From contig NZ_PEFL01000001.1 of assembly GCF_002754475.1 (NCBI RefSeq), positions 620,001-684,000 of the forward strand: DNA of 64,000 nt, given 5' to 3'. Positions 1-64,000 of the stretch are shown piece by piece; the first letter of the stretch is position 1; the number at the start of each line of letters is the position of its first letter. The translations under genes were made by a program, and so were the position numbers. The stretch comes from Comamonas sp. 26. GTDB taxonomy: Bacteria; Pseudomonadota; Gammaproteobacteria; Burkholderiales; Burkholderiaceae_C. The notes under the pieces were generated by a model, which searched no databases, was not told the DNA's origin, and saw only the letters and a list, made by a program, of their open reading frames with translations.

Positions 1-541
1 CGTCCTTGCCCTGAACGCGGTAGCCGCCCAGTGCGTGCACGGTTTGCGGTGTCAGCCCCAGGTGGGCGCAGACGGGTACGCCACGGTCGACCAGAAAGCG
101 CACGATGGGCGCAGTCCAGCCGCCGCCTTCGAGCTTGACCATATGGGCTCCGGCCTGCATCAGCTCGCAGGCGTTGCGCATGGCTTGCTCGGGGCTTTCG
201 GCGTAGCTGCCAAAGGGCATGTCGGCAATCACCCATGCGGTGGCCTGCGCACGGTGCAGGCCACGGGTCACGCTGGCGGTGTGATAGGCCATGTCGGCCA
301 GTGTCACGCCCACGGTGCTGTGCAGGCCCTGGCAGACCATGCCCAGTGAGTCACCGACCAGAATGCACTCCACACCGGCGGCATCGGCCACGGCGGCAAA
401 TGTGGCGTCGTAGGCGGTGAGCATGGTGATCTTCTCGCCCGCCGCACGCATCTGAGCCAGGCGCGGCAGGCTGATGGGGCGGCGCTGGGGCTGGGGCGAA
501 GAGGGGGGGATGGTGCCGTAAGGCGTTCCGGTGGCGGTCAT
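1..541 (-). CDS. panB: 3-methyl-2-oxobutanoate hydroxymethyltransferase PanB, C-terminal part beyond window
   Basis: This reading frame starts at an ATG (539-541) and runs off the left edge, so about 180 N-terminal residues are seen. It shows the PanB family pattern: [12 protein letters not shown], then a metal-binding region [41 protein letters not shown] and [12 protein letters not shown]. PanB transfers a hydroxymethyl group from methylene-tetrahydrofolate to 2-oxoisovalerate, giving ketopantoate for coenzyme A synthesis in the cytosol. A PanD gene lies about 5.8 kb away on the same strand, but the two are not in one operon. It is divergent from the Crp/Fnr gene. Only the missing C-terminus limits the call. 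Confidence 0.95.
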
Positions 542-749
542 GGTTTTGTCTCCTGATGATCTGTTCATGGTTCAGCGCAACAGACAAGTCTGTGTGCCAA
601 TTTGCCCGCGAGTCTATGCCATGCTGCGGTGCAGCGCCAAGTGCAAACTGGGTATGGCAGCCGTCAGCGCCCGTACTATGCTGGTCTGCTTGTGCATGGC
701 CTGGCCGTGCGCGTTCTGCTGTTTCCATTCCATCCGCGCAAGGTAGTTC

Positions 750-1481
750 ATGTCCATGGCCGAGTCCCTGTTTCCGTTGGTTTCTGCACCAGCACCCTCG
801 GTGGCCTGGCAAGGGCTGCGCGGCGTCAGCTGGCTGGATTCGCTGTCTGACGAGAAACTGGCGGTGCTGGCCGGGCAATGTCGCTGGCACAGGCTGGAGG
901 CAGGGCAGGTGTTGCAGGGGGCCTATACCGACCGGCGCATTTACATGCTGATCAACGGGCAGCTGAGCGTGGCGGGGCACAGTGTCAGCGGGCGGGCCAT
1001 GATTGTGGGGTATCTGGGGCCGGGCTTTTTCTTTGGCTCCTTTGCCGCGCAGCCGCCCCGCAATGTGGCAGTAGAAGTGCAGGCCACAGAGGCTAGTCTG
1101 GTCGCTTCGCTATCCAATGCAGAGCTAGAAGCACTGATCATGAGCGATGTGCAGGTCATGCGCGCGGTGATTCAGCGGCTGAACGAACTGACGGGCGTGC
1201 TGGCCCGGCGCGTGGTCAGCCTGGGGACTTTGTCGGTGCGTGGCCGTCTGCAGGCTCAGCTGCTGGAGCGGGCTGAAACCGTGGGCATTGATGACGATGA
1301 GGCTCTGTTGTCCCCCGCGCCCCGGCAAAGCGATCTGGCGATGATGCTGGGCACCAGCCGCGAGGAGGTGGCGCGCGAGATGTCGCGACTGACGCGCCTG
1401 GGTCTGCTGCAGCGCGAGGGGCGCAATCTGCGTATCTGCCGTGTTGATGGCTTGCGTGTTTTACTCGAAGAAACACGCTAA
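750..1481 (+). CDS. Crp/Fnr-family transcriptional regulator
   Basis: The 243-residue protein has an N-terminal cyclic-nucleotide-binding-like fold (about residues 20-140, with GQVLQGAYTDRRIYMLINGQ and YLGPGFFFGSFA) and a C-terminal winged helix with a recognition segment RQSDLAMMLGTSREEVAREM followed by a wing. There is no N-terminal cysteine cluster as in Fnr, so oxygen sensing through an Fe-S centre is not indicated. The ligand cannot be told from the sequence. The start at 750 has an AAGG element 7 bases upstream; a second in-frame ATG at 756 is possible. It is divergent from panB and followed by a small secreted protein. The target genes are unknown. Confidence 0.9.
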   Translation: MSMAESLFPLVSAPAPSVAWQGLRGVSWLDSLSDEKLAVLAGQCRWHRLEAGQVLQGAYTDRRIYMLINGQLSVAGHSVSGRAMIVGYLGPGFFFGSFAAQPPRNVAVEVQATEASLVASLSNAELEALIMSDVQVMRAVIQRLNELTGVLARRVVSLGTLSVRGRLQAQLLERAETVGIDDDEALLSPAPRQSDLAMMLGTSREEVAREMSRLTRLGLLQREGRNLRICRVDGLRVLLEETR

Positions 1482-1610
1482 CTTTTCATATTGTGAAATT
1501 GCCTTTTGCGTGAGAAAACGCACAGACGGCTCCCGGGATAACACGCATAGTTCAGCCATACCGCTGCTAAGCCATCAAGCCTTGCAGCTTTTACGATTGA
1601 AAGGATTGAT

Positions 1611-1904
1611 ATGCGCTCCGCTACCCGTTTGTTGACTGCCCTTGTTCTGACCGCCAGCGCCGCCGCTGCCATGGCTCAGGGCATGCCCCAGAATGCTGCT
1701 GCACCCAGCAAAAGCCGTGCCGAAGTGAAGGCTGATCTGGAGATGTACCAGCGTTCCGGCCTGGGCTATCTGCCCTCACCTGCGGCTTATATCGAAGTCG
1801 AGTCCAGCGCCGAATACCGCAAGGCTTATGCCGAGTATCAGCGCCTGCTGGCCAGCCCCGCTTACCAAGAAGCGGTGGCCAAGTACCAGTCGGGTGCCAA
1901 ATAA
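1611..1904 (+). CDS. small exported DUF4148-type protein
   Basis: A 97-residue protein with a clear Sec signal peptide (residues 1-22, cleavage after AMA) and a mature part beginning with a basic segment SRAEVKADLEMYQRSGL. This pattern is typical of the short DUF4148 proteins found in many copies in Burkholderiales; their function is unknown. The tail is rich in Ala, Tyr and Gln, with repeated AEY/AYQ units (about 60-92). An AAAGGA ribosome binding site precedes the ATG. It is followed by a hairpin terminator and is probably a single-gene unit. The periplasmic location is inferred from the signal peptide. Confidence 0.8.
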   Translation: MRSATRLLTALVLTASAAAAMAQGMPQNAAAPSKSRAEVKADLEMYQRSGLGYLPSPAAYIEVESSAEYRKAYAEYQRLLASPAYQEAVAKYQSGAK

Positions 1905-1938
1905 GCCTGAGGTGATAGAGATCGTTACTTTGGTGGAT

Positions 1939-1975
1939 GCGCGCTGAAGGCTTGATGTCTGCAGCGCGCTTTTTT
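1939..1975 (+). terminator. Rho-independent terminator after the DUF4148 gene
   Basis: The arms GCGCGCTG (1939-1946) and CAGCGCGC (1962-1969) can pair perfectly and are followed by a run of six T. It sits 35 bases after the stop codon. Confidence 0.85.
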
Positions 1976-2010
1976 ATGGCAGCAATATCGCCCCAATGGA
2001 TATAGCAAGT

Positions 2011-2050
2011 TTGATAGCATTCAGCGCTTATTGATACTGCGCTTGCAGGC
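2011..2050 (+). repeat. copy of the AGCGCTT intergenic palindromic repeat
   Basis: Contains TTGATAGC, then AGCGCTTATTGATACTGCGC, the signature of a short repeat that recurs between genes in this window (see 10272, 11786, 21553, 35270, 52064). It lies directly upstream of pabB. Confidence 0.6.
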
Positions 2051-2058
2051 GATTTGAC

Positions 2059-3243
2059 TTGAAAACCGTTCTTGACTTCACCGCACCCAGACAGGCCGAT
2101 GCCGCCCGCCTGCAGCATGGCTTTGGCGCGCCTGAAAAAGTCCTGCAGGCGCACAGGCCTGAGGACGTAGCCGCCGTGCTGGAGGCCGTGCAGCAAGCCG
2201 CCGAACAAGGCCAATGGTGCGTGGGCTGGCTGGCGTATGAAGCCGCCAGCGCCTTTGATGCTGCCTATGCCCAGACTGTGCACAGCGCAGTGCCCGGCCA
2301 GCCACTGGCCTGGTTTGGCGTACATGCCGCTCCGCAGGGGGCGCAAGCCGCGCCTAAGCCCCTGCCCACCCCAGCCGTGCAGTGGCAAACCGCCTTGAGT
2401 CGCGAGCAGTTTGATGCGCATATTGCGCGCATTCATGCTGCCATTGCCGCTGGTGAGTGCTATCAAATTAATTACACCGCCCCTTTGTCTGCAAAGCTTG
2501 AGGGGGCAGATTCTCTCAATTCCTCCGCGCTGGCTCAGGCCCTGTTTGCACGCCTGCAGCAGGCCCAGCCCGGCGGCTATGCCGCGCTGGTGGACAGTGG
2601 CAATATGCAGGTGCTGTCCGTATCGCCCGAGTTGTTTTTTGACTGGGATGGCGAGCAGATTCTGACTCGCCCCATGAAGGGCACAGCCGCGCGTGGTCAG
2701 ACGCCCGAGGCCGATGTGCTGGCTGCGCAGACCATGCGCGAGTCTGTCAAAGAGCGGGCCGAGAACGTGATGATTGTAGACTTGCTGCGCAACGACCTCT
2801 CGCGCATCGCCGAGCCGCATAGCGTGAAGGTGCCGCAGCTGTTTCAGGTGCAGGCCCTGCCAGCGGTCTGGCAGATGACGTCTGATGTGGTTGCGCGCAC
2901 CCGCGCCGGCGTGCGGCTGGTCGATGTGTTTGGCGCGCTGTTCCCTTGCGGCTCCATCACTGGTGCGCCCAAGCGCCAAGCCATGCGGCTGATCCGCGAG
3001 CTGGAGCCCCAGCCGCGCGGTGTGTACTGCGGGGCGCTGGGCGTGGTACGGCCGGGCTCTGCACCTGGGCGCATTCATGCGACCTTCAATGTGCCTATTC
3101 GCACCGTGGTGCTGCAAGCCGGGCAGTTGAGCTGCGGCATTGGCAGCGGAATTACGGCCAGCGCCAACGCGGGCGATGAATGGATGGAGTGGCAGCACAA
3201 GCAGGTTTTTCTGCGCGGGCTGGAAGAGGCAGGCCAGGGGTAA
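2059..3243 (+). CDS. pabB: aminodeoxychorismate synthase component I (PabB)
   Basis: A 394-residue chorismate-binding enzyme. It carries the anthranilate-synthase-I-type signatures: GECYQINYTAPL, SPELFF, the TRPMKGTAARG active-site lysine motif, ENVMIVDLLRNDLSRI, and LFPCGSITGAPKRQAM. PabB with glutamine from PabA makes 4-amino-4-deoxychorismate for folate synthesis. The PMKGT form (rather than the threonine-type PIAGT of TrpE) supports PabB over TrpE. The start is a TTG at 2059; no ATG gives a full N-terminus. The next gene, 3 bases downstream, encodes the class IV lyase for the following step, so the two form a p-aminobenzoate operon. No PabA gene is in the window. Confidence 0.93.
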   Translation: MKTVLDFTAPRQADAARLQHGFGAPEKVLQAHRPEDVAAVLEAVQQAAEQGQWCVGWLAYEAASAFDAAYAQTVHSAVPGQPLAWFGVHAAPQGAQAAPKPLPTPAVQWQTALSREQFDAHIARIHAAIAAGECYQINYTAPLSAKLEGADSLNSSALAQALFARLQQAQPGGYAALVDSGNMQVLSVSPELFFDWDGEQILTRPMKGTAARGQTPEADVLAAQTMRESVKERAENVMIVDLLRNDLSRIAEPHSVKVPQLFQVQALPAVWQMTSDVVARTRAGVRLVDVFGALFPCGSITGAPKRQAMRLIRELEPQPRGVYCGALGVVRPGSAPGRIHATFNVPIRTVVLQAGQLSCGIGSGITASANAGDEWMEWQHKQVFLRGLEEAGQG

Positions 3244-3246
3244 AGC

Positions 3247-3876
3247 ATGAATACGCATTTTGAAATTCTCGAAACGCTGGCCCTCAAAGATGGCCGCTGG
3301 CAGAACTGGCCGCTGCACTGGGCACGGCTGCAGATTACAGCCCACCACTTTCGATACCCGCTGATGCAAATGCAGCTGGAAAGCGATATGGCCCAGTTGG
3401 CACAAAAGCATGCTGAGGGGCATTGGCGTGTGCGGCTGGCGCTGTCCGTCACCGGTGCGGTGCAGTTCACGGTGGTGCAGCTCTTGCCCAGCGCCGAACC
3501 GGTGAAGCTGCAGCTGGCCCGCCAGCCCATCTTGAATGCGGTGGCGCAAAGCGATGTGGTGCGCTTCAAGACTTCGGTGCGCCACCATTACGAGGTGTTT
3601 GAGCCCAAAAGCACAGAGGTGTTTGATACCGTGCTGTTCAATGAAAACGGCCAGATCACCGAGGGCACGCGCGGCAACATTGCCATGCAGCTGGATGGTC
3701 AGTGGGTGACCCCGGCACTGCAATGCGGTTTGCTGCCGGGCGTGGGCCGCGCGCTTGCGCTGTCCCAAGGGCGGCTGGTTGAAAAAGTGATTGTGATTGA
3801 TGACCTGCGCCGCGTTACAGGCTGGGCGTTTGTCAATAGCCTGCGTGGCTGGCTGGATGCACGTTTGATTGCATAG
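3247..3876 (+). CDS. pabC: aminodeoxychorismate lyase-like class IV aminotransferase
   Basis: A 209-residue fold-type IV PLP enzyme, shorter than most PabC proteins (about 270). The PLP-binding lysine is K108 in VVRFKTSVRHHYE, and the conserved FNENGQITEGTRGNI contains the cofactor-binding glutamate E139. It would release pyruvate from 4-amino-4-deoxychorismate to give p-aminobenzoate. The direct coupling to pabB (3-base gap) is the strongest argument for this substrate. A branched-chain aminotransferase-like role is less likely given the context. Confidence 0.85.
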   Translation: MNTHFEILETLALKDGRWQNWPLHWARLQITAHHFRYPLMQMQLESDMAQLAQKHAEGHWRVRLALSVTGAVQFTVVQLLPSAEPVKLQLARQPILNAVAQSDVVRFKTSVRHHYEVFEPKSTEVFDTVLFNENGQITEGTRGNIAMQLDGQWVTPALQCGLLPGVGRALALSQGRLVEKVIVIDDLRRVTGWAFVNSLRGWLDARLIA

Positions 3877-3926
3877 CCCGGGTTTGTTATCGTGGGTGCC
3901 TCTGCCAACCGGGAGGAGTCTGAACC

Positions 3927-4499
3927 ATGGAAGACGACGACTTTGATGCGCTCTATCTGGACTTGATGAAAGAGTTCCTGTCTACCGCCACCCCCGTGCA
4001 GTGGCTGGCCGTGGTCACCACCATGAACTACGACAACGGCAGCGCGCTGCCGGACTGGATCAGCAAGTATCCCAAGCTGGAGCCCGCAGTGGCCAAGGCG
4101 CTGTACTGGTACCAGCAGCCTGGCTACTTTCAGCATTACGCATCGCAGGACAAGGTGCCCAGCATCAATCAAAAGGGCTGGGCGCGAGTGCAGGCCCTGA
4201 GCCAGCGCTTTGCAGATGGTAATCTGGCCCCCGCCACCATTGGCTGGGACCCGGCCAATGACCTGGCATCCCCCACGGGCAACGAAAAGCATCCCGGCTA
4301 TGACTGGACCAGTGAGGCCGTCAAGGGCAGCGATGCCATGTGGGCCATTCCCGCCATCATGCTTGAAGCCGTACCTGGAACGCAGCCCGATATCTACGCC
4401 TATGTCGATGAGCAAGGCTGGGAAGACGGCATGCCACCTCATGTGCAGGACGAGCTCAATGCCGCCATGGATGGGGAAGAGGAAGATCCTGAAGACTAA
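3927..4499 (+). CDS. hypothetical acidic protein, DUF4274-like
   Basis: A 190-residue, strongly acidic cytosolic protein with no signal peptide or membrane segment. Its first 70 residues (HWLA-type segment VQWLAVVTTMNYDNG, then PELWISKYP-like and ALYWY) resemble the DUF4274 pattern in which a helix is followed by N-Y-x-x-G and an aromatic helix; this is a tentative match. The C-terminus ends in an EEEDPED tail. The ATG follows a GGGAGGAG ribosome binding site. A hairpin without a T-run (4516-4536) follows. Function unknown; DUF4274 proteins often appear in immunity-like contexts, but nothing here supports that. Confidence 0.6.
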   Translation: MEDDDFDALYLDLMKEFLSTATPVQWLAVVTTMNYDNGSALPDWISKYPKLEPAVAKALYWYQQPGYFQHYASQDKVPSINQKGWARVQALSQRFADGNLAPATIGWDPANDLASPTGNEKHPGYDWTSEAVKGSDAMWAIPAIMLEAVPGTQPDIYAYVDEQGWEDGMPPHVQDELNAAMDGEEEDPED

Positions 4500-4607
4500 G
4501 TTGAAACTGTGCCTTGGGTATCTTTAATTGATACCCGTTGAGAAATATGGCTGGCTGATCGTTTGATTTTCATACTATCCATTCACCGCAACTTTTGAGG
4601 CAAGACC

Positions 4608-5126
4608 ATGAACTCCCAAGCCGTTTCAAGCCACAAGCCTTCTTCTGCCTTTATCGGCGCTTCCTGGGCTGCGCTGCTGCTGGGTATCGCTGCCTTCATG
4701 GCCGGGTTGTGGAATGCCAATATGCAGCTCAATGAAAAAGGCTTCTATTTCGCTGTACTGGTGCTGGGCTTGTACTCGGCCATCTCTTTGCAAAAGGTGG
4801 TGCGTGACCGGCTGGAAGGCGTAGCCGTGACCGGCATTTACTACGGCATCAGCTGGGTGGCGCTGCTGATTGCGGTGCTGCTGCTGGGCACGGGCTTGTT
4901 CAACGCCACGCTGCAGCTGAGCGAAAAAGGCTTTTACGGCATGGCTTTTGCGCTGGCCTTGTTTGGTGCCATTGCCGTGCAGAAGAACACCCGCGACAAC
5001 CTGGGTGCGGAGGATGAAACCTCAGGCTTCAAGCGCAGCAAGGTTGAACGCAACGGCCCCACGCTGGTGACCACAGACCCTGCCAAGCCTGCGGATGCGC
5101 AGGATATAGCGGCCAACAATCGCTGA
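4608..5126 (+). CDS. yiaA: YiaA/YiaB-type inner membrane protein
   Basis: A 172-residue protein with four hydrophobic segments arranged as two copies of the same unit. Each unit is a pair of helices with a conserved middle: [20 protein letters not shown] (about 37-56) and [20 protein letters not shown] (about 101-120), both ending in LQKVVRD or VQKNTRD. This internal duplication is the hallmark of the YiaAB family of unknown function. The last 40 residues are hydrophilic. It stands alone, with plus-strand orientation and a convergent DTW-domain gene after it. Confidence 0.85.
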
Positions 5127-5146
5127 ACCTGCTTTACCCCTCCGTT

Positions 5147-5827
5147 TCACACTACCTCATCAGGCGCCCTAGTTGGCGCCTGATTTGGGTTTTGCAGCAG
5201 TATTTGACGAGCCACAAACTGCTCAAAGACCTGGGTGAGGGTTGCAGGGGCTGCCGCATCCAGCAGCCAGTTCTGCAACTGTGCAAGGCCGAGCACAGCC
5301 GCCTCAAAGCTGGAGAGTTGACCGGGCAGATGGGCCTTGCGAATGGCGTAGCCAGAATCACCCACATCCTGCAGCGCCACGCGTGGCAAGGTTTGCAGGG
5401 CGGGGTTGAGGTAGAGCATTTTGCGGCTTTTGCGCCAGGTGCCGTCGATGATGACCAGTCGCAATTGCTCGGGTGCTAGCGGCCACGGCTGGGGCAGGGC
5501 GCTGGCCTGCGCAAGGCCCAGCGTCGCATCTTGCTCGTGCGTGTCGGGGTAGAGCAGCAGGCTCTGGCGCGGGGCCTGTTCATGCCAGCTGCCTTGCAGG
5601 GCTTGCTGCAGCGTCTGGGCATCAAACTGCTCGCCCACCAAGACCCGGCTGTGGGGCAGGCACAGGTGCAGCAAATGACCTGTGCCCTTGGCCTCATGGA
5701 CTTCCATGGGGTGCATGAGGATGAGTACTTCGACCTGATGCTCCACGGGCAGTGCCAGCGCGCAAATGCAGGTACGTAGCGCACGGTGGCAGTTGGGACA
5801 GCGAGGGCGTCGGTCAGTTTTGCTCAT
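5147..5827 (-). CDS. tapT: DTW-domain tRNA-uridine aminocarboxypropyltransferase
   Basis: A 226-residue protein of the TDD/DTW family (YfiP/TapT type), which adds 3-amino-3-carboxypropyl groups from S-adenosylmethionine to tRNA uridines. The N-terminus has a zinc-type cluster (C10, C13, C20, C22 in CPNCHRALRTCIC), then MHPMEVHEAKGTGHLL, LLYPD and the family motif region IIDGTWRKSRKMLYLNP. The length agrees with the Escherichia coli homologue. The exact tRNA position modified is inferred from the family. The gene ends 20 bases from the convergent yiaA. Confidence 0.85.
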   Translation of the reverse strand: MSKTDRRPRCPNCHRALRTCICALALPVEHQVEVLILMHPMEVHEAKGTGHLLHLCLPHSRVLVGEQFDAQTLQQALQGSWHEQAPRQSLLLYPDTHEQDATLGLAQASALPQPWPLAPEQLRLVIIDGTWRKSRKMLYLNPALQTLPRVALQDVGDSGYAIRKAHLPGQLSSFEAAVLGLAQLQNWLLDAAAPATLTQVFEQFVARQILLQNPNQAPTRAPDEVV

Positions 5828-5903
5828 AATTTGAGAGCGTCTTGCGCTTGATAGATATGCGGTAGAGGCAGTTTTTATCTTGAATCAATGCCCCTGAAAC
5901 AAC

Positions 5904-5932
5904 AACGCCCGCAAGCGCAGGCTGCGGGCGTT
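5904..5932 (-). terminator. hairpin terminator after the tautomerase gene
   Basis: AACGCCCGCA (5904-5913) and TGCGGGCGTT (5923-5932) pair perfectly; on the minus strand the stem is followed by a T-rich stretch. It is 28 bases past the stop of the gene ending at 5960. Confidence 0.75.
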
Positions 5933-5959
5933 GGTTTGAAGCGGGCAGGACTTGGAGCC

Positions 5960-6325
5960 TTACAGGCGGCCCTTGAAGTAGGTGGCCTTGTCCATGTCGG
6001 CCACGTCCACGCTCAGCTGCACATGCAGGCCAGCAGGCTGGGGCACGAGGCGGCGCAGCACTTCGGCGATACCGTCGGACATCTGCTTTTTGGCTTCTGT
6101 ACTGCGGCCGGCCATCAGTTGCAGATGCACGTGTACAAAGCCGCGGTTATCGGGCTGGTTGCCGATGTAGACGTTGCTCATGTTCAGGCGCGCAATGCGC
6201 GATTTCACATCGGCTTCGTCGGTCACGGTGGGGTGAGCACAGACCACGGCATTGACTTCACGCATCAGCTCGCGCTCGTTCAGGCCGGTCAGGTTGTCGG
6301 TGTATTCAATATGCAGATGAGGCAT
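5960..6325 (-). CDS. 5-carboxymethyl-2-hydroxymuconate isomerase-like tautomerase
   Basis: A 121-residue protein of the CHMI/HpaF branch of the tautomerase superfamily. The start MPHLHIEYTDNL places the catalytic Pro as residue 2 (Pro1 after Met removal), and the internal FVHVHLQLMAGRSTEAKK and SVDVADMD segments match the family. HpaF acts in homoprotocatechuate degradation, but no other hpa genes are here, so the substrate is open. It lies 33 bases downstream of panD on the same strand and is probably co-transcribed with it. Confidence 0.8.
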   Translation of the reverse strand: MPHLHIEYTDNLTGLNERELMREVNAVVCAHPTVTDEADVKSRIARLNMSNVYIGNQPDNRGFVHVHLQLMAGRSTEAKKQMSDGIAEVLRRLVPQPAGLHVQLSVDVADMDKATYFKGRL

Positions 6326-6358
6326 GGTGTTCTTTCACTCAAAAAACGGGTGCCGTAT

Positions 6359-6739
6359 TTACAGCATCTGGGTCGGCACTTTATGGCGCAGCTCGACTTG
6401 CTTGTTGCTGTCGTCCACAAACACCAGCTGGGGCTGGTGTTCGGCCACGTCTGTTTCATGCACCTGGGCGAAGGCGGCAATGATGAGCAAGTCGCCCACG
6501 CTGGCGCGGCGCGCTGCGGAGCCGTTGACAGAGATCATGCCGGTACCGCGCTCGCCCTTGATAGCGTAGGTCACAAAGCGCTCGCCGTTGTCGATATTCC
6601 AGATATGGACTTGTTCGTTTTCGACAATATTGGCGGCGTCCAGCAAGTCTTCATCAATCGCGCAGGAGCCTTCGTAGTGCAGCTCGCATTGCGTGGTCTT
6701 GACGCGGTGGATTTTGGATTTGAGCAGGGTGCGGAACAT
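6359..6739 (-). CDS. panD: aspartate 1-decarboxylase PanD
   Basis: A 126-residue proenzyme that makes beta-alanine from aspartate for pantothenate. It self-cleaves between G24 and S25 in HYEGSCAID to make the pyruvoyl cofactor. RMLKSKIHR-like start ([13 protein letters not shown]), [13 protein letters not shown] and [19 protein letters not shown] are all present. The start MFRT at 6739 was chosen because it gives the standard length and cleavage position; an upstream extension of 22 residues has no family support. The partner panB lies at the left edge. Confidence 0.96.
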
Positions 6740-7090
6740 GGGTTTGTCTCTCTGGGTCGCTTTGCGCGTTTTGAATGGTGCAGGCCTGTGCTTGCAAAAA
6801 ACCACGCAAGTCTAAATGCGATCGGGAAAAACCATGTAGTCCTCTGAGAGCATTGACAGAGAAATGTCGCCTAACTGCATTCCCGTTGCCGATAGCGGTG
6901 GCAACGGTCTGCGAAGACCAGCGGAACAAGGGCTCATGAAATTGTTGTTTTGTTGCCACTCTTAGGGTTGTAACTAATGTTTCATCTTCGCTTTGTTTAA
7001 TGACTTCAGTCCCGGGCGGGGCCGAGCTTAGAAGCCTGCCACTGACCGCCCTGCAAGGACTTTCTCATTTCCATAAACACAGTGAACAGC
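6740..7090. other. divergent intergenic region panD/porin with an inverted repeat
   Basis: No convincing gene in these 351 bases, which must hold the promoters of panD (minus) and the porin (plus). The only strong structure is CCGTTGCC (6883-6890) and GGCAACGG (6900-6907), a perfect 8-base inverted repeat with a 9-base gap. Confidence 0.6.
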
Positions 7091-8116
7091 ATGAAACGAA
7101 CATTCCTCGCCCTTGCCGCTTTGACCGCCTCTGTCGGTGCCATGGCCCAATCCAGCGTCACCGTCTTCGGCGTGGCCGATGTTTCGGTGGCTCATATCTC
7201 CACCTCGACCAAGAGCGTGTCCGGTCTGGCCAATGGCGGCAACTCCAGCAGCCGTCTGGGCTTTCGCGGTGTGGAAGATCTGGGGGGCGGTCTGAAGGCT
7301 GGCTTCTGGCTCGAGGGCAGCTTGAGCGTCGATGACGGCACGGCTTCCGGCTTCAAGTTTGACCGTCGCTCCACCGTCAGCCTGATGGGCAACTTCGGTG
7401 AAGTGCGTCTGGGTCGCGACAAGACGCCGGCCTACCAGAACCTGGAAACCTTTCACGCTTTTGGCGACACCGGCATGGGTGCCATCAACGGCCACAACCT
7501 GATCACCAGCGCTGGCGGTACCGCCGAAGGCTCCAACCCCAAGCGTGTCTCCAACGGCATCAGCTATCTGCTGCCCAAGCTGGGCGGCGTTTATGGTCAA
7601 GTGACGCACAGCTTCGGCGAGCAGTCCGGTAACAACAGCCTGGCCAGCAACACCGGTCTGCGCCTGGGCTATGCCAACGGCCCCGTGAATGTGGCTGCAG
7701 CCTACGAAATTTCCCGAGGTGGTTCCGCCGCAACTGGCGTGGACTACAAGACCTTCAATATCGGTGCCTCCTACGACTTTGGCGTAGTCACTCCCATGCT
7801 GCTGCTGGCTTCTGACCGCGGCAACGACAAGCGTGTGGACCTGTACAGCGTGGGCGTGAAGATGCCTCTGGGCGCTGGTGAGCTGCGTGCCGCCTACACC
7901 TGGTACAAGGACAAGAAGCAAAGCGATGCCGACTCTCAGCGTCTGGCGCTGGGCTATGGCTACAAGCTGTCCAAGCGCACTGAAATCTATGCGGCAGTGG
8001 CACGCATGAGCAATGACGACAAGGCCAGTCGCAAGCTGGGCTCTTCGCTGAGCCCCACACCCGTGGTTGGCAAGAGCCTGACAGGCTACGAAATCGGCCT
8101 GCGCCACAACTTCTAA
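7091..8116 (+). CDS. Gram-negative trimeric porin
   Basis: A 341-residue outer-membrane porin of the betaproteobacterial 16-strand type. The signal peptide (1-20, MKRTFLALAALTASVGAMA) is cleaved before QSSVTVFGVADVSVA. Next come SSRLGFRGVEDLGGGLKAGF, RRSTVSLMGNFGEVRLGRD (loop 3 start), and a C-terminal strand ending GYEIGLRHNF with the terminal Phe used for BAM recognition. The ATG at 7091 was preferred over an in-frame GTG at 7082, since it gives a standard signal peptide. A strong terminator follows. The selectivity cannot be read from sequence. Confidence 0.95.
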   Translation: MKRTFLALAALTASVGAMAQSSVTVFGVADVSVAHISTSTKSVSGLANGGNSSSRLGFRGVEDLGGGLKAGFWLEGSLSVDDGTASGFKFDRRSTVSLMGNFGEVRLGRDKTPAYQNLETFHAFGDTGMGAINGHNLITSAGGTAEGSNPKRVSNGISYLLPKLGGVYGQVTHSFGEQSGNNSLASNTGLRLGYANGPVNVAAAYEISRGGSAATGVDYKTFNIGASYDFGVVTPMLLLASDRGNDKRVDLYSVGVKMPLGAGELRAAYTWYKDKKQSDADSQRLALGYGYKLSKRTEIYAAVARMSNDDKASRKLGSSLSPTPVVGKSLTGYEIGLRHNF

Positions 8117-8223
8117 GCGCGTCAGCCTTGCTGAGGTTGCTGCAATGAATGCAGCAGCCTCTCAAGCAAGCAGAGCTTGCAGGGTTTGGCTCCGGGTGGG
8201 GAAGCCTTCAGACTTCAGCAAGC

Positions 8224-8249
8224 GGCCCCGCATCAGCGGGGCCTTTTTT
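8224..8249 (+). terminator. Rho-independent terminator of the porin gene
   Basis: GGCCCCG (8224-8230) and CGGGGCC (8237-8243) form a 7-base stem with a 6-base loop, followed by six T. Confidence 0.9.
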
Positions 8250-8282
8250 ATGGAGACTATGCCGCGCTTGGCGGCACCGCTC

Positions 8283-8654
8283 TCAATCCGCGCGCAGATC
8301 CAGCACGCAGCCGTCGCCAATGCTGTCGCGCCAGACGCGGATCCGGCTGGGGGCGGGTTGCAGATCAGACAGGGCGTTGGCGATGAAGAGGCAGAGGTTC
8401 TCCAGCGTGGGCTTGCCCAGGCCGGGAATTTCGTCGAGAAAGTGATGGTCGAGCTGGTCGCGCAGCAGCTCAAGGCGCGCGCGCAGGTGGCCGAGGTCGA
8501 TGACCATGCCGTTGTCCACATTGCGGGGTCCCGTCACGCTGACTTCGGCGTGGTAGGTGTGGCCGTGAATGCGGCGGCTGCTCTCAGTCTCGATAGCGCG
8601 CTCCAGCGTATGGGCCGCATCAAAGAAAAAACGCTGGTGAACGGTAAATTGCAT
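8283..8654 (-). CDS. queD: 6-carboxytetrahydropterin synthase-type QueD
   Basis: A 123-residue PTPS-fold enzyme that turns dihydroneopterin triphosphate into 6-carboxy-tetrahydropterin in queuosine synthesis. The zinc ligands H15, H30 and H32 are visible in FFFDAAHTLE and RRIHGHTYH, and the later DHHFLDEIPGLGKPTLENL is typical. The Cys found four residues before HGH in the Escherichia coli enzyme is Ser (S26) here; the family evidence from the neighbour queE still favours QueD. It lies one base downstream of the queE stop, so the two are translated from one message. Confidence 0.9.
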   Translation of the reverse strand: MQFTVHQRFFFDAAHTLERAIETESSRRIHGHTYHAEVSVTGPRNVDNGMVIDLGHLRARLELLRDQLDHHFLDEIPGLGKPTLENLCLFIANALSDLQPAPSRIRVWRDSIGDGCVLDLRAD

Positions 8655-8655
8655 T

Positions 8656-9294
8656 TCAGCGAATTCCAGTGAGCTTGTGAGTCTGAAGACTTAGACGCCA
8701 TTTGGGACGCTGCATGCTTTGCTCAATACATGTGGCGATGTTGCTGGCCTGCTGGACGTTGTCCATGGGCTGCAGAAAATAATGGCTGAACTGGGTGCTG
8801 GCCTCAATGGCTTCCAGATCAAACGTGGGCTGCGGCCAGACCAGCTTCAGCTCCTGGCCGCTGCGCTGAATCCAGTCGGCACCTGCCTTGGGGCTGATGC
8901 ACAGCCAGTCAATGCCTTGCGGTGCAGCCACCGTGCCATTGCTTTCCACAGAGATGCGAAAGCCGCGTGCGTGCAGAGCGGTAATCAGCGCTTCATCAAC
9001 TTGCAGCAAAGGCTCGCCCCCGGTCAGCACCACCATGCGGTGCTGGCTGTCGCTGGCCGGCCACTGGGCCAGAATGCGCTCGGCCAGCTCATTGGCTGTC
9101 GTGAACTTACCGCCCAGCGTGCCGTCGGTGCCGACAAAGTCGGTATCGCAGAACTGGCAGATGGCGCTGGGGCGATCCTGCTCACGGCCGGTCCACAGAT
9201 TGCAGCCTGCAAAACGGCAGAACACGGCGGGCGTGCCAGCCTGACCGCCTTCGCCTTGCAGGGTATAGAAAATTTCTTTGACGCTGTATGTCAT
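8656..9294 (-). CDS. queE: 7-carboxy-7-deazaguanine synthase QueE
   Basis: A 212-residue radical-SAM enzyme that contracts the pterin ring to 7-carboxy-7-deazaguanine. The cluster motif is not the standard CX3CX2C: C31, C46 and C49 (in AGCNLW and ICQFCDTDFVG) give CX14CX2C, the form known for some betaproteobacterial QueE proteins. EIFYTLQGEGGQAG, LTGGEPLLQVD and FRISVESNGT agree with the family. The MTYSVKEIF start at 9294 was chosen on family alignment. Directly followed by queD. Confidence 0.95.
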   Translation of the reverse strand: MTYSVKEIFYTLQGEGGQAGTPAVFCRFAGCNLWTGREQDRPSAICQFCDTDFVGTDGTLGGKFTTANELAERILAQWPASDSQHRMVVLTGGEPLLQVDEALITALHARGFRISVESNGTVAAPQGIDWLCISPKAGADWIQRSGQELKLVWPQPTFDLEAIEASTQFSHYFLQPMDNVQQASNIATCIEQSMQRPKWRLSLQTHKLTGIR

Positions 9295-9324
9295 CGTTGG
9301 ATCCAAAATTCGCACACCCCAAGT

Positions 9325-9403
9325 CGGAGACGCCAAGCAAGAGCCACCTCGCGGCCATGGCGTTGTCCCTCTTGGGGGAAGCGGCTCAGCCGCTCAGGGG
9401 TAT
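9325..9403 (+). repeat. variant copy of the GC-rich 3' repeat
   Basis: From CAAGCAAGAGCCACCTCGCGG to AGCGGCTCAGCCGCTCAGGGG this matches, more loosely, the elements at 16706 and 19205. Like them it lies just past the 3' end of the minus-strand genes to its left or right, here between scpA and queE. It ends in a hairpin AGCGGCTCAGCCGCT. Confidence 0.55.
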
Positions 9404-9406
9404 CAA

Positions 9407-10264
9407 TTACACCGGGGTATAGGCCAGACGCACGTAAATAGGGGCATAGGCCTCGGCCTGGGTGATCTCGATCAGCGTTTCCTTGGCCAGCTCCAGCATG
9501 GCGATAAAGGTCACCACCAGCACCGTAGAGCCTTTTTCAGGATTGAAGATGCGTTCAAACTCCACAAAGCGCTGGCCTTGCAGCTGCTTGAGGATCTGGC
9601 TCATGTACTCGCGTACGGATAGCTCTTCACGGGTGATCTTGTGGGTCTGCACCAGCTTGGCACGCTTCAAAATGTCGCGCCAGGCGGCTTGCAGCTCGCT
9701 GATCTCCACGTCCGGAAAGCGGGGCTGCAGGCTTTGCTCAATATGAACTGTAGCCTTGAGAAAGTCGCGGCCATACGTGGGCACTTGGCCCAGTTGCTGT
9801 GCGGCGAGCTTGATTTGCTCGTACTCCAGCAGGCGGCGCACTAGCTCGGCGCGGGGGTCTTCGGCTTCTTCGCCGCCTTCCTGTTTCTTGGGCGGCAGCA
9901 GCATGCGAGATTTGATCTCGATGAGCATGGCGGCCATCAGCAGGTATTCAGCTGCCAGCTCCAGATTGCGACCGCGCACCTCATCGACATAGGCCATGTA
10001 CTGGCGCGTGACGTCCAGCATGGGAATGTCGAGGATGTTGAAGTTCTGCTTACGGATCAGGTAAAGCAGCAAGTCCAGCGGGCCTTCAAAGGCTTCGAGA
10101 AAGACCTCCAGCGCTTCCGGCGGGATATACAAATCCTGCGGCAGCGCAAACAGTGGCTCGCCATACAGGCGTGCCAAAGCAACCTGGTCGATCACCGAAG
10201 GTGTCGAGTCAAGTGTGTCCGGGCCTTGGCCCGGCAACAGTGCCTGGTCTTCAGCCTCGCTCAT
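9407..10264 (-). CDS. scpA: segregation and condensation protein A (ScpA kleisin)
   Basis: A 285-residue kleisin that bridges SMC heads in the chromosome condensation complex with ScpB. The first 45 residues are variable; then FEGPLDLLLYLIRKQNFNIL, DIPMLDVTRQYMAYV and ELAAEYLLMAAMLIEIKSRM follow, the standard N-terminal SMC-binding helices. An EEAEDPRAELVRRLLEYEQIK segment and a C-terminal winged helix complete the fold. No scpB is in the window. Upstream is a small DUF3460 gene on the same strand. Confidence 0.95.
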   Translation of the reverse strand: MSEAEDQALLPGQGPDTLDSTPSVIDQVALARLYGEPLFALPQDLYIPPEALEVFLEAFEGPLDLLLYLIRKQNFNILDIPMLDVTRQYMAYVDEVRGRNLELAAEYLLMAAMLIEIKSRMLLPPKKQEGGEEAEDPRAELVRRLLEYEQIKLAAQQLGQVPTYGRDFLKATVHIEQSLQPRFPDVEISELQAAWRDILKRAKLVQTHKITREELSVREYMSQILKQLQGQRFVEFERIFNPEKGSTVLVVTFIAMLELAKETLIEITQAEAYAPIYVRLAYTPV

Positions 10265-10271
10265 TGCTTGC

Positions 10272-10320
10272 TATGAAATATAGAGCTGAGAGCGCTTGAT
10301 TTATAAGCGCAAGAGGCTGG
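10272..10320. repeat. copy of the AGCGCTT intergenic palindromic repeat
   Basis: The core AGCGCTTGATTTATAAGCGC (10291-10310) is a near-perfect palindrome; it separates the DUF3460 gene from scpA. Confidence 0.65.
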
Positions 10321-10336
10321 TTTCATTGAAGAGGAA

Positions 10337-10543
10337 TCAGGAGTGGTTGGTCTGGTAGACGTAGGAGTTTTGCTCCACGCGACCAGCGCGCAGATCATCC
10401 CAGACCTCGGCGCTGATGTTCTTGTCCCACAGCAGGGCGCGGCCAGCCAGCTGTTGCTGCTCCAGCTCGGGCTTTTGCTTCTTCAAGTCGTTGATGAAGT
10501 TGGTGGTGTCGGAACGGTAGTCGGGGCGACGGAAGAAAGACAT
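10337..10543 (-). CDS. DUF3460 family protein
   Basis: A 68-residue protein with the family pattern RRPDYRSDTTNFINDLKKQK, then LLWDK and QNSYVYQ. DUF3460 proteins are small, conserved in Burkholderiales and of unknown function; they often lie beside scpA and panC/panB genes. No membrane segment or signal is seen. It is 72 bases upstream of scpA, with a repeat in between. Confidence 0.85.
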   Translation of the reverse strand: MSFFRRPDYRSDTTNFINDLKKQKPELEQQQLAGRALLWDKNISAEVWDDLRAGRVEQNSYVYQTNHS

Positions 10544-10605
10544 ATTCGTAAAACCTCTCAGATCCTTGGATTTTAGCCGGTAGCGGGGGTAAGCCGCTTG
10601 AGCGG

Positions 10606-11067
10606 CTATTTCAGATCGTTGAGGCAGACCTGTGCGAACTCCTTGCAGTCGTCGGACGCCAGCGGCGAAGCGATTATTTTCTCCAGCACGGCGGAAAATT
10701 CGCCCGGTCCGACGGGGCTGGGGTCACCGCGCTGGAAGTCTTCGTCCACACCCATGGTGCGGTCCAGCCAGCCGATCACCTGGACGCTGGGCTGGCGTTC
10801 CAGCGATGCCAGCAAGGCTGGGGTGTAGGCCGCCATGGGATGCTCCTCGATTAGGCTGCCGAACGGGCCCGGACCGCCGTAGTCCAGCTCGGGGTAGGTT
10901 TCAATCAGCGCCAGGATATGGGGCAGAACCTGCTCCAGCGCAGCGGCCTGCAGGGTCTCCAGATGCTCGTAGACGGGATCGATGATCAGCCACTTGTCTT
11001 GTTGCTCCTGGGCGGCCTGGGCGGCGCGGGTGAATTTGGAAAACAATTGCTCGATGGTTGTGCTCAC
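10606..11067 (-). CDS. conserved hypothetical cytosolic protein
   Basis: A 153-residue protein with GTG as start (11065-11067). It is helical, acidic, with an EHLETLQAAALEQVLPHILA helix and a central GGPGPFGSLIEEHP loop, and no signal or membrane part. I do not recognise a named family. It resembles proteins that sit near scpA in Comamonadaceae only by position. It is divergent from the BamE-like lipoprotein gene, with about 100 bases for both promoters. Confidence 0.65.
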   Translation of the reverse strand: MSTTIEQLFSKFTRAAQAAQEQQDKWLIIDPVYEHLETLQAAALEQVLPHILALIETYPELDYGGPGPFGSLIEEHPMAAYTPALLASLERQPSVQVIGWLDRTMGVDEDFQRGDPSPVGPGEFSAVLEKIIASPLASDDCKEFAQVCLNDLK

Positions 11068-11167
11068 GAGGGATGGCTCCGTTTTGACAAGCGTTTACGA
11101 AAGCGTGTGCAGCGCGGCTGCGCATGCTGTCAGAATTCGCATTCTGTATGGCAATCGTGAATGATTC

Positions 11168-11680
11168 ATGCCCATGAAACTATTTTCCCGTGTGACTGCT
11201 GCGCTGGCTGCTGCTGCGATCAGCGCTCTGGCCCTGGTCGGCTGCGATGATCAAAAGATCAAAGAGCTGGAAGAAGGCCTTTCCACCGAAGCCGATGTGC
11301 GCGCCCAGTTTGGCGAACCCGAGCGCGTCTGGAGCGAAGAAGATGGCTCGCGCACCTTTGAGTACAACCGCCAGCCAGCGGGTGCCAAGAACTACATGAT
11401 CACGATTGGCACTGATGGCAAGATGAGTGCTCTGCGTCAAGTGCTGGCCCCGCATGTCTTTGCCAAAATTGTGCCTGGCATGGATGAGAACGCGGTGCGC
11501 CGCATGCTGGGCAAGCCCGCCAAGATGATGACCTTCAAGCTCAAGCAAGAAACGGACTGGGACTGGAACTACATCGACCCGCCCAATCGTGAGATGCAGT
11601 TCACCGTCACCTTCGGCCCTGATGGCCGGGTGCTGCGCACGCTGAAGCGTGAGCGCTTGCCTGACGAGCCGCGCGGCTGA
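11168..11680 (+). CDS. outer-membrane lipoprotein with two BamE-like (SmpA/OmlA) units
   Basis: A 170-residue lipoprotein. The signal peptide ends in a lipobox LVGC with C26 as the lipidation site. Two copies of the BamE-type strand-helix pattern follow: LEEGLSTEADVRAQFGEPER (about 33-52) and IVPGMDENAVRRMLGKPAKM (about 100-119). BamE assists outer membrane protein assembly with BamA and BamD, but the true BamE is about 110-120 residues with one unit, so this is a paralogous protein. Downstream is a terminator. Partner unknown. Confidence 0.8.
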   Translation: MPMKLFSRVTAALAAAAISALALVGCDDQKIKELEEGLSTEADVRAQFGEPERVWSEEDGSRTFEYNRQPAGAKNYMITIGTDGKMSALRQVLAPHVFAKIVPGMDENAVRRMLGKPAKMMTFKLKQETDWDWNYIDPPNREMQFTVTFGPDGRVLRTLKRERLPDEPRG

Positions 11681-11721
11681 TCAACGCTGGCCGTTTGCCG
11701 GGGCTGTCCAAGCCATTGCCC

Positions 11722-11757
11722 AAGCCATGTCTGCGTGATTGCAGCCATGGCTTTTTT
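11722..11757 (+). terminator. Rho-independent terminator after the BamE-like gene
   Basis: AGCCATG (11723-11729) pairs with CATGGCT (11746-11752) and is followed by TTTTTT. Confidence 0.8.
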
Positions 11758-11785
11758 CATGGTCTCGCCATGCGGATGCTTTGAT

Positions 11786-11830
11786 TTTGATAGCTGCTAG
11801 CGCTTTATGCGTAAGCGCCAGGCAGCTAAA
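11786..11830 (+). repeat. complete copy of the AGCGCTT palindromic repeat
   Basis: Reads TTTTGATAGCTGCTAGCGCT, TTATGCGTAAGCGCCAGG and CAGCTAAAAA. It is the clearest copy: two nested inverted parts (AGCT...AGCT and AGCGCTT...AAGCGC). Confidence 0.75.
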
Positions 11831-12014
11831 AAGCTTGAAAAAATCATAAGAAAGTCAGTCGAAAAAGTCCTTAAAGAATTGTTGCGTTGCAGCAAATGAT
11901 GCGCGCAGGGCATGGCTTCATTCGTAAAATTAAGGGGTTACCCGGTGTTATCCGCGCCGGTTGGCCTCGGGTCTTTATCGAGACTCTGGGCGCTTATTTG
12001 CTGTCTTATCCGAC

Positions 12015-12704
12015 ATGTCCACACCGCTATCTTCTCCCACCCGCTCAGGCCTGGTCAGCAGCGTCGATGCTGCTCCTGCTGCTGCCGCCGTTTCTGCACC
12101 TTTAGGCCCCGCTTTGCGCCATGGCCGCTTTGAGGATGCGCAGGCACTCTTCACAGGCTCGCTGTTTGTCTCCATCACCATGATGCTGTTTGCCCAAGCG
12201 GGACTGCTGACGGGCAGCACGGCGGGCATTGCGTTCTTGCTGCACTACGTGACGGGGTTGCCGTTTGGTGCGACCTTCTTCGTCATCAATATTCCGTTTT
12301 ACTGGTTCGCGTGGAAGCGCATGGGGTCAGAGTTCACGATCAAGACCTTTATCTCGGTTGCCATGCTGGCGCTGATGGCTGACGTGGGGCCGCGCTTTAT
12401 CCATATCGATTACCTGAACCCGCTGTACGCCGCCGTGGCCGGTGGCCTGCTCATGGGCTCGGGCTGCCTGTTTTTGGCGCGCCACCATTCCAGTCTGGGC
12501 GGTGCGACCATCGTGTCGCTGTATCTGCAAGACCGCTATGGCATTCGCGCCGGCAAGGTGCAGATGATGATTGACTGCACCGTGGTGTTGCTGGCGCTGG
12601 CCGTGGTGCCCTTAGAGCGTGTGGCGTACTCGGTGCTGGCGGCAGTCATCATGAGCATGTTTTTGTGGATCAGCCACCGCCCGGGTCGTTATCAGGGCAA
12701 TTGA
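12015..12704 (+). CDS. YitT-family membrane protein
   Basis: A 229-residue integral membrane protein with five to six predicted helices after a 35-residue soluble start. The segments LTGSTAGIAFLLHYVTGLPF, FVINIPFYWFAWKRMG and NPLYAAVAGGLLMGSGCLFL follow the YitT pattern. The C-terminal DUF2179 domain of many Bacillus YitT proteins is absent. The function is unknown; a transport role is only inferred. The ATG at 12015 (MSTPLSS) is the likely start; an in-frame upstream start at 11961 has no support. It is convergent with soxZ across a shared terminator. Confidence 0.85.
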   Translation: MSTPLSSPTRSGLVSSVDAAPAAAAVSAPLGPALRHGRFEDAQALFTGSLFVSITMMLFAQAGLLTGSTAGIAFLLHYVTGLPFGATFFVINIPFYWFAWKRMGSEFTIKTFISVAMLALMADVGPRFIHIDYLNPLYAAVAGGLLMGSGCLFLARHHSSLGGATIVSLYLQDRYGIRAGKVQMMIDCTVVLLALAVVPLERVAYSVLAAVIMSMFLWISHRPGRYQGN

Positions 12705-12722
12705 GCTTGCTGGCTCGCAAAC

Positions 12723-12761
12723 AAAAGCCCCGCCACGGTGCCAACCGGGCGGGGCTTTTTT
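12723..12761. terminator. bidirectional terminator between yitT-type gene and soxZ
   Basis: AAAAGCCCCGCC (12723-12734) and GGCGGGGCTTTTTT (12748-12761): the stem is A-rich on one side and T-rich on the other, so it can serve both convergent genes. Confidence 0.9.
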
Positions 12762-12775
12762 GTGAGCGGTGGATA

Positions 12776-13111
12776 TCAGGCGACGGTAATCGTCTTCTGC
12801 GCGCTCAGCGTCTGGCCTTGCTCATCTTTCCAGAACATGTTCAGCTCGCCGCTTTCACGGGCGAGAAAGGTGAACTCGATATAGGGGTTCTGAGCAATCG
12901 AAATACCGGGCTCCCAGCTGAACAGCAAGGTGTTGCCCAGCTTGGCTTCAAAGCGGTTGACGATATTGCGGGGACGCACCTTGCCGGTGGCAGGGTCGGT
13001 GCGCAGGCCGCTTTCCATCACATGTTCCATCTGTGCGCGCACGCGCAGCACTTCGCCCTTCTTGGGGTTGGCGTTGCTGACCCAGACGCGAGGGGGTTTG
13101 GCTTGACTCAT
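12776..13111 (-). CDS. soxZ: sulfur carrier complex protein SoxZ
   Basis: A 111-residue immunoglobulin-like protein. It begins with PPRVWVSNANPKKGEVLRVR, followed by the family segment HVMESGLRTDPATGKVRPRN (canonical HPMETG) and NPYIEFTFLARESGELNMFW. SoxZ pairs with SoxY in the periplasm and holds the carrier subunit on which sulfur intermediates are bound. No signal peptide is present, so it is probably exported as a complex with SoxY by the Tat system. The soxY stop is 13 bases upstream. Confidence 0.93.
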   Translation of the reverse strand: MSQAKPPRVWVSNANPKKGEVLRVRAQMEHVMESGLRTDPATGKVRPRNIVNRFEAKLGNTLLFSWEPGISIAQNPYIEFTFLARESGELNMFWKDEQGQTLSAQKTITVA

Positions 13112-13124
13112 TGGTGGGACTCCC

Positions 13125-13613
13125 TCACATGCCGCAGCCGCTGGCGGCTACGGTAATTGCCTGCTTGGCGACCAGTACTTTGCCGCTCTTCATGCGCGCC
13201 ATGGCGTGCACGGTTTGCGACTGTGACAGGCGAATGCGGATCGCCGCCTCAGCGGTGCCTGCCGCTGCCGTGAACTGCATGCGGCAAGACAGGGGCGAGG
13301 GGTTCAGCTCGGCCAGTACAACGATTTCTTCGCACCAGTCCTGCTCGGTGATCGGCAGTGTCACCTTGACCTTGACAGGCACGGCGCTGGGGTTGTCGGC
13401 CAGCACGGGGACATCCAGCAGTAGGCCTTCGGTTTGCGGCGAGGCCTTGCCGGTGAACTGGGCGATCTGCTTTTGAAATTCGACAGGATTAGGGGCCAGA
13501 GGCCCGACCAGCGGCGCCTTGGCCTGTGCCAGAGCAGTCGCAGGCAGCGCCAGACTGGCCCCTGCGGCCGCCGCGCCCAGAACCAGACTTCTACGGGTGG
13601 TGTGGTTGAACAT
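13125..13613 (-). CDS. soxY: sulfur carrier protein SoxY
   Basis: A 162-residue protein with a twin-arginine signal (TTRRSLVLGAAAAGASLALP, about 5-24) and the SoxY immunoglobulin-like domain. The carrier cysteine near the C-terminus lies in ASGCGM, whereas classic SoxY ends in GGCGG; the swinging-arm glycines are reduced. The start MFNHTTRRS at 13613 was chosen because it positions the Tat signal; ten upstream residues have no signal value. Paired with soxZ. It could accept sulfane sulfur from the flavoproteins encoded upstream on the same strand. Confidence 0.9.
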   Translation of the reverse strand: MFNHTTRRSLVLGAAAAGASLALPATALAQAKAPLVGPLAPNPVEFQKQIAQFTGKASPQTEGLLLDVPVLADNPSAVPVKVKVTLPITEQDWCEEIVVLAELNPSPLSCRMQFTAAAGTAEAAIRIRLSQSQTVHAMARMKSGKVLVAKQAITVAASGCGM

Positions 13614-13679
13614 GTCTCTTCTTTTATCGAATGCCGCTTGCAAGCAAACAGCGGTTAAAACTGGCGCTCGTACTTAAGA

Positions 13680-13837
13680 GGCGTTAACTCCACTCAGTAA
13701 ACCGAAGGTTTACGGTTCAGACGAGGCGTGAAGCCGCAGGCAGTACAAGCGTACGACAAGGCGAAACAACGACGTCTCAAGGGTGGTGTTAGCGTCTCCA
13801 AGAGGAGCGAGCCAGAGCCGCATAGCGGCTCAGCAGA
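13680..13837. other. structured non-coding stretch before soxY
   Basis: Between the flavoprotein stop and soxY there are several hairpins: GTAAACC GAA GGTTTAC (13696-13712), AGACG...CGTCT arms around 13718-13777, GTAC-AAGC-GTAC at 13743, and GAGCCGC ATA GCGGCTC (13816-13832). No gene is seen. The last hairpin may be a processing or attenuation point that lowers soxYZ expression relative to the flavoprotein. Confidence 0.45.
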
Positions 13838-15190
13838 TCAAGTGCCCAAGAAGTCACTGAACTTGCTATTGATCCAGGCAAAGTCTTCCTTGACCAGATC
13901 AGGCGTGCGTACATCCATGTCGATCTGGGTCTGGTTGACCTGACCGTTGGTGTCCACCTCGTATTCAAACTTGACCGAGATTTCTTCCTGCGGGTCGCCG
14001 TTGACCATCATGTAGCAAAGGTTGTCTGGCAGACGGGCCACGACTTCCTTGCCGGACACGCGCTCGGCAATGTTCTGGGCGACGATCTTGCCGATGAAGT
14101 TGGCCACGTGGCCGCTCTTGGGGTAGTGGCCGAACTGGGGTGAGATGGCACCCATCAGGTCGCCGACAAAGTAAACGCGGTCATCGGTCTTGGCGTGGAA
14201 TAGACGGTTGTGCATGTCGGCCCAGCCTGTGGGCTTGCCGGTGGTGGCGTCTTTGCCAATCAGGTCTGCCTTCCAGACCATGTCCGCCGCCTGGTGCGGG
14301 GGCATGAGGATGGCGTCGTCAAATTTGAAGTCACCGGCAGCCGTCTTGATCTGCTTGTTGAAGGGGTCGACTTCCTTGACGCCTGCATTGGGGACGTGGG
14401 TGATGATGTCCGGGTACAGCTCTTCAAAGGCCTGCTTGTAGCCCACGCCAATGGGTGCCAGCTTGGGCTTGGGGTCGAGGATGACGATCTTGCCAGGGAT
14501 CTTGTTCTTTTTGATGTGCCAGGCGATCAGGCAGGCGCGCTCATAGGGCGAGGGCGGGCAGCGGTGGGGTGGCGGTGGCAGCGTCATCACCAGCGTTCCG
14601 CCCTTGAAGTTCTTGACCTTCTGTTTGAGCGACAGCATCTCCTGATTGGGGATGTAGGCATTGGGGAAATGCGTGCGCGTGTACTCAATGGCACGCTGGT
14701 CGTTGCCAAACCAGGCCTCGTAGTCATTGCGAATGCCGCCCGACAGAATCAGAAAGTCGTACTCGATCAGACCGTGGCCGGTGCGCACCAGCTTCTTGTC
14801 GCGCTCAAAGCCCATCACCTCGGTCTGCAGCAAGGTGTAGCCGTACTGGTTGGCGGGGTGCAGCATGTCGCGGTTCACAAAATCGGTGCCCACGATATCG
14901 ACCAGCCATTTGTTGCTCATGGGGCCGGACCAGAACGTGGCATTGCGCTCCAGCAGCACCACATCCGAGTTCGGGATCAGCTCGCGCAGATAACGCGCTG
15001 CCGTCATGCCGCCCCAGCCACCGCCGCAGATGACGATGCGCGGACCCTTGCCCTTGCGCGGCAGTATGGGTGACTGGCTGCTGATGATGCCTGGCGCGGC
15101 CATGGCAGAACTGGTCAGAGTGCCCAAGGCACCGGCGGCGGTACCCAGCGTCAGCGCGGGAGGGGTTATCAAAAAGTGGCGACGTTGCAT
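13838..15190 (-). CDS. FAD-dependent sulfide dehydrogenase-like flavoprotein (second FCSD paralogue)
   Basis: A 450-residue exported flavoprotein. The first residues (QRRHFLITPPALTLG) form a Tat-like signal; the Rossmann motif IVICGGGWGGMTAARYLREL begins near residue 52. HRCPPSPYERA and DNLCYMMV retain the two cysteines that form the redox disulfide in flavocytochrome c sulfide dehydrogenase. However the cysteine that binds FAD covalently (TCPFSN in the paralogue at 16799) is Gly here (FWSGPMSN, G89). The start at 15190 was chosen for the signal sequence. It lies upstream of soxYZ on the same strand and would pass electrons from sulfide or SoxY-bound sulfur to a cytochrome c; that role is inferred. 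Confidence 0.85.
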   Translation of the reverse strand: MQRRHFLITPPALTLGTAAGALGTLTSSAMAAPGIISSQSPILPRKGKGPRIVICGGGWGGMTAARYLRELIPNSDVVLLERNATFWSGPMSNKWLVDIVGTDFVNRDMLHPANQYGYTLLQTEVMGFERDKKLVRTGHGLIEYDFLILSGGIRNDYEAWFGNDQRAIEYTRTHFPNAYIPNQEMLSLKQKVKNFKGGTLVMTLPPPPHRCPPSPYERACLIAWHIKKNKIPGKIVILDPKPKLAPIGVGYKQAFEELYPDIITHVPNAGVKEVDPFNKQIKTAAGDFKFDDAILMPPHQAADMVWKADLIGKDATTGKPTGWADMHNRLFHAKTDDRVYFVGDLMGAISPQFGHYPKSGHVANFIGKIVAQNIAERVSGKEVVARLPDNLCYMMVNGDPQEEISVKFEYEVDTNGQVNQTQIDMDVRTPDLVKEDFAWINSKFSDFLGT

Positions 15191-15614
15191 GTCGTAAGAC
15201 TCCTTATGAGTGAGCACCTGCAGGCGACGAGGTAGTGCTGATTGCACGGCATTGCCTCGCTTGGGGCGATGGGTAACGAAGACAAACGCATGCCTGCGGG
15301 CAGCTGGCGCAGGGCTTGCGGCAGCCAAAATATGCAAGAAAAATGAGTCTTTCTGAGCCGTCACGCGGCATCAGCAACAGCGGGTGTCTTACAAATTGTA
15401 GGGTGCAACGTTGTAAGGCAGACAAGGCATAACCCAGTGCTTCACTGCAGTGAAGTTGTAAAAAGCTAGCGTTCAGCGCTTTATTTGCATGAAAAATCAG
15501 GCAAAAGCACGTGGGAATCAATAGATGAAGAGCGCATGCTGCTCATGTTTTTGATAGCTCAAACGACCGGTACCACCTCTACCGAGCAGAAGTAGTGGCC
15601 AATGAACAGTGTGC
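15191..15614. other. intergenic region with two inverted repeats
   Basis: No gene is supported. It holds a spaced inverted repeat CTTACAA (15388-15394) / TTGTAAG (15411-15417), the 16-base perfect palindrome CTTCACTGCAGTGAAG (15440-15455) and a partial AGCGCTT repeat at 15463-15500. It is the promoter region of the flavoprotein-soxYZ unit. Confidence 0.55.
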
Positions 15615-16637
15615 TCAGGCCCGGCGGCCCAAGGTCAGCGTCAGGACGGCGCCCAGCACAATGCCTGCGATGGCCGGAAAACTGGCCCATGCCAGTGTGC
15701 TTAGCCCCGACAGGCCCTGACCAATCGAGCAACCGGCTGCTAGCGCGCCGCCAAAGCCCATCAGCAAACCGCCGCCCGCGCTGGCTCCCAGGCGACTGGT
15801 GGATTCAAAACCTTCCCAGCGAGTGGTCCGGCTCACCAGGGCTGCGATAAAAGCACCCGCCAGTACGCCCGCCGTGAGCGCCAGGCCAATACCGGGCTCG
15901 CGGCCTACCGACAGTTGCAGGTACAGCATGCTCTCGGCAATCGGCCCGATAAAGCTCAGCGATGTGAGTCTGGCCGGCTCGAACTCGTCCACACCGATAT
16001 GCGCGGTAATCCACCACCCAGCAGCCACCAGCAGGCCGATGAGTGCTGCGCTGATGAGCTGTACCGGGCTTTGGCGCAGTGCAGGCCGCCGCAGTGCAAA
16101 GATCGCCAGCAGCATGGCGGGCGCAAGCGCCAGCAGCAAACCATTCACAGCCGGAAGATAGGCGGGCAAGGTGGAGTGAGCCAGCGTGATGGGCGCAAGC
16201 GCCTGCAGCCACAGGCGCACAGGCGTCAGCACACCCGTCATGGCCAGCTGCACGCCCAGCGCCAGAAACACGATGGTGACTAGAGAGCGCAGATTACCGC
16301 CCGCCAGCAGCACTAGCGAACGTGCGCCGCAGGCACGGGCCAGCACCATGCCCGCGCCAAACAACAGGCCGCCGCCCAACACCGCAATCACGGAAAAGCC
16401 GGGGCGGGCAATGGCCCCCTGGCTCAGATTCACCATCCCCAGCGCCTGCAGCCCTTGCGATGCGAGCAAGGCCACGGCCAATGCGAGAGCAAAAGCCTGC
16501 AAGGCGGGTGCGGTGCCGGCGGCAACTTCAGAGTCTTGCCTCAGTTGCTGGCGCAGCCCGCGCAGCAAACAAAACCGCCCGAGTCGCGCAGCCACGCCAA
16601 ACGCCATGCCCAGAAAAAAGATAGACCACAACAACAT
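15615..16637 (-). CDS. YeeE/YedE-type sulfur-compound transporter
   Basis: A 340-residue membrane protein with 9-10 hydrophobic helices. It has the YeeE cysteine pattern: C23 in ARLGRFCLL, C in ARACGARSLVLLAGGNLR (about residue 105) and C in AAGCSIGQGLSGLSTLAW (about 305). In TsuA such cysteines pass thiosulfate through the membrane. The location between two sulfide-oxidising flavoprotein genes and soxYZ supports a sulfur substrate. The start ATG is at 16637. It may import thiosulfate or export sulfur; direction cannot be read. Confidence 0.85.
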   Translation of the reverse strand: MLLWSIFFLGMAFGVAARLGRFCLLRGLRQQLRQDSEVAAGTAPALQAFALALAVALLASQGLQALGMVNLSQGAIARPGFSVIAVLGGGLLFGAGMVLARACGARSLVLLAGGNLRSLVTIVFLALGVQLAMTGVLTPVRLWLQALAPITLAHSTLPAYLPAVNGLLLALAPAMLLAIFALRRPALRQSPVQLISAALIGLLVAAGWWITAHIGVDEFEPARLTSLSFIGPIAESMLYLQLSVGREPGIGLALTAGVLAGAFIAALVSRTTRWEGFESTSRLGASAGGGLLMGFGGALAAGCSIGQGLSGLSTLAWASFPAIAGIVLGAVLTLTLGRRA

Positions 16638-16705
16638 ATGAGTTGAAATTTAGTTGCTCAAAGCATCCGCAGATGCTTGCAATGGGCGTGCTACAGGTGA
16701 GGGCC

Positions 16706-16796
16706 AGCAAGCAAGGGTCGCCCCGCAGCGATGGTGGCGTTCCCCTCCCGCGAAGCGAGAGAGGGGGAAGGCGCGTCAGCGCCTCAGGTGGAGCTT
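16706..16796 (+). repeat. copy of the GC-rich 3' repeat
   Basis: Starts AAGCAAGGGTCGCCCCGCAG, passes CCCTCCCGCGAAGCGAGAGA and ends GGCGCGTCAGCGCCTCAGG. It matches the element at 19205-19290 over most of its length and the one at 9325 partly. It lies 3 bases past the 3' end of the flavoprotein gene ending at 16799. Confidence 0.75.
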
Positions 16797-16798
16797 AA

Positions 16799-18076
16799 TC
16801 ACCCACCCCAGATATCCGCACTGATCGCCTTGTACCAAGCCGATCCGTAATCGGCCTCGGCCTTGCGGAAGGCGGCATTGCCATCGATGGGGCTGACGCC
16901 GCCAGAGTCTGGCACTTCGATCAACTTGCCTTCTTGCGACTTGTAGACACCTGCGACCGAGATGCCGTAGTCATTGCCAATCAGGCTGTAGCAGGTGTTG
17001 GCGTAGGCCGCAGTGGGAAGGGGCTGGCCCGTCAGCTCGGCCGCGATGGCGGCGGCGGCCACCTTGCCTTGCGTGTTGGCGGCAAAGCCGGACTTGGGCA
17101 TGGGAGCGGCAATGGTGGCATCGCCCAGCACATAGACATCCTTGACCAGAGTGGACTCAAACGACTCGGGCTTGATGGGCACCCAACCGCTGGCATTGGT
17201 CACGCCTGCACGGTCGGCTATAAAACCGGCCTTTTGCGGTGGGATGACGTTGAGCACATCGGCCTTGTGCTTGGTGCCGAAGGCGGTTTCCACTTCCAAG
17301 TTCTTGGCGTCAACGCGCGTGACTTTACCGTCGTCGGCCTGCTTGACCCACTCGATCATGTTGCCGTACAGCGCCTTCCAGCCCTGAATGAACAAACCTT
17401 GTTTGGAGAACGCGTCCTTGTCGTCCAGCAGCAAAATTTTGCTCTTGGGCTTATGGGCCTTCAGGTAATGCGCAACCATGGCTGCGCGCTCATACGGGCC
17501 GGGTGGGCAGCGGAAGGGGTTGGCGGGAATCACCATCACAAACTTGCCGCCGTCGGGCATGGCTTCCAGCTGCTTCTTTAAAAGCTGGGTTTGCGGGCCG
17601 GCCTTCCACGCGTGGGGTGCCAGTTGTGATGCAGCCTCGTCATAGCCTTCGATCGCATTCCAGCGCATATCGATACCGGGCGACAGCACCAGCTTGTCAT
17701 AGCTCAGCACCTGGCCGTTCGACAGCAGCAGGCGGCGAGAATCCGTCAGCACATTGTCGGCACGCGCATGCACCACGTTCACGCCCGCTTTGCGCAGGCC
17801 GTCATAGCCGTGGCCGATGCTTTCCCAGCTGCGCAGGCCCGCCAGATACAGGTTGGAGAAGGGGCAGGTGTAGAAACGCTGGGCAGGCTCAACCAGCGTG
17901 ACTTGAACCTGGGGCGCAAACTGGCGCAGATAGCGCGCGGCGGTGGCACCACCAAAGCCGCCCCCGACGATGACTACATGGGCCGAGGCCGCCTTGGCCT
18001 GAACGATGGAAGGCAGAGCCAGGCTGGCCGCACCCGCAGCCGCGCCACCGATGATTTGACGACGATTGATCTGCAT
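16799..18076 (-). CDS. fccB: flavocytochrome c sulfide dehydrogenase flavoprotein subunit (SoxF/FccB-like)
   Basis: A 425-residue exported flavoprotein that oxidises sulfide and transfers electrons to its cytochrome c partner. A Tat signal ([19 protein letters not shown]) opens it; [20 protein letters not shown] binds FAD. The covalent flavin cysteine is C71 ([13 protein letters not shown]), and the redox pair is in [11 protein letters not shown] and [11 protein letters not shown]-terminal capping domain is complete. The cytochrome gene ends one base upstream, so both subunits are made from one message. Confidence 0.92.
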
Positions 18077-18427
18077 TTAGCGGCCCTTCTTGCTGAACCA
18101 CTGGGCCAGCGCTTTGAGTTGTTCATCGTCATAGCCCTTGGCCAGACGGGTCATCACGGTGGCATCTTTGGCGGTGCCGGCCTTGAAAGCCTGCAGTCGC
18201 TGCAGCAGGTGGGCTTCAGGCAGGCCGCGCAGCGTGGGAATGCCGCCGGTAGACCGGCCATCAGGCCCGTGGCAGTTGGCGCAACTGGCGGCCAGCACAG
18301 CCACATCCTGAGCGCGCAAAGTGGTGGTGGGCGTGGCAGAACTCGCCAGTGCTGGCAGTGGTGCAGCCATGGCTAGCGCCAGCCAGAGCACGGGGCGTGC
18401 AGAGGTGAGCAAAGATTTCGATCGCAT
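18077..18427 (-). CDS. periplasmic class I cytochrome c (FccA/SoxE-like)
   Basis: A 116-residue exported c-type cytochrome with one haem site C49-A-N-C52-H53 and the likely axial Met M92 (DATVMTRL). The signal peptide covers about residues 1-29. Its length agrees with single-haem FccA-like subunits. It is the first gene of the minus-strand sulfur cluster; its stop is directly followed by the fccB start, supporting a subunit pairing. Di-haem FccA as in Allochromatium is longer, so this is the shorter form. Confidence 0.9.
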   Translation of the reverse strand: MRSKSLLTSARPVLWLALAMAAPLPALASSATPTTTLRAQDVAVLAASCANCHGPDGRSTGGIPTLRGLPEAHLLQRLQAFKAGTAKDATVMTRLAKGYDDEQLKALAQWFSKKGR

Positions 18428-18836
18428 GGGGCCTCCCTGTTTTCTGCGCAGGTGGCGCAGGATTATTTAGAACCTCTGATACGCCCCGGCAAACCGAAGG
18501 TGAGCGCGTAAGGCACGACTTATCAAGAGTCGTTTCAGCGGTTCTTATGAGCTCGATGCTTGTGTGTGGCCATTGTTGTATGTAGTGAATGCAGGGCATT
18601 CTTTGGGCCAGGGTGCGGCAAGCACAGTGAGTTGAGCTGGATTCTAGAAAGCTCAGCGGTTTTGAATAGCGCTATATCCCACTGGTGTAACAGGAAGTTC
18701 TTGGTTATTTAGTTATGCCAGCCGCTTGTGCTTGCGTATGTCTCGTGTAAGCGTACAGCAGGCATGAAAGAACCGCATGATGCTATTAAATAAGTAGCTT
18801 CATGCGGCTGATCTGAATGGGCTGCAGCCTGTTTTG
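18428..18836. other. 409-base region without a gene
   Basis: No open frame with codon-like content is seen. ACGACT (18515-18520) and AGTCGT (18528-18533) form a small hairpin about 90 bases before the cytochrome start. The stretch 18620-18836 is visibly richer in AT. It should carry the promoter of the sulfur cluster. Confidence 0.55.
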
Positions 18837-19193
18837 TCAATATTCAGACTGAATGGCAGAAGGCGGAGCAACCGGCGTTGCCGTAGCCGCAGGTGCCGGT
18901 GTTTCGGCGGGCATTGCAGGCGGACTGGCCGAGTCACGGTAGCGAATATTCACGCCGCTGCTGTCACTGATACCGGGCTTGTCGTCATCCATCAGCGCAT
19001 CGGCCGCTTTGCCAACGCCCTTGCCCACTATTTTGGCCGTGCCAATGGCAGCATCGGCGGCCAGACCCACGGCACCCGCTGTCACGCTGACGGCGGCACT
19101 GGTGACGGCCACGACGGCGCAGCCCGAGAGGCTCAGGCACAAAAAAGCTCCTGCAAACAAGGAGCCAATGGAGCCTGATAAAGCCCGAACCAA
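18837..19193 (-). CDS. small lipoprotein of unknown function
   Basis: A 118-residue lipoprotein if translation starts at TTG 19191-19193: LVRALSGSIGSLFAGAFLCL then LSLSGC with the lipidated cysteine. The mature part has an Ala/Val/Gly-rich segment and a Pro/Ala-rich tail (about 85-118). A longer frame opens at an ATG that overlaps the metG stop (TGATG at 19293-19297), but it would translate through the GC-rich repeat at 19205-19290 and put 58 residues before the lipobox, so I prefer the TTG. It resembles the NF038104-type short lipoproteins only loosely. Expression from the metG message is likely. Confidence 0.6.
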   Translation of the reverse strand: MVRALSGSIGSLFAGAFLCLSLSGCAVVAVTSAAVSVTAGAVGLAADAAIGTAKIVGKGVGKAADALMDDDKPGISDSSGVNIRYRDSASPPAMPAETPAPAATATPVAPPSAIQSEY

Positions 19194-19204
19194 CGTTGGG
19201 GTGG

Positions 19205-19290
19205 AAAGCAAGGGCCGCCCCGCAGAGAGTCCGTCGTCCCCCTCCCGCGCAGCGAGAGAGGTGAAAGGCGCAAAGCGCCTCAGAGGGGGT
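19205..19290 (+). repeat. copy of the GC-rich 3' repeat
   Basis: Starts AAAGCAAGGGCCGCCCCGCA, passes CCCCTCCCGCGCAGCGAGAG and ends AGGCGCAAAGCGCCTCAGAG. It begins right after the metG stop on the minus strand, as the other copies follow minus-strand stops. Confidence 0.75.
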
Positions 19291-19294
19291 CGCA

Positions 19295-21442
19295 TCAATG
19301 AATCCGCATGCCGGGCTGCGCGCCGGGGAAGGGTTCCAGCACATAAATGCCGGGGTGGGTCTTCTCATCGGCGTGGCTGGCAGCCAGCACCATGCCTTCA
19401 GACATGCCGAACTTCATTTTGCGCGGGGCCAGATTGGCCACGGTCACAGTCAGCTTGCCCACCAGTTGCTCGGGGCTGTACATGCTGCTGATGCCGCTGA
19501 AGACATTGCGGGTCTTGGGCTGGCCGTTTTCGTCCTTTTCGCCCACGTCCAGCGTCAGCTGCAGCAGCTTGGTCGAGCCTTCGACGGCCTTGCATTCCAG
19601 AATCTTGGCAATGCGCAGGTCGATCTTCATGAAGTCGTCAATGCCAATGGTTTCAGCCAGTGGCTCGCCACCGGGGGCATTGGGGTCGATCACGGGCTCG
19701 GCCTTCTTGGCGGTTTTTTTCTCGGCCTTGACGGGCTCGGCTGCGGGAGCAGCTTGGCCTGCAGGTGCCTCAAACAGCGATTCGAGCTGTTTGGGGTCCA
19801 CGCGCTGCATCAGGTGCTGGTACACGCCAATCTGGTGGCCTTGGCCCAGGGGCTTGACCACATCGGCAAAGCTCTCGGGCGGCACGATGAGGAAGTTGGC
19901 CACTTCGGCGGCCACGGCGGGCAGGATGGGCGACAGGTAGATGGTCAGAATGCGGAAGGCTTCGATGCAGGTCGTGCACACATCGTGCAGGCGTGCGTCC
20001 ATGCCTTCCTTCTTGGCCAGCTCCCAGGGCTTGTTGGCGTCCACATAGCTGTTGACCTTGTCGCACAGCGACATGATGTCGCGGGCAGCGCGGGCGGTGT
20101 CGCGGGCTTCGTACGACGCGACGATGGCGGCTTGCTGCTCGCGCAGCGCGGCCAGCAAGGTCTGGCCGTCTTCAGAGACCTGGCCCAGCTTGCCTTCAAA
20201 GCGCTTGCTGATAAAGCCTGCGGCGCGTGACGCAATGTTGACGTACTTGCCGATCAGGTCGGAGTTCACGCGCAGCATGAAGTCTTCGGCCGTGAAGTCG
20301 ATGTCTTCGTTTTTGCCATTGAGCTTGGCGCCCAGGTAGTAGCGCAGCCACTCGGGGTTCATCTTGAGGGCCAGGTACTTGAGGGGGTCAAGGCCGGTGC
20401 CTCGGCTCTTGCTCATCTTCTCGCCGTTGTTGACGGTGAGGAAGCCGTGCACGCAAATCTTGGTCGGCGTCTTGCGGCCGCTGAACTTCAGCATCGCAGG
20501 CCAGAACAGCGTGTGGAAGGTGATGATGTCCTTGCCGATGAAGTGGTACTGCTCCAGATCGGGGTCGGCCATGTAGGCGTCGTAGTCTTCGCCACGCTTG
20601 GCCAGCAGTTCTTTGAGCGAGGCCAGATAACCCACAGGCGCGTCCAGCCAGACATAGAAGTACTTGCCCGGTGCGTCGGGAATTTCGATGCCGAAGTAGG
20701 GCGCATCACGGCTGATGTCCCAGTCGTCAAGGCCTTCGCTGGTCGAACCATCGGGGTTGGTGCGCACGCCAAACCATTCCTTGATCTTGGCGGCGACTTC
20801 GGGCTGCACATGCTTGCCGTCCTGCGTCCACTCAGTCAGGAACTCCACAGCGCGTGGGTCGGATAGCTTGAAGAAGAAGTGTTCGGACGACTTCATCACC
20901 GGCGTGGCACCCGACAGGGCCGAGAACGGGTTGATGAGGTCGGTGGGCGCGTAGACCGAGCTGCAGACTTCGCAGTTGTCGCCGTACTGGTCTTTGGCGT
21001 GGCAACGGGGGCACTCGCCCTTGATGAAACGGTCGGGCAGGAACATGTTCTTCTCGGGGTCGAAGAACTGCTCGATGGTGCGGGATTCGATGAAACCGGC
21101 CTTTTTCAGGTCCAGATAGATCTGCTTGGACAGCTCGTGGTTGGCCGGGCTGTCGGTGTTGCTCCAGTTGTCGAAGGCGATGTGAAAGCCGTCGAGGTAG
21201 GGCTTGCGGCCAGCCGCAATGTCGGCCACAAACTGCTGGGGCGTTTTGCCGGCTTTTTCAGCGGCAATCATGATGGGAGCACCGTGGGCGTCATCGGCAC
21301 CCACGAAGTTGACCGCGTTGCCCTGCATTCGCTGCGCACGCACCCAGGTATCGGCCTGGATGTATTCCATGATGTGGCCGATGTGGAAATTGCCGTTGGC
21401 GTACGGCAGGGCGGTGGTAACGAAGAGTTTGCGTGCGGTCAT
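19295..21442 (-). CDS. metG: methionyl-tRNA synthetase
   Basis: A 715-residue class I synthetase charging tRNA-Met. The HIGH motif is at 20-23 ([10 protein letters not shown]), a zinc knuckle is [17 protein letters not shown] (about 146-162) and the KMSKS motif lies in [14 protein letters not shown] (about 350). After an Ala/Lys-rich linker (around 570-600) there is the EMAP/Arc1p-like tRNA-binding domain that also mediates dimerisation. MTARKLF at 21442 is the start; the upstream extension lacks similarity to the family. It is followed by a small lipoprotein gene. Confidence 0.97.
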
Positions 21443-21552
21443 GAGGGAACAGCTTTCACAGAGAACCTGCCATTCTAAAAGGGCTTGGCTCCAAGCTGCG
21501 GGAATGGGGTTTGCGGATGGGCTGGATGCCAATGGCAGGCACCCCGAATACT

Positions 21553-21660
21553 TTTATTTTGATAGCTTATAGCGCTTGATTTCATTGGGTTTTAGGCTGA
21601 AATCAATTTGATTTCCATGAATATCAGGCGCTAGCCGCTTTTATTGAGATAGCGCCGGCA
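21553..21660. repeat. double copy of the AGCGCTT repeat
   Basis: Two elements, TTTTGATAGCTTATAGCGCT (from 21557) and ATCAGGCGCTAGCCGC with GAGATAGCGC (21622-21656), face each other between metG and the diguanylate cyclase gene. Confidence 0.55.
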
Positions 21661-23406
21661 TCAACGTATCGATGGCCCTTTGTTGCGGTACATGTCTTGA
21701 TCGGCCATTTTGAGCAGGATCTGGGCATCCTGCGCATCGCGGGGGTAGATGGCCTGACCAATGGATGCACCGACGGTGACGACTTCGCCTTCGGGCAGGC
21801 CTCGCAGCGTGACCAGCGGCTCTTGCAGCGCAAGGTCAATCTTCAGGCGCACCGCCTGTATCTGCTCTTCATCAGAGACGCCGCGCAGGATGATGACGAA
21901 CTCATCACCGCCCAGGCGCGCGACCACATCGTCGGGGCGCAGCAGGTTGCGCATGCGCAGCGTGACTTCGGCCAGGGCCAGGTCGCCGTTGTCATGGCCC
22001 CAGCGGTCGTTGAGGGGCTTGAAACGGTCCAAGTCCACAAACAGCAGGGTGAACGGGGCGGCATGTTGCTGGCCCGGCAGGGGGCGGGTCAGGGTGCTCA
22101 GAATATGCTGCAGTGCGCTGCGGTTACTGGCGCCGGTCAGCGGATCGGTGAACAGGCTGTGGCGCATGCGGTGGAAGTTGTGGGCCAGCTCGCCAATCTC
22201 GTCGCGGCGCTGCACTTCGATGGGGGTGTCGATCTCGCCCTGGCCCACGCGGCGCACGGCGCGGGTCAGCGAGCGCATATCGTTGGCCACGGCACCAAAG
22301 ATGCGGGTGCCGATGAAGACGGCCACGATTAGCGCCAAAAAGCCCAGGCCCCCCACCAGCATCATGTGGCGGTAGACGCCGGCCAGCATGTCTTTGTGCG
22401 GCACGGCGACCACGGCGATCCAGTCCTGACCGGCACCGTTGCTCAGGCGGCGGTAGGCGATGCGGATTTTGTGCTGGTCGGCATCTTCCAGCAGAGCCGT
22501 GCGGGGTGCGTCGTCAGAGGCGTTGGTGTGAAAGACTTCCTGAATTTTTTCATAAACGGCCTGAATCAGCGGGTCCTGGCTGTTGGCGGCGCTCATGCGC
22601 TCCATCTTGCCGTCGGGGCGAAGGTGGATGTTGGGCATGCCGGTGGCGGCGATCAGGGCACCATCAGCTTCGATGATGAAGGCGCGGCCGTGCTTGCTCA
22701 GGTGCAGCTGGTCTACAAAGTCATTGAGGGCTTTGAGGGAGATGTCAGCGGCCACCACACCTTCGAGCTTGCCGCGGGGCGAGAGAATGCGGCGGGCGCG
22801 TGTCAGCACCAGATCTTGAGCGCTGAAGTCGATGTAAACCGGCGTCCAGATGGAGCCGGCAGATTCGGCGGCGAGCTTGAACCAGGGGCGCTGGCGGGGG
22901 TCGAAGAGCGTGCTTTCGGTGTATTCGTAGATGGGCTTGGCGTGGATGCCGGTCACCTTGAAATAGCTGCGGTGGTCGCTGGCCAAGGTTTTGAGACGCA
23001 GTTGCCCCAGCGCTGGCTGCTGGCGCTTGAGGGCGATGCCCTGGCCTGCCACGTTGCCGTAGTAAACATAGTCGTTGGGCTGGGTGTGCAGCGAAGTAGC
23101 CACCCACAGGCGTGAGACCAGTGACTGAACATGCTCGCTGATGTCTGAGTAAACAGGCTGGCCGCTGGGGAAAGCCGCTTCAAGCACGGCGCTTGAGCTG
23201 TGCAGGTGCCTGTCCACAATCAGGGCGATGCGCTCAGCCTTTTCCTCCATCACCTGCTCGGACAGCGCGGACACCGTGTTACTGCCTGTCCAGTACCAGA
23301 GCATGCCCAGCGCCGAGGTCAACAGCGCAATCAGTGCAATAAAAGGCAGGATGAGTGAGAGCTTGAGCGATGAGGCGCCGCGAATGGTCTGAGGTGGCGT
23401 GGTCAC
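21661..23406 (-). CDS. membrane-bound diguanylate cyclase with dCache sensor, HAMP and GGDEF
   Basis: About 581 residues. One membrane helix near the start, a periplasmic dCache-type sensor (about 45-335; SYFKVTGIHAKPIYEYTEST and RPWFKLAAESAGSIWTPVY), a second helix (LVGGLGFLALIVAVFIGTRI), a HAMP segment and a GGDEF domain. The active site RLGGDEFVIIL is intact, and a product-inhibition I-site RPDD sits five residues before it. It makes cyclic di-GMP in response to an external ligand not known from sequence. The start is uncertain: GTG at 23406 is used; a TTG at 23442 would add 12 residues. No EAL domain. Confidence 0.9.
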   Translation of the reverse strand: MTTPPQTIRGASSLKLSLILPFIALIALLTSALGMLWYWTGSNTVSALSEQVMEEKAERIALIVDRHLHSSSAVLEAAFPSGQPVYSDISEHVQSLVSRLWVATSLHTQPNDYVYYGNVAGQGIALKRQQPALGQLRLKTLASDHRSYFKVTGIHAKPIYEYTESTLFDPRQRPWFKLAAESAGSIWTPVYIDFSAQDLVLTRARRILSPRGKLEGVVAADISLKALNDFVDQLHLSKHGRAFIIEADGALIAATGMPNIHLRPDGKMERMSAANSQDPLIQAVYEKIQEVFHTNASDDAPRTALLEDADQHKIRIAYRRLSNGAGQDWIAVVAVPHKDMLAGVYRHMMLVGGLGFLALIVAVFIGTRIFGAVANDMRSLTRAVRRVGQGEIDTPIEVQRRDEIGELAHNFHRMRHSLFTDPLTGASNRSALQHILSTLTRPLPGQQHAAPFTLLFVDLDRFKPLNDRWGHDNGDLALAEVTLRMRNLLRPDDVVARLGGDEFVIILRGVSDEEQIQAVRLKIDLALQEPLVTLRGLPEGEVVTVGASIGQAIYPRDAQDAQILLKMADQDMYRNKGPSIR

Positions 23407-23481
23407 TAGGCAGGTTGGGTGCTGGTTGTATAGGTGAAACAAAGTGTCTCATACATCATTTGCAGGCTATGGCAGGGGTTC

Positions 23482-24780
23482 TCACGCAGGTGGCTGTGTT
23501 TGCGTCCAGCCAAAAAATCGGGTGATCTCTTCCCTGCGGGCCATGGCATCTTTGTGGCCCAGTGCCATCAGTTCACGGGTGTAGCCTTGCTCAAATAGCA
23601 GGTAGCTGGCCAGCGCGCCATCGTGCAAAGGGGCTTCGGGGCTTGATCCTGCGCTCATGCGTACGCCCAGTGTGGCCAACAAGGTGCGCACGGGCAGGGG
23701 CAGTTTGTCGATGTGGCGGGTGGCAATGTCGTCAATGCGCTCGCTGGGTGTGATGGCCAGCACCTCAACCGGGCGCAGTCGGCTGTGGATGCGCTCGGCT
23801 GGCGAGATCAGGCTCAAGGTGTGGTTGATGCGCTCGGCGCGTTCAATGTCTACGGCCAGTGTGTCGAGAAAAATGCTGGACAGCGCATGCCCGGCTACCT
23901 GGGCCAGGGTGGGGTAGCTTGCATCGACCTGCGACGGGCTGGTGGTGGGCTCATGCCGACGGCCCGCGCCGACTACCAGCAGCTTGTTGGCCCCCAGGTG
24001 AATCATGGGGGCGAGGGGGGCGGTCTGGCGCATGGAGCCGTCGCCAAAGTATTCAAGGTGCCCATCCATGGGCAGCGGCATGGCCGGAAAGATAAAGGGC
24101 AGGGCTGATGAGGCCAGTAGGTGATCGGTGGTGAGCAGGGTCTGCACAGCCTTGCGCTGGTCGCGAATCCAGGGGCTCAGGCACTCGCGGGTCTGAAAAA
24201 AGGTGATGTGCTGGCCGCTGCTGTAGCTCGATGCCGTGATGGCCAGCGCATGCAGGTGGCCGCTTTCTATGAGTTGGGAAATGCGCTCGAAAGGCATGAG
24301 ATCGCTACTCATCAGCGCTTTGAGTGGGCTGTTGTCCAGCAGCGAGCGGGGGCTCATGCGGCTCCAGCGTGCCAGTGCCCAGCCCAGCGACAGCAGGGTC
24401 ATCCAGTGTGCGCCGCTGCGCAGCATGCTGAGCGAGTCGGCTTTGTAAATCTGCTCGGTGTGCATGTGGCCCCAGACATGGGTCATGCGCCGCACGGCGG
24501 CGTCAAAGGCATCGGCATGGCAGGCGAGTGCTGCAACATTGATAGCACCTGCTGAGGTGCCTGCAAGCACGGGGAAGGGATTGGGGCCATGTTGCAGGCC
24601 CTGTTCACGGCGCAGGGCGGCAATGGCTTGCAGCACGCCCACCTGATAGGCAGCGCGTGCCCCGCCACCGCTGAGCAACAGCCCGGTCGGCCCGATGCTG
24701 GATGCAGGGCCTGCGGAGTTCTGCCGATCGACGTCGGCAAGACTGGGAGGGAAGGTGGGTGAGAACTGCTCTGCCGCCAT
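23482..24780 (-). CDS. patatin-like phospholipase
   Basis: A 432-residue acyl hydrolase of the RssA/patatin type. The oxyanion hole is GGGARAAYQVG (from G38), the nucleophile is S76 in AGTSAGAIN, and the catalytic Asp is in the YFGDGSMRQTAPLAP motif. There is no signal peptide and the protein appears cytosolic. The C-terminal third (LAVDIERAERINHTLSLI onward) is typical of larger proteobacterial patatin-like proteins. It probably acts on phospholipids or esters. It is a single gene; the upstream minus-strand neighbour is the Mrr-like membrane protein. Confidence 0.9.
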   Translation of the reverse strand: MAAEQFSPTFPPSLADVDRQNSAGPASSIGPTGLLLSGGGARAAYQVGVLQAIAALRREQGLQHGPNPFPVLAGTSAGAINVAALACHADAFDAAVRRMTHVWGHMHTEQIYKADSLSMLRSGAHWMTLLSLGWALARWSRMSPRSLLDNSPLKALMSSDLMPFERISQLIESGHLHALAITASSYSSGQHITFFQTRECLSPWIRDQRKAVQTLLTTDHLLASSALPFIFPAMPLPMDGHLEYFGDGSMRQTAPLAPMIHLGANKLLVVGAGRRHEPTTSPSQVDASYPTLAQVAGHALSSIFLDTLAVDIERAERINHTLSLISPAERIHSRLRPVEVLAITPSERIDDIATRHIDKLPLPVRTLLATLGVRMSAGSSPEAPLHDGALASYLLFEQGYTRELMALGHKDAMARREEITRFFGWTQTQPPA

Positions 24781-24843
24781 GCCTGCAGTGTGCCCGTATT
24801 GGGCGGCAGGCGGTAGACCGAGGCGGCAGAGTCGCGTGCAGTG

Positions 24844-25413
24844 TTAGCGCTTCTTGCGGTTTTTTGCGATCAAGGTCGCCATGGATTTACCGTTCAGCAC
24901 CACCACCTGGTTCTGCGCGGCCCAGCTGGAGGCGTTGTCGCCCAGTGGCTGCAGCGCCACATAAATGGCCAGATCGGCCTGCTGCTTGGCTTGTGCCGCC
25001 TGCAGCTCGCGCAGCGGCTCCACGCCATGGGTGGCGGCCTTCCAGCGGCGGGCGCTGACCACGCTGGTCTGGCCGTTGCGGGTCAGCAGCAGGTCTGCGC
25101 CGGGCAGGTTCAGGCGCTGCACGTCATAGCCCTCGGCTTGCCATGCGGTTTGCAGCTGCGTGCTGAAGTCGGCCCAGCTCTGCGCGGCAATGACTTGCTG
25201 GATTTCTTCCATCTGCGCCGGGCTGGGCGCGCTCATCTGTTTGTAGAAGGCGATGCAGCCCACGACAAAAAACGGGAATGCACCCAGGGCGGCAAAGGGC
25301 GATATGTCCTTGGGGAATAGCGCCAGCGACACCAGCACCACAGCGGCGCAGATCGCAAAGCTGATCCACCAGCGCGAGCGCATCAGGACTGCAAACAGGG
25401 AGTTTTCGGCCAT
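24844..25413 (-). CDS. membrane protein with a degenerate Mrr-like restriction endonuclease domain
   Basis: A 189-residue protein: two membrane helices (about 12-60), then a soluble PD-(D/E)XK-like domain (about 70-180) with SWADFSTQLQTAWQAEGYDV, GADLLLTRNGQ and the C-terminal LYVALQ and VVVLNGKSM. In active Mrr-like proteins the middle motif is (Q/E)-x-K-R-W; here it is VVSARRWK, so the key acid/glutamine and lysine are Ser and Arg. A nuclease role is therefore doubtful. The ATG at 25413 is used; a GTG at 25425 adds four residues. It is divergent from apbC. Possible roles: DNA binding at the membrane or a worn-out defence gene. Confidence 0.75.
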   Translation of the reverse strand: MAENSLFAVLMRSRWWISFAICAAVVLVSLALFPKDISPFAALGAFPFFVVGCIAFYKQMSAPSPAQMEEIQQVIAAQSWADFSTQLQTAWQAEGYDVQRLNLPGADLLLTRNGQTSVVSARRWKAATHGVEPLRELQAAQAKQQADLAIYVALQPLGDNASSWAAQNQVVVLNGKSMATLIAKNRKKR

Positions 25414-25536
25414 CTTCAGTTTCACGGGCTGTCTCTCAAATTTTTGGCAAAGGGTTGCATTGTCTCTTGTGCGCAGGGGTTGGGCGGCTTCGCTAGACTA
25501 TCCGGCATCGAAGAAACCTCTGGAAAACTGAAACCC

Positions 25537-26628
25537 ATGGCTGTTACAGAACAAGCGCTGCTGAGCGCATTCGCTGGCGTGCTCGATCCGCACACAGGCA
25601 AGGACTTTGTGAGCACCCGCGCCCTGCGCAACCTGCAGATCGCCGGAGATGACGTCTCGTTTGACGTGGAAATGGGCTACCCCGCCCAAAGCTTGCACGC
25701 AGCCCTGCGCAGCGCGTTCATTGCCGCAGCCAAGTCCGTGGCCGGTGTGGGCAATGTTTCGGTCAACATTACTACCAAGGTTGCATCGCATGCCGTGCAG
25801 CGCGGTGTGCAGCTGCTGACGGGTGTGAAGAACATCATCGCCATCTCGTCCGGCAAGGGCGGCGTGGGAAAGAGCACGACCACCGCCAATCTGGCGCTGG
25901 CGCTGGCGGCCGAAGGCGCGCGCGTGGGTATTCTGGATGCCGATATCTATGGCCCCAGCCAGCCCATGATGATGGGCGTGTCGGGCAAGCCCGAGAGCCA
26001 TGACGGAAAGACCATGGAGCCGCTGGAGAACTACGGCGTGCAGGTCATGTCCATCGGTCTGCTGGTCAATAACGACCAGGCCATGATCTGGCGCGGCCCC
26101 ATGGCCACACAGGCGCTGGAGCAGATGCTGCGCCAGACCAACTGGAAGGATCTGGACTATCTGTTTGTCGACATGCCACCCGGCACCGGCGACATCCAGC
26201 TGACGCTGGCCCAGCGCGTACCCATGACGGGCGCCGTGGTGGTGACCACGCCCCAGGACATTGCGCTGATCGATGCCAAGAAGGGCATTCAGATGTTCGA
26301 AAAGGTGGGCGTGCCCATCCTGGGCCTGGTCGAAAACATGGCCGCTCACGTTTGCACCAACTGCGGTCATGTCGAGCATATCTTTGGCGCTGACGGCGGC
26401 AAGAAGATGGCTGGCGAGCAGAACATCGACTATCTGGGCGCGCTGCCTTTGTCGCTGCAGATTCGCCTGCAGGCCGACAGTGGCAAGCCCACCGTGGTGG
26501 CAGAGCCTGAGAGCGAAGCGGCCCAGATCTACAAAAAGGTCGCCCGCGATCTGGCTGTGAAGGTGGCGCTCAAGGCCAAGGACTTCTCCAGCAAGTTCCC
26601 CACGATCACGGTGAGCAGCAACACCTGA
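25537..26628 (+). CDS. apbC: iron-sulfur cluster carrier ATPase ApbC/Mrp
   Basis: A 363-residue P-loop protein that carries [4Fe-4S] clusters to target enzymes. An N-terminal MIP18-like domain (1-90) precedes the Walker A motif SSGKGGVGKSTT (about 104-115); FVDMPPGTGDIQLTLAQ is the switch II region; the cluster-binding CTNCGH lies near residue 270. The start MAVTEQALLSA is standard. It is upstream of the LysR gene with a TGATG overlap, and of the formate dehydrogenase operon, whose Fe-S clusters could be a client; the last point is inferred. Confidence 0.95.
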   Translation: MAVTEQALLSAFAGVLDPHTGKDFVSTRALRNLQIAGDDVSFDVEMGYPAQSLHAALRSAFIAAAKSVAGVGNVSVNITTKVASHAVQRGVQLLTGVKNIIAISSGKGGVGKSTTTANLALALAAEGARVGILDADIYGPSQPMMMGVSGKPESHDGKTMEPLENYGVQVMSIGLLVNNDQAMIWRGPMATQALEQMLRQTNWKDLDYLFVDMPPGTGDIQLTLAQRVPMTGAVVVTTPQDIALIDAKKGIQMFEKVGVPILGLVENMAAHVCTNCGHVEHIFGADGGKKMAGEQNIDYLGALPLSLQIRLQADSGKPTVVAEPESEAAQIYKKVARDLAVKVALKAKDFSSKFPTITVSSNT

Positions 26629-27566
26629 TGAACCTGCTGACCTCCCTGCGTTATCTGGTGGCACTCAATGAGCACCGCCATTTCGCAAGGGCGGCGCAGG
26701 CTTGCCATATCACGCAGCCTGCACTGTCCAACGCGCTCAGGGCGCTGGAGGCCGAGTTTGGCGCGGTCATTGTGCGACGTGGCCGTGTGTTTGGCGGGCT
26801 GACGCCCGAAGGCGAGCAGGTGCTGGCCACGGCGCTGTCCATGCTCAAGGCCGAAGAAGCCTTGCGCCAGGACTTGAGTGTGGGGGCCGGTCAGCTCAAA
26901 GGCAAGCTGCGCATGGCCGCCGTGCCCACGGCCATGCCCATGCTGACGCGCTTTGCCGCGCTGTTGCGTGCACGGCATCCGGGCATCACGCCCATGGTGC
27001 TGTCCATGAGCTCGCTGGAAATTGAAGCCGGGCTGGAAGACCTGTCGCTGGATCTGGCGCTGGGATACAGCGACCGCTTGCTTGCGCGGGAGAGTGCCCG
27101 AATCACCGTCTGGCCGCAGTATCAGGAGCATTACTTTCTGCTCAGTCCTGCGACTGAAAAATCAAGCCAAAAAGCCGTCAAGTGGGCGCAGGCCGCCAAG
27201 CTGCCGCTATGCCTTTTGACGCCTGATATGCACAACCGCCTGATCGTGGACCAGAGTTTCAAGGCGGCAGGCTGCGAGGTCAGCGCTGCCATGGAAACCA
27301 ATTCCGTGCTCAGCCTGATGATGGCCGTCAGCGATGGCGGCCTGCACAGCGTACTGCCCGGCGCGCTGGTCGCCACCTTGCCAGAAGCTGCCGCGCTGAA
27401 CGTGCGCCCGCTGATTACGCCCCAGGCGCAGACGGCGATTGCCTTTTTGACGCAGCCCAAAGAAACCGCCACCCGCGCCCTGTTGGCGGCCATGGCCTTG
27501 ATGGAAACCACACAGTGGCGTGAGCAATGCACGCGCTTTGCCGGGGCTGTGCGGGACCGAGTTTGA
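26628..27566 (+). CDS. LysR-type regulator, probable regulator of the formate dehydrogenase operon
   Basis: A 312-residue LysR protein: an N-terminal winged helix (FARAAQACHITQPALSNALR) and a two-lobed ligand domain from about residue 90. Its ATG overlaps the apbC stop (TGATG), suggesting coupled translation. It lies 112 bases upstream of the fds operon on the same strand, as FdsR-type regulators do in related species. A palindrome AGGCGCTGCAGCGCCT sits between them. The ligand (formate is a natural guess) is inferred. Confidence 0.88.
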   Translation: MNLLTSLRYLVALNEHRHFARAAQACHITQPALSNALRALEAEFGAVIVRRGRVFGGLTPEGEQVLATALSMLKAEEALRQDLSVGAGQLKGKLRMAAVPTAMPMLTRFAALLRARHPGITPMVLSMSSLEIEAGLEDLSLDLALGYSDRLLARESARITVWPQYQEHYFLLSPATEKSSQKAVKWAQAAKLPLCLLTPDMHNRLIVDQSFKAAGCEVSAAMETNSVLSLMMAVSDGGLHSVLPGALVATLPEAAALNVRPLITPQAQTAIAFLTQPKETATRALLAAMALMETTQWREQCTRFAGAVRDRV

Positions 27567-27644
27567 TTCACAGAATGAATCAGCGCATAGCGCTAATGAA
27601 TTTGACGGGGTAAGCGCTGGGGGCTGAAATAGGGGCAGAGACAA

Positions 27645-27660
27645 AGGCGCTGCAGCGCCT
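27645..27660. promoter_or_regulatory. 16-base perfect palindrome before the fds operon
   Basis: AGGCGCTGCAGCGCCT is fully self-complementary and ends 18 bases before the fds start codon. It could be an operator or an mRNA hairpin over the leader. It is not followed by a T-run, so a simple terminator is less likely. Confidence 0.45.
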
Positions 27661-27678
27661 GCATAAAAAGGCCACCCC

Positions 27679-29811
27679 ATGCCCCATGAAAAAACCGTGC
27701 CGCTGGCCCAGCTTGCGCCGCAAAAGCTAAGCACCCAACAAGTTGAAGCTCTGAACCACGCGCTGGCGCGTTTTGCCAGCGAACCCGGTGGCCTGCTGCC
27801 ACTGCTGCATGTCGTGCAGCACTCGCTGGGCTTTATTCCGCGCGCCGCCGTACCGCCGATTGCCGACGCCTTCAAACTCTCGCGGGCCGAGGTGCATGGC
27901 GTCATTAGCTACTACCCCCATCTGCGTGAGCAGCCTCATGGTCAGACCCTGATTCAGATCTGCCGCGCCGAATCCTGCCAGTCACGCGGCGCTGATGCGC
28001 TGCTGGCCCATGCTGAGCAAGTGCTGGGCTGCAAGGCTCATGAAACCACCGCTGATGGCTGCGTAACGCTTGAGCCCGTGTACTGCCTGGGACTGTGCGC
28101 CCAGTCGCCCGCGCTCATGGTCAACGAGGTGGAGGTCCATGCCCACCTCACGCCGTTCAAGCTGGATGCATTGCTGCAGGATTTGAAGTCAAAACCGGTT
28201 ATAGCGCTTATGGATAAAGCGCAGGAAGCTATGGAATCAGGAGCGGACACCGTACGCATCTATGTGCCACGCGATGCCGCTGCGCTGGCCGTGGGCGCTG
28301 ACGAGGTAGCCCGCGTGCTGGCTGAGGAATGCGCGGCGCGCGACCTGCCTGTCGAGCTGGTACGCAATGGCTCGCGCGGTCTGTTGTGGCTGGAGACTCT
28401 GGTCGAAGTCGAGACCGCGCAAGGCCGCGTGGCCTATGGCCCGGTCAGCGGGGCCGACGTGCCCGGCTTGCTGGATGCCGGCCTGCTGCAAGGCGGTGCG
28501 CACGCGCTATGCCATGGCTTGACCGATCAAATCCCCTATCTGGCAAAGCAGGAACGCCTCACTTTTGCCCGCGTGGGAGTGATTGATCCGCTGAGCTTGG
28601 CAGACTATGCCGCCCATGGTGGCTGGCAAGGTCTGAAGGCCGCAGCGGTCATAGGGCCCGAAGCCGTGGTGCAGCAGGTGCTGGACTCGGGCCTGCGTGG
28701 GCGCGGTGGCGCGGCGTTTCCGGCCGGCATCAAGTGGAAGACGGTGGCGGCTGCGGCAGGTACGCAAAAATACATTGCTTGCAATGCCGATGAAGGAGAT
28801 TCGGGCACGTTCGCCGACCGCCTGCTGATGGAAGGCGACCCGTTCTGCCTGATCGAAGGCATGGCGATTGCGGCGCTGGCCGTGGGTGCCACCCAAGGCT
28901 ATATCTATGTGCGCAGCGAGTATCCGCATGCGATTGCCACATTGAAAGAAGCCATTGCCCGCGCCAGCGCGGCGGGCTGGCTGGGCGGCAATGTGGCTGG
29001 TAGCGGCCGGGCGTTTTATCTGCAGGTTCGCAAAGGTGCGGGCAGCTATGTCTGCGGTGAAGAAACCGCGATGCTGGAGAGCATCGAAGGCAAACGCGGC
29101 ATTGTGCGGGCCAAGCCGCCGCTGCCGGCCATCGAAGGTCTGTTTGGCCAACCCACGGTGATCAACAACGTGATCACGCTGGCGACCGTGCCTGTCATTT
29201 TGGCCAAGGGCGCTGCCTTTTATCAGGGCTATGGCATGGGCCGCTCGCGCGGCACGCTGCCGTTTCAGCTGGCCGGCAATATCGCGCGCGGCGGACTGGT
29301 GGAAAAAGCCTTTGGCCTGAGCTTGCGCGGGTTGGTCGAGGACTTTGGCGGCGGCACGGCCACGGGCCGGCCCATCAAGGCGATACAGGTGGGCGGGCCG
29401 CTGGGCAGTTATGTGGCACCCGCCGACTGGGACGATCCTCTGGACTACGAAGCCTATGCCGCCAAAGGCAATGTGGTGGGCCATGGCGGCCTGGTGGTGC
29501 ATGACGATGGGTCCAATATGGCCCGGCTGGCGCGCTATGCCATGGAGTTTTGTGCGATCGAATCCTGCGGCAAATGCACGCCTTGCCGCATAGGCTCCAC
29601 ACGTGGGGTGGAGGTTATCGATCGCATCACGGCCAACACAGGCGCTGTGCATGCCGCCAATGTGGCGCTGCTGGAAAGCCTGTGCGACCTCATGGAGGGC
29701 AGCAGCATGTGTGCCATGGGCGGGATGACGCCTTATCCGGTGCGCTCGGCGCTCACCCACTATCCGCAGGACTTCGGCATCGAGTCCGCAGCCGCCGTCA
29801 TGCCCGTCTGA
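27679..29811 (+). CDS. fdsB: fused FdsG-FdsB: gamma and flavoprotein subunits of NAD-dependent formate dehydrogenase
   Basis: A 710-residue fusion. Residues 1-170 match FdsG (NuoE-like [2Fe-2S] thioredoxin fold; ligands C95, C100, C136, C140). Residues about 190-710 match FdsB (NuoF-like): GRGGAAFPAGIKWKT for FMN, CNADEGDSGTFADR for NADH, and ESCGKCTPCRIGSTRG plus SMCAMGG for a [4Fe-4S] cluster. In Cupriavidus necator the two are separate genes. The linker (171-189, SKPVIALMDKAQEAMESGAD) is encoded in part by a copy of the AGCGCTT repeat at 28203-28232. No stop or frameshift interrupts it. An internal start at M185 with AGGAA just before it could still give a separate FdsB. The enzyme oxidises formate to CO2 and reduces NAD+. 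Confidence 0.93.
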   Translation: MPHEKTVPLAQLAPQKLSTQQVEALNHALARFASEPGGLLPLLHVVQHSLGFIPRAAVPPIADAFKLSRAEVHGVISYYPHLREQPHGQTLIQICRAESCQSRGADALLAHAEQVLGCKAHETTADGCVTLEPVYCLGLCAQSPALMVNEVEVHAHLTPFKLDALLQDLKSKPVIALMDKAQEAMESGADTVRIYVPRDAAALAVGADEVARVLAEECAARDLPVELVRNGSRGLLWLETLVEVETAQGRVAYGPVSGADVPGLLDAGLLQGGAHALCHGLTDQIPYLAKQERLTFARVGVIDPLSLADYAAHGGWQGLKAAAVIGPEAVVQQVLDSGLRGRGGAAFPAGIKWKTVAAAAGTQKYIACNADEGDSGTFADRLLMEGDPFCLIEGMAIAALAVGATQGYIYVRSEYPHAIATLKEAIARASAAGWLGGNVAGSGRAFYLQVRKGAGSYVCGEETAMLESIEGKRGIVRAKPPLPAIEGLFGQPTVINNVITLATVPVILAKGAAFYQGYGMGRSRGTLPFQLAGNIARGGLVEKAFGLSLRGLVEDFGGGTATGRPIKAIQVGGPLGSYVAPADWDDPLDYEAYAAKGNVVGHGGLVVHDDGSNMARLARYAMEFCAIESCGKCTPCRIGSTRGVEVIDRITANTGAVHAANVALLESLCDLMEGSSMCAMGGMTPYPVRSALTHYPQDFGIESAAAVMPV
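28203..28232 (+). repeat. AGCGCTT repeat inside the FdsG-FdsB reading frame
   Basis: AGCGCTTATGGATAAAGCGC followed by AGGAAGCTAT. It matches the intergenic copy at 11786-11830 (AGCGCTTTATGCGTAAGCGC, CAGGCAGCTA) closely and falls exactly in the domain linker. Confidence 0.75.
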
Positions 29812-29823
29812 GGAGAGAACACC

Positions 29824-32724
29824 ATGTTGGAACATTTGAAGCACACCGATTTTGGAACTCCCCTCAGCCTGTCTGAAGAGCTGGTCACGCTGCAAATTGA
29901 CGGCCGCGAAGTCACCGTGCCCAAGGGCACTTCGCTGATGCGTGCCGCCGTGGATGGCGGTATCAAAGTGCCCAAGCTCTGTGCTACGGATTCGCTGGAA
30001 CCTTTTGGTTCTTGCCGCCTGTGTCTGGTACAGATCGAGGGGCGCAAGGGTTATCCGGCTTCCTGCACCACGCCAGCCGAATCTGGCATGAAGGTGAAAA
30101 CGCAAAGCCCGCAGTTGCAGGAGCTGCGCAAGGGCGTGATGGAGTTGTATATCTCCGACCATCCACTGGACTGCCTGACCTGTTCGTCCAATGGCGACTG
30201 CGAGCTGCAGGACATGGCGGGCGTGGTGGGCCTGCGCGAGGTGCGCTATGGCATGGACGGTGCCAATCACTTCAAGGGCGCAGCCAAGGCTGAGGTCGAT
30301 ACCTCCAACCCCTATTTCAATTACGACCCCAGTAAATGCATTGTTTGCAACCGCTGCGTGCGCGCCTGCGAAGAGACGCAGGGCACGTTTGCGCTGACGA
30401 TCACGGGGCGCGGCTTTGAATCGCGCATTACGGCAGGGCAGGGCGATGGCTTCATGGCCAGCGACTGCGTGAGCTGCGGCGCCTGCGTGCAGGCCTGCCC
30501 CACGGCCACGCTGCAGGAAAAGACCGTGGTGGAGCTGGGCCAGTCCGAGCACAGTGAGATCACCACCTGCGCCTATTGCGGCGTGGGCTGCGGCTTCAAG
30601 GCCGAGATGAAGGGCGAGCAGGTCGTGCGCATGGTGCCGTGGAAAGACGGCAAGGCCAACGAGGGCCATGCCTGCGTCAAGGGCCGCTTTGCCTGGGGCT
30701 ATGCCACGCATAAGGACCGCATCACAAAGCCCATGATTCGCGCCAAGATCAGCGACCCCTGGCGTGAAGTGAGCTGGGAAGAGGCCATTGGCCATGCGGC
30801 CAGCGAGTTTCGCCGCATACAGGCTAGGCATGGCAAGGATTCGATTGGCGGCATCACCTCATCGCGCTGCACCAATGAAGAAACCTATCTGGTGCAAAAG
30901 CTGATCCGAGCCGCTTTTGGCAACAACAACGTCGATACCTGCGCGCGCGTCTGCCACTCGCCCACGGGCTATGGGCTGGGTCAGACCTATGGAACTTCGG
31001 CAGGCACGCAGACCTTCAAGTCGGTGGATCAGTCTGATGTGATCATGGTCATTGGCGCCAACCCCACGGCGGCCCATCCGGTGTTTGGTTCGCGCATGAA
31101 AAAGCGCCTGCGTGCGGGTGCCAAACTCATCGTGATCGACCCACGCGAGATTGACTTGGTCAGCTCTCCCCACATTCAGGCCGACTATCACCTGCAGCTC
31201 AGACCCGGCACCAATGTGGCCATGATTACCGCGCTGGCTCATGTGATCGTTACCGAGGGCTTGCTGTCCGATGCATACATCGACGAGCGTTGCGATGCTA
31301 AGTCCTTCGCGCAGTGGAAAGAGTTTGTGGCCAGACCCGAAAACTCCCCAGAAGCCACGGCAGAAATTACCGGCGTCGCCCCTGATCTGGTGCGCGGCGC
31401 GGCCCGTCTGTATGCGCTGGGCGCGCACGATCATCCAGCAGGTAAGCCAGTCAACGCCGCAATCTACTACGGGCTGGGTGTGACGGAGCATGCACAGGGC
31501 TCGACCATGGTCATGGGCATTGCCAATCTGGCCATGGCCACCGGCAATGTGGGGCGTGAAGGTGTGGGCGTGAACCCGCTGCGCGGCCAGAACAATGTGC
31601 AGGGCTCTTGCGATATGGGCAGCTTTCCGCATGAGCTGCCCGGCTACCGCCATATCTCGGACAGCACAACGCGCGCCGAGTTTGAAGCCGCATGGGGTGT
31701 GCAGCTGAACCCTGAGCCCGGTCTGCGCATACCCAATATGTTTGAAGCGGCGCTGGGTGGCAGCTTTCTGGGTCTGTACTGCGAGGGCGAAGATATTGTT
31801 CAGTCCGACCCCAACACCCAGCATGTGACGGCCGCGTTGGCAGCCATGGAATGCGTGGTGGTGCAGGACATCTTCTTGAACGAAACCGCCAAGTACGCCC
31901 ATGTGTTTTTGCCCGGCTCGTCCTTCATGGAAAAAGATGGCACTTTCACCAATGCCGAGCGCCGCATTTCGCGCGTGACCCAGCTCATGCAACCGCTGGC
32001 CGGCTATGCCGACTGGGAAGTGACGCAGCTGCTATCGAATGCGCTGGGCTACCCCATGAACTACGGTCACCCCCAAGAAATCATGGCCGAGATTGCCGCA
32101 CTCACGCCCACGTTTGCCGGCGTGAGCTATGAAAAGATAGAGCGGCTGGGAAGCGTGCAATGGCCATGTAATGAGGCCACCGAAGAGGCCGGTACGGACA
32201 TCATGCACAAAGATCAATTTGTGCGTGGCAAGGGCCGTTTCATCATCACCCAGTATGTGGCGACCGAGGAAAAAGTCACTCAGCGCTTTCCGCTGCTGCT
32301 GACCACTGGGCGCATCCTCTCGCAGTACAACGTGGGCGCGCAGACTCGCCGCACGGCCAACAGCCAGTGGCATAGCGAAGACAGGCTGGAGATTCATCCG
32401 CATGATGCCGAAGATCGCGGCGTTCGCGACGGCGACTGGGTGGGTATCGAAAGCCGTGCCGGTCACACGGTGCTGCGCGCCACGGTGACCGAGCGCATTC
32501 AGCCCGGCGTGGTCTACACGACCTTCCACTTCCCTGAATCGGGTGCCAACGTGATTACCACCGACAGCTCTGACTGGGCCACCAACTGCCCCGAGTACAA
32601 GGTGACGGCGGTGCAGGTTCTGCCTGTGGCTCAGCCATCTAGCTGGCAGCGTGGCTATGCGCAGTTCAATGATGAGCAACTGAGCCATTTGGCGGCCGCT
32701 CAGGTCGAGGCAGGAGCGCTGTAA
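29824..32724 (+). CDS. fdsA: formate dehydrogenase catalytic subunit FdsA (molybdenum)
   Basis: A 966-residue molybdopterin enzyme. In order: N-terminal [2Fe-2S] domain (CATDSLEPFGSCRLCLV), a His/Cys cluster site (SDHPLDCLTCSSNGDCELQ), two ferredoxin-type motifs (CIVCNRCVRACEE and CVSCGACVQACPT), the [4Fe-4S] motif CAYCGVGCGF, and the molybdopterin domains. The metal ligand is cysteine C377 (ARVCHSPTGYG), so a Cys and not selenocysteine enzyme. An AGGAGAG ribosome binding site precedes it, 12 bases after FdsGB. The active site resembles the oxygen-tolerant Cupriavidus enzyme. An FdhD/FdsC sulfurtransferase gene, usually needed, is not in this operon. Confidence 0.96.
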   Translation: MLEHLKHTDFGTPLSLSEELVTLQIDGREVTVPKGTSLMRAAVDGGIKVPKLCATDSLEPFGSCRLCLVQIEGRKGYPASCTTPAESGMKVKTQSPQLQELRKGVMELYISDHPLDCLTCSSNGDCELQDMAGVVGLREVRYGMDGANHFKGAAKAEVDTSNPYFNYDPSKCIVCNRCVRACEETQGTFALTITGRGFESRITAGQGDGFMASDCVSCGACVQACPTATLQEKTVVELGQSEHSEITTCAYCGVGCGFKAEMKGEQVVRMVPWKDGKANEGHACVKGRFAWGYATHKDRITKPMIRAKISDPWREVSWEEAIGHAASEFRRIQARHGKDSIGGITSSRCTNEETYLVQKLIRAAFGNNNVDTCARVCHSPTGYGLGQTYGTSAGTQTFKSVDQSDVIMVIGANPTAAHPVFGSRMKKRLRAGAKLIVIDPREIDLVSSPHIQADYHLQLRPGTNVAMITALAHVIVTEGLLSDAYIDERCDAKSFAQWKEFVARPENSPEATAEITGVAPDLVRGAARLYALGAHDHPAGKPVNAAIYYGLGVTEHAQGSTMVMGIANLAMATGNVGREGVGVNPLRGQNNVQGSCDMGSFPHELPGYRHISDSTTRAEFEAAWGVQLNPEPGLRIPNMFEAALGGSFLGLYCEGEDIVQSDPNTQHVTAALAAMECVVVQDIFLNETAKYAHVFLPGSSFMEKDGTFTNAERRISRVTQLMQPLAGYADWEVTQLLSNALGYPMNYGHPQEIMAEIAALTPTFAGVSYEKIERLGSVQWPCNEATEEAGTDIMHKDQFVRGKGRFIITQYVATEEKVTQRFPLLLTTGRILSQYNVGAQTRRTANSQWHSEDRLEIHPHDAEDRGVRDGDWVGIESRAGHTVLRATVTERIQPGVVYTTFHFPESGANVITTDSSDWATNCPEYKVTAVQVLPVAQPSSWQRGYAQFNDEQLSHLAAAQVEAGAL

Positions 32725-32960
32725 TGGATGTGAACAACCTGATCCGCATGGCGAACCGCATTGGCGAATTTTTTGTCTCCATCCCTGATCGTGACGAGGC
32801 GCTGGAGGGCATTGCACTGCATATCCAGAAGTTCTGGGACCCGCGCATGCGGCTGCGCCTTCTGGATGCGCTGAGCGATGAGCAGCAGGCGCAGCAGTTG
32901 TTGCCCTTGGTCCGAGACTCCTTGCGGCTGCACGACCAGCAACTGCGGCCAAAGCGGTAG
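32724..32960 (+). CDS. fdsD: formate dehydrogenase delta subunit FdsD
   Basis: A 78-residue helical protein with NLIRMANRIGEFFVSIPDRD and FWDPRMRLRLL, the FdsD signature. FdsD stabilises the FdsABG complex during assembly. Its ATG overlaps the fdsA stop by one base (TAATG), so translation is coupled. Confidence 0.93.
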   Translation: MDVNNLIRMANRIGEFFVSIPDRDEALEGIALHIQKFWDPRMRLRLLDALSDEQQAQQLLPLVRDSLRLHDQQLRPKR

Positions 32961-33019
32961 TCACGCGGGTGCCTGTCCGGGCAGATCGCCGCAGGTATAT
33001 TTCCCGCTATCTCCTTTTC

Positions 33020-33060
33020 AAAGCCGCTGACTGGCTCTGCCCAGTGCTGCGGCTTTTGTG
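33020..33060 (+). terminator. hairpin after the fds operon
   Basis: AAAGCCGC and GCGGCTTT pair around a second inner stem (CTGG/CCAG). The T-run is short (TTTTG), so its strength is uncertain. Confidence 0.6.
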
Positions 33061-33075
33061 TTCTTACGGTCTCGC

Positions 33076-34008
33076 ATGACTTCCAAAACTCCCGCTAACG
33101 CCCAGATGGGCTCGCACTTACGTCTGCTGGGCATGGCCTTGCTCTGGGGGGCTTCATGGCCTGCGGGGCGTATTTTGGCGCTCAATATGTCGCCGCTGGC
33201 GGCGTCCGGTTTGCGCTTTGTGCTGGCCGCGAGCTTGCTGTTGCCATGGCTTTACTGGTCTGGTGGTTTTCCTGCGATCAAAAAGTGGCCGCTCAAGACC
33301 TGGCTGGGCATGTTTGCCGCTGGTGCCACCGGCGTCTTTGGCTATGCCGCATTTTTCCTGAGCGGCTTGCAGCATCTACCCGCAGGCAAGGCGGCGCTGG
33401 TGATTACGCTCAACCCTGTTGCGACCTTGCTGCTGGCCGTGTGGCTGTTCAAGGAGCGCATCAATGGCGTGATTGCCCTGGGCATGGCATTGGCGGCCTG
33501 TGGCGCGGTGGTGGTGATCTCGCATGGCAAGCCGCTGGAACTGCTCAATGGCACGTTAGGCATTGGTGAGATGCTGATTCTGGGCTGCGTCGCCTGCTGG
33601 GTTTGCTACACGCTCATCGGGCGCGCCATGCTGGCAGGGGTGGATGCACTGGCTGCCACCACGGTTACCGCCATCTTTGGTGCCGTTCTGTTGCTGGTCA
33701 CCAGTATGTTGGTTGAAGGCCCGCAGGCTCTGATCTCCGCCTTTCATGCCAGCAATCAGGCGTGGGTGGCCATGATCTTCATGGCCTATGGCTCCACCGC
33801 CATTGCTTACGCCTGGTACTTTGCGGGCGTCAAGACACTGGGGGCGGGAGCCGCATCGGGCTACATCACACTGGTGCCGGTGATTGGCGTGATGCTGTCA
33901 GCCCTGTTGCTGGGTGAGAGCGTGGATGGCTCCATGCTGCTGGGCGGTGCCATGGCGATTGCAGGCACGGCCGTAATGAACTGGGGGCGCAGGCAGGTGC
34001 TTGCCTAG
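33076..34008 (+). CDS. DMT-superfamily (EamA) membrane transporter
   Basis: A 310-residue protein with ten hydrophobic helices in two EamA repeats. The segments LLWGASWPAGRILALN and GKAALVITLNPVATLLLAVW (first repeat) and MAYGSTAIAYAWYFAGVKTL with GYITLVPVIGVMLSALLLGE (second repeat) are characteristic. Such proteins export amino acids or other small metabolites. The ATG at 33076 is preferred to a GTG 18 bases upstream. Single gene; substrate unknown. Confidence 0.9.
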   Translation: MTSKTPANAQMGSHLRLLGMALLWGASWPAGRILALNMSPLAASGLRFVLAASLLLPWLYWSGGFPAIKKWPLKTWLGMFAAGATGVFGYAAFFLSGLQHLPAGKAALVITLNPVATLLLAVWLFKERINGVIALGMALAACGAVVVISHGKPLELLNGTLGIGEMLILGCVACWVCYTLIGRAMLAGVDALAATTVTAIFGAVLLLVTSMLVEGPQALISAFHASNQAWVAMIFMAYGSTAIAYAWYFAGVKTLGAGAASGYITLVPVIGVMLSALLLGESVDGSMLLGGAMAIAGTAVMNWGRRQVLA

Positions 34009-34134
34009 AGATCGTAAACACGCTCTTAGCGCTCTGGTTTCGCTTCATGCGAGCCTGAGGGCTGGGCGGCAGGTGCAGGCTTTCAGCCCTGAAAATCCCA
34101 CCGCAGCGGGCTGGTGTTTTGATACATTGGATCC

Positions 34135-34371
34135 ATGAAACATGCACTAGGTATCGCTGGAGCTGTCATTGCAGCCGCAGCCATTGTCAGCGGCTGCGCT
34201 CAGTCGGTCTCCATCAATATGGGTAGTCCTGCAGCAGCTCAATGCAGCAAGTTTGGCGGCAAGTTGCGTATAGAAAAGACTGCGGAAGTCGATCGCAGTA
34301 TCTGCGTATTGCCGGACGGATCGACCTTCGAAGAGAGCGTGCAGCGCCACAAGGCGTCAGTGAGTCAATGA
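34135..34371 (+). CDS. DUF333-type small lipoprotein
   Basis: A 78-residue protein with a signal peptide and lipobox IVSGC (C21), followed by the DUF333 pattern: QCSKFGGKLRIEK, two Cys, and CVLPDGSTFEE. Proteins of this type are often called putative hemolysins, with no firm evidence. An outer membrane or periplasmic location is expected. It is followed by a second, unrelated small lipoprotein. Confidence 0.85.
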   Translation: MKHALGIAGAVIAAAAIVSGCAQSVSINMGSPAAAQCSKFGGKLRIEKTAEVDRSICVLPDGSTFEESVQRHKASVSQ

Positions 34372-34496
34372 GCGTTGCAGGGCGGTGATTCACAAGTTTT
34401 TTGGAAGCCCCAGTACGGTTGGGGTGAGAAATGAGTCAGTTCTCTTGCTTACACATTGAATACCAGTAAGTATTTGAATAAATTAGACTTATTGCT

Positions 34497-34712
34497 ATGA
34501 AAAAGATACTTGGAGTTTCTGTCTTCGCGCTATTCCTGTCAGGGTGCTATGCGCACCATGGTCACGGCCATCGCCCTCATGGCGGTTATTACGGTGGTGG
34601 GTATTACGGGCAAGGCCATGGCCATCCGCACGGTCACAAGCACCACGGTCATCGGCCTGGAGGGCATGGTGGTCATAAGGACCATGGTGGCCGAGGGCAC
34701 GGCAGACGCTGA
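34497..34712 (+). CDS. small Gly/His-rich lipoprotein
   Basis: A 71-residue lipoprotein: signal peptide, lipobox FLSGC (C17), then a mature part composed almost only of Gly, His, Tyr, Pro and Arg (22 or so His). No family assigned. The His-rich tail suggests metal (Ni, Zn or Cu) binding in the periplasm or at the outer membrane, but this is an inference. A strong terminator follows. Confidence 0.7.
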   Translation: MKKILGVSVFALFLSGCYAHHGHGHRPHGGYYGGGYYGQGHGHPHGHKHHGHRPGGHGGHKDHGGRGHGRR

Positions 34713-34755
34713 GACTGGCTCTCAGCCAGCAGCCTTCCCATCAGTCAAAACAAAC

Positions 34756-34782
34756 AAGCCACCTCATCGGGTGGCTTTTTTG
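34756..34782 (+). terminator. Rho-independent terminator after the His-rich lipoprotein
   Basis: GCCACC (34758-34763) and GGTGGC (34770-34775) followed by TTTTTT. Confidence 0.85.
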
Positions 34783-34846
34783 TTTGCTGCTCAGTGGCTG
34801 GCTTGGAGACGAATAAAGCGAGGCGATTCAGCCCCTTGCCTTTTGT

Positions 34847-35212
34847 TTACGCCTCTTTCGATGCTGCTTGATGTTCTGCCCGCTTGGCTTCGAGCCCGCT
34901 GATCTGAATTTTGAGCTGGCGCATGCTGCTTTGCATGGTCACACCCAGCAGGCGGCGCATGGCTTCAAAAAACAGCGTCATGAAGAGCACGCTGGGCAGT
35001 ACGCCCCAGCGCAGCCAGCCTGAAGCATGGTTGACCCAAGAGACGACGCAGACCACCACGGCCATGGCGATGGCAAAGTAGTTCCACTTTCTGGAGCTTT
35101 GCATCTTCTTGGCGTACTTTTCAGCGGTGGCTTCAAGCTGCTGCTCTGTGATTTTGAGCTTAGCGATAGATGCCTGAATTTCTTCAAGGCTGGCGGGCTG
35201 TTCTGAGGGCAT
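34847..35212 (-). CDS. hypothetical membrane protein with flanking coiled coils
   Basis: A 121-residue protein: an N-terminal helical segment with heptad-like spacing (about 8-40), two adjacent membrane helices (about 45-80), and a C-terminal helix (about 90-115) again charged and helical. No family was recognised. The ATG follows no clear ribosome binding site. It is separated from the adenosine deaminase gene by an AGCGCTT repeat. Function unknown. Confidence 0.65.
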   Translation of the reverse strand: MPSEQPASLEEIQASIAKLKITEQQLEATAEKYAKKMQSSRKWNYFAIAMAVVVCVVSWVNHASGWLRWGVLPSVLFMTLFFEAMRRLLGVTMQSSMRQLKIQISGLEAKRAEHQAASKEA

Positions 35213-35269
35213 AAGGCAGAAACTAAGAATGAGAGATCACGCAAATGCTGAGCTTTTGTGATTGAAAAT

Positions 35270-35313
35270 TGATAGCGTTAAGCGCTTGATGAGTAAGCGC
35301 TATAGCTATTTTT
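35270..35313. repeat. copy of the AGCGCTT palindromic repeat
   Basis: TGATAGCGTTAAGCGCTTGA then TGAGTAAGCGCTATAGCTAT and a T-run. It follows the adenosine deaminase stop within a few bases. Confidence 0.7.
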
Positions 35314-35316
35314 TGC

Positions 35317-36387
35317 TTAAATATCGCTTGAGCTGCTCAGCACATCAAACTCTGCACTCCATTGCTGGTGCAGTGCACGTTTTTCGCTGTCATCAATCCA
35401 TGCTGCATCAATGCCGTTAAGCATGAATCCTTTGAGATCTGCGATGGAAAACCCAAAGTCGCTGACCATCTTGGTCCACGCACCCGTGGGGTCGATATGG
35501 TGCAGCGTGGGGTCGTCTGTGTTGGGATGGACGCGAAGGCCCATGGCGGGCATCTGGCGGATGGGGTGGTCCAGCGCCCAGCGCTCTGGCGCAAGTGTGC
35601 GCAGGTAGTAGGAGTTGCTGGGAACGACGGTGAACACAATACCCAGATCGGCGCAGCGCTGGGCCAGCTCGGGGTTGTTGATGACGGTGTAGCCGTGGTC
35701 CACGCGGTCTACCTTGAGTAGCTCCACAGCGGTCTGCAGATTGTTCCAGGGCAGGCCAAACTCGCTGGCATGGGCCGTGGTCTTGAGTCCGTTTTTACGG
35801 GCCAGCGCATAGGCCTCCAGAAACAGCTCGGGCGGGCGTTCGTTTTCGCGGTAATCGATGCCTATGCCGGGCACGTCATCGTGGCGGTTCTCCAGCATCC
35901 ATTGCACCATCTGCACGGCGGCTTCGGGCGGGGCTTCGCGGTCAATCGATGGAACAAGTCGCCCACGTATGCCGCAGTCTTTTTGCGCTGCCGCAGCGCC
36001 TGCAAGAATCGCTTGCTGGGCAGTGGCATAGCTCATGCCAGAGCATTCAACGGTGCCCGTGGGGTTCCAGAAAAATTCGGCGTAGCGCACGTTGTGCGCA
36101 GCGGCGTCTTGCAGGTATTCGTAGGTGATGCGCTCCAGATCGGCGGGCGTCTGCAGCAGCCACTGGTCAAGGGCGCGCAGCACACGCAGCACGCCCACGG
36201 GCTTTTCGCCGCGGGTGTAGAAGGCTTCGATCTCTTCCAGCGTCAGCGGTGCTTTGGAGCGCTGTGTCAGCTCGATAAACGTGTTTTTTCGAACAGTGCC
36301 CAGCAGGTGGCAGTGCAGCTCCATCTTGGGGATGGCGTGGGCAAAGGCGGTCAGTTCAGGGGTAGGGGCGGTCGGCGCGGCATTCAT
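35317..36387 (-). CDS. add: adenosine deaminase-family hydrolase
   Basis: A 356-residue amidohydrolase of the Add type. Zinc ligands are H25 and H27 in KMELHCHLLGTV, then HASEFG (about 230) and a catalytic region DRVDHGY, with NTDDPTLHH near residue 305. Deaminates adenosine (or adenine) to inosine (hypoxanthine) in purine salvage; other family members act on different aminopurines, so the substrate is not certain. It is divergent from the ABC permease gene, with about 100 bases between them. Confidence 0.87.
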   Translation of the reverse strand: MNAAPTAPTPELTAFAHAIPKMELHCHLLGTVRKNTFIELTQRSKAPLTLEEIEAFYTRGEKPVGVLRVLRALDQWLLQTPADLERITYEYLQDAAAHNVRYAEFFWNPTGTVECSGMSYATAQQAILAGAAAAQKDCGIRGRLVPSIDREAPPEAAVQMVQWMLENRHDDVPGIGIDYRENERPPELFLEAYALARKNGLKTTAHASEFGLPWNNLQTAVELLKVDRVDHGYTVINNPELAQRCADLGIVFTVVPSNSYYLRTLAPERWALDHPIRQMPAMGLRVHPNTDDPTLHHIDPTGAWTKMVSDFGFSIADLKGFMLNGIDAAWIDDSEKRALHQQWSAEFDVLSSSSDI

Positions 36388-36495
36388 GGCGCAGATGGTA
36401 GTGATTTGCCATCATCCCTGCGCTCAAGTGGTTTGCACGGGTCTTGTCTGGGCGCTTTTTGTTGTGCCTTTGGCAGCTGCGCTATTGTTCTGACC

Positions 36496-39033
36496 ATGCA
36501 AGCATCATCTGTCTGGATTCTGGGGCTGCGCAACCTCTGGCGCGATCTGCGCGCGGGAGAGTTGCGCCTGATTATTGTGGCCGTGCTGCTGGCCGTAGCT
36601 GCCCTCACCTCGGTGGGTTTCTTTGCGGATCGTCTGCAGGCCGGCTTGCAGCGCGATGCACGCCAGTTGCTGGGCGGCGATGTGGTGGTGGTCAGCGACA
36701 ACCCCACGCCTGAGGCTTTTATCGATCAGGCGCAGCAGCAAGGTTTGCAGACGGTGGCCACGGCCAGCTTTCCCACCATGGCGCGCGCCGATCAAGCGCA
36801 GGGTGGTGCCAGCCGCCTGGTGGCGCTGAAAAGCGTAGAGCCCGGCTATCCGCTGCGCGGCGTGATTCAGCTCAGCCAAGGTGCTGGTCAGCCTGTGCTG
36901 GAAGTGAGGGCGATTCCTGAGAGCGGTAACGTCTGGGTCGATGCGCCGCTGCTGGAGGCGCTGGGCTTGAAGCTTGGCGATGCACTGCTGCTGGGTGATT
37001 CCAGCTTTCACATCTCTCACATCATCGTGGTTGAGCCAGACCGCGGTGCAGGATTTATGAGCTTTGCGCCGCGCGTGATGATCAATAGCGCTGATCTGCC
37101 CGCGACAAGACTGGTGCAGCCTGCAAGCCGTATTACTTATCGCTTGGCGGTCGCTGGAGCCAGCGATGCGGGGCGCAGCGGTGAGCAAACCGCACAGCGC
37201 TATCTGAGCTGGGCGCAGGAGCAGGCCAAGACCGAACATGGCGTGCGTATTGAGTCGCTGGAAAGTGGCCGACCCGAGATGCGGCAGACGCTGGACCGTG
37301 CCGAAAAATTTCTGAGCCTGGTGGCGCTGCTGTCTGCATTGCTGTCTGCCGTGGCCGTGGCGCTGGCTGCGCGTGCATTTGCCAACAGTCATCTCGATGC
37401 ATCGGCCATGCTGCGCGTGCTGGGTCAGAGCCAGCGCCGCATTGCATGGGCCTATGTGGTGGAATTTGTATGTGTCGGTCTGGCCTCCAGCCTTGCTGGC
37501 GTGTTGCTGGGCTGGGGTGTGCACCATGTCTTTGTCTGGTTGCTTGCCGGGCTGGTGGATGCGGCCTTGCCCGCCGCCAGCATCTGGCCTGCCTTGCTGG
37601 GCATGGGCATGGGTTTGACCTTGCTGCTGGCCTTTGGTTTACCGCCTGTGTTGCAACTGGCGCAGGTGCCGCCGCTGCGCGTAATGCGGCGTGATCTGGG
37701 GGCGCTCAAGCCTGCTTCATGGCTGGTGCTGGCTGTTGGAGTGGCAGGCTTTGCGGCTTTGTTGCTGGCGGCCAGTCGCGACATCAAGCTGGGGCTGATT
37801 GCGGTGGGCGGTTTTGCGGCTGCCGCGTTGCTGTTCGCGGGGTTGGCCTGGCTTGCGGTCAAGTTATTGCGTCGCGTGGTCAATGAAGCCACGGCACCGC
37901 GCTGGATGGTGATGGCTACGCGCCAGATATCTGCCAAGCCGGTATATGCCGTGGTGCAGGTCAGCTCACTGGCCGTGGGCTTGCTGGCGCTGGTGCTGCT
38001 GGTGTTGCTGCGCACTGATTTGATCGCCAGCTGGCGCAAAGCCACGCCGGCCAATGCGCCCGATCGTTTTGTCATCAATGTGCAGCCCGATCAGGCACAG
38101 GACTTTCAGGCCGCTCTCAAAAAAGCGGGCGTGCAAAGCTATGACTGGTATCCCATGATTCGTGGGCGCCTGATTGCCATCAACGGCAAGGAAGTTCGCC
38201 CCGATGACTACGCCGAAGACCGTGCCAAGCGGATGGTGGACAGAGAGTTCAACATCTCCACCGCTGAAGCCATGCCCGAGCATAACCAGATTACGGGCGG
38301 CCGCTGGACTGCGGGCGAGCAGGGTGCCATCAGCATGGAAGAAGGCATTGCCAAGACGCTGGGCCTGAAGCTGGGCGACACGCTGCGTTTTGATGTGGGC
38401 GGCGAAGAAAACGAGGCCCGCATTACCAGTCTGCGCAAGGTGGACTGGAGTTCCATGCGCGCTAACTTCTTTGCCATCTACCCGGTGCAGCATCTGGACA
38501 ACGTGGCCGTCACCTATCTGGCCGCCTACCGTGCGCCTGCGGTGCAGGGCTTTGACAATGCGCTGGTCAATCAGTTTCCCAACATCACCAATGTCGATCT
38601 GAGCAGCACGCTGGCGCAGGTGCAGAAGGTGATGGATCAGGTCATCCGCGCGGTGGAGTTTTTGTTTGGCTTCACCTTGGTGGCCGGGCTGGTGGTGCTG
38701 TTTGCATCTGTGACTGGCACGCGCGAGGAGCGGGCGCGTGAATACGCCATCATGCGCGCCGTGGGCGCAAGGTCCGGGCTGCTGCAGCAGGTGCAAACTG
38801 CCGAGCTGGCGGGTGTAGGCCTGATGGCCGGTTTTCTGGCCAGCTGCGTGGCGCTGGCTGTGGGCTGGGCGCTGGCACGCTGGGTATTTGACTTTGAATG
38901 GAGCGTGCTGTGGTGGGTGCCGCTGGTGGGTGCTGTGGCCGGAGCGGTGCTGGCCTGGCTGGCCGGCTGGTGGGCGCTGCGCGAGGTGGTGAACCGCCCG
39001 GTGATGCAGACGCTGCGGCAGGCGCAAGAATGA
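36496..39033 (+). CDS. YbbP-type ABC transporter permease
   Basis: An 845-residue membrane protein with two FtsX domains and four plus helices per half: N-terminal LRNLWRDLRAGELRLIIVAV, a large periplasmic part (about 50-250), helices at 270-440, then a second periplasmic domain and C-terminal helices ending in REVVNRPVMQTLRQAQE. It belongs to the MacB/LolE-like family that works with a YbbA ATPase, probably on lipids or lipoproteins. The usual ybbA neighbour is absent here; the frame upstream of 36496 is antisense to add and not used. Confidence 0.88.
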   Translation: MQASSVWILGLRNLWRDLRAGELRLIIVAVLLAVAALTSVGFFADRLQAGLQRDARQLLGGDVVVVSDNPTPEAFIDQAQQQGLQTVATASFPTMARADQAQGGASRLVALKSVEPGYPLRGVIQLSQGAGQPVLEVRAIPESGNVWVDAPLLEALGLKLGDALLLGDSSFHISHIIVVEPDRGAGFMSFAPRVMINSADLPATRLVQPASRITYRLAVAGASDAGRSGEQTAQRYLSWAQEQAKTEHGVRIESLESGRPEMRQTLDRAEKFLSLVALLSALLSAVAVALAARAFANSHLDASAMLRVLGQSQRRIAWAYVVEFVCVGLASSLAGVLLGWGVHHVFVWLLAGLVDAALPAASIWPALLGMGMGLTLLLAFGLPPVLQLAQVPPLRVMRRDLGALKPASWLVLAVGVAGFAALLLAASRDIKLGLIAVGGFAAAALLFAGLAWLAVKLLRRVVNEATAPRWMVMATRQISAKPVYAVVQVSSLAVGLLALVLLVLLRTDLIASWRKATPANAPDRFVINVQPDQAQDFQAALKKAGVQSYDWYPMIRGRLIAINGKEVRPDDYAEDRAKRMVDREFNISTAEAMPEHNQITGGRWTAGEQGAISMEEGIAKTLGLKLGDTLRFDVGGEENEARITSLRKVDWSSMRANFFAIYPVQHLDNVAVTYLAAYRAPAVQGFDNALVNQFPNITNVDLSSTLAQVQKVMDQVIRAVEFLFGFTLVAGLVVLFASVTGTREERAREYAIMRAVGARSGLLQQVQTAELAGVGLMAGFLASCVALAVGWALARWVFDFEWSVLWWVPLVGAVAGAVLAWLAGWWALREVVNRPVMQTLRQAQE

Positions 39034-39171
39034 GAGCTCTCAGAATTGATAGCTGCTTGCGCTTGTACTTATTGGGCCTGATGCTTGTTGAATAAATGAA
39101 TTGCCTTGCATCAGCGCAGGTGAAGCCGCGCCAAGGACAATTGAGTCATTACGCCGCAACCGACTCACACC

Positions 39172-39576
39172 ATGCAGATTGAAGAAAAGCCACCGTTTGA
39201 TACGCCCTATGAATGGATTGGTGGAGAAGAAAAAGTCCAGCAACTGGCCGCCCGCTTTTATGACCTGATGGACCTGGAGCCGGGCTACAAGGAACTGCGC
39301 GCGGCGCATGGCAGCACGCTGGACGATGCTCGCCAAAAACTGTTCTGGTTTCTCAGCGGCTGGCTGGGCGGCCCAGACTATTACCAGGAGCGCTTTGGTC
39401 ACCCGCGTCTGCGCATGCGCCATATGCCGTTTTCCATCGGTATTCAGGAGCGCGACCAGTGGGTGGCCTGCATGGATCAGGCCATGGGCGAGACCGGTGT
39501 GCCTGAAGCCCTGCGCACCCGCCTTAAAGCCAGCTTCATGAATACCGCCGACTGGATGCGCAACCGCGGCGCCTAG
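39172..39576 (+). CDS. group II truncated hemoglobin
   Basis: A 134-residue globin of the TrHbO type. Haem features: Y30 (B10, ARFYDLM), the proximal His H84 in RMRHMPFSIG, and Trp at G8 in RDQWVACMD (W97). The conserved segments GGEEKVQQLAARFYDLM and GWLGGPDYYQERFGHPRLR agree with the family. It may bind O2 or NO or act with peroxides; no partner gene is nearby. The repeat between it and the permease separates the two transcripts. Confidence 0.92.
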   Translation: MQIEEKPPFDTPYEWIGGEEKVQQLAARFYDLMDLEPGYKELRAAHGSTLDDARQKLFWFLSGWLGGPDYYQERFGHPRLRMRHMPFSIGIQERDQWVACMDQAMGETGVPEALRTRLKASFMNTADWMRNRGA

Positions 39577-39669
39577 TTTTTGTCGCTGGTTTCAAAACGT
39601 CAAATTACCTTCATGACGCTGTAAAAAGAGCTGCCGACACTGCTTGCACTTCAACAAGCAGGGTCAACC

Positions 39670-41757
39670 ATGCAGGATTTCGATTTGTCTGGCACAAAGC
39701 TGTGCGCAGACGGTTTCTTTTCGACATTGAGGCATCGTCGCAATGTGCTGACGGCCGTGGGCTGTGCCGTATTGCTAGCCGCCTGTGGCGGCAGCGATGA
39801 CAGCAGCACGCCTGTCGCCTCCCAGCCCGCGACCGCCACGCTGGCTGTGCTGGAGACCACGGATCTGCACTTCAATGTGCGCAGCTATGACTATTTCAAG
39901 CTGGCCGAAGACAAGAGCTATGGCTTTGAGCGCACAGCCACGTTGATTCGTCAGGCCCGCAAGGAGTTCGCCAATACGCTGCTGGTGGACAACGGCGACA
40001 CCATTCAGGGTACGGCCCTGGCTGACTACGAGGCTGAGATCAAGCCCATCGCCTGCACACAGCAGCTGTCCATGTACAAGGCCATGGGCGCGTTGAGCTT
40101 TGATGCGGGCACGCTGGGCAACCACGAATTCAACTACGGTCTGCCTTTCCTGAATCAAGTGCTGGGTGGTGGTTTGGATGTGGAAGGCGTGAACGCCAGC
40201 CAGAAATGCGTGGGCAATGGCTACCCGGCCGTGCTGGCCAATGTCTACAGCAGCAAGACTAAAAAGCCGCTGGTTCAGCCCTATGCCGTGCTGGAGCGCA
40301 CCATGGTGGCCAAGGGCGGCGATGGCAAGGAAGTCAAGCTGCCCATCAAGATTGGTGTGATCGGTTTCACCACGCCGGGCATCATGAATTGGGACAAGCG
40401 CTATCTGGAAGGCAAGGTCTACACCGAGGGCGCGGTGGAAGCGGCCAGCAAATATGTGCCCGAGCTGCGCGCCAAGGGTGCCGATGTGGTGGTGGCTCTG
40501 CTGCATGGCGGGCTGGATGGATCGGCCTATTCAGCCTCCATGGAAAACCCGGGTCTCTATCTGTCCAAGGTGGCTGGCATTGATGCCATGGTCATGGGTC
40601 ACCAGCACAGCGTCTTTCCCGATCTATCGGCCAAGCCTGCTTTCAGCCAGAGCGGCGTGGACAACAAGGCCGGCACCATCAACGGTGTACCTGCTGTCAT
40701 GGCTAATTCCTGGGGCAAGGCGTTGGGCGTGATTCAGCTGCCGCTGCAGTGGGATGGAAAGAAGTGGAGCGTGGCAAAGACCGGCAGCAAGAGCGAGCTG
40801 CGCAATATCCAGAACAAGGATGCGGCAGGTAGCGCGGTGTTTGTCGATGCTGACCCTGCAATCGCACCGTTGATCGAGACTCAGCACCAGGCGGCCATCA
40901 GTTATGTGAAGACGCCGATTGGCAGCACGGACTTCCGCATGAGCACGCTGTTTGCCGATGTGGGCGACCCTGGAGCGATACAAATCGTCAACCAGGCGCA
41001 GCAGGCCTACGTGGGCAACTACATCAAAGCCAATTTGCCGCAATACGCCAGCCTGCCCGTGCTGTCGGTGAGTGCACCGTTCAAGTCGGGCTTTCAGGGC
41101 GGTAAGGATTTCACCGATGTGGCCACTGGCCCACTGGCTATTTACAACGCTGCCGACCTGTATCTCTATCCCAACACCGTGTATGCGGTGAAGGTTAACG
41201 GTGCCGACATCAAGAGCTGGCTGGAGGCTGCGGCCAAGCGCTTCAACCAGATTGATGTGAACAAGACGGCCGAGCAGCCGCTGATCAGCAGCTTCCCGGG
41301 CTACAACTTCGACATGTTCACCACGGCGGACGTGCAGTACGAGATCGACGTAACCCAGCACGTGGGCAGTCGCATCAAGAACCTGAACTATCTGGGCAAG
41401 CCCATCGATACTGCGCAGGAGTTTGTGATCGCCACCAACAACTACCGCGCCACCAGCGGTGCCAGTTTTATTCCCAAACTCGACGGTTCATCCACTATCT
41501 GGGCCTCGCCTGATGCGAACCGCGATGTGGTGATTGAGTATGTGCGCAAGAATCCGCAGATCACCAGAGCGATCAACGGCGCGGCCAAGAGCTGGCGCTT
41601 TACCAAGGTGACGACGGCCGGCCCGGTGGTGTTCAGCTCGGGCACCGGTGCGCTGAGCGTGGCCCAGGCAGCCGGTCTGAGCGGGGTGACGGTGTTGATG
41701 GCCGATGATGGAACGGGCAAGGACACGAGCAAGTATCAACTCGACCTGTCCAAATAA
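39670..41757 (+). CDS. periplasmic CpdB/UshA-like bifunctional nucleotidase lipoprotein
   Basis: A 695-residue metallophosphatase. The N-terminus is basic with a hydrophobic stretch and lipobox LLAAC (C40). The calcineurin-like domain has ETTDLHFN, DNGDTIQG, TLGNHEFNYG and GHQH motifs for two metals; the C-terminal half has the 5'-nucleotidase domain with GKDFTDVATGPLAIYNAADL and NNYRATSGASF. It probably hydrolyses 2',3'-cyclic nucleotides or 5'-nucleotides outside the cytosol. An upstream purine deaminase gene hints at purine salvage, though the two are on opposite strands. Confidence 0.88.
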   Translation: MQDFDLSGTKLCADGFFSTLRHRRNVLTAVGCAVLLAACGGSDDSSTPVASQPATATLAVLETTDLHFNVRSYDYFKLAEDKSYGFERTATLIRQARKEFANTLLVDNGDTIQGTALADYEAEIKPIACTQQLSMYKAMGALSFDAGTLGNHEFNYGLPFLNQVLGGGLDVEGVNASQKCVGNGYPAVLANVYSSKTKKPLVQPYAVLERTMVAKGGDGKEVKLPIKIGVIGFTTPGIMNWDKRYLEGKVYTEGAVEAASKYVPELRAKGADVVVALLHGGLDGSAYSASMENPGLYLSKVAGIDAMVMGHQHSVFPDLSAKPAFSQSGVDNKAGTINGVPAVMANSWGKALGVIQLPLQWDGKKWSVAKTGSKSELRNIQNKDAAGSAVFVDADPAIAPLIETQHQAAISYVKTPIGSTDFRMSTLFADVGDPGAIQIVNQAQQAYVGNYIKANLPQYASLPVLSVSAPFKSGFQGGKDFTDVATGPLAIYNAADLYLYPNTVYAVKVNGADIKSWLEAAAKRFNQIDVNKTAEQPLISSFPGYNFDMFTTADVQYEIDVTQHVGSRIKNLNYLGKPIDTAQEFVIATNNYRATSGASFIPKLDGSSTIWASPDANRDVVIEYVRKNPQITRAINGAAKSWRFTKVTTAGPVVFSSGTGALSVAQAAGLSGVTVLMADDGTGKDTSKYQLDLSK

Positions 41758-41775
41758 ATTTCGGACTTAACCCAG

Positions 41776-41809
41776 GCCGCCGTGGCAGCAATGACCACGG
41801 CGGCTTTTT
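41776..41809 (+). terminator. Rho-independent terminator after the nucleotidase gene
   Basis: GCCGCCGTGG (41776-41785) and CCACGGCGGC (41795-41804) are perfectly complementary, followed by TTTTT. Confidence 0.9.
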
Positions 41810-41853
41810 GATGTCTGGCTATGATGCGACAAATTATTCAGGGAGAAGAGGAT

Positions 41854-42441
41854 ATGACGGCATATATCGCCTTGGCTGTAGTTGTGGTGATCGTTATCTG
41901 GGCGGTGGCCATCTATAACCGTCTGCGCACGCACAAGAATCAGGTGGAAAACGCCTTTGCGCAGATTGATGTGCAGCTCAAGCGTCGCCATGACCTGATA
42001 CCTAATCTGGTGGAAGTGGCGCGCGGCTACATGCAGCACGAGGCACAGACGCTGGAGGCGGTGATTCGCGCACGCAGCACCGCCGTCAGCGCGGCAGACA
42101 AGGCGCGCCAGTCACCCGGACAGGCGCAGGCCATGGGCGCGCTGATGGTGGCCGAGCAAGCGTTGGGTGGCCAGATGGGGCGACTGATGGCGCTGGCCGA
42201 GGCCTATCCCACGCTCAAGGCGGATGCACGCATGCAGCAGCTCAGCGAAGAGATCACCAGCACTGAAAACCGCATTGGCTTTGCGCGGCAGGCCTATAAC
42301 GATCAGGTGCTGGATTTCAACAATGAAGCCGGTCAGTTCCCTGATCTGATCGTGGCGCGTCTGGCGGGTTTTGCGCATATGGAAATGCTGCAGTCCACCC
42401 AGAACGAGCAAGAGCGCGCAGTCCCTCAAGTCAAGTTCTAA
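41854..42441 (+). CDS. lemA: LemA-family membrane protein
   Basis: A 195-residue protein with one N-terminal helix (AYIALAVVVVIVIWAVAIYN) and a cytosolic four-helix bundle with NQVENAFAQIDVQLKRRHDL and IPNLVEVARGYMQHE. This is the LemA pattern; role unknown. The start MTAYIALA at 41854 is preferred to an in-frame start 33 bases earlier. The next gene starts 3 bases after its stop, so LemA and the M48 protease are probably made together, a common pairing. Confidence 0.9.
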   Translation: MTAYIALAVVVVIVIWAVAIYNRLRTHKNQVENAFAQIDVQLKRRHDLIPNLVEVARGYMQHEAQTLEAVIRARSTAVSAADKARQSPGQAQAMGALMVAEQALGGQMGRLMALAEAYPTLKADARMQQLSEEITSTENRIGFARQAYNDQVLDFNNEAGQFPDLIVARLAGFAHMEMLQSTQNEQERAVPQVKF

Positions 42442-42444
42442 ACC

Positions 42445-43473
42445 ATGCGTTTCTGGGAGAGGCAGCGCGAGGCCCGACGCAGCACGCGCTGGCTGCTGCT
42501 GGTGTTTGGGCTGTGTGTGCTGGCCGTCGTAGCGTCGGTACATCTGGGGCTGGTGCTGGCTTGGTGGCTGGGCACCATGCTTTTTGGCGGTTGGGACTAC
42601 CCTACGGGATTTGCCGCCGTGAATATTGGTGTGACCTTGCTGCTGGTGTTGGGCGGCAGCTGGATTGAGCTTGATCAGCTACGCTATGGCGGGCGCAAGC
42701 TGGCCGTACGTGTGGGGGCGCGAGAAGCTCGGCCTGGCGGATCGCTGGCCGAGCAGCAACTGTGCAATATCGTCGATGAAATGTGCATTGCTGCGCACTG
42801 GCCTGCGCCGCAAGTCACGGTGCTGGCGCGCACCGAAGCCATCAACGCTTTTGCGGCTGGCTGGGATGCGGAGGACGCCATCATCGCCGTCACGCAAGGC
42901 GCGCTGGAGCAACTCAATCGGGAAGAAATGCAGGGGCTGGTGGCGCATGAGCTGTCTCATCTGCGCGAAGGCGATACGCGGCTGAACATGCAGCTGGCCG
43001 GCATGGTTTATGGGCTAGAGCTGATTCACAACTTTGGCCAAAGTCTGCGCGAGCGCGACAGCATTTTTACGCAGTGGTTTGGCATGTTCATTCAGGCCTC
43101 GGGCTTTGTGGGCTGGCTGTGCGGCCAGTTGCTCAAGGCGGCAGTATCGCGCCAGCGTGAATATCTTGCCGATGCCCGGGCCGTGCAATGGACGCGCAGC
43201 AAAGACGGCTTGGGCGGTGTGCTGCGCAAGGTGCTGACCCAGCGTGCGCTGGCGCAGCAGCAATACGGCAGCTGGCAGGCCGATGCGCGCAGCCACGCGG
43301 GGCTGGACCACCGCATCGTGCAACACATGCTGCTGGCGGAGACCCCGCACGCCAGCCGCCTTGAAGACTGGTTGGAGTCGCACCCCACAGTGCCTGAGCG
43401 CATACGCCGCATTTATGGGCGCGATATGCGGCCCCTGCCATTGCCGCTCAACACGTTGCCGCAGGGTCGTTGA
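42445..43473 (+). CDS. M48-family zinc metallopeptidase (HtpX-like)
   Basis: A 342-residue membrane protease. Two N-terminal helices (about 15-75) anchor it; the zinc motif HELSH is near residue 168 (LVAHELSHLREGDTRLN), and the third ligand region is QREYLADARAVQW. Later helices are in GFVGWLCGQLLK. The companion LemA gene is directly upstream. Role: membrane protein quality control is inferred from the HtpX family. Confidence 0.9.
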   Translation: MRFWERQREARRSTRWLLLVFGLCVLAVVASVHLGLVLAWWLGTMLFGGWDYPTGFAAVNIGVTLLLVLGGSWIELDQLRYGGRKLAVRVGAREARPGGSLAEQQLCNIVDEMCIAAHWPAPQVTVLARTEAINAFAAGWDAEDAIIAVTQGALEQLNREEMQGLVAHELSHLREGDTRLNMQLAGMVYGLELIHNFGQSLRERDSIFTQWFGMFIQASGFVGWLCGQLLKAAVSRQREYLADARAVQWTRSKDGLGGVLRKVLTQRALAQQQYGSWQADARSHAGLDHRIVQHMLLAETPHASRLEDWLESHPTVPERIRRIYGRDMRPLPLPLNTLPQGR

Positions 43474-43503
43474 CCTTGCTTTCGTACCTGCTTTAAGGGC
43501 TGC

Positions 43504-44502
43504 TTAACAGGCGGGAAGTGACTGCTGCTTGTTGATGGCATCTACGCTGTCCAGCAACTGGGTCCAGTACTTGGGCAGGCTTTTCCAAGGGTTGCCAATC
43601 CCGGTGCTGTAATCGAACTCAAGCTCCGTCACATAGATCAGGCTGGTGTGAATACGCGGCAGTGCCGCCATGGTCAGTGTCTGCTGCATCAGCTTGCAGT
43701 TGTCGGCGTTGTGCACCAGCGCGGCCTGTATCGTGCTGGGTTTGTCATAGACCCAGTTGTGCAAGGTGGCCGGGTTGAAGCTCCGGTAATCAACCTCTTT
43801 GCCCTCAAAGGTTACCAGCGTATCGCTGACCGATGCATAGGCTTCTACAGGAAGGGTGCCCGGATTGCCGATGATCTGAAGATTGAGGCCTTTGCCTCTG
43901 ATGTAGTTGGCAACATCACTGTAAAAATCCAGTTGCTTGCCTTTGGCTTCCATTTCATCGAGAAAGAAACCACTGACCTCTGGGTAATGCAGGAGGTAGT
44001 TATCGATATTGGCTTTGACTTCCGCAAGCGAACGCTTTGCATAGTTGGTGCTGACATATCCGACAACATTGCCGCCAGCCAATTTGAAGGAGGCTATGGC
44101 ATTGGTGAGCGCGACGTTCACATTGGTAAATTTTCCGTTTTGTGGATTCAGGATGGCTGTGATCTTCACATCCGGGTGGGCTTTTGCACTACTGGTCATC
44201 ACATCCCAGCCAGGGGCTGGATTGAAATAAGCAGGTACCAGTACTTGCATCGGGGTAGGAGTGACCGATGGCGTCTCCTCTTTTGCAGCGGGAACAATCT
44301 CTGCTGGATTGTTCACAGATGAGGAGCCCGAGCCGGCATTGCTGCCTCCGCTACCTACGGCATTGCTGCTGCCATTGCTGTTGCTATTACTGTTTTCAAG
44401 ACTGGCGCTGCTTCCATCGCCGCCGCCGCAGGCAGCCAGAGACAGGGAGATTGCCAGCAGGCAGGCGGTCAGGCGGAAAGGATGCAATGTAAGAGACGAC
44501 AT
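43504..44502 (-). CDS. spherulin-4-like lipoprotein
   Basis: A 332-residue exported protein: signal peptide with lipobox LAAC (C25), then a low-complexity Ser/Asn/Gly stretch (about 28-65) and a TIM-barrel-like domain related to spherulation-specific family 4: MQVLVPAYFNPAPGWDVM, VVGYVSTNYAKRSLAEVKAN and GFFLDEM. In fungi related domains are alpha-1,4-galactosaminidases (GH135 type); the FFLDEM acid could be catalytic. The lipobox and linker place it on the outer side of the outer membrane or in the periplasm. No polysaccharide genes are nearby. Confidence 0.82.
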   Translation of the reverse strand: MSSLTLHPFRLTACLLAISLSLAACGGGDGSSASLENSNSNSNGSSNAVGSGGSNAGSGSSSVNNPAEIVPAAKEETPSVTPTPMQVLVPAYFNPAPGWDVMTSSAKAHPDVKITAILNPQNGKFTNVNVALTNAIASFKLAGGNVVGYVSTNYAKRSLAEVKANIDNYLLHYPEVSGFFLDEMEAKGKQLDFYSDVANYIRGKGLNLQIIGNPGTLPVEAYASVSDTLVTFEGKEVDYRSFNPATLHNWVYDKPSTIQAALVHNADNCKLMQQTLTMAALPRIHTSLIYVTELEFDYSTGIGNPWKSLPKYWTQLLDSVDAINKQQSLPAC

Positions 44503-44613
44503 GAATGTGGAGGGTAAAGAGAGAGAGTGCCGCCTATTTGGGCTGCGCCTTGGGAGCCGTGGAGTGCTTTCGAAAACAGCACTCTTCAGGTGGTCAGAGC
44601 TGGTTAGGATTCA

Positions 44614-45270
44614 CTAGACTCGTCTTTTTCCCGGCTGCAGCAGAACGAGCAATGCACCTGCGCCGCCCTCGGCCGGGCGAGCTTGTACAAAGGCCAGTAC
44701 TTCCTTCTTTTGCACCAGCCAGCTATGCACCTTGCCCTTGAGCACGGGCGTGCGACCCGGTGATCCAAGCCCTTTACCATGTACGACACGCACGCAGCGT
44801 ATGCCTGTGCGGTGCGAGAGTCGAATGAACTCTCCAAGTGCCTCGCGGGCTTCGTCAGAGCGCAGGCCGTGCAGGTCCAGCTGGCGCTGAATGCTCCAGT
44901 GGCCACCGCGCAGCTTGCGCGTCACATCAAGCCCGATGCCAGGGCGGCGAAAGCTCAGCTGGTCATCCACATCCAGCAAGGTGCTGACATCGAATTCGTC
45001 ACTCATGGCTTCGCGCAGCACGCTTTGCTCGTCAAGCAGAAACTGCAGCGGCTCGGGTGCCGGTGGCTCGCTCGGTTGCCAGCGCCGGGTGGTGGGGCTG
45101 CGCAGCGGCGTGACCGGCCCCACCGTTTTTTCAAACAGGTTTTGCTCTTCCAGCGCCCGTCGCACGGCCTCGGCCCGTTGTTGCTGGCGCAAGGCCTCGC
45201 GTGCAGCCGCTTCGGCCAGCGAGCGGCGAAGAGGGGCGAGGTCCTGGAAACGGGTGGCTTTCAGCATCAT
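44614..45270 (-). CDS. Smr-domain protein
   Basis: A 218-residue cytosolic protein with an N-terminal helical, charged part (about 10-60) and a C-terminal Smr domain with QLDLHGLRSDEAREALGEFI and the VHGKGLGS motif. Smr domains are nucleases or RNA cleavers in some proteins; this stand-alone form is like YdaL or SmrA of proteobacteria. Start MMLKATRF at 45270. It ends beside the spherulin-4-like lipoprotein and follows the TonB receptor gene. Confidence 0.88.
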   Translation of the reverse strand: MMLKATRFQDLAPLRRSLAEAAAREALRQQQRAEAVRRALEEQNLFEKTVGPVTPLRSPTTRRWQPSEPPAPEPLQFLLDEQSVLREAMSDEFDVSTLLDVDDQLSFRRPGIGLDVTRKLRGGHWSIQRQLDLHGLRSDEAREALGEFIRLSHRTGIRCVRVVHGKGLGSPGRTPVLKGKVHSWLVQKKEVLAFVQARPAEGGAGALLVLLQPGKRRV

Positions 45271-45359
45271 GGTGACGCCGGTTGTACCGCATATTTGCCT
45301 GCCCTCAGAGCAAATGCTGGCACAGCAGGGGCTTTGCAGGCCCCCGCTTGTGCGTTGGA

Positions 45360-47966
45360 TCAGAAGTTGTAGCGAGCGCTGACCTGTACGCTGCGTGGTG
45401 TGCCGTACATGCCCGAGTACCACCAGCCTGACATGGCCGCGATGTACTTTCGGTCAAACAGGTTGTTTACGTTCAGGCTCAGCGCGAGCTTGTCATTGAC
45501 CTGGTAGCGTGCCATCAGGCCGACCACGGCATAAGCGCCCTGGCGAGCGGTGGCTTCTTTACCGATCTGCCAGATTTCGCCGGTGTAGGAGATGCCGCTG
45601 TTCCAGTTCACACCGCCACCCACCGTGAGCTTGCGCCATTCGCCTGGCATGCGGTACGTGGTCCACAAGCGGGCCATGTGGCGGGGAAAGGTGGTGTTGA
45701 TGCGAGCGCCCTTCGCATCTTTTGAGGCACTGAAGTTGTAGGAGGCGGTAATGGCCCAGTCTGGTGTGATGGCACCATTGACTTCTAGGTCGATACCGTG
45801 TGTTTTGGCACCCTTGATGGCGCGAGAGGCGGTGTCGGTGGTGCCTGGAATGAACTGGCCCGGGTCATCGGTGGCCAGATTGTCCTGGCGGATCTGGTAG
45901 ATAGCCGCGCTGCTGTTCAGGCGCCCGCCCAGCCAGTCGCTTTTGATGCCAGCCTCATAGGTATTGCCTTCCTGTGGGTCAAGAAAGGCTCCATTGCGAT
46001 CCCGTGAGGTCTGTGGGTTGTAAATGGTGGAGTAGCTGGTGTACAGGGTGTGCTGCGGGCTCAGGGTGTAGATCAGACCGGCATAGGGCGTGAATATGCG
46101 GTTTTCCGATGCCGGTGAGTTGGCGTAGTAGCCGCTGGTGTTGGTGGTGACGTAGTCACTGCGGTAGTTCATCAGCTTGCCACCAACGATCAGCTTGAGG
46201 CTGTCGGCGAGCGCAAAGCGGCCTGCGCCATAGACGCTGCTCTGGCTGCGGGTGCTGTCATAGACCACGGTGGGATTGTTAAACACGGGCTTGCCGTTGT
46301 TATCCCATTGGTAGATGTTGACGGGTTTTCCGCGCAGTCCGCTCACATCCAGGCTGCCATCGGTATAGCTCTGAAAGCTGGTATGGTCCATGCCAAAAAC
46401 CAGTTCATGTTCGCGGCCGCCGAGTGTGATGGGGCCGCGCACATGGATGTCAAAAGTCTTGTTGCGCAAGCGGTAGTCGCGTCGTTCGGCATTCAGCTTC
46501 AGGCCATCGCCAGTGACAGGGTCAAATGGCGCGGCATTGACGTTCAGGTAAACGGCATCTTCTCGCTGGGAGGAGCGCAGGTGGTTGGCAGAGAGCTTGA
46601 GCTTCCAGTTGTCGGGAAGCGACTGTTCCAGCGCCGCAAAGGTGGTGGTCGAGTTGGTATTGAACCGGTTATCGCGGCTGGCACTGTTGAACGAGGTGGG
46701 GAACTGATTTTGTTGGCCTTCACTGTTGAATAGCGGAAACCCCAGATACGACATGGAGCCGCGTGAGCGGCTGCGTTGGTGGTCCAGCCCAGCTGTGAGC
46801 TGCAGGGTGGATGTCAGGTCGGCCTGTATCACGCCATACAGCACGTCTTTTTTCTTGCTGTAGAAGTCAATGTGGCTGTCGGCATCTTGGTGCACGCCCA
46901 CAAAGCGCCCGCGCACGGTGCCTGCTTCGTTCAGTGGCGAAGAGATGTCAACCATGGCCCGGCGGTTACCAAAAGAGCCCGCACTGGCTTCGGCTGAGGC
47001 CTGAAACTGCTCGGTAGGCTTTTTGCGCACCAGGTTGACGATGCCCGAGGGGTCGCCTGCGCCCGTGGTCAGGCCCGATGCGCCGCGCAGCACTTCCACG
47101 CGGTCATACAAGGCCATGTCGGCAATGCTTTGGGTGGGCAGTGCATCCAGACCCAGAAACTCGGAATGCGTGCTGACCCCATCGATCTGGTAGTTGGTGA
47201 TGGCATAGCCGCGTGCATTGGCATTGCTGCGTTCGGTGCCCAGCACCGAGGTGCTGATGCCTGGGGTACGCATCAGCACCTCGTTGATGGTGGTGAGGCT
47301 CTCATCCTCCATGCGTTGCTGTGTGATAACGCTGATCGACTGGGGCGTGTCGCGCAGGCTCAGTGCAAGTCCTGTGGACATGCTGGTGGGGCCTTGGGCA
47401 GTGTAGGCACCCGTACCTTCGGTGGCTCCCGAGTTGTCGGCATGAGCAGTGACCCGCACTTCTGCCAAGGCATGCTCAGCCGAGCTTGAGCCTGGAGCGG
47501 CGGTGCGGGAGGCGGTGGCGGAGGCCATTGCCACGTTATCTTGCAAAACGGTGAGTGTGCCGTTCGGTGTGCTGGCCAGCCGCAAGCCGCTGCCTGCCAA
47601 TGCAAGCTGTGCCGCACGTTCCACGCTGTAGCTGCCTTGCACGGTTGGCGCGCGCTTGCCTGCGAGTAAAGCGGGGCTAGCACTGATGCTGCGCTGGCCC
47701 TGGCGGGCGATGCGAGTCAAGGTATCGTCCAGCGGGCCGGCTGGCAGATTCCAGCTCACGGCTGTGCTGGACTGGGCGGATTTTGCCGATGCTTCTGCGG
47801 GCGATCCCTGCGCGGTCTTGGTGGCACTTGGTGCGGGCTCGGCAGATTGCGCATGAGCACTGGAGAGCGTGGCCAGCGAGCAGACCATGGCAATGGGCAA
47901 GAGCATGGAAGGAGGGCGCTGCAGGCGGTTTTCGCGGCGGAGGCTGGGAGGGTAAGAAAGGGCCAT
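45360..47966 (-). CDS. TonB-dependent siderophore receptor with STN signalling domain
   Basis: An 868-residue outer-membrane receptor. Signal peptide (1-39), STN domain (about 70-145), a TonB box region near EVRVTAHADNS, plug (LRDTPQSISVITQQRMEDES, YQIDGVST, VEVLRGASGLTTGAGDPSG) and a 22-strand barrel ending in VQVSARYNF. The FpvA/FoxA-like plug and the STN domain mean it signals through the FecR gene upstream. The siderophore cannot be told. Expected to be induced on iron limitation with the FecI/FecR genes. Confidence 0.93.
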   Translation of the reverse strand: MALSYPPSLRRENRLQRPPSMLLPIAMVCSLATLSSAHAQSAEPAPSATKTAQGSPAEASAKSAQSSTAVSWNLPAGPLDDTLTRIARQGQRSISASPALLAGKRAPTVQGSYSVERAAQLALAGSGLRLASTPNGTLTVLQDNVAMASATASRTAAPGSSSAEHALAEVRVTAHADNSGATEGTGAYTAQGPTSMSTGLALSLRDTPQSISVITQQRMEDESLTTINEVLMRTPGISTSVLGTERSNANARGYAITNYQIDGVSTHSEFLGLDALPTQSIADMALYDRVEVLRGASGLTTGAGDPSGIVNLVRKKPTEQFQASAEASAGSFGNRRAMVDISSPLNEAGTVRGRFVGVHQDADSHIDFYSKKKDVLYGVIQADLTSTLQLTAGLDHQRSRSRGSMSYLGFPLFNSEGQQNQFPTSFNSASRDNRFNTNSTTTFAALEQSLPDNWKLKLSANHLRSSQREDAVYLNVNAAPFDPVTGDGLKLNAERRDYRLRNKTFDIHVRGPITLGGREHELVFGMDHTSFQSYTDGSLDVSGLRGKPVNIYQWDNNGKPVFNNPTVVYDSTRSQSSVYGAGRFALADSLKLIVGGKLMNYRSDYVTTNTSGYYANSPASENRIFTPYAGLIYTLSPQHTLYTSYSTIYNPQTSRDRNGAFLDPQEGNTYEAGIKSDWLGGRLNSSAAIYQIRQDNLATDDPGQFIPGTTDTASRAIKGAKTHGIDLEVNGAITPDWAITASYNFSASKDAKGARINTTFPRHMARLWTTYRMPGEWRKLTVGGGVNWNSGISYTGEIWQIGKEATARQGAYAVVGLMARYQVNDKLALSLNVNNLFDRKYIAAMSGWWYSGMYGTPRSVQVSARYNF

Positions 47967-48095
47967 GGTGTCAGGTGTCCGGTCGTTGCTGTGAAATATC
48001 TGGCTTCACTAGCTATGTGCAACAAGCACCTGAAAACCCCTCACGCATTGAAATTTTTTTCCTGAATGTTGGCGGTGATGGTTGTGCGGCATTTG

Positions 48096-49085
48096 CTACG
48101 AGCCGCTTTTGCTCATCTCAATCACCGTAAGCCAAGAGCCCCATTGGCGAATCTGTACCGGGTGGGTGTTCACCAGGTCTTGCAGCATCTGCTGGGGCTG
48201 AGCCAGGGAGAAGACGCCAAAAATGCGCACCTGAGCGGCTTGTGGGCTGATGCGGATGATTCCGGCCTGGTATGGCCGCAGCGCCTCAATCACTTCTCCC
48301 AGTGATTGATCGTGAACACTGATGATCCCGTCGACCCAGGCTGCGGGGTCCATGCGTTCTGTTTCTATGGGGGTGATCTGATCCGCGTCCATCCAGGCGC
48401 TCTGGCCTTCATGCAGTGTGTGCTGCTGGCCTTTGGGGATGCTCAGACGAACGCTGTGTTCGGTGACATGCACCAGCGTTCTGCCTTGCGCCTGGCGCAC
48501 CATGAAACGGGTGCCAAGCGCCTGTACCTGTCCCTGCTCGCTTTGCACGACAAAGGGGCGAAGGGGGGCTGCAGCTTCGGTCAGGACATGCACCATGAGA
48601 GCACCTTCTCTCAGGTGCACCAGGCGCTGAGCGTCATTGAAGACAATGTCTACCGCAGAGCGGGCATCCAGCAAAATCTCGCTGCCATCGGGCAGGCGGT
48701 GGTTCATGCGCTGCGCCGTTCCCGTGCGCAGGTCGGCGGCCAACGTGGTCAGCGGTGTCTGGCAATGCACCATCCAGCCCGCTGTGGCGCTGGCGACCAA
48801 GGCTGCAAGGCCGCCACCCAGTACTTTTCGCCTGCGAGCCGCTGTGGGTATGGGGGCCAGCAGTGCCTGAATGCCCAGCGCGGTGTTGCCGCTGCCATCG
48901 CGGCACATCTGGGTTGATGCCGTGCCCATGCTGCTGGACAGGCGTTGTTGCAACAACGCCCAGGCCTGTGCATGGAGTGGCGACTGGTGCAGCCAGAGTT
49001 CAAAGGCCTGCCTCTCCTTATCGCTGACGCGGCCAGAATCCAGCGTGATCAGCCAGTCAATGGCTTGCTCTGTGTTGCGGTCCAT
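48096..49085 (-). CDS. FecR-family anti-sigma regulator
   Basis: A 329-residue protein with an N-terminal DUF4880/FecR-N segment (AIDWLITLDSGRVSDKERQA), one membrane helix (about 84-102, GGGLAALVASATAGWMV) and a periplasmic FecR domain with DGSEILLDARSAVDIVF and GTRFMVRQA. It passes the receptor's signal to the sigma factor whose gene ends 3 bases upstream. The cytoplasmic part is short, as usual. Confidence 0.9.
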   Translation of the reverse strand: MDRNTEQAIDWLITLDSGRVSDKERQAFELWLHQSPLHAQAWALLQQRLSSSMGTASTQMCRDGSGNTALGIQALLAPIPTAARRRKVLGGGLAALVASATAGWMVHCQTPLTTLAADLRTGTAQRMNHRLPDGSEILLDARSAVDIVFNDAQRLVHLREGALMVHVLTEAAAPLRPFVVQSEQGQVQALGTRFMVRQAQGRTLVHVTEHSVRLSIPKGQQHTLHEGQSAWMDADQITPIETERMDPAAWVDGIISVHDQSLGEVIEALRPYQAGIIRISPQAAQVRIFGVFSLAQPQQMLQDLVNTHPVQIRQWGSWLTVIEMSKSGS

Positions 49086-49088
49086 GGA

Positions 49089-49604
49089 TCAATCAAGACC
49101 GAGGGGTTGCGGCATCTGCATGAGCTGCATCAATGCCTGCTTCATGTAGCGCTCCACGGTGGCGACAGACAGGCACATGACCTCTGCAATTTCTGTATGT
49201 TTCATATCTTCGAGGCGGCGAAGTAGAAACACTTGGCGAACCTTGGGTGGAAGGCCCTCCATCCACTGATCCACCGCTTCGATGGCTTCGCGAACCAACG
49301 CATAGTCTTCAGGCGATGGAGCGACTTCTTCGGGCAGTGCTGCCAGTGCATCCAGCCAGGCCTGTTCTAGTTCCCGCCTGCGCCAGAAGTGGTAGAGCAC
49401 CCGCTGAGCCAAGGTGGTCAGATACGCCTTGGGTTCACGAATGGCATGCACCTGCTGACCTGCGATCACTCTGACAAACGTGTCTTGCGTCAGATCTGCA
49501 GCCTGATGCGTATTACCCAGCCTGCGCAGCAGCCAGCTCTGCAGCCAGGCATGGTGATCGACATAGAGCGTGTGGACCGGGTCCGCTGCAGGCTGTGAAG
49601 ACAT
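49089..49604 (-). CDS. FecI-like extracytoplasmic-function sigma factor
   Basis: A 171-residue sigma-70 family factor (ECF group of iron starvation type). Region 2: HHAWLQSWLLRRLGNTHQAA followed by DLTQDTFVRV; region 4: LPPKVRQVFLLRRLEDMKHT and the recognition helix VATVERYMKQ. It would direct polymerase to the TonB receptor operon. The ATG at 49604 is used; a TTG at 49622 is possible. A Fur-box-like site lies upstream at 49621. Confidence 0.9.
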   Translation of the reverse strand: MSSQPAADPVHTLYVDHHAWLQSWLLRRLGNTHQAADLTQDTFVRVIAGQQVHAIREPKAYLTTLAQRVLYHFWRRRELEQAWLDALAALPEEVAPSPEDYALVREAIEAVDQWMEGLPPKVRQVFLLRRLEDMKHTEIAEVMCLSVATVERYMKQALMQLMQMPQPLGLD

Positions 49605-49620
49605 GGGCTGATAGTATTGC

Positions 49621-49640
49621 AAATGAGAACGCTTCGCATT
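49621..49640 (-). promoter_or_regulatory. Fur-box-like site before the FecI-type gene
   Basis: AAATGAGAACGCTTCGCATT resembles known Fur boxes with a near-palindromic AATGAGAA/CGCATT; a second half-like match GTGAGAATGCTTG lies at about 49651-49663. It would place the sigma-factor gene under ferric uptake repressor control. Confidence 0.65.
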
Positions 49641-49760
49641 CTATATTCTTGTGAGAATGCTTGTAAAACACCTTCTCATCCCTTCCCCTTGCCTACTCTT
49701 GAGCGCTGAAACTGTCTGCGGCAAGCAGGCTCGCAAGCCCATCCATCAGTCCACAGTGGA

Positions 49761-50441
49761 TTACATGAGGCCTTGAGTGGCCATGGAAAGCGCAGCGCCT
49801 GGGGCCACGATGATGTGATCGAGCACGTGGACATCGATCAGCGCCAGTGCGGCTTTGAGCGTTGCGGTCAGTGACCGGTCGGCATGGCTGGGTTGCACGC
49901 TGCCGCTAGGGTGGTTGTGGGCCAAGATGACTGCGCCGGCCTGATGGTGCAGGGCGCGCAGCACGACTTCACGAGGGTAAACGGAGGTTTGCGTCAAAGT
50001 ACCGCGAAACATTTCTTCCAAAGCCAGCAGGCGGTTCTGACTATCTAGAAACAGCACGGCAAACACTTCATGGCTTTTGGCGGCAAGGTGCAGCTGCAGA
50101 TAATGCTCGACGGCTTCTGGCGATGAAAACACTTCCCGCTCGCGCAACTGCTGCGCCGTGGCGCGGCGAGCCAGCTCCAGCACGGCCATCAGCTCGGCGC
50201 GCTTGGCGGGGCCAAGGCCCTTGACGCTGCTCAGCGCCTTGTAATCAGCGGCCAGCAGACCCGCCAGACCTCCGGTTCCGGGCAGCTCCAGCAGCTCTTG
50301 CGCCATTTGCAGCACGGTTTTTCCGGCCATGCCCGTGCGCAGGATGATGGCCAGCAGCTCGGCATCTGAGAGCGCAGCCGAACCCCGCTGAGCGAGCTTT
50401 TCGCGCGGCTGGGCGTCCAGTGGCAGGTCTTTGATGGGCAT
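49761..50441 (-). CDS. radC: RadC-family protein (JAB metalloprotease fold)
   Basis: A 226-residue protein with a helix-hairpin-helix-like N-terminus ([18 protein letters not shown]) and a JAB/MPN zinc domain: [15 protein letters not shown], then AHNHPSG and ADRSLT. The old DNA-repair role is not well supported; function is unknown. Divergent from the FKBP-type isomerase gene. Confidence 0.93.
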
Positions 50442-50560
50442 GGGTATTGTGGCGGCTTGTGAGAGGCGAGGAATCTTAGGAGCGAGCCGGCAATCTCAAC
50501 GCAGCAGCGAAGAGGTTATCGGTGCGCTCTTACAATGAAGCCCAGTTTATCGGGACTTTC

Positions 50561-51043
50561 ATGACCACAAGCGCAACCCCCACCGTCGCTGCCGCGGACC
50601 TGCCCGTCGTGCAGGCAGGCTCATTTCTCACGCTGCACTACCGTCTGGCCGGCCCGGCGGGCGATGTGATCAACACCTTCAATGAAAAGCCAGCCACCCT
50701 GTCGTTGGGCGCGGGCGAGCTGTCTCCGGCCATGGAAGACAAACTGATTGGAGTGGTTGAAGGCACGCACACCACCTTCGAGCTGGCTGCTGGCGAGGCT
50801 TTTGGCGAACGCAATCCAGAAATGATGCAGTGGGTGGCACGCAAGCTCATGAATGAGCTGGGTGACCCCTATGAGAAGTACACCGCTGGCGATGTGGTGC
50901 AGTTCCCCACGCCAGATGGCCTGGGCAGCTACGCCGGTGCCGTGGTGCAGGTGCGCGAAGATGGCGCCGTGCTGTTTGACTTCAACCACCCGCTGGCTGG
51001 CCAGCCCGTGACGTTTGAAGTGAAGCTGATCGGGGTGCTCTGA
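50561..51043 (+). CDS. slpA: FKBP-type peptidyl-prolyl isomerase (SlpA-like)
   Basis: A 160-residue FKBP with the inserted-flap domain of the SlyD/SlpA group: [35 protein letters not shown] and [15 protein letters not shown]. No C-terminal His-rich tail, so it is SlpA- rather than SlyD-like. Assists folding in the cytosol. The ispH gene starts one base after its stop, as in the fkpB-ispH pair of enterics. Start ATG 50561 is standard for the fold. Confidence 0.9.
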
Positions 51044-51044
51044 A

Positions 51045-52034
51045 GTGCTGGGCGGCAAAGAAGTTCTGCTGGCCGAGCCACGCGGCTTTTGCGCCGGCGT
51101 GGACCGCGCCATCGAAATCGTCGAGCGTGCGCTGACCAAGTTCGGCGCGCCCATCTATGTGCGTCACGAGATCGTGCACAACACCTTTGTGGTCAACGAC
51201 CTCAAGGCCAAGGGTGCTATCTTTATTGAAGAGCTGGACGAAGTCCCTGAAGGCGCTACGCTGATTTTCTCGGCTCACGGCGTCTCTAAGGCAGTCCAGC
51301 AAGAGGCGGTGCGCCGCGGTTTTTCCATCTTTGATGCGACTTGCCCGCTGGTCACCAAGGTGCACGTCGAAGTCGCCAAGCTGGCCAAGGAAGGCTACGA
51401 ATTTCTGATGATTGGCCACAAGGGCCACCCGGAAGTCGAAGGCACCATGGGGCAGCTGTCCGAAGGCATTCATCTGGTTGAGGATGAAGCGGATGTTGCC
51501 AAGGTTGCGCCGCGCCAGACTGAAAAGCTGGCCGTGGTCACGCAGACCACCTTGTCGGTGGACGATGCAGCAGGCATCAAGGCTGCAATTCGCGCCCGCT
51601 TCCCTAGCGTGCGTGAACCCAAGCAGCAAGATATTTGCTACGCCACCCAAAACCGCCAGGACGCCGTGAAAATTCTCGCACCCCAGGTGGATTTGGTCAT
51701 CGTCGTCGGCAGCCCCACCAGCTCCAACAGCAACCGCCTGCGCGAACTCGCGGCCCGCCTGGGCACGCCCGCCTATATGGTGGACAACGCGGGTGAACTC
51801 AAAGAAGAGTGGTTTACCGATACCGCTCGCGTGGGCCTGACCGCGGGTGCTTCGGCGCCAGAAGTACTGGTCAATGACGTCATCGCCCGCATCAAGCAAC
51901 TGGGTGCCGTAGCCGTGCGCAAGATGGACGGTATTGAAGAAACCGTCAAATTCCCTCTGCCCAAGGGCCTGAAGATCGACGAGGCCACAGGCCTTGAGAT
52001 CGAAGTGCGCAAGGCACCGGAGACCGGACACTAA
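51045..52034 (+). CDS. ispH: 4-hydroxy-3-methylbut-2-enyl diphosphate reductase IspH
   Basis: A 329-residue Fe-S enzyme of the isoprenoid MEP pathway, making IPP and DMAPP. The start is GTG (51045). The three cluster cysteines are C15 ([12 protein letters not shown]), the DATCPLV cysteine near residue 100 and the ICYATQNRQ cysteine (about 202). [11 protein letters not shown] and the H-P-E-V motif [11 protein letters not shown] are present. Preceded by the FKBP gene and followed by a long hairpin. Confidence 0.96.
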
Positions 52035-52063
52035 GCGTTCATCACGCTGATTGCTTTTTATTT

Positions 52064-53534
<1,471 letters not shown>

Positions 53535-53565
53535 TTTTTCAGGTTAGAATAGATGCTTCGACACA

Positions 53566-53655
<90 letters not shown>

Positions 53656-53674
53656 AATCGTTTGATTTGGAATT

Positions 53675-53702
53675 AAAACCCGCGCAAAGCGGGTTTTTTT
53701 TC
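53675..53702 (+). terminator. terminator after tRNA-Ser
   Basis: AAAACCCGC (53675-53683), a short loop and GCGGGTTTTTTTT: strong hairpin with a long T-run, 20 bases past the CCA. Confidence 0.85.
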
Positions 53703-53825
53703 GTCCATTACCTCCCTAAAACTCCCTTAATCCATATTCTTTTGGCCAAATACGCCTAAATTCGACCAGTTAAGCCATAATTCGCATGGCCTACAAGATG
53801 GCCTACAAGAATTTGGGAGTCTGGA

Positions 53826-55019
53826 ATGCCTAAGCTGGCGAAGGAAATGGGAGCGCTGGAAGTCTCGCGCTTGAAGGATGACGGGACTTACGCAGTCGGC
53901 GGCGTCCTGGGCCTGAACCTGCGGGTCGTTGGGCAAAGCCGCTCCTGGGTGCTGCGATATGCCATCAATGGCGCGCGTAGACGCATGGGCTTGGGCTCCT
54001 TCCCCACCGTCACGCTGGCCATGGCGAGGGAAAAGGCTCGGGAAGCGCATCAGAAGATTGATGTAGGCATAGATCCGATAGATGAGCGTGGCACCAAGCG
54101 CGCCCAGCGCCAGCTGGAGGCTGCCAAGAAACTGCTGTTCAGGGATGCCGCGCGCCAGTGCATCAAGGCGAAGTCTGCTGAGTGGTCGAATTCCAAGCAT
54201 GCAGGCCAGTGGACAGCCACCCTTGAAACCTACGCCTTCCCCTCCATTGGGGACATGGACGTGACTTCGATTGATACCCAGCACATCCTGGCGCTGCTTG
54301 AGCCCATCTGGAACACCAAGACGGAAACGGCCAGCCGTGTCCGTGGACGTGTGGAAACGGTCCTCGACTGGGCTGCCGTCTTTTGCGGGCACAAGCTGCC
54401 CAACCCCGCCCGCTGGACAGGGCACCTTGATCAGATCTTGCCCAGGCCAAAGCGGATTGCTCAGGTGCGCCACCATGAGGCTGTCCCCTTCAAGGAGGTG
54501 GCGGGCGTGGTTGCCAAAATTGCGGCCGTAGAAGGTCAGGGCGCACGCGCGCTGCTGTTCCAGTTGCTGACGGCGGTGCGCTCAGGTGAGGCGCGGGAGG
54601 CTGCTTGGATTGAGATTGATCTGGAGTCGCGTGTGTGGACGATTCCAGCCGAGCGCATGAAGGCCCGGCGCGAGCATCGCGTACCGCTTTCTAAGCAGGT
54701 GGTTGCGTTGCTGGCCGGGCAGGCTCGGATTGAGGGGTGCGACCTGGTGTTTCCTGGGACCAAGAAACAACCGCTGTCGGATATGACGCTTACGGCGGTC
54801 ATGCGCCGGATGGGGCTTACTGCGGTGCCCCACGGCTTCCGATCGACATTCCGCGACTGGGCTGCGGAATGCACGGACTATGAAAAAGACGTGGTGGAAA
54901 TGGCGCTGGCCCACACCATTGAAAACAAGGTGGAGGCCGCCTATCGCCGGGGTGACATGCTTGAAAAGCGGGCACCTCTGATGCAGCAGTGGGCTGAACA
55001 CTGCGCTGCTGCTCAGTAA
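53826..55019 (+). CDS. int: tyrosine recombinase / integrase of the island
   Basis: A 397-residue P4-type integrase: N-terminal DUF4102-like arm-binding domain (about 1-90), core-binding domain (about 100-200) and catalytic domain. Catalytic residues: Arg in TAVRSGEAREA (about 257), HGFRSTFRDW with His and Arg, the second His in ALAHTIENKVEAAY and the Tyr of AAYRRGDM. The full length suggests a working enzyme. It reads away from the tRNA, and its end overlaps the AlpA-like gene by 7 bases on the opposite strand. Confidence 0.93.
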   Translation: MPKLAKEMGALEVSRLKDDGTYAVGGVLGLNLRVVGQSRSWVLRYAINGARRRMGLGSFPTVTLAMAREKAREAHQKIDVGIDPIDERGTKRAQRQLEAAKKLLFRDAARQCIKAKSAEWSNSKHAGQWTATLETYAFPSIGDMDVTSIDTQHILALLEPIWNTKTETASRVRGRVETVLDWAAVFCGHKLPNPARWTGHLDQILPRPKRIAQVRHHEAVPFKEVAGVVAKIAAVEGQGARALLFQLLTAVRSGEAREAAWIEIDLESRVWTIPAERMKARREHRVPLSKQVVALLAGQARIEGCDLVFPGTKKQPLSDMTLTAVMRRMGLTAVPHGFRSTFRDWAAECTDYEKDVVEMALAHTIENKVEAAYRRGDMLEKRAPLMQQWAEHCAAAQ

Positions 55020-55234
55020 ATGCCTGTGGCCACCGGGCGCGAGGCCAGCCATTCCTTGATGACATTGACTGGCCAGCCCACCTTGCGGCCACCCAGCACC
55101 ACGGGTGCGGGGAATTTCTTGTCCTTGCGCATGTTGTCGATGGTGGCTTTGCTCAGGCCCACCACGGCAGGCAGTTGAGCCTTGGTGTAAACAAGTGGCT
55201 CAATTCGGTTTTCGGCGTTTGTTGGTTTAGTCAT
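55013..55234 (-). CDS. AlpA-family excisionase/regulator
   Basis: A 73-residue winged HTH protein with TKAQLPAVVGLSKATIDNMR and FPAPVVLGGRKVGW, the AlpA/excisionase pattern. AlpA-like proteins activate or steer the nearby integrase. It overlaps the integrase tail (55013-55019) and faces it. Most likely it controls excision of the element. Confidence 0.85.
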   Translation of the reverse strand: MTKPTNAENRIEPLVYTKAQLPAVVGLSKATIDNMRKDKKFPAPVVLGGRKVGWPVNVIKEWLASRPVATGIY

Positions 55235-55248
55235 GCTGCTATCAAAAG

Positions 55249-55479
55249 TTAAGCCCCGAATTCGGGGCTTTTTTGTTGTGAGGTGGTGAAGTAGGCGCGG
55301 CCTGCTTCGGTAGGGTGGTGGTCAATGCCGGCCAGCATGCCGGCGCGGTGTAGCGCCTGGATGGTGCTGTGGGTTTTGTGGGAAGTGCTGTTTCGCGTGA
55401 GGCTGGTGCCCAGTGGGCGGCCATGGACTGCGTTGTGCAGCATGGTGCGCTGGGCGCGGGTGAGCTTCGTGGGCTTCAT
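55249..55479 (-). CDS. hypothetical small island protein
   Basis: A 76-residue basic protein (MKPTKLTRAQRTMLHNAVHG...) with a helix-turn-helix-like arrangement in THSTIQALHRAGMLAGIDHH followed by TEAGRAYF, which recalls winged-helix regulators of phage elements. Family not identified. Its ATG overlaps the stop of the upstream 159-residue gene (ATGA). Its final codons are formed by the hairpin at 55252. Confidence 0.6.
   Translation of the reverse strand: MKPTKLTRAQRTMLHNAVHGRPLGTSLTRNSTSHKTHSTIQALHRAGMLAGIDHHPTEAGRAYFTTSQQKSPEFGA
55252..55274 (+). terminator. terminator between AlpA-like and 76-residue genes
   Basis: AGCCCCGA and TCGGGGCT form a perfect stem (55252-55269) followed by five T on the plus strand; it overlaps the last codons of the minus-strand 76-residue gene. 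It may end plus-strand transcripts that leave the integrase. Confidence 0.75.
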
Positions 55480-55955
55480 GCTGGCGCTGACTGCACTGGG
55501 TCCAGCTGAGCAACATGGTGCGGAAGGCAGAACATCTCGACCAGGTGCCGCGCAACTGCTCTTTCAATGACTGCTGCTACTCTTGCTTTGGCTTCTCGCT
55601 CAAGTTTTGGTAAGAAGTCGGCGCGCTGGGCTTGCAAGAGCTTCAAACCTTCGCGCAGGTCTGGGTGAAGTTCAAGGCAGTCGTCTGCTGGGTCAAGGAT
55701 CTGGTTCTTATCCCAGCAGATCACATAGCACATGCCCCCAATCACCCGCATGGGGAACCCAGGTGCGCTATCGAGCAGCGTTTCAAGGCTGTCATACAGG
55801 CGGCGCAGGTGCTTGCGGTCGTCAAGGTCGAAGTAGCTGGGGCCATCTTCTTCATGTCGCTCCCATGGGTAATAGCCCCGCGATAGGTCGTTCAGAAGTG
55901 AGAGTAGGTCGCCTGCGGCTTCGATGTCGCGCTTGCTGGGTTTCGCCATTCTCAT
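55476..55955 (-). CDS. hypothetical island protein, helical
   Basis: A 159-residue protein, highly charged and helical: DIEAAGDLLSLLNDLSRGYY, a DDRKHLRRLYDSLETLL helix and a C-terminal LEREAKARVAAVIERAVARH helix. No recognised domain or signal. Start at 55955 (or ATG 55949). It overlaps the next gene by ATGA and follows the 60-residue Cys-motif gene after a few bases. Confidence 0.6.
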   Translation of the reverse strand: MRMAKPSKRDIEAAGDLLSLLNDLSRGYYPWERHEEDGPSYFDLDDRKHLRRLYDSLETLLDSAPGFPMRVIGGMCYVICWDKNQILDPADDCLELHPDLREGLKLLQAQRADFLPKLEREAKARVAAVIERAVARHLVEMFCLPHHVAQLDPVQSAPA

Positions 55956-55958
55956 AAG

Positions 55959-56141
55959 TCATCCCTTACGTTGTTGCGCTTGGTAGGCGCGAAGATAGAG
56001 GTTCCAGAGGCGCAGGCCATCGGCGCAGCGCGCTTGCTTGCCCGGTGTTGCGCCGGCTGAAATGCAGGTATTGCAGTGAAAGTGGTGGAGCAGGTAGGAC
56101 TTGTCTTCTGGCAGGCCCACGGTGCTGGCGCTGGTGGCCAT
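55959..56141 (-). CDS. 60-residue hypothetical protein with a CxxC motif
   Basis: A small protein with FHCNTCISAGATPGKQARCAD (C23, C26, C39) that may hold a metal; the rest is helical (LRLWNLYLRAYQAQ). The ATG at 56141 is one base after the stop of the cupin-like gene. It is supported mainly by tight spacing in the chain of genes; I did not match a family. Confidence 0.5.
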   Translation of the reverse strand: MATSASTVGLPEDKSYLLHHFHCNTCISAGATPGKQARCADGLRLWNLYLRAYQAQQRKG

Positions 56142-56142
56142 G

Positions 56143-56655
56143 TCAATCGATGCCCAGGTAATCGCGCCAGGGCACCTTGCTGCCATCCACGTTGAATCCC
56201 CATTCCTCGATGTAGCGCCATGTGAAGAAGAGGGTGTAGGCTCCGCCGTCGCAGACACGGGCGATGCGGTGGTAGTCGCCAGCCTTGATGGCCCCAGTCA
56301 TGCCGGCCTGCATTACGCGAGTGGGCTGGCCATGGGTTCGGCGTTCCTCGACATACCAGCCTCGCAGCAGGATCGTGCGGGCATCCCAAGGGTGGTCATG
56401 CTCGTGCAGGTCATCGTCTGGCAGGCAGATGTGGTGCACACGGATGCTGGGCAGCCAGCTGTACTTTGCGGGAGCTGTGCGCCCTTCTGCGTTCTTGCCG
56501 TAGGGGTTGAGCGTCCACCAGCGGTCCATGTAGAGCTGATCACCCTTGCGAGACATGATCGGCCCGTAGGGTGTGCGCTGTGAGCGGGAGATAAGCCAGT
56601 TGGCGATATGGCGCTGGCTCAGGACTCGGGCCAGCAGCTTCCAAAGAAGGTTCAT
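56143..56655 (-). CDS. cupin-like hypothetical phage protein
   Basis: A 170-residue protein with an N-terminal hydrophobic helix (NLLWKLLARVL) and a beta-rich part with DDDLHEHDHPWDARTILLRG, a His-rich cupin-like metal pocket (H-E-H-D-H), then GWYVEERRTHGQPTR and FFTWRYIEEWGF. Proteins of this kind occur in Burkholderiales phages; function unknown. The start MNLLWK at 56655 sits in a hairpin-RBS module (56656-56697). Confidence 0.65.
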   Translation of the reverse strand: MNLLWKLLARVLSQRHIANWLISRSQRTPYGPIMSRKGDQLYMDRWWTLNPYGKNAEGRTAPAKYSWLPSIRVHHICLPDDDLHEHDHPWDARTILLRGWYVEERRTHGQPTRVMQAGMTGAIKAGDYHRIARVCDGGAYTLFFTWRYIEEWGFNVDGSKVPWRDYLGID

Positions 56656-56697
56656 TGAAGGCTCCAGAAATGAAGAACCCCGCTCAGTGGCGGGGCT
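56656..56697 (-). promoter_or_regulatory. terminator-RBS module, copy 1
   Basis: On the minus strand: CCCCG (pair 56691-56695/56678-56682) hairpin with loop CCACTGAG, TTCTTCATTT, then CTGGAGCC, then the start codon. The T-run is imperfect. Confidence 0.6.
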
Positions 56698-56761
56698 CGG
56701 GGTTGCGTTTCTCTTGATCGCGCTCACGGCGGGCGCGGCGTATGTCTCGTTTGCGGCTCAT
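56684..56761 (-). CDS. 25-residue arginine-rich ORF
   Basis: MSRKRDIRRARRERDQEKRN then PEPRH. Its ATG overlaps the stop of the upstream gene (ATGA), so it is coupled, and it ends inside the copy 1 hairpin. It may be a real small protein or a fortuitous leader; only the position supports it. Confidence 0.35.
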   Translation of the reverse strand: MSRKRDIRRARRERDQEKRNPEPRH

Positions 56762-56976
56762 GCTTGGCCTTTCTGCGCGGCTGCGCGCTGTCCATTGCGG
56801 ATATTCGCTTTCAACGCCGCCATATATCGCCACTGCCGCGCCCACAGGCGTTTCCAGCGCTTCGGGGCTTTGCGCGGGTCGCCATAGAAGTCGCGGTGAA
56901 CCCCGTCGATATACGGGTGTGCAAGAAATGAAGCCAAAGCGCGCTTACGGCGCTGGCGTTGTACTGTTGCGCTCAT
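56758..56976 (-). CDS. hypothetical basic island protein
   Basis: A 72-residue protein rich in Arg, Lys and Trp (QRQRRKRALASFLAHPYIDG, KRWKRLWARQWRYMAAL). The high positive charge suggests nucleic acid or membrane contact. It overlaps the upstream gene end (56973-56976) and the downstream small ORF. Confidence 0.55.
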   Translation of the reverse strand: MSATVQRQRRKRALASFLAHPYIDGVHRDFYGDPRKAPKRWKRLWARQWRYMAALKANIRNGQRAAAQKGQA

Positions 56977-57359
56977 CCCTGCTGCGCTCCTTCCTTGGCT
57001 TGGTACATGAACACTGGGAAGCCGTCAGGACGCGACAGGTAACTCAGCTCGATGCCGCGTGGCTTGCATTGCCACTCCACCATGCTGGCGTGCAGGTACT
57101 TGCCCATGAGCTTGCGCCAGTCATCAGGAATGAGTGACAGAAGGCCCGCGCTGGATAGCTGGGCTTCCCCCTTGCTCTTGATGACTGCTGCCAGCATGTC
57201 CATGTAGAAGTCGCTACTAGCAAGCGCGGCTTGAGCGCATTCGCGTGGCGTGCAGCCGGGGAAAGGCCATTCTTGATAGCGCGCCATGTCCAATACAGGC
57301 GCAGGCGGCACTTGGATGGTTCGTGCAAGGTTTGCTGCTGAGAACAGGTCAGTTTGCAT
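56973..57359 (-). CDS. hypothetical island protein, 128 residues
   Basis: Starts MQTDLFSAANLARTIQVPP, with TPRECAQAALASSDFYMDML and a helical middle; a C-terminal aromatic part (LSYLSRPDGFPVFMYQAKEG). No motif of known function. The start at 57359 overlaps the end of the upstream gene by 11 bases. Confidence 0.55.
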   Translation of the reverse strand: MQTDLFSAANLARTIQVPPAPVLDMARYQEWPFPGCTPRECAQAALASSDFYMDMLAAVIKSKGEAQLSSAGLLSLIPDDWRKLMGKYLHASMVEWQCKPRGIELSYLSRPDGFPVFMYQAKEGAQQG

Positions 57360-57738
57360 GCTCACCCCCTTGCGCTGCCTGGGCGGCGCGCTGTGTAACT
57401 TCAGCCAGCGCTGACTTGGCAAGGCTGAGAGTTTCTGTGGCGGTGATGGTTTGCTGCCGGATGATTTCAAGCTGCCGGCCCTTGCGCGCAATCAGTCCTG
57501 CAAGCGCCTCTGCCTTTGTGCTGCTTACCCATCGTGCACCAGGGATCAGGGCGAAGCGCATCTTCTTGTAAGGCCACTCGACGGACTGCAGCCATGCGCC
57601 CCGTGGCGTTACCTTCACTGCTTTCCATTGCTGCCATTCCAACTCCATGCCCTGATAGGTTTCAGAGCCGTCATCAATGTATTGACCTTCTACGCGGTGC
57701 AATATGTCGTTGACCTTCGGTGTGCGCGTCTTGCTCAT
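57349..57738 (-). CDS. hypothetical island protein, 129 residues
   Basis: Begins MSKTRTPKVNDILHRVEGQY, then a beta-rich segment (LEWQQWKAVKVTPRGAWLQS) and a long C-terminal helix (KAEALAGLIARKGRQLEIIR) with coiled-coil character. No known family. The ATG (57736-57738) overlaps the upstream stop as TGATG. Confidence 0.55.
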   Translation of the reverse strand: MSKTRTPKVNDILHRVEGQYIDDGSETYQGMELEWQQWKAVKVTPRGAWLQSVEWPYKKMRFALIPGARWVSSTKAEALAGLIARKGRQLEIIRQQTITATETLSLAKSALAEVTQRAAQAAQGGEHAN

Positions 57739-58082
57739 CACTCCCCCTTTGCTGCCGCGATAGCGGCGGTGCGCGCGATCAGGGCGTCGGATGCTTTGTC
57801 CAATTCATCCCCGAAGTACGTGTTAAAGCTGCTGTCGGAAACGGATATGTCGTCCTCATGCAGTTGATTGCGTTCGTCGCGCAATGCTCGATAGCGCTCC
57901 GCATCCCGCGCGTCTGCCTGCGCCTGGGGTGCTGGCAACTGCTTGAGAGCCAGTTCAACCTTGCCGCGCGCCATCTGCGCCCACTGGGAGCGAATGCCGT
58001 TCACGGCGGCTGTCTCCGCATAAGCATCAACGAGGGCCATCAATTCAGCAGCTGACGGCCTGTCCTTTGTGTCAGTGGTCAT
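57738..58082 (-). CDS. hypothetical island protein, 114 residues
   Basis: Mostly helical: LMALVDAYAETAAVNGIRSQ and ARDAERYRALRDERNQLHED. The middle EDDISVSDSSFNTYFGDELD is acidic. No match. The start MTTDTKDRPSA at 58082 lies 11 bases inside the 610-residue gene end. Confidence 0.55.
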   Translation of the reverse strand: MTTDTKDRPSAAELMALVDAYAETAAVNGIRSQWAQMARGKVELALKQLPAPQAQADARDAERYRALRDERNQLHEDDISVSDSSFNTYFGDELDKASDALIARTAAIAAAKGE

Positions 58083-59904
58083 TCTTGCTCTCCGAAGTAG
58101 GTACGTTGTGCTCAACGATGCGGACGCGCGGCTTGTACTGCTCCAGCGCGGCAGTCCAGTCGGCATGCGTCATGTTCTTTTCAGAATCGCCACCTGGCCA
58201 ATCGACTTGCAGGCCCAGAGCGCGGCACAGGATTTCGATTTCACCGGCAATCGCGCTCTTGCCGCTGCCGGTGAAGCCGGAAACAGTTACCAGCACTTCG
58301 CCTCGCCCCACGTCCTGCGCCTGGGGTGCGAGCATAGGGAGAGGCGAGTGCTTCGGCTTGGCTGCCTGTTTGGCCCGGATGGCTTCAACCTTTGTCCAGA
58401 TTCGCGCCAGCTCCGTTTCTCCGCACTCATGCATGTCCAAGCCATTGGCAAGACACAGCGCCGCGAGCGTGACCATCACGCCGCCAGCCTCTTGCACGGG
58501 TTCGCCAAGGGGGCGCCCGAATACATAGTCCACCAGTTGGTGAGCTTCGCTGGCCGTGCAGCCACACGACTGCACCAGCTCCAAAGCCTCTTCCAGAAAG
58601 CGGTGGTTGCGCTCAATGCGGTCAGCAGAGATTTCAGGGCCAAAGCAGCCCATCATCCATGGCTGCACGCGCTGCTGGAAAGCCACCGCCTGCCCTGCCG
58701 GTGCAGATACTCCGGCCAGCAGGGCGCGCATCTTGGATTCGATAGCGGCGCGCTTCTCATTAACTAAGCGCTGGGAGCCGTGGCCGTATCCGACATCAGC
58801 GGCCTCGCACTCAAGATCTGCAATCAGCCGCATCACTTCCTTTATGACTGCATCAGGCTCAGGCAGCACCGCTGGCGCAGCAGCTTCCAGCATGTCGATG
58901 ACAAAGTGCAGTGCAGCCTGTTCGTTGGGGCCGAGTAGCTTTTCTTCGCGCAGAAAGCGCTCCATGAAGAAAGATGCGCGGCCTGCGGTCATGCGCTGGC
59001 GCTCAATGGTCTGAGCTTGCGCATCTGCTGCCGGGGTGGCGGCAAGAGCTGCGCGAACTGCAACCAGCGCCTTCGCTTCGCTGGTCACACTGATGGAATG
59101 GTCTGGATCGGCTTTCAGGATGCGCGCAGTGGCGACTTCCAGCGCGGCTTCGGATTGCAGCAGCGCGTCGCGCACTGCATCAGGCACTGCTACGGCTGCG
59201 GGCGCTGCCTGGGGTTCTGTAGCGGCCTGTTGTCGCAATGCCGCCAGAAATTCGGTGCGCTGCTCTACGGTGCGTGCCGCGACTTCATCAGCATCTTCCC
59301 CTGTCGCCATCTTGTAGAGCACCTTCATGCGAAGAACCAGCGTGCCTAGTCGGCAACCCTTTCCAATGGTTCCGCCGCCTACCGTCACATCGCATGGCAA
59401 ACGCCAGTCCATTGGATCTTCGGGCTGCGCTGCCAGCACAGGGGCTGCGTAGAGGTAGCGTGCCTCGTAACCTTCTGCCGCATAACGCTGGTCAGCCAAG
59501 ACCATGGTTACATGCTCGGCAGCACACGACATCCACGGCTGCCCATGGAATCGACTCTGCCCCCACACCGGTTCCTGCTCAGTCGTCAACTGCTGGTTGA
59601 CTGCTGGCTCCTGAATCTGGAGAAGGCACTGGCTTGGAGCTGAGATTTTCAGTGCTACGTTCTCGGCTTGCAGTTCTTTGACCCATGCTTGAAGTTGTGA
59701 CATAGCCAGGTCTCCTCCGCGCTCGTTCCACGCGGTGATTGCTTCCTGCTCAGACTCGTGCCAGCCAATGCCGACAGATCCATTCATCAGCTGGAAATCG
59801 CAATCAGAGCAGCCGACGCCGTAGCATCCGTCTTCTATTTTTTCGAGCGTTGCCAGGCCAAGGCAGAAGGGGCATCCGCGCAGGTCTTCGGGTTGTTGGT
59901 TCAT
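58072..59904 (-). CDS. mosaic Lar zinc ribbon / MazG-like / P-loop phage protein
   Basis: A 610-residue protein built of several parts. Residues 1-65: Lar-type restriction-alleviation zinc ribbon (C11, C14, C32, C35; ends AITAWNERGG). About 100-210: Ea22-like phage segments (YEARYLYAAP, then CDVTVGGGTIGKGCRLGTLV). About 412-520: MazG-like helical region (FLEEALELVQSCG, QEAGGVMVTLAALCLANGLD) where the usual ExxD reads EAGG. About 543-550: a Walker A GFTGSGKS near the end. Between 240 and 400 lies Ala-rich linker material. The gene heads a minus-strand chain. The parts suggest an anti-restriction or nucleotide-related role, but the combined function is unknown. Confidence 0.75.
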   Translation of the reverse strand: MNQQPEDLRGCPFCLGLATLEKIEDGCYGVGCSDCDFQLMNGSVGIGWHESEQEAITAWNERGGDLAMSQLQAWVKELQAENVALKISAPSQCLLQIQEPAVNQQLTTEQEPVWGQSRFHGQPWMSCAAEHVTMVLADQRYAAEGYEARYLYAAPVLAAQPEDPMDWRLPCDVTVGGGTIGKGCRLGTLVLRMKVLYKMATGEDADEVAARTVEQRTEFLAALRQQAATEPQAAPAAVAVPDAVRDALLQSEAALEVATARILKADPDHSISVTSEAKALVAVRAALAATPAADAQAQTIERQRMTAGRASFFMERFLREEKLLGPNEQAALHFVIDMLEAAAPAVLPEPDAVIKEVMRLIADLECEAADVGYGHGSQRLVNEKRAAIESKMRALLAGVSAPAGQAVAFQQRVQPWMMGCFGPEISADRIERNHRFLEEALELVQSCGCTASEAHQLVDYVFGRPLGEPVQEAGGVMVTLAALCLANGLDMHECGETELARIWTKVEAIRAKQAAKPKHSPLPMLAPQAQDVGRGEVLVTVSGFTGSGKSAIAGEIEILCRALGLQVDWPGGDSEKNMTHADWTAALEQYKPRVRIVEHNVPTSESKNDH

Positions 59905-59945
59905 ATTGCTGGCTCCCAGAATGAAAAAGCCCGCTGCTGCGGGCT
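59905..59945 (-). promoter_or_regulatory. terminator-RBS module, copy 2
   Basis: AGCCCGC (59928-59934) pairs with GCGGGCT (59939-59945); on the minus strand TTTTT and CATTCTGGGAGCC follow before the ATG of the 610-residue gene. Confidence 0.7.
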
Positions 59946-59957
59946 GGCTGTTGGTGA

Positions 59958-61838
59958 TCAGGCGACTTTTCGGAGTTGGCCTGCTTCGCTGTAGTTCGCG
60001 GCCACGATGAGCCGCATGGGTAGGGGGCTGACACTGTTGCCAGCCATTCGCACTTGGGCGGTCTTGGTCAGGGGCTTGCCTGCGGCCGTGCGATCAATCA
60101 CGTATTCAGGCGGGAAGTCCTGAGCGTTGTAAAGCTCACGCGGAACCAGCATGCGCAGCGTTATGTCCACGATCACCCAAGGCTCACCCTTGAGCCAGAC
60201 CGTTACCAACGCCAGGCGGTCATGCGTGGTGATGGTGGTGGCTGGCTCGCGCAGGTCGGCCCACTGGCCGCCGCTTGCGTGATACCGCATCAGGAATGCC
60301 GCGCAGCGGAGGGCTCCGACTTCATCGTCCTGGCTGAGCTCGTATCGCACCAAGGCATGGTGTTCGCCGCCAGCGCACACGGTTGGCACTGGTTTCGTCA
60401 TGGCGTTGCCGGTGCTGTTGCGGCGCAGGGTCGTCAAGTGAGCCACGGCCAGTTGCTGCTGGCTGCCGCTGGTCGTGACCGTGGACATGCCATCGCGCAA
60501 GTCGCGGGCCAGGGTGGCATTGAAGCCGCCATTGGCCTGCACCATGAACGCGGTAGCCAGGCTCTGGCCGCCGCCGCTGGCAGTCACCGTGCCGATGGGG
60601 CCGGTTATTTCGTTGGTGCCGTGGCTGCGGCGCTTGGTCGTGCCCTTGCCCTCGCCGTGGCCGGCCTGCACAAGATATGCAGATGCCACCGCATGCTTGA
60701 CGCTGCCTGCAACCATGGTGCCGATAGCAGATTCAATATCCATGACGCGGGGCTCTTGGCCCTTGCGCTCTCCATACCCAACCTGAACCATGGACGCGGC
60801 AACCAGCCCAATCGTGGTGCCGGTGCCGGGGCGCACTGGATTTCCGCCTGCGGTCACTGTGGGCACAGGTTCGCGCAGATCCACCCCGACAGAGCCGGTG
60901 TTGAACTTGGTGATAAACGCTGCCTGTGCTGCAACTGGCGCGATGAACGGCTCTTTGCTGCCCAACACGTATTTCTGCATGCCGTGCTGGATGCGTCGCA
61001 TCGTGGCCTCGGCCAGATCCTTCTTGCGGCCAAAGATACTGGTGCCGGGAATGCTCCAGTCGATGCAGTCTGCGGCGGGCTTGTGCGGTTTGAGCTGGCC
61101 CACGAGCTTCTTGGCGTGGGTCTTCTCGGGCCAGACGATGGGCAGCCCATCGCGGCGGGCCACAAGGTAAAGGCGGGTGCGGGTGCTATGGCAGCCCAAG
61201 TCTGCATTGCAGATCACACGCCACTGCACCTGATAACCCATGTCGCGTAGGCCTTGGGTGAAGTGGTTCCAGTTGTGGCCCAGGCGCTTTTTGTCAGGCA
61301 CCAGAAACTGGTTATGACGCGGCACGCGCTCGCCGGGCTCGGCCACGCGGTAAGTGGTCTTGCCGCTGGCGTCCTTGATCTTGTCCAGAGTGATGACGCG
61401 GCCAGTGTCCGGGCAGCGCTTGGCGATCAGCGGCGACCACTGCAGCATCTGCTCCACATTCTCCAGCGTGATCACATCCGGCTGAGCAATGCCAGCCCAG
61501 CGATGCACCACCCAAGCCAGCGAGCGAATTTCCTTGCTGCGCGGCTGGCCGCCCAGCGCCTGGCTGTGGTGGGTGCAGTCCGGGGAAGCATGAAGCAGGC
61601 CCACCGCCTGGCCACCTGTGGCAGTGCGTGGGCAGATTTCCCACACATCGGCGCGGTAGTGGCGCGTCTGAGGGTGGTTGGCCTCATGCATGCCGATGGC
61701 ATCGGGGTCATGGTTGATCGCAATGTCAACGTGGCGACCGATAGCCTGCTCGATACCGGTGGAGGCTCCACCACCGCCAGCAAACAGATCAATCACCAGT
61801 TCACTGTGAACCGGCAGCACAAATTGAGGGGTAAGCAT
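59958..61838 (-). CDS. C5-type DNA cytosine methyltransferase with repeated specificity region
   Basis: A 626-residue enzyme. Motif I is VIDLFAGGGGASTGIEQA (15-32), the catalytic cysteine is C88 in ASPDCTHHSQALGG (PDC rather than PCQ), motif VI is LENV (125-128) and motif VIII CHSTRTRLYLVARR. The long middle holds at least five related units (TVTAGG, TMVAGS, TVTASG, TVTTSG, TVCAGG, TITTHD) before motifs IX/X (RMAGNSVSP). Transfers methyl from SAM to cytosine C5. In an integrated element it probably protects DNA from restriction; no restriction partner is seen. Start MLTPQF at 61838. Confidence 0.88.
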   Translation of the reverse strand: MLTPQFVLPVHSELVIDLFAGGGGASTGIEQAIGRHVDIAINHDPDAIGMHEANHPQTRHYRADVWEICPRTATGGQAVGLLHASPDCTHHSQALGGQPRSKEIRSLAWVVHRWAGIAQPDVITLENVEQMLQWSPLIAKRCPDTGRVITLDKIKDASGKTTYRVAEPGERVPRHNQFLVPDKKRLGHNWNHFTQGLRDMGYQVQWRVICNADLGCHSTRTRLYLVARRDGLPIVWPEKTHAKKLVGQLKPHKPAADCIDWSIPGTSIFGRKKDLAEATMRRIQHGMQKYVLGSKEPFIAPVAAQAAFITKFNTGSVGVDLREPVPTVTAGGNPVRPGTGTTIGLVAASMVQVGYGERKGQEPRVMDIESAIGTMVAGSVKHAVASAYLVQAGHGEGKGTTKRRSHGTNEITGPIGTVTASGGGQSLATAFMVQANGGFNATLARDLRDGMSTVTTSGSQQQLAVAHLTTLRRNSTGNAMTKPVPTVCAGGEHHALVRYELSQDDEVGALRCAAFLMRYHASGGQWADLREPATTITTHDRLALVTVWLKGEPWVIVDITLRMLVPRELYNAQDFPPEYVIDRTAAGKPLTKTAQVRMAGNSVSPLPMRLIVAANYSEAGQLRKVA

Positions 61839-61878
61839 AGGGCTCCAGAAAGCAAAAAAGCCCACTTAGTGCTGGGCT
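61839..61878 (-). promoter_or_regulatory. terminator-RBS module, copy 3
   Basis: AGCCCA (61859-61864) pairs with TGGGCT (61873-61878); on the minus strand TTTTTTGCTTTCTGGAGCCC precedes the methyltransferase ATG. Confidence 0.7.
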
Positions 61879-61916
61879 ATGGATAAACTCCTGCTGATTA
61901 ATTCAGGGAGGCATAT

Positions 61917-62174
61917 ATGGATCAAATGGATGCCGGTGCAACTTATGAAATGAGCCCACGCAGAGTGGTTTTTGAATACCACACGAATGGGGAGGCTCGA
62001 TCAGCCGCTATTAGTGGCGATGCCCTTGAGCGCCTGATCGGAAGCAAGGATCTTGCTGGCCTGGCACAAAACTTGGCGGCATATCAGGCTCATTGGAAAG
62101 CTATCCATGGCCTAGCGGCGAGAAAGCATGATCAAGGACACGAGCCGGTCGTCATTCGTGTTGGCGACATTTAG
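61917..62174 (+). CDS. DUF1488-like small protein
   Basis: An 85-residue protein with a good AGGGAGG ribosome binding site. The pattern RRVVFEYHTNGEARSAAISG, DALERLIG and a C-terminal VVIRVGDI resembles DUF1488 proteins of unknown function. It is divergent from the methyltransferase and overlaps the 3' end of the methyltransferase remnant on the other strand. Confidence 0.65.
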   Translation: MDQMDAGATYEMSPRRVVFEYHTNGEARSAAISGDALERLIGSKDLAGLAQNLAAYQAHWKAIHGLAARKHDQGHEPVVIRVGDI

Positions 62175-62281
62175 GATTTATAGATCGGCCAGAGGTTGTC
62201 AACCCAGACGACTTGGGCTCCGGCCATGGCTAAGTCGATGCAGAATCCTCCAGCGCAGGCAAAGAGATCGTTTGCTCGCAT
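62171..62281 (-). pseudogene. N-terminal remnant of a C5 cytosine methyltransferase
   Basis: A 36-codon frame MRANDLFACAGGFCIDLAMA...VVWVDN begins with the SAM-binding motif I pattern DLFAxAGGF and then stops. The start codon lies in the same hairpin-RBS context as the larger genes (copy 4). It looks like the start of a second methyltransferase gene whose rest is lost. It could also be a real short peptide. Confidence 0.5.
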
Positions 62282-62320
62282 AGGGCTCCAGAAAGCAAAA
62301 AGCCCGCTCAGTGGCGGGCC
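62282..62320 (-). promoter_or_regulatory. terminator-RBS module, copy 4
   Basis: GCCCGC (62302-62307) pairs with GCGGGC (62314-62319), loop TCAGTG; minus strand continues TTTTTGCTTTCTGGAGCCCT then ATG. Confidence 0.7.
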
Positions 62321-62355
62321 GGTGAAACGGTAGGATTGCGCCCCAGGAGGAGCGC

Positions 62356-63039
62356 ATGAGCACAGAATTTTCCGAGCTGCTTATAAGTGCAGCATCAGCA
62401 ATTGGAACCTTGGGTGCAGTAGGGGCTGCATTTCATTTGTCTAGGAAAACAGATGACATCCGAAATAGAGATGAAGAGCGGCTTCAGCGGATTCATTCTT
62501 TAAACCTGTTACCTGTTCTAGAAGCAATCCACTCGGATTTGAGGGCATCGTTCGCGTATGTGATCTTTTCTGATGAGGCTCCACGTTCGATGGATGACGT
62601 CTCGGAGAGACTAAACAGAGCCATAAAATGGTCGCAGGATTTCGAAGAACTTTCAGCCATAGAGTCGCTGACAGCAGCTTCTTTGCTCAAGCTTCCGGAA
62701 ATCCCATCGCTACGTATTTCCTATGCGCTTGGTCTGCTCCGAGCGCTGCGACTAGATATTTCTAGGTTCAGTGCCGAACATTGGGCCGATCCGGTCCCCG
62801 CGTCTGCTCACAAGGCCCGTGAGTGGGCATTGGCGCAGAGCACAGCCAGCGACTACATTGGCGTTGCACTTTATTCTTTAAGTCAGGTGGCAATGCAGGA
62901 GTCAATAGTTCCAAGTGGCGCAGAAATCACTGGGTTTTCTGACGATATTCATCCGGAAGCCTCGACGCGGCGACTCAGCTTAGCGAGTATTGTTGCGCGT
63001 TGTTTTCGTGGCAAACGTGCTGGCGCTGGCAGCCAGTGA
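62356..63039 (+). CDS. hypothetical protein with one N-terminal membrane helix, possible cargo gene
   Basis: A 227-residue protein: an N-terminal hydrophobic helix (LLISAASAIGTLGAVGAAFH) and a long helical cytosolic part (SRKTDDIRNRDEERLQRIHS and beyond). The base composition is visibly more AT-rich than the surroundings. It has a strong AGGAGG-type site before the ATG. Its last 60 bases overlap the end of rdgC on the other strand. No family was recognised; membrane-anchored helical proteins of this kind in prophages are often exclusion or abortive-infection factors, which is only a guess. Confidence 0.65.
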   Translation: MSTEFSELLISAASAIGTLGAVGAAFHLSRKTDDIRNRDEERLQRIHSLNLLPVLEAIHSDLRASFAYVIFSDEAPRSMDDVSERLNRAIKWSQDFEELSAIESLTAASLLKLPEIPSLRISYALGLLRALRLDISRFSAEHWADPVPASAHKAREWALAQSTASDYIGVALYSLSQVAMQESIVPSGAEITGFSDDIHPEASTRRLSLASIVARCFRGKRAGAGSQ

Positions 63040-63924
63040 GGCGGGGAGGCCGCCCAGCGCATCGATCAAGTCAGGAATTAGCCGCGAGAGCTCGCCCGTG
63101 GCAATCGTCACATCGGTATCAAAGCCGCCATCGTCCTTGCTGTTGCCGTCCATGACTGCATCCAGCAACGCGATGTTCTTGATCTGCAGACCTTCGGTCA
63201 GCACAAAGCTCACGCGGTCGTCCCAGGTCATGGCCAGCTTGGTGGGCATCTTTCCGTGCTCGATGTGCTCGCGCACCTCATCAATGTCCAGTGGGTGACG
63301 GGCGTAGCGCACCACGGCCTTGGATTCGTCGGAGGCTTTCAGCTCCGTCTCGCGGTCAGCGGTGAAGCCAGCCGGCGGCTCCTGCGTCATTAGCCAGTGG
63401 GCCATGGCAGCCTGTGGGCTGGTCTGGGTGTCCAACAGGGCCAGCGCAAAACCGGGCAGACCTTCGACCAGCAGCGTGACAACTTCGTCGGCGCGGCCTT
63501 GGGCGCTGGTATCCAGCACCAGGGTGCGCGCCTGCGGATCGATCCAGACCCACATGCTGCCTTGCTTGGTGAAAGCCATGGGCAGCAGATCCAGCTTGGC
63601 TTCGTCCTTGAGATCGCGCTTTTCCTTCTTGCCGGGCTTGCGGCCTTCGGTCTTCTCAATGTGCTCAGCCTTTTCGTTAACCCTGCGGTTGAGCACGCTG
63701 GCCGGCAGCATCTTCGACTCGCTCATGAAACGCATCACCCACTGACCGGCCACGGACTCGACCAGAGGGCCATGCTGCTCGCCTCGCGGCGGCACCCAGC
63801 CTACGGAGCGCTCTTGCGTCGCGCCACACTCGACAAACACCGTCTTTTGCAAGGCATCGGCCAGCATCTGCAGATCGCCTTGCCAGCTCTCGGCTATGCG
63901 ATAAATGATCATGTTCTTGAACAT
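62980..63924 (-). CDS. rdgC: recombination-associated protein RdgC
   Basis: A 314-residue protein of the RdgC family, a ring-shaped DNA-binding dimer that limits RecA. The start MFKNMIIYRIAESW and the segments ASVLNRRVNEKAEHIEKTEG, LLPMAFTK and FVLTEGLQIKNIALLDAVMD are characteristic. Its presence in the element may protect or tune recombination of the element's DNA. The start codon follows copy 5 of the hairpin-RBS module. Its C-terminal 20 codons overlap the cargo gene on the opposite strand. Confidence 0.93.
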   Translation of the reverse strand: MFKNMIIYRIAESWQGDLQMLADALQKTVFVECGATQERSVGWVPPRGEQHGPLVESVAGQWVMRFMSESKMLPASVLNRRVNEKAEHIEKTEGRKPGKKEKRDLKDEAKLDLLPMAFTKQGSMWVWIDPQARTLVLDTSAQGRADEVVTLLVEGLPGFALALLDTQTSPQAAMAHWLMTQEPPAGFTADRETELKASDESKAVVRYARHPLDIDEVREHIEHGKMPTKLAMTWDDRVSFVLTEGLQIKNIALLDAVMDGNSKDDGGFDTDVTIATGELSRLIPDLIDALGGLPASLAASASTFATKTTRNNTR

Positions 63925-63964
63925 GGAGTCTCCAGAAACAAAAAAGCCACCTCAGTGGGTGGCT
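63925..63964 (-). promoter_or_regulatory. terminator-RBS module, copy 5
   Basis: GCCACC (63946-63951) pairs with GGTGGC (63958-63963); minus strand continues TTTTTTGTTTCTGGAGACTC before the rdgC ATG. Confidence 0.7.
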
Positions 63965-63985
63965 TGGTGATGGTGGCGTGTTTGC

Positions 63986-64000
63986 TTAGAAAGCGTCGAC
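63986..64000 (-). CDS. C-terminal end of a gene beyond the window
   Basis: A minus-strand frame enters from the right edge and ends ...VDAF-stop (TAA at 63986-63988), just before copy 5. The last residues say nothing about identity. It shows the minus-strand gene chain continues. Confidence 0.3.
   Translation of the reverse strand, partial: VDAF

Follow-up and report, generated by a model that had tools for sequence, protein, structure and literature searches.

The window analysed here, a stretch of 64,000 nucleotides, contains an open reading frame (ORF) predicted to encode an FdsG-FdsB fusion polypeptide, followed by a putative fdsA gene (Table 1). The 710-residue product carries the Pfam domains 2Fe-2S_thioredx (residues 27-170), Complex1_51K (residues 335-505) and NADH_4Fe-4S (residues 617-699), so that PF01257, PF01512 and PF10589 all lie within one open frame, the arrangement expected of an FdsG-FdsB fusion. 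The larger, C-terminal part is homologous to FdsB of NAD-dependent formate dehydrogenases in which FdsG and FdsB are separate proteins (PDB entries 6vw7/6vw8 and 6tg9/6tga); chain 6vw7_B matches residues 193-704. Unlike in the Comamonas fusion, FdsB forms its own chain of 500-520 residues in these structures.

Table 1. Features of the fused gene and members of the repeat family (window positions, unless a locus handle precedes them)
Feature	Position	Strand	Evidence or remark
Fused fdsG-fdsB gene	27679..29811	+	710 aa, open frame without stop
FdsG part, thioredoxin-like 2Fe-2S domain, residues 27-170	27757..28188	+	PF01257 match
Copy of ~66-bp dispersed repeat, encoding linker residues 168-189, DLKSKPVIALMDKAQEAMESGA	~28179..28244	+	profile match, 58.7 bits over 28179-28248
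Palindromic core GCGCTT-N7-AAGCGC	28204..28222	+	exact match
FdsB part, NADH/FMN-binding and 4Fe-4S, residues 193-710	28255..29808	+	Pfam and 6vw7_B match
fdsA, formate dehydrogenase alpha-subunit-like	29824..32724	+	966-aa ORF; putative name, from sequence alone
Repeat family member	10266..10335	-	55.1 bits
Repeat family member	11774..11843	-	51.2 bits
Repeat family member	35256..35325	-	54.0 bits
Repeat family member, imperfect core	5818..5887	-	53.5 bits
Repeat family member, imperfect core	1998..2067	-	34.8 bits
Repeat family member, decayed	21546..21615	-	30.3 bits
hemD (PF02602) with in-frame repeat in variable loop	L201:926-1759, repeat at 1501	-	52.0 bits
Long ORF with LPD3 domain, third in-frame copy, NQPLALVNKAQVATES	L158:634-3018, repeat at 1501	+	verified copy

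The DNA that encodes the linker between the two parts of the fusion is a copy of a dispersed repeat. This had been proposed in the initial annotation from a 20-nucleotide stretch (20-mer) at 28203-28222, which is indeed found there, in frame within the fused ORF, and the observation is confirmed in a form somewhat stronger than originally put. A position profile was drawn from 38 other copies in the same genome (35 fetched loci and three window copies, the linker copy being excluded) and describes an asymmetric unit of ~66 bp. The ends of the linker copy were set by where conservation starts and stops across the 38 copies, not by an empty site, and the unit so delimited is longer than first described, taking up almost all of the linker from the FdsG domain to the first strand of FdsB. 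Outside the core, the linker flanks score 34.5 bits, a value reached at 0 of 127,802 window positions and falling within the range of the 38 profile copies when each is left out in turn (3.4 to 42.3). The linker thus has both the exact core and the conserved flanks by which members of the family are recognized. Genome-wide, the core occurs at 95 sites, compared with 1 for a reversed-pattern control. With up to three mismatches, the 20-mer has three matches in the window (28203 itself, 2023 and 11800) and none in shuffled sequences. The three other sites to which the linker had been likened (10272, 11786 and 35270) are all family members by profile, but only 11786 lies within three mismatches of the 20-mer; what 10272 and 35270 have in common with the linker copy is the perfect core. 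Repeats of other kinds are also present in the window: a sequence in three copies at 56660-56694, 62284-62318 and 63928-63962 (GGCTCCAGAAA...CTCAGTGG), by its look a terminator-type inverted repeat, and a 66-nt direct repeat pair at 16709-16774 and 19206-19271, the copies of which are 83% alike.

The family is mostly intergenic. We inspected 53 of the 95 core sites, all lying outside the window, and verified 52 by their flanks; according to our own codon-usage gene calls, rather than an annotation, 50 of these 52 copies are intergenic and two lie within ORFs. That a mostly intergenic repeat spells the FdsG-FdsB linker, as the initial annotation held, is thus borne out. The genes flanking the 50 intergenic copies are convergent in 18 cases, co-directional in 29, divergent in two and incomplete in one, while window gaps of at least 40 bp are convergent in two cases, co-directional in 33 and divergent in five; on these counts, the copies seem to favour gene ends. 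Where the flanking genes are co-directional, the copy lies on the opposite strand in 19 cases and on the same strand in 10. The number of core sites per genome ranges from 9 to 95 in the 14 FDS-bearing Comamonas genomes, from 3 to 6 in four Delftia and from 1 to 3 in four Curvibacter (controls 0-3), and in Delftia it is near background (control 0-1). Counts vary patchily, from 0 to 441, over 299 genomes of the wider family, and flanks of the type described here accompany 14 of the 16 copies read in another genus. Four genomes from other genera of the family (G195, G075, G145 and G070) contain 196-441 core copies, above the number in Comamonas. A search for sites cleanly lacking the repeat, which would show its ends, terminal inverted repeats and any target-site duplication as in a MITE, gave none among 17 candidates; the intergenic ones were either diverged copies or unalignable by eye, and another proved to be the fds linker of Delftia.

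The evidence that would link the repeat to RAYT-like transposases (PF01797), the mark of RAYT-mobilised REP palindromes, is mixed. In a first set of 26 genomes, PF01797 scored above the cut-off in 20/20 repeat-rich and 2/6 repeat-poor genomes, a link not borne out by a second set of 65, in which it did so in 20/24 rich and 29/41 poor ones; pooling gives 40/44 and 31/47, respectively, although the two sets disagree and the counts ignore the kinship of the genomes. Three repeat-rich genomes of one genus had no PF01797 match. Repeats lie near the match in two of six loci examined (L242 and L244), with none near it in L245 (G008), L246 or L247 (G034). The one Y1_Tnp (PF01797) match in the genome of the window (G000:C2:578581-578862, locus L246) has no repeat nearby, and G075 contains 20 PF01797 matches, one of which (L242) does.

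Besides the linker, hemD and a long ORF that encodes an LPD3 domain (Table 1) contain the repeat in frame, and both read it with the orientation and frame that it has in the linker. This agreement of three in three is not significant as a frame preference: the frame in question is open in 17 of 53 copies, and two reverse frames are open in 18 and 14 of them. Homologues of hemD were found in 24 of 41 genomes, and the DNA of 12 was examined. In the eight other Comamonas-like rows the place of the decayed copy outscores the rest of the same gene, with scores of 2.0 to 41.7 in six and of -3.5 and -6.1 in the remaining two. The repeat was not matched in the two Delftia homologues examined, which are ~7 residues shorter there, nor in one further member of the genus (L225). 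hemD is therefore a second coding case with the same distribution as the linker, present in Comamonas and absent from Delftia, in which no fusion is involved.

Traces of the repeat extend through the linkers of Comamonas relatives. In 19/19 Comamonas rows, representing 14 distinct genomes, the best linker score is above all 3504 control positions of the same gene, and that score always falls 73-82 nt ahead of the IYVPRD codons, in a single codon phase. The scores themselves fall from 58.7 to -10.8 bits. The two halves of the unit differ in this respect: the left half scores 29.1 bits in the source genome's row (L001) and 22.6 bits in L002 but no more than 5.5 bits in the remaining 12 Comamonas genomes; for the right half, 10 of the 14 genomes reach high scores (20-32 bits). 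Delftia linkers, in contrast, are at control level in 6/6 rows from four distinct genomes (-54.5 to -59.5). In two of these four genomes the control-level best position falls at the homologous place, which says little about a trace of the repeat given that an unrelated fusion (L126) behaves much alike. Three of the four Delftia linkers start with QCRQP (RCRVP in the fourth), as do those of P0032, P0033, P0038 and P0040 (QCRTP in P0042), the P rows being compared at the protein level only. A start of this type reads as that of an older, repeat-free linker. P0031 (Comamonas humi), the genome of which is not among the 399 searched, has the linker GKAPAAIKS, which may represent a decayed repeat copy, and it falls outside the main repeat-bearing clade.

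According to the initial annotation, a repeat located between two separate genes seemed to have become coding and thereby to have made the fusion, and close relatives were expected to include separate fdsG and fdsB genes with the same repeat between them. The junctions of relatives do not support this path. FDS is present in 18 of 53 genomes of the genus, where Comamonas and Delftia were named from linkers identical to those of named records (L078-L083, L101) and otherwise by tree position; in all 18, four Delftia included, the genes are fused and the linker is in frame. FdsB was matched at 133 loci: 26 carry a fused gene, in 14 the two genes share a frame with at least one stop between them, in 91 the frames differ, and two lack a readable FdsG. 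The 26 fused rows comprise the 18 genomes of the genus, seven duplicates of records and, as an independent case, a fusion in a Maricaulaceae MAG (L126); duplicates also occur among the other rows, and the 131 usable rows reduce to 114 distinct ones. None of the 105 non-fused rows, some of which are duplicate records of one genome, contains the repeat (best score -27.6), and in 91 of the 105 the two genes are in different frames. Stop and start of split pairs commonly overlap, often as ATGA, which leaves no space for a repeat. Three split loci of other genera (L067, L068 and L122) have ~50-100 extra bases between the genes, perhaps other spacer repeats. In the Curvibacter-type loci (L046-L049, L085-L088 and L090), the genes share a frame, and only a TGA and one further codon precede the ATG, an arrangement that would be close to fusion or to stop readthrough. 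It was rejected as a pre-fusion state because the tree separates Curvibacter from Comamonas, which makes its frame relation independent.

Fused proteins without the repeat also exist elsewhere. Among the 120 matches listed, of 3037 in a large protein database, repeat-free fused proteins occur near Delftia and Comamonas, and farther off there are FdsG-FdsB fusions in Zoogloea, Steroidobacteraceae and Orrella. These share the same chain of PF01257, PF01512 and PF10589 and a similar total length, and their linkers, compared by eye at the protein level only, bear no trace of the repeat peptide. Fusion of the two genes consequently needs no repeat. HoxF of NAD-reducing hydrogenases, which in some species is a fusion of NuoE-like and NuoF-like parts, offers a precedent for the joint, although the PDB chains concerned (8oh5_B, named HoxF, residues 197-699; 5xf9_A, residues 326-699) match only in the FdsB part. 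In a tree of FdsG and FdsB built without the linker, Comamonas and Delftia form one fused clade, with split relatives outside it. By tree position, the Zoogloea, Steroidobacteraceae and Orrella fusions also lie outside this clade. In a more careful tree of 34 rows, from which four of the 14 Comamonas rows (L007-L010) were omitted, the repeat-bearing rows group together (100/99), and only 2% of bootstrap trees have a branch that parts the repeat-free fused rows from all others. Nevertheless, in an AU test with P0029-P0031 excluded, a single clade of the clearly repeat-free fused rows is not rejected (p-AU 0.351), so that these data are compatible with a repeat present in the ancestor and lost once. 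A wide fusion without the repeat, which had been named in advance as evidence against the repeat as its origin, is thus largely what is found, in four Delftia and several other groups, with the one-loss tree as the part that it leaves standing. Taken as a whole, the initial interpretation is partly supported.

The order that best accounts for these observations, to which we assign a probability of about two in three, is that the fusion came first. In this model, fdsG and fdsB would have been joined in the common ancestor of Comamonas and Delftia through a linker other than the repeat. A copy of the ~66-bp palindromic repeat would later have entered this linker on the Comamonas branch in a stop-free frame and become its coding sequence, after which it would have decayed to differing degrees between species, its peptide of ~22 residues acting as a tolerated spacer between the two domains. 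Several observations argue for this order: all 18 FDS-bearing genomes of the genus are fused and the fused and the repeat-bearing clades are each well supported; the core is near background in Delftia and frequent in Comamonas; the QCRQP start is common to Delftia and the P0032 group; and the hemD copy is likewise found in Comamonas and missing from two Delftia homologues. On the other side stand the p-AU value, which permits entry of the repeat at the fusion followed by one loss, the P0031 linker, as a candidate decayed repeat outside the main clade, and the length of the Delftia linkers (141-162 nt, compared with mostly 98-134 nt in split junctions), which would be expected had they received the same insertion.

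An order in which the repeat gave rise to the fusion is less likely. In its fullest form, this alternative holds that the repeat was inserted upstream of the overlapping stop and start in the common ancestor, shifted the fdsG frame into that of fdsB, bypassed the stop and later decayed in Delftia and other lineages. The split junctions with shifted frames do stand almost uniformly in one relation (90 of 91 in shift 2), fused linkers are ~50 nt longer, which is near the size of the repeat, and the patchy presence of the family in the wider family, with up to 441 cores per genome, makes an early presence conceivable; a single loss, as said, is not rejected. However, none of the 105 non-fused rows contains the repeat, Delftia linkers score as controls do and at least one extra loss has to be assumed. 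The argument from length was dropped because repeat-free linkers in unrelated fused lineages are about equally long, which explains the length without any repeat. We therefore hold this course of events to be rather unlikely. A related proposal has one event at the base of Comamonas and Delftia: a palindromic repeat of 3n+1 nt would have entered where the stop and start of the two co-transcribed genes overlap, changing the frame, carrying translation past the stop and providing the spacer. This is also rather unlikely; if true, a mobile intergenic repeat would have created a lasting two-domain enzyme subunit.

Two further alternatives concern the later history of the copy. The strength of the left half in only the source genome and its nearest relative, against a right half strong in most Comamonas genomes, could reflect repeated entry into the linker or gene conversion from other genomic copies, giving the copy a younger look in these two genomes. 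The same lineage is the richest in copies (92-95), so that slower decay fits as well, and the profile was drawn from the source genome's own copies; repeated entry or a refreshed copy is considered quite improbable. Even less probable is that the repeat was kept in the linker as a nucleic-acid element, i.e., a hairpin, a pause site or an internal start for FdsB. The source genome does have a perfect palindromic core and an in-frame ATG behind AGGAA at 28231, but across 13 linkers compared no other genome has a perfect palindromic stem and few of the ATG codons survive, the second being ATT already in the nearest relative, and the sole Rfam match near the linker is far under the gathering score. 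The loss of stem and ATG codons fits a peptide that acts as a spacer better than it fits a hairpin or a start site, and we infer that the function kept is most simply that of a passive spacer. Finally, a chance resemblance of the coding linker to the repeat can be dismissed in view of the core counts, the flank score, the place and codon phase kept in orthologous linkers and the linker scores above own-gene controls in relatives, and no support for it was found.

The best reading of the fused gene is one by analogy: on the Comamonas branch, a protein-coding palindromic repeat, which would work much like the Rickettsia palindromic elements (RPE), appears to have colonised the linker of a gene that had been fused beforehand. 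That small palindromic repeats can be joined in frame to genes is established for Rickettsia and other genera. Repeat fusions of this kind in several genera are among the material reviewed in PMC2229807, and PMC10969869 describes in-frame fusions via intragenic MITEs as not unusual; PMC2755013 yielded only CRISPR repeats. Like RPE and bacterial MITE-type repeats, the Comamonas repeat is palindromic, dispersed and also intergenic, with tolerated in-frame copies in conserved genes, and it shares with RPE the occurrence of in-frame copies beside intergenic ones (the linker copy, and two coding and 50 intergenic copies among 52). It is not an RPE itself: these elements are specific to Rickettsia and 105-150 bp long (PMC2229807 and PMC10969869), while the Comamonas repeat is ~66 bp long and differs in sequence and organism. 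The peptide it encodes also differs from those of RPE in serving as a linker between two fused domains. No description of the Comamonas repeat or of a repeat-derived FdsG-FdsB linker was recognised in the open-access literature searched.

In all, the fds locus cleanly illustrates how a repeat found mostly between genes has become the interdomain linker of a conserved enzyme, with a second coding case in hemD and with stages of its decay spread over 14 genomes. The entry of small palindromic repeats into genes in frame, best known in Rickettsia, thus occurs in Comamonas too, and the locus carries a warning that a repeat found in the joint of a fusion is not necessarily the cause of that fusion.
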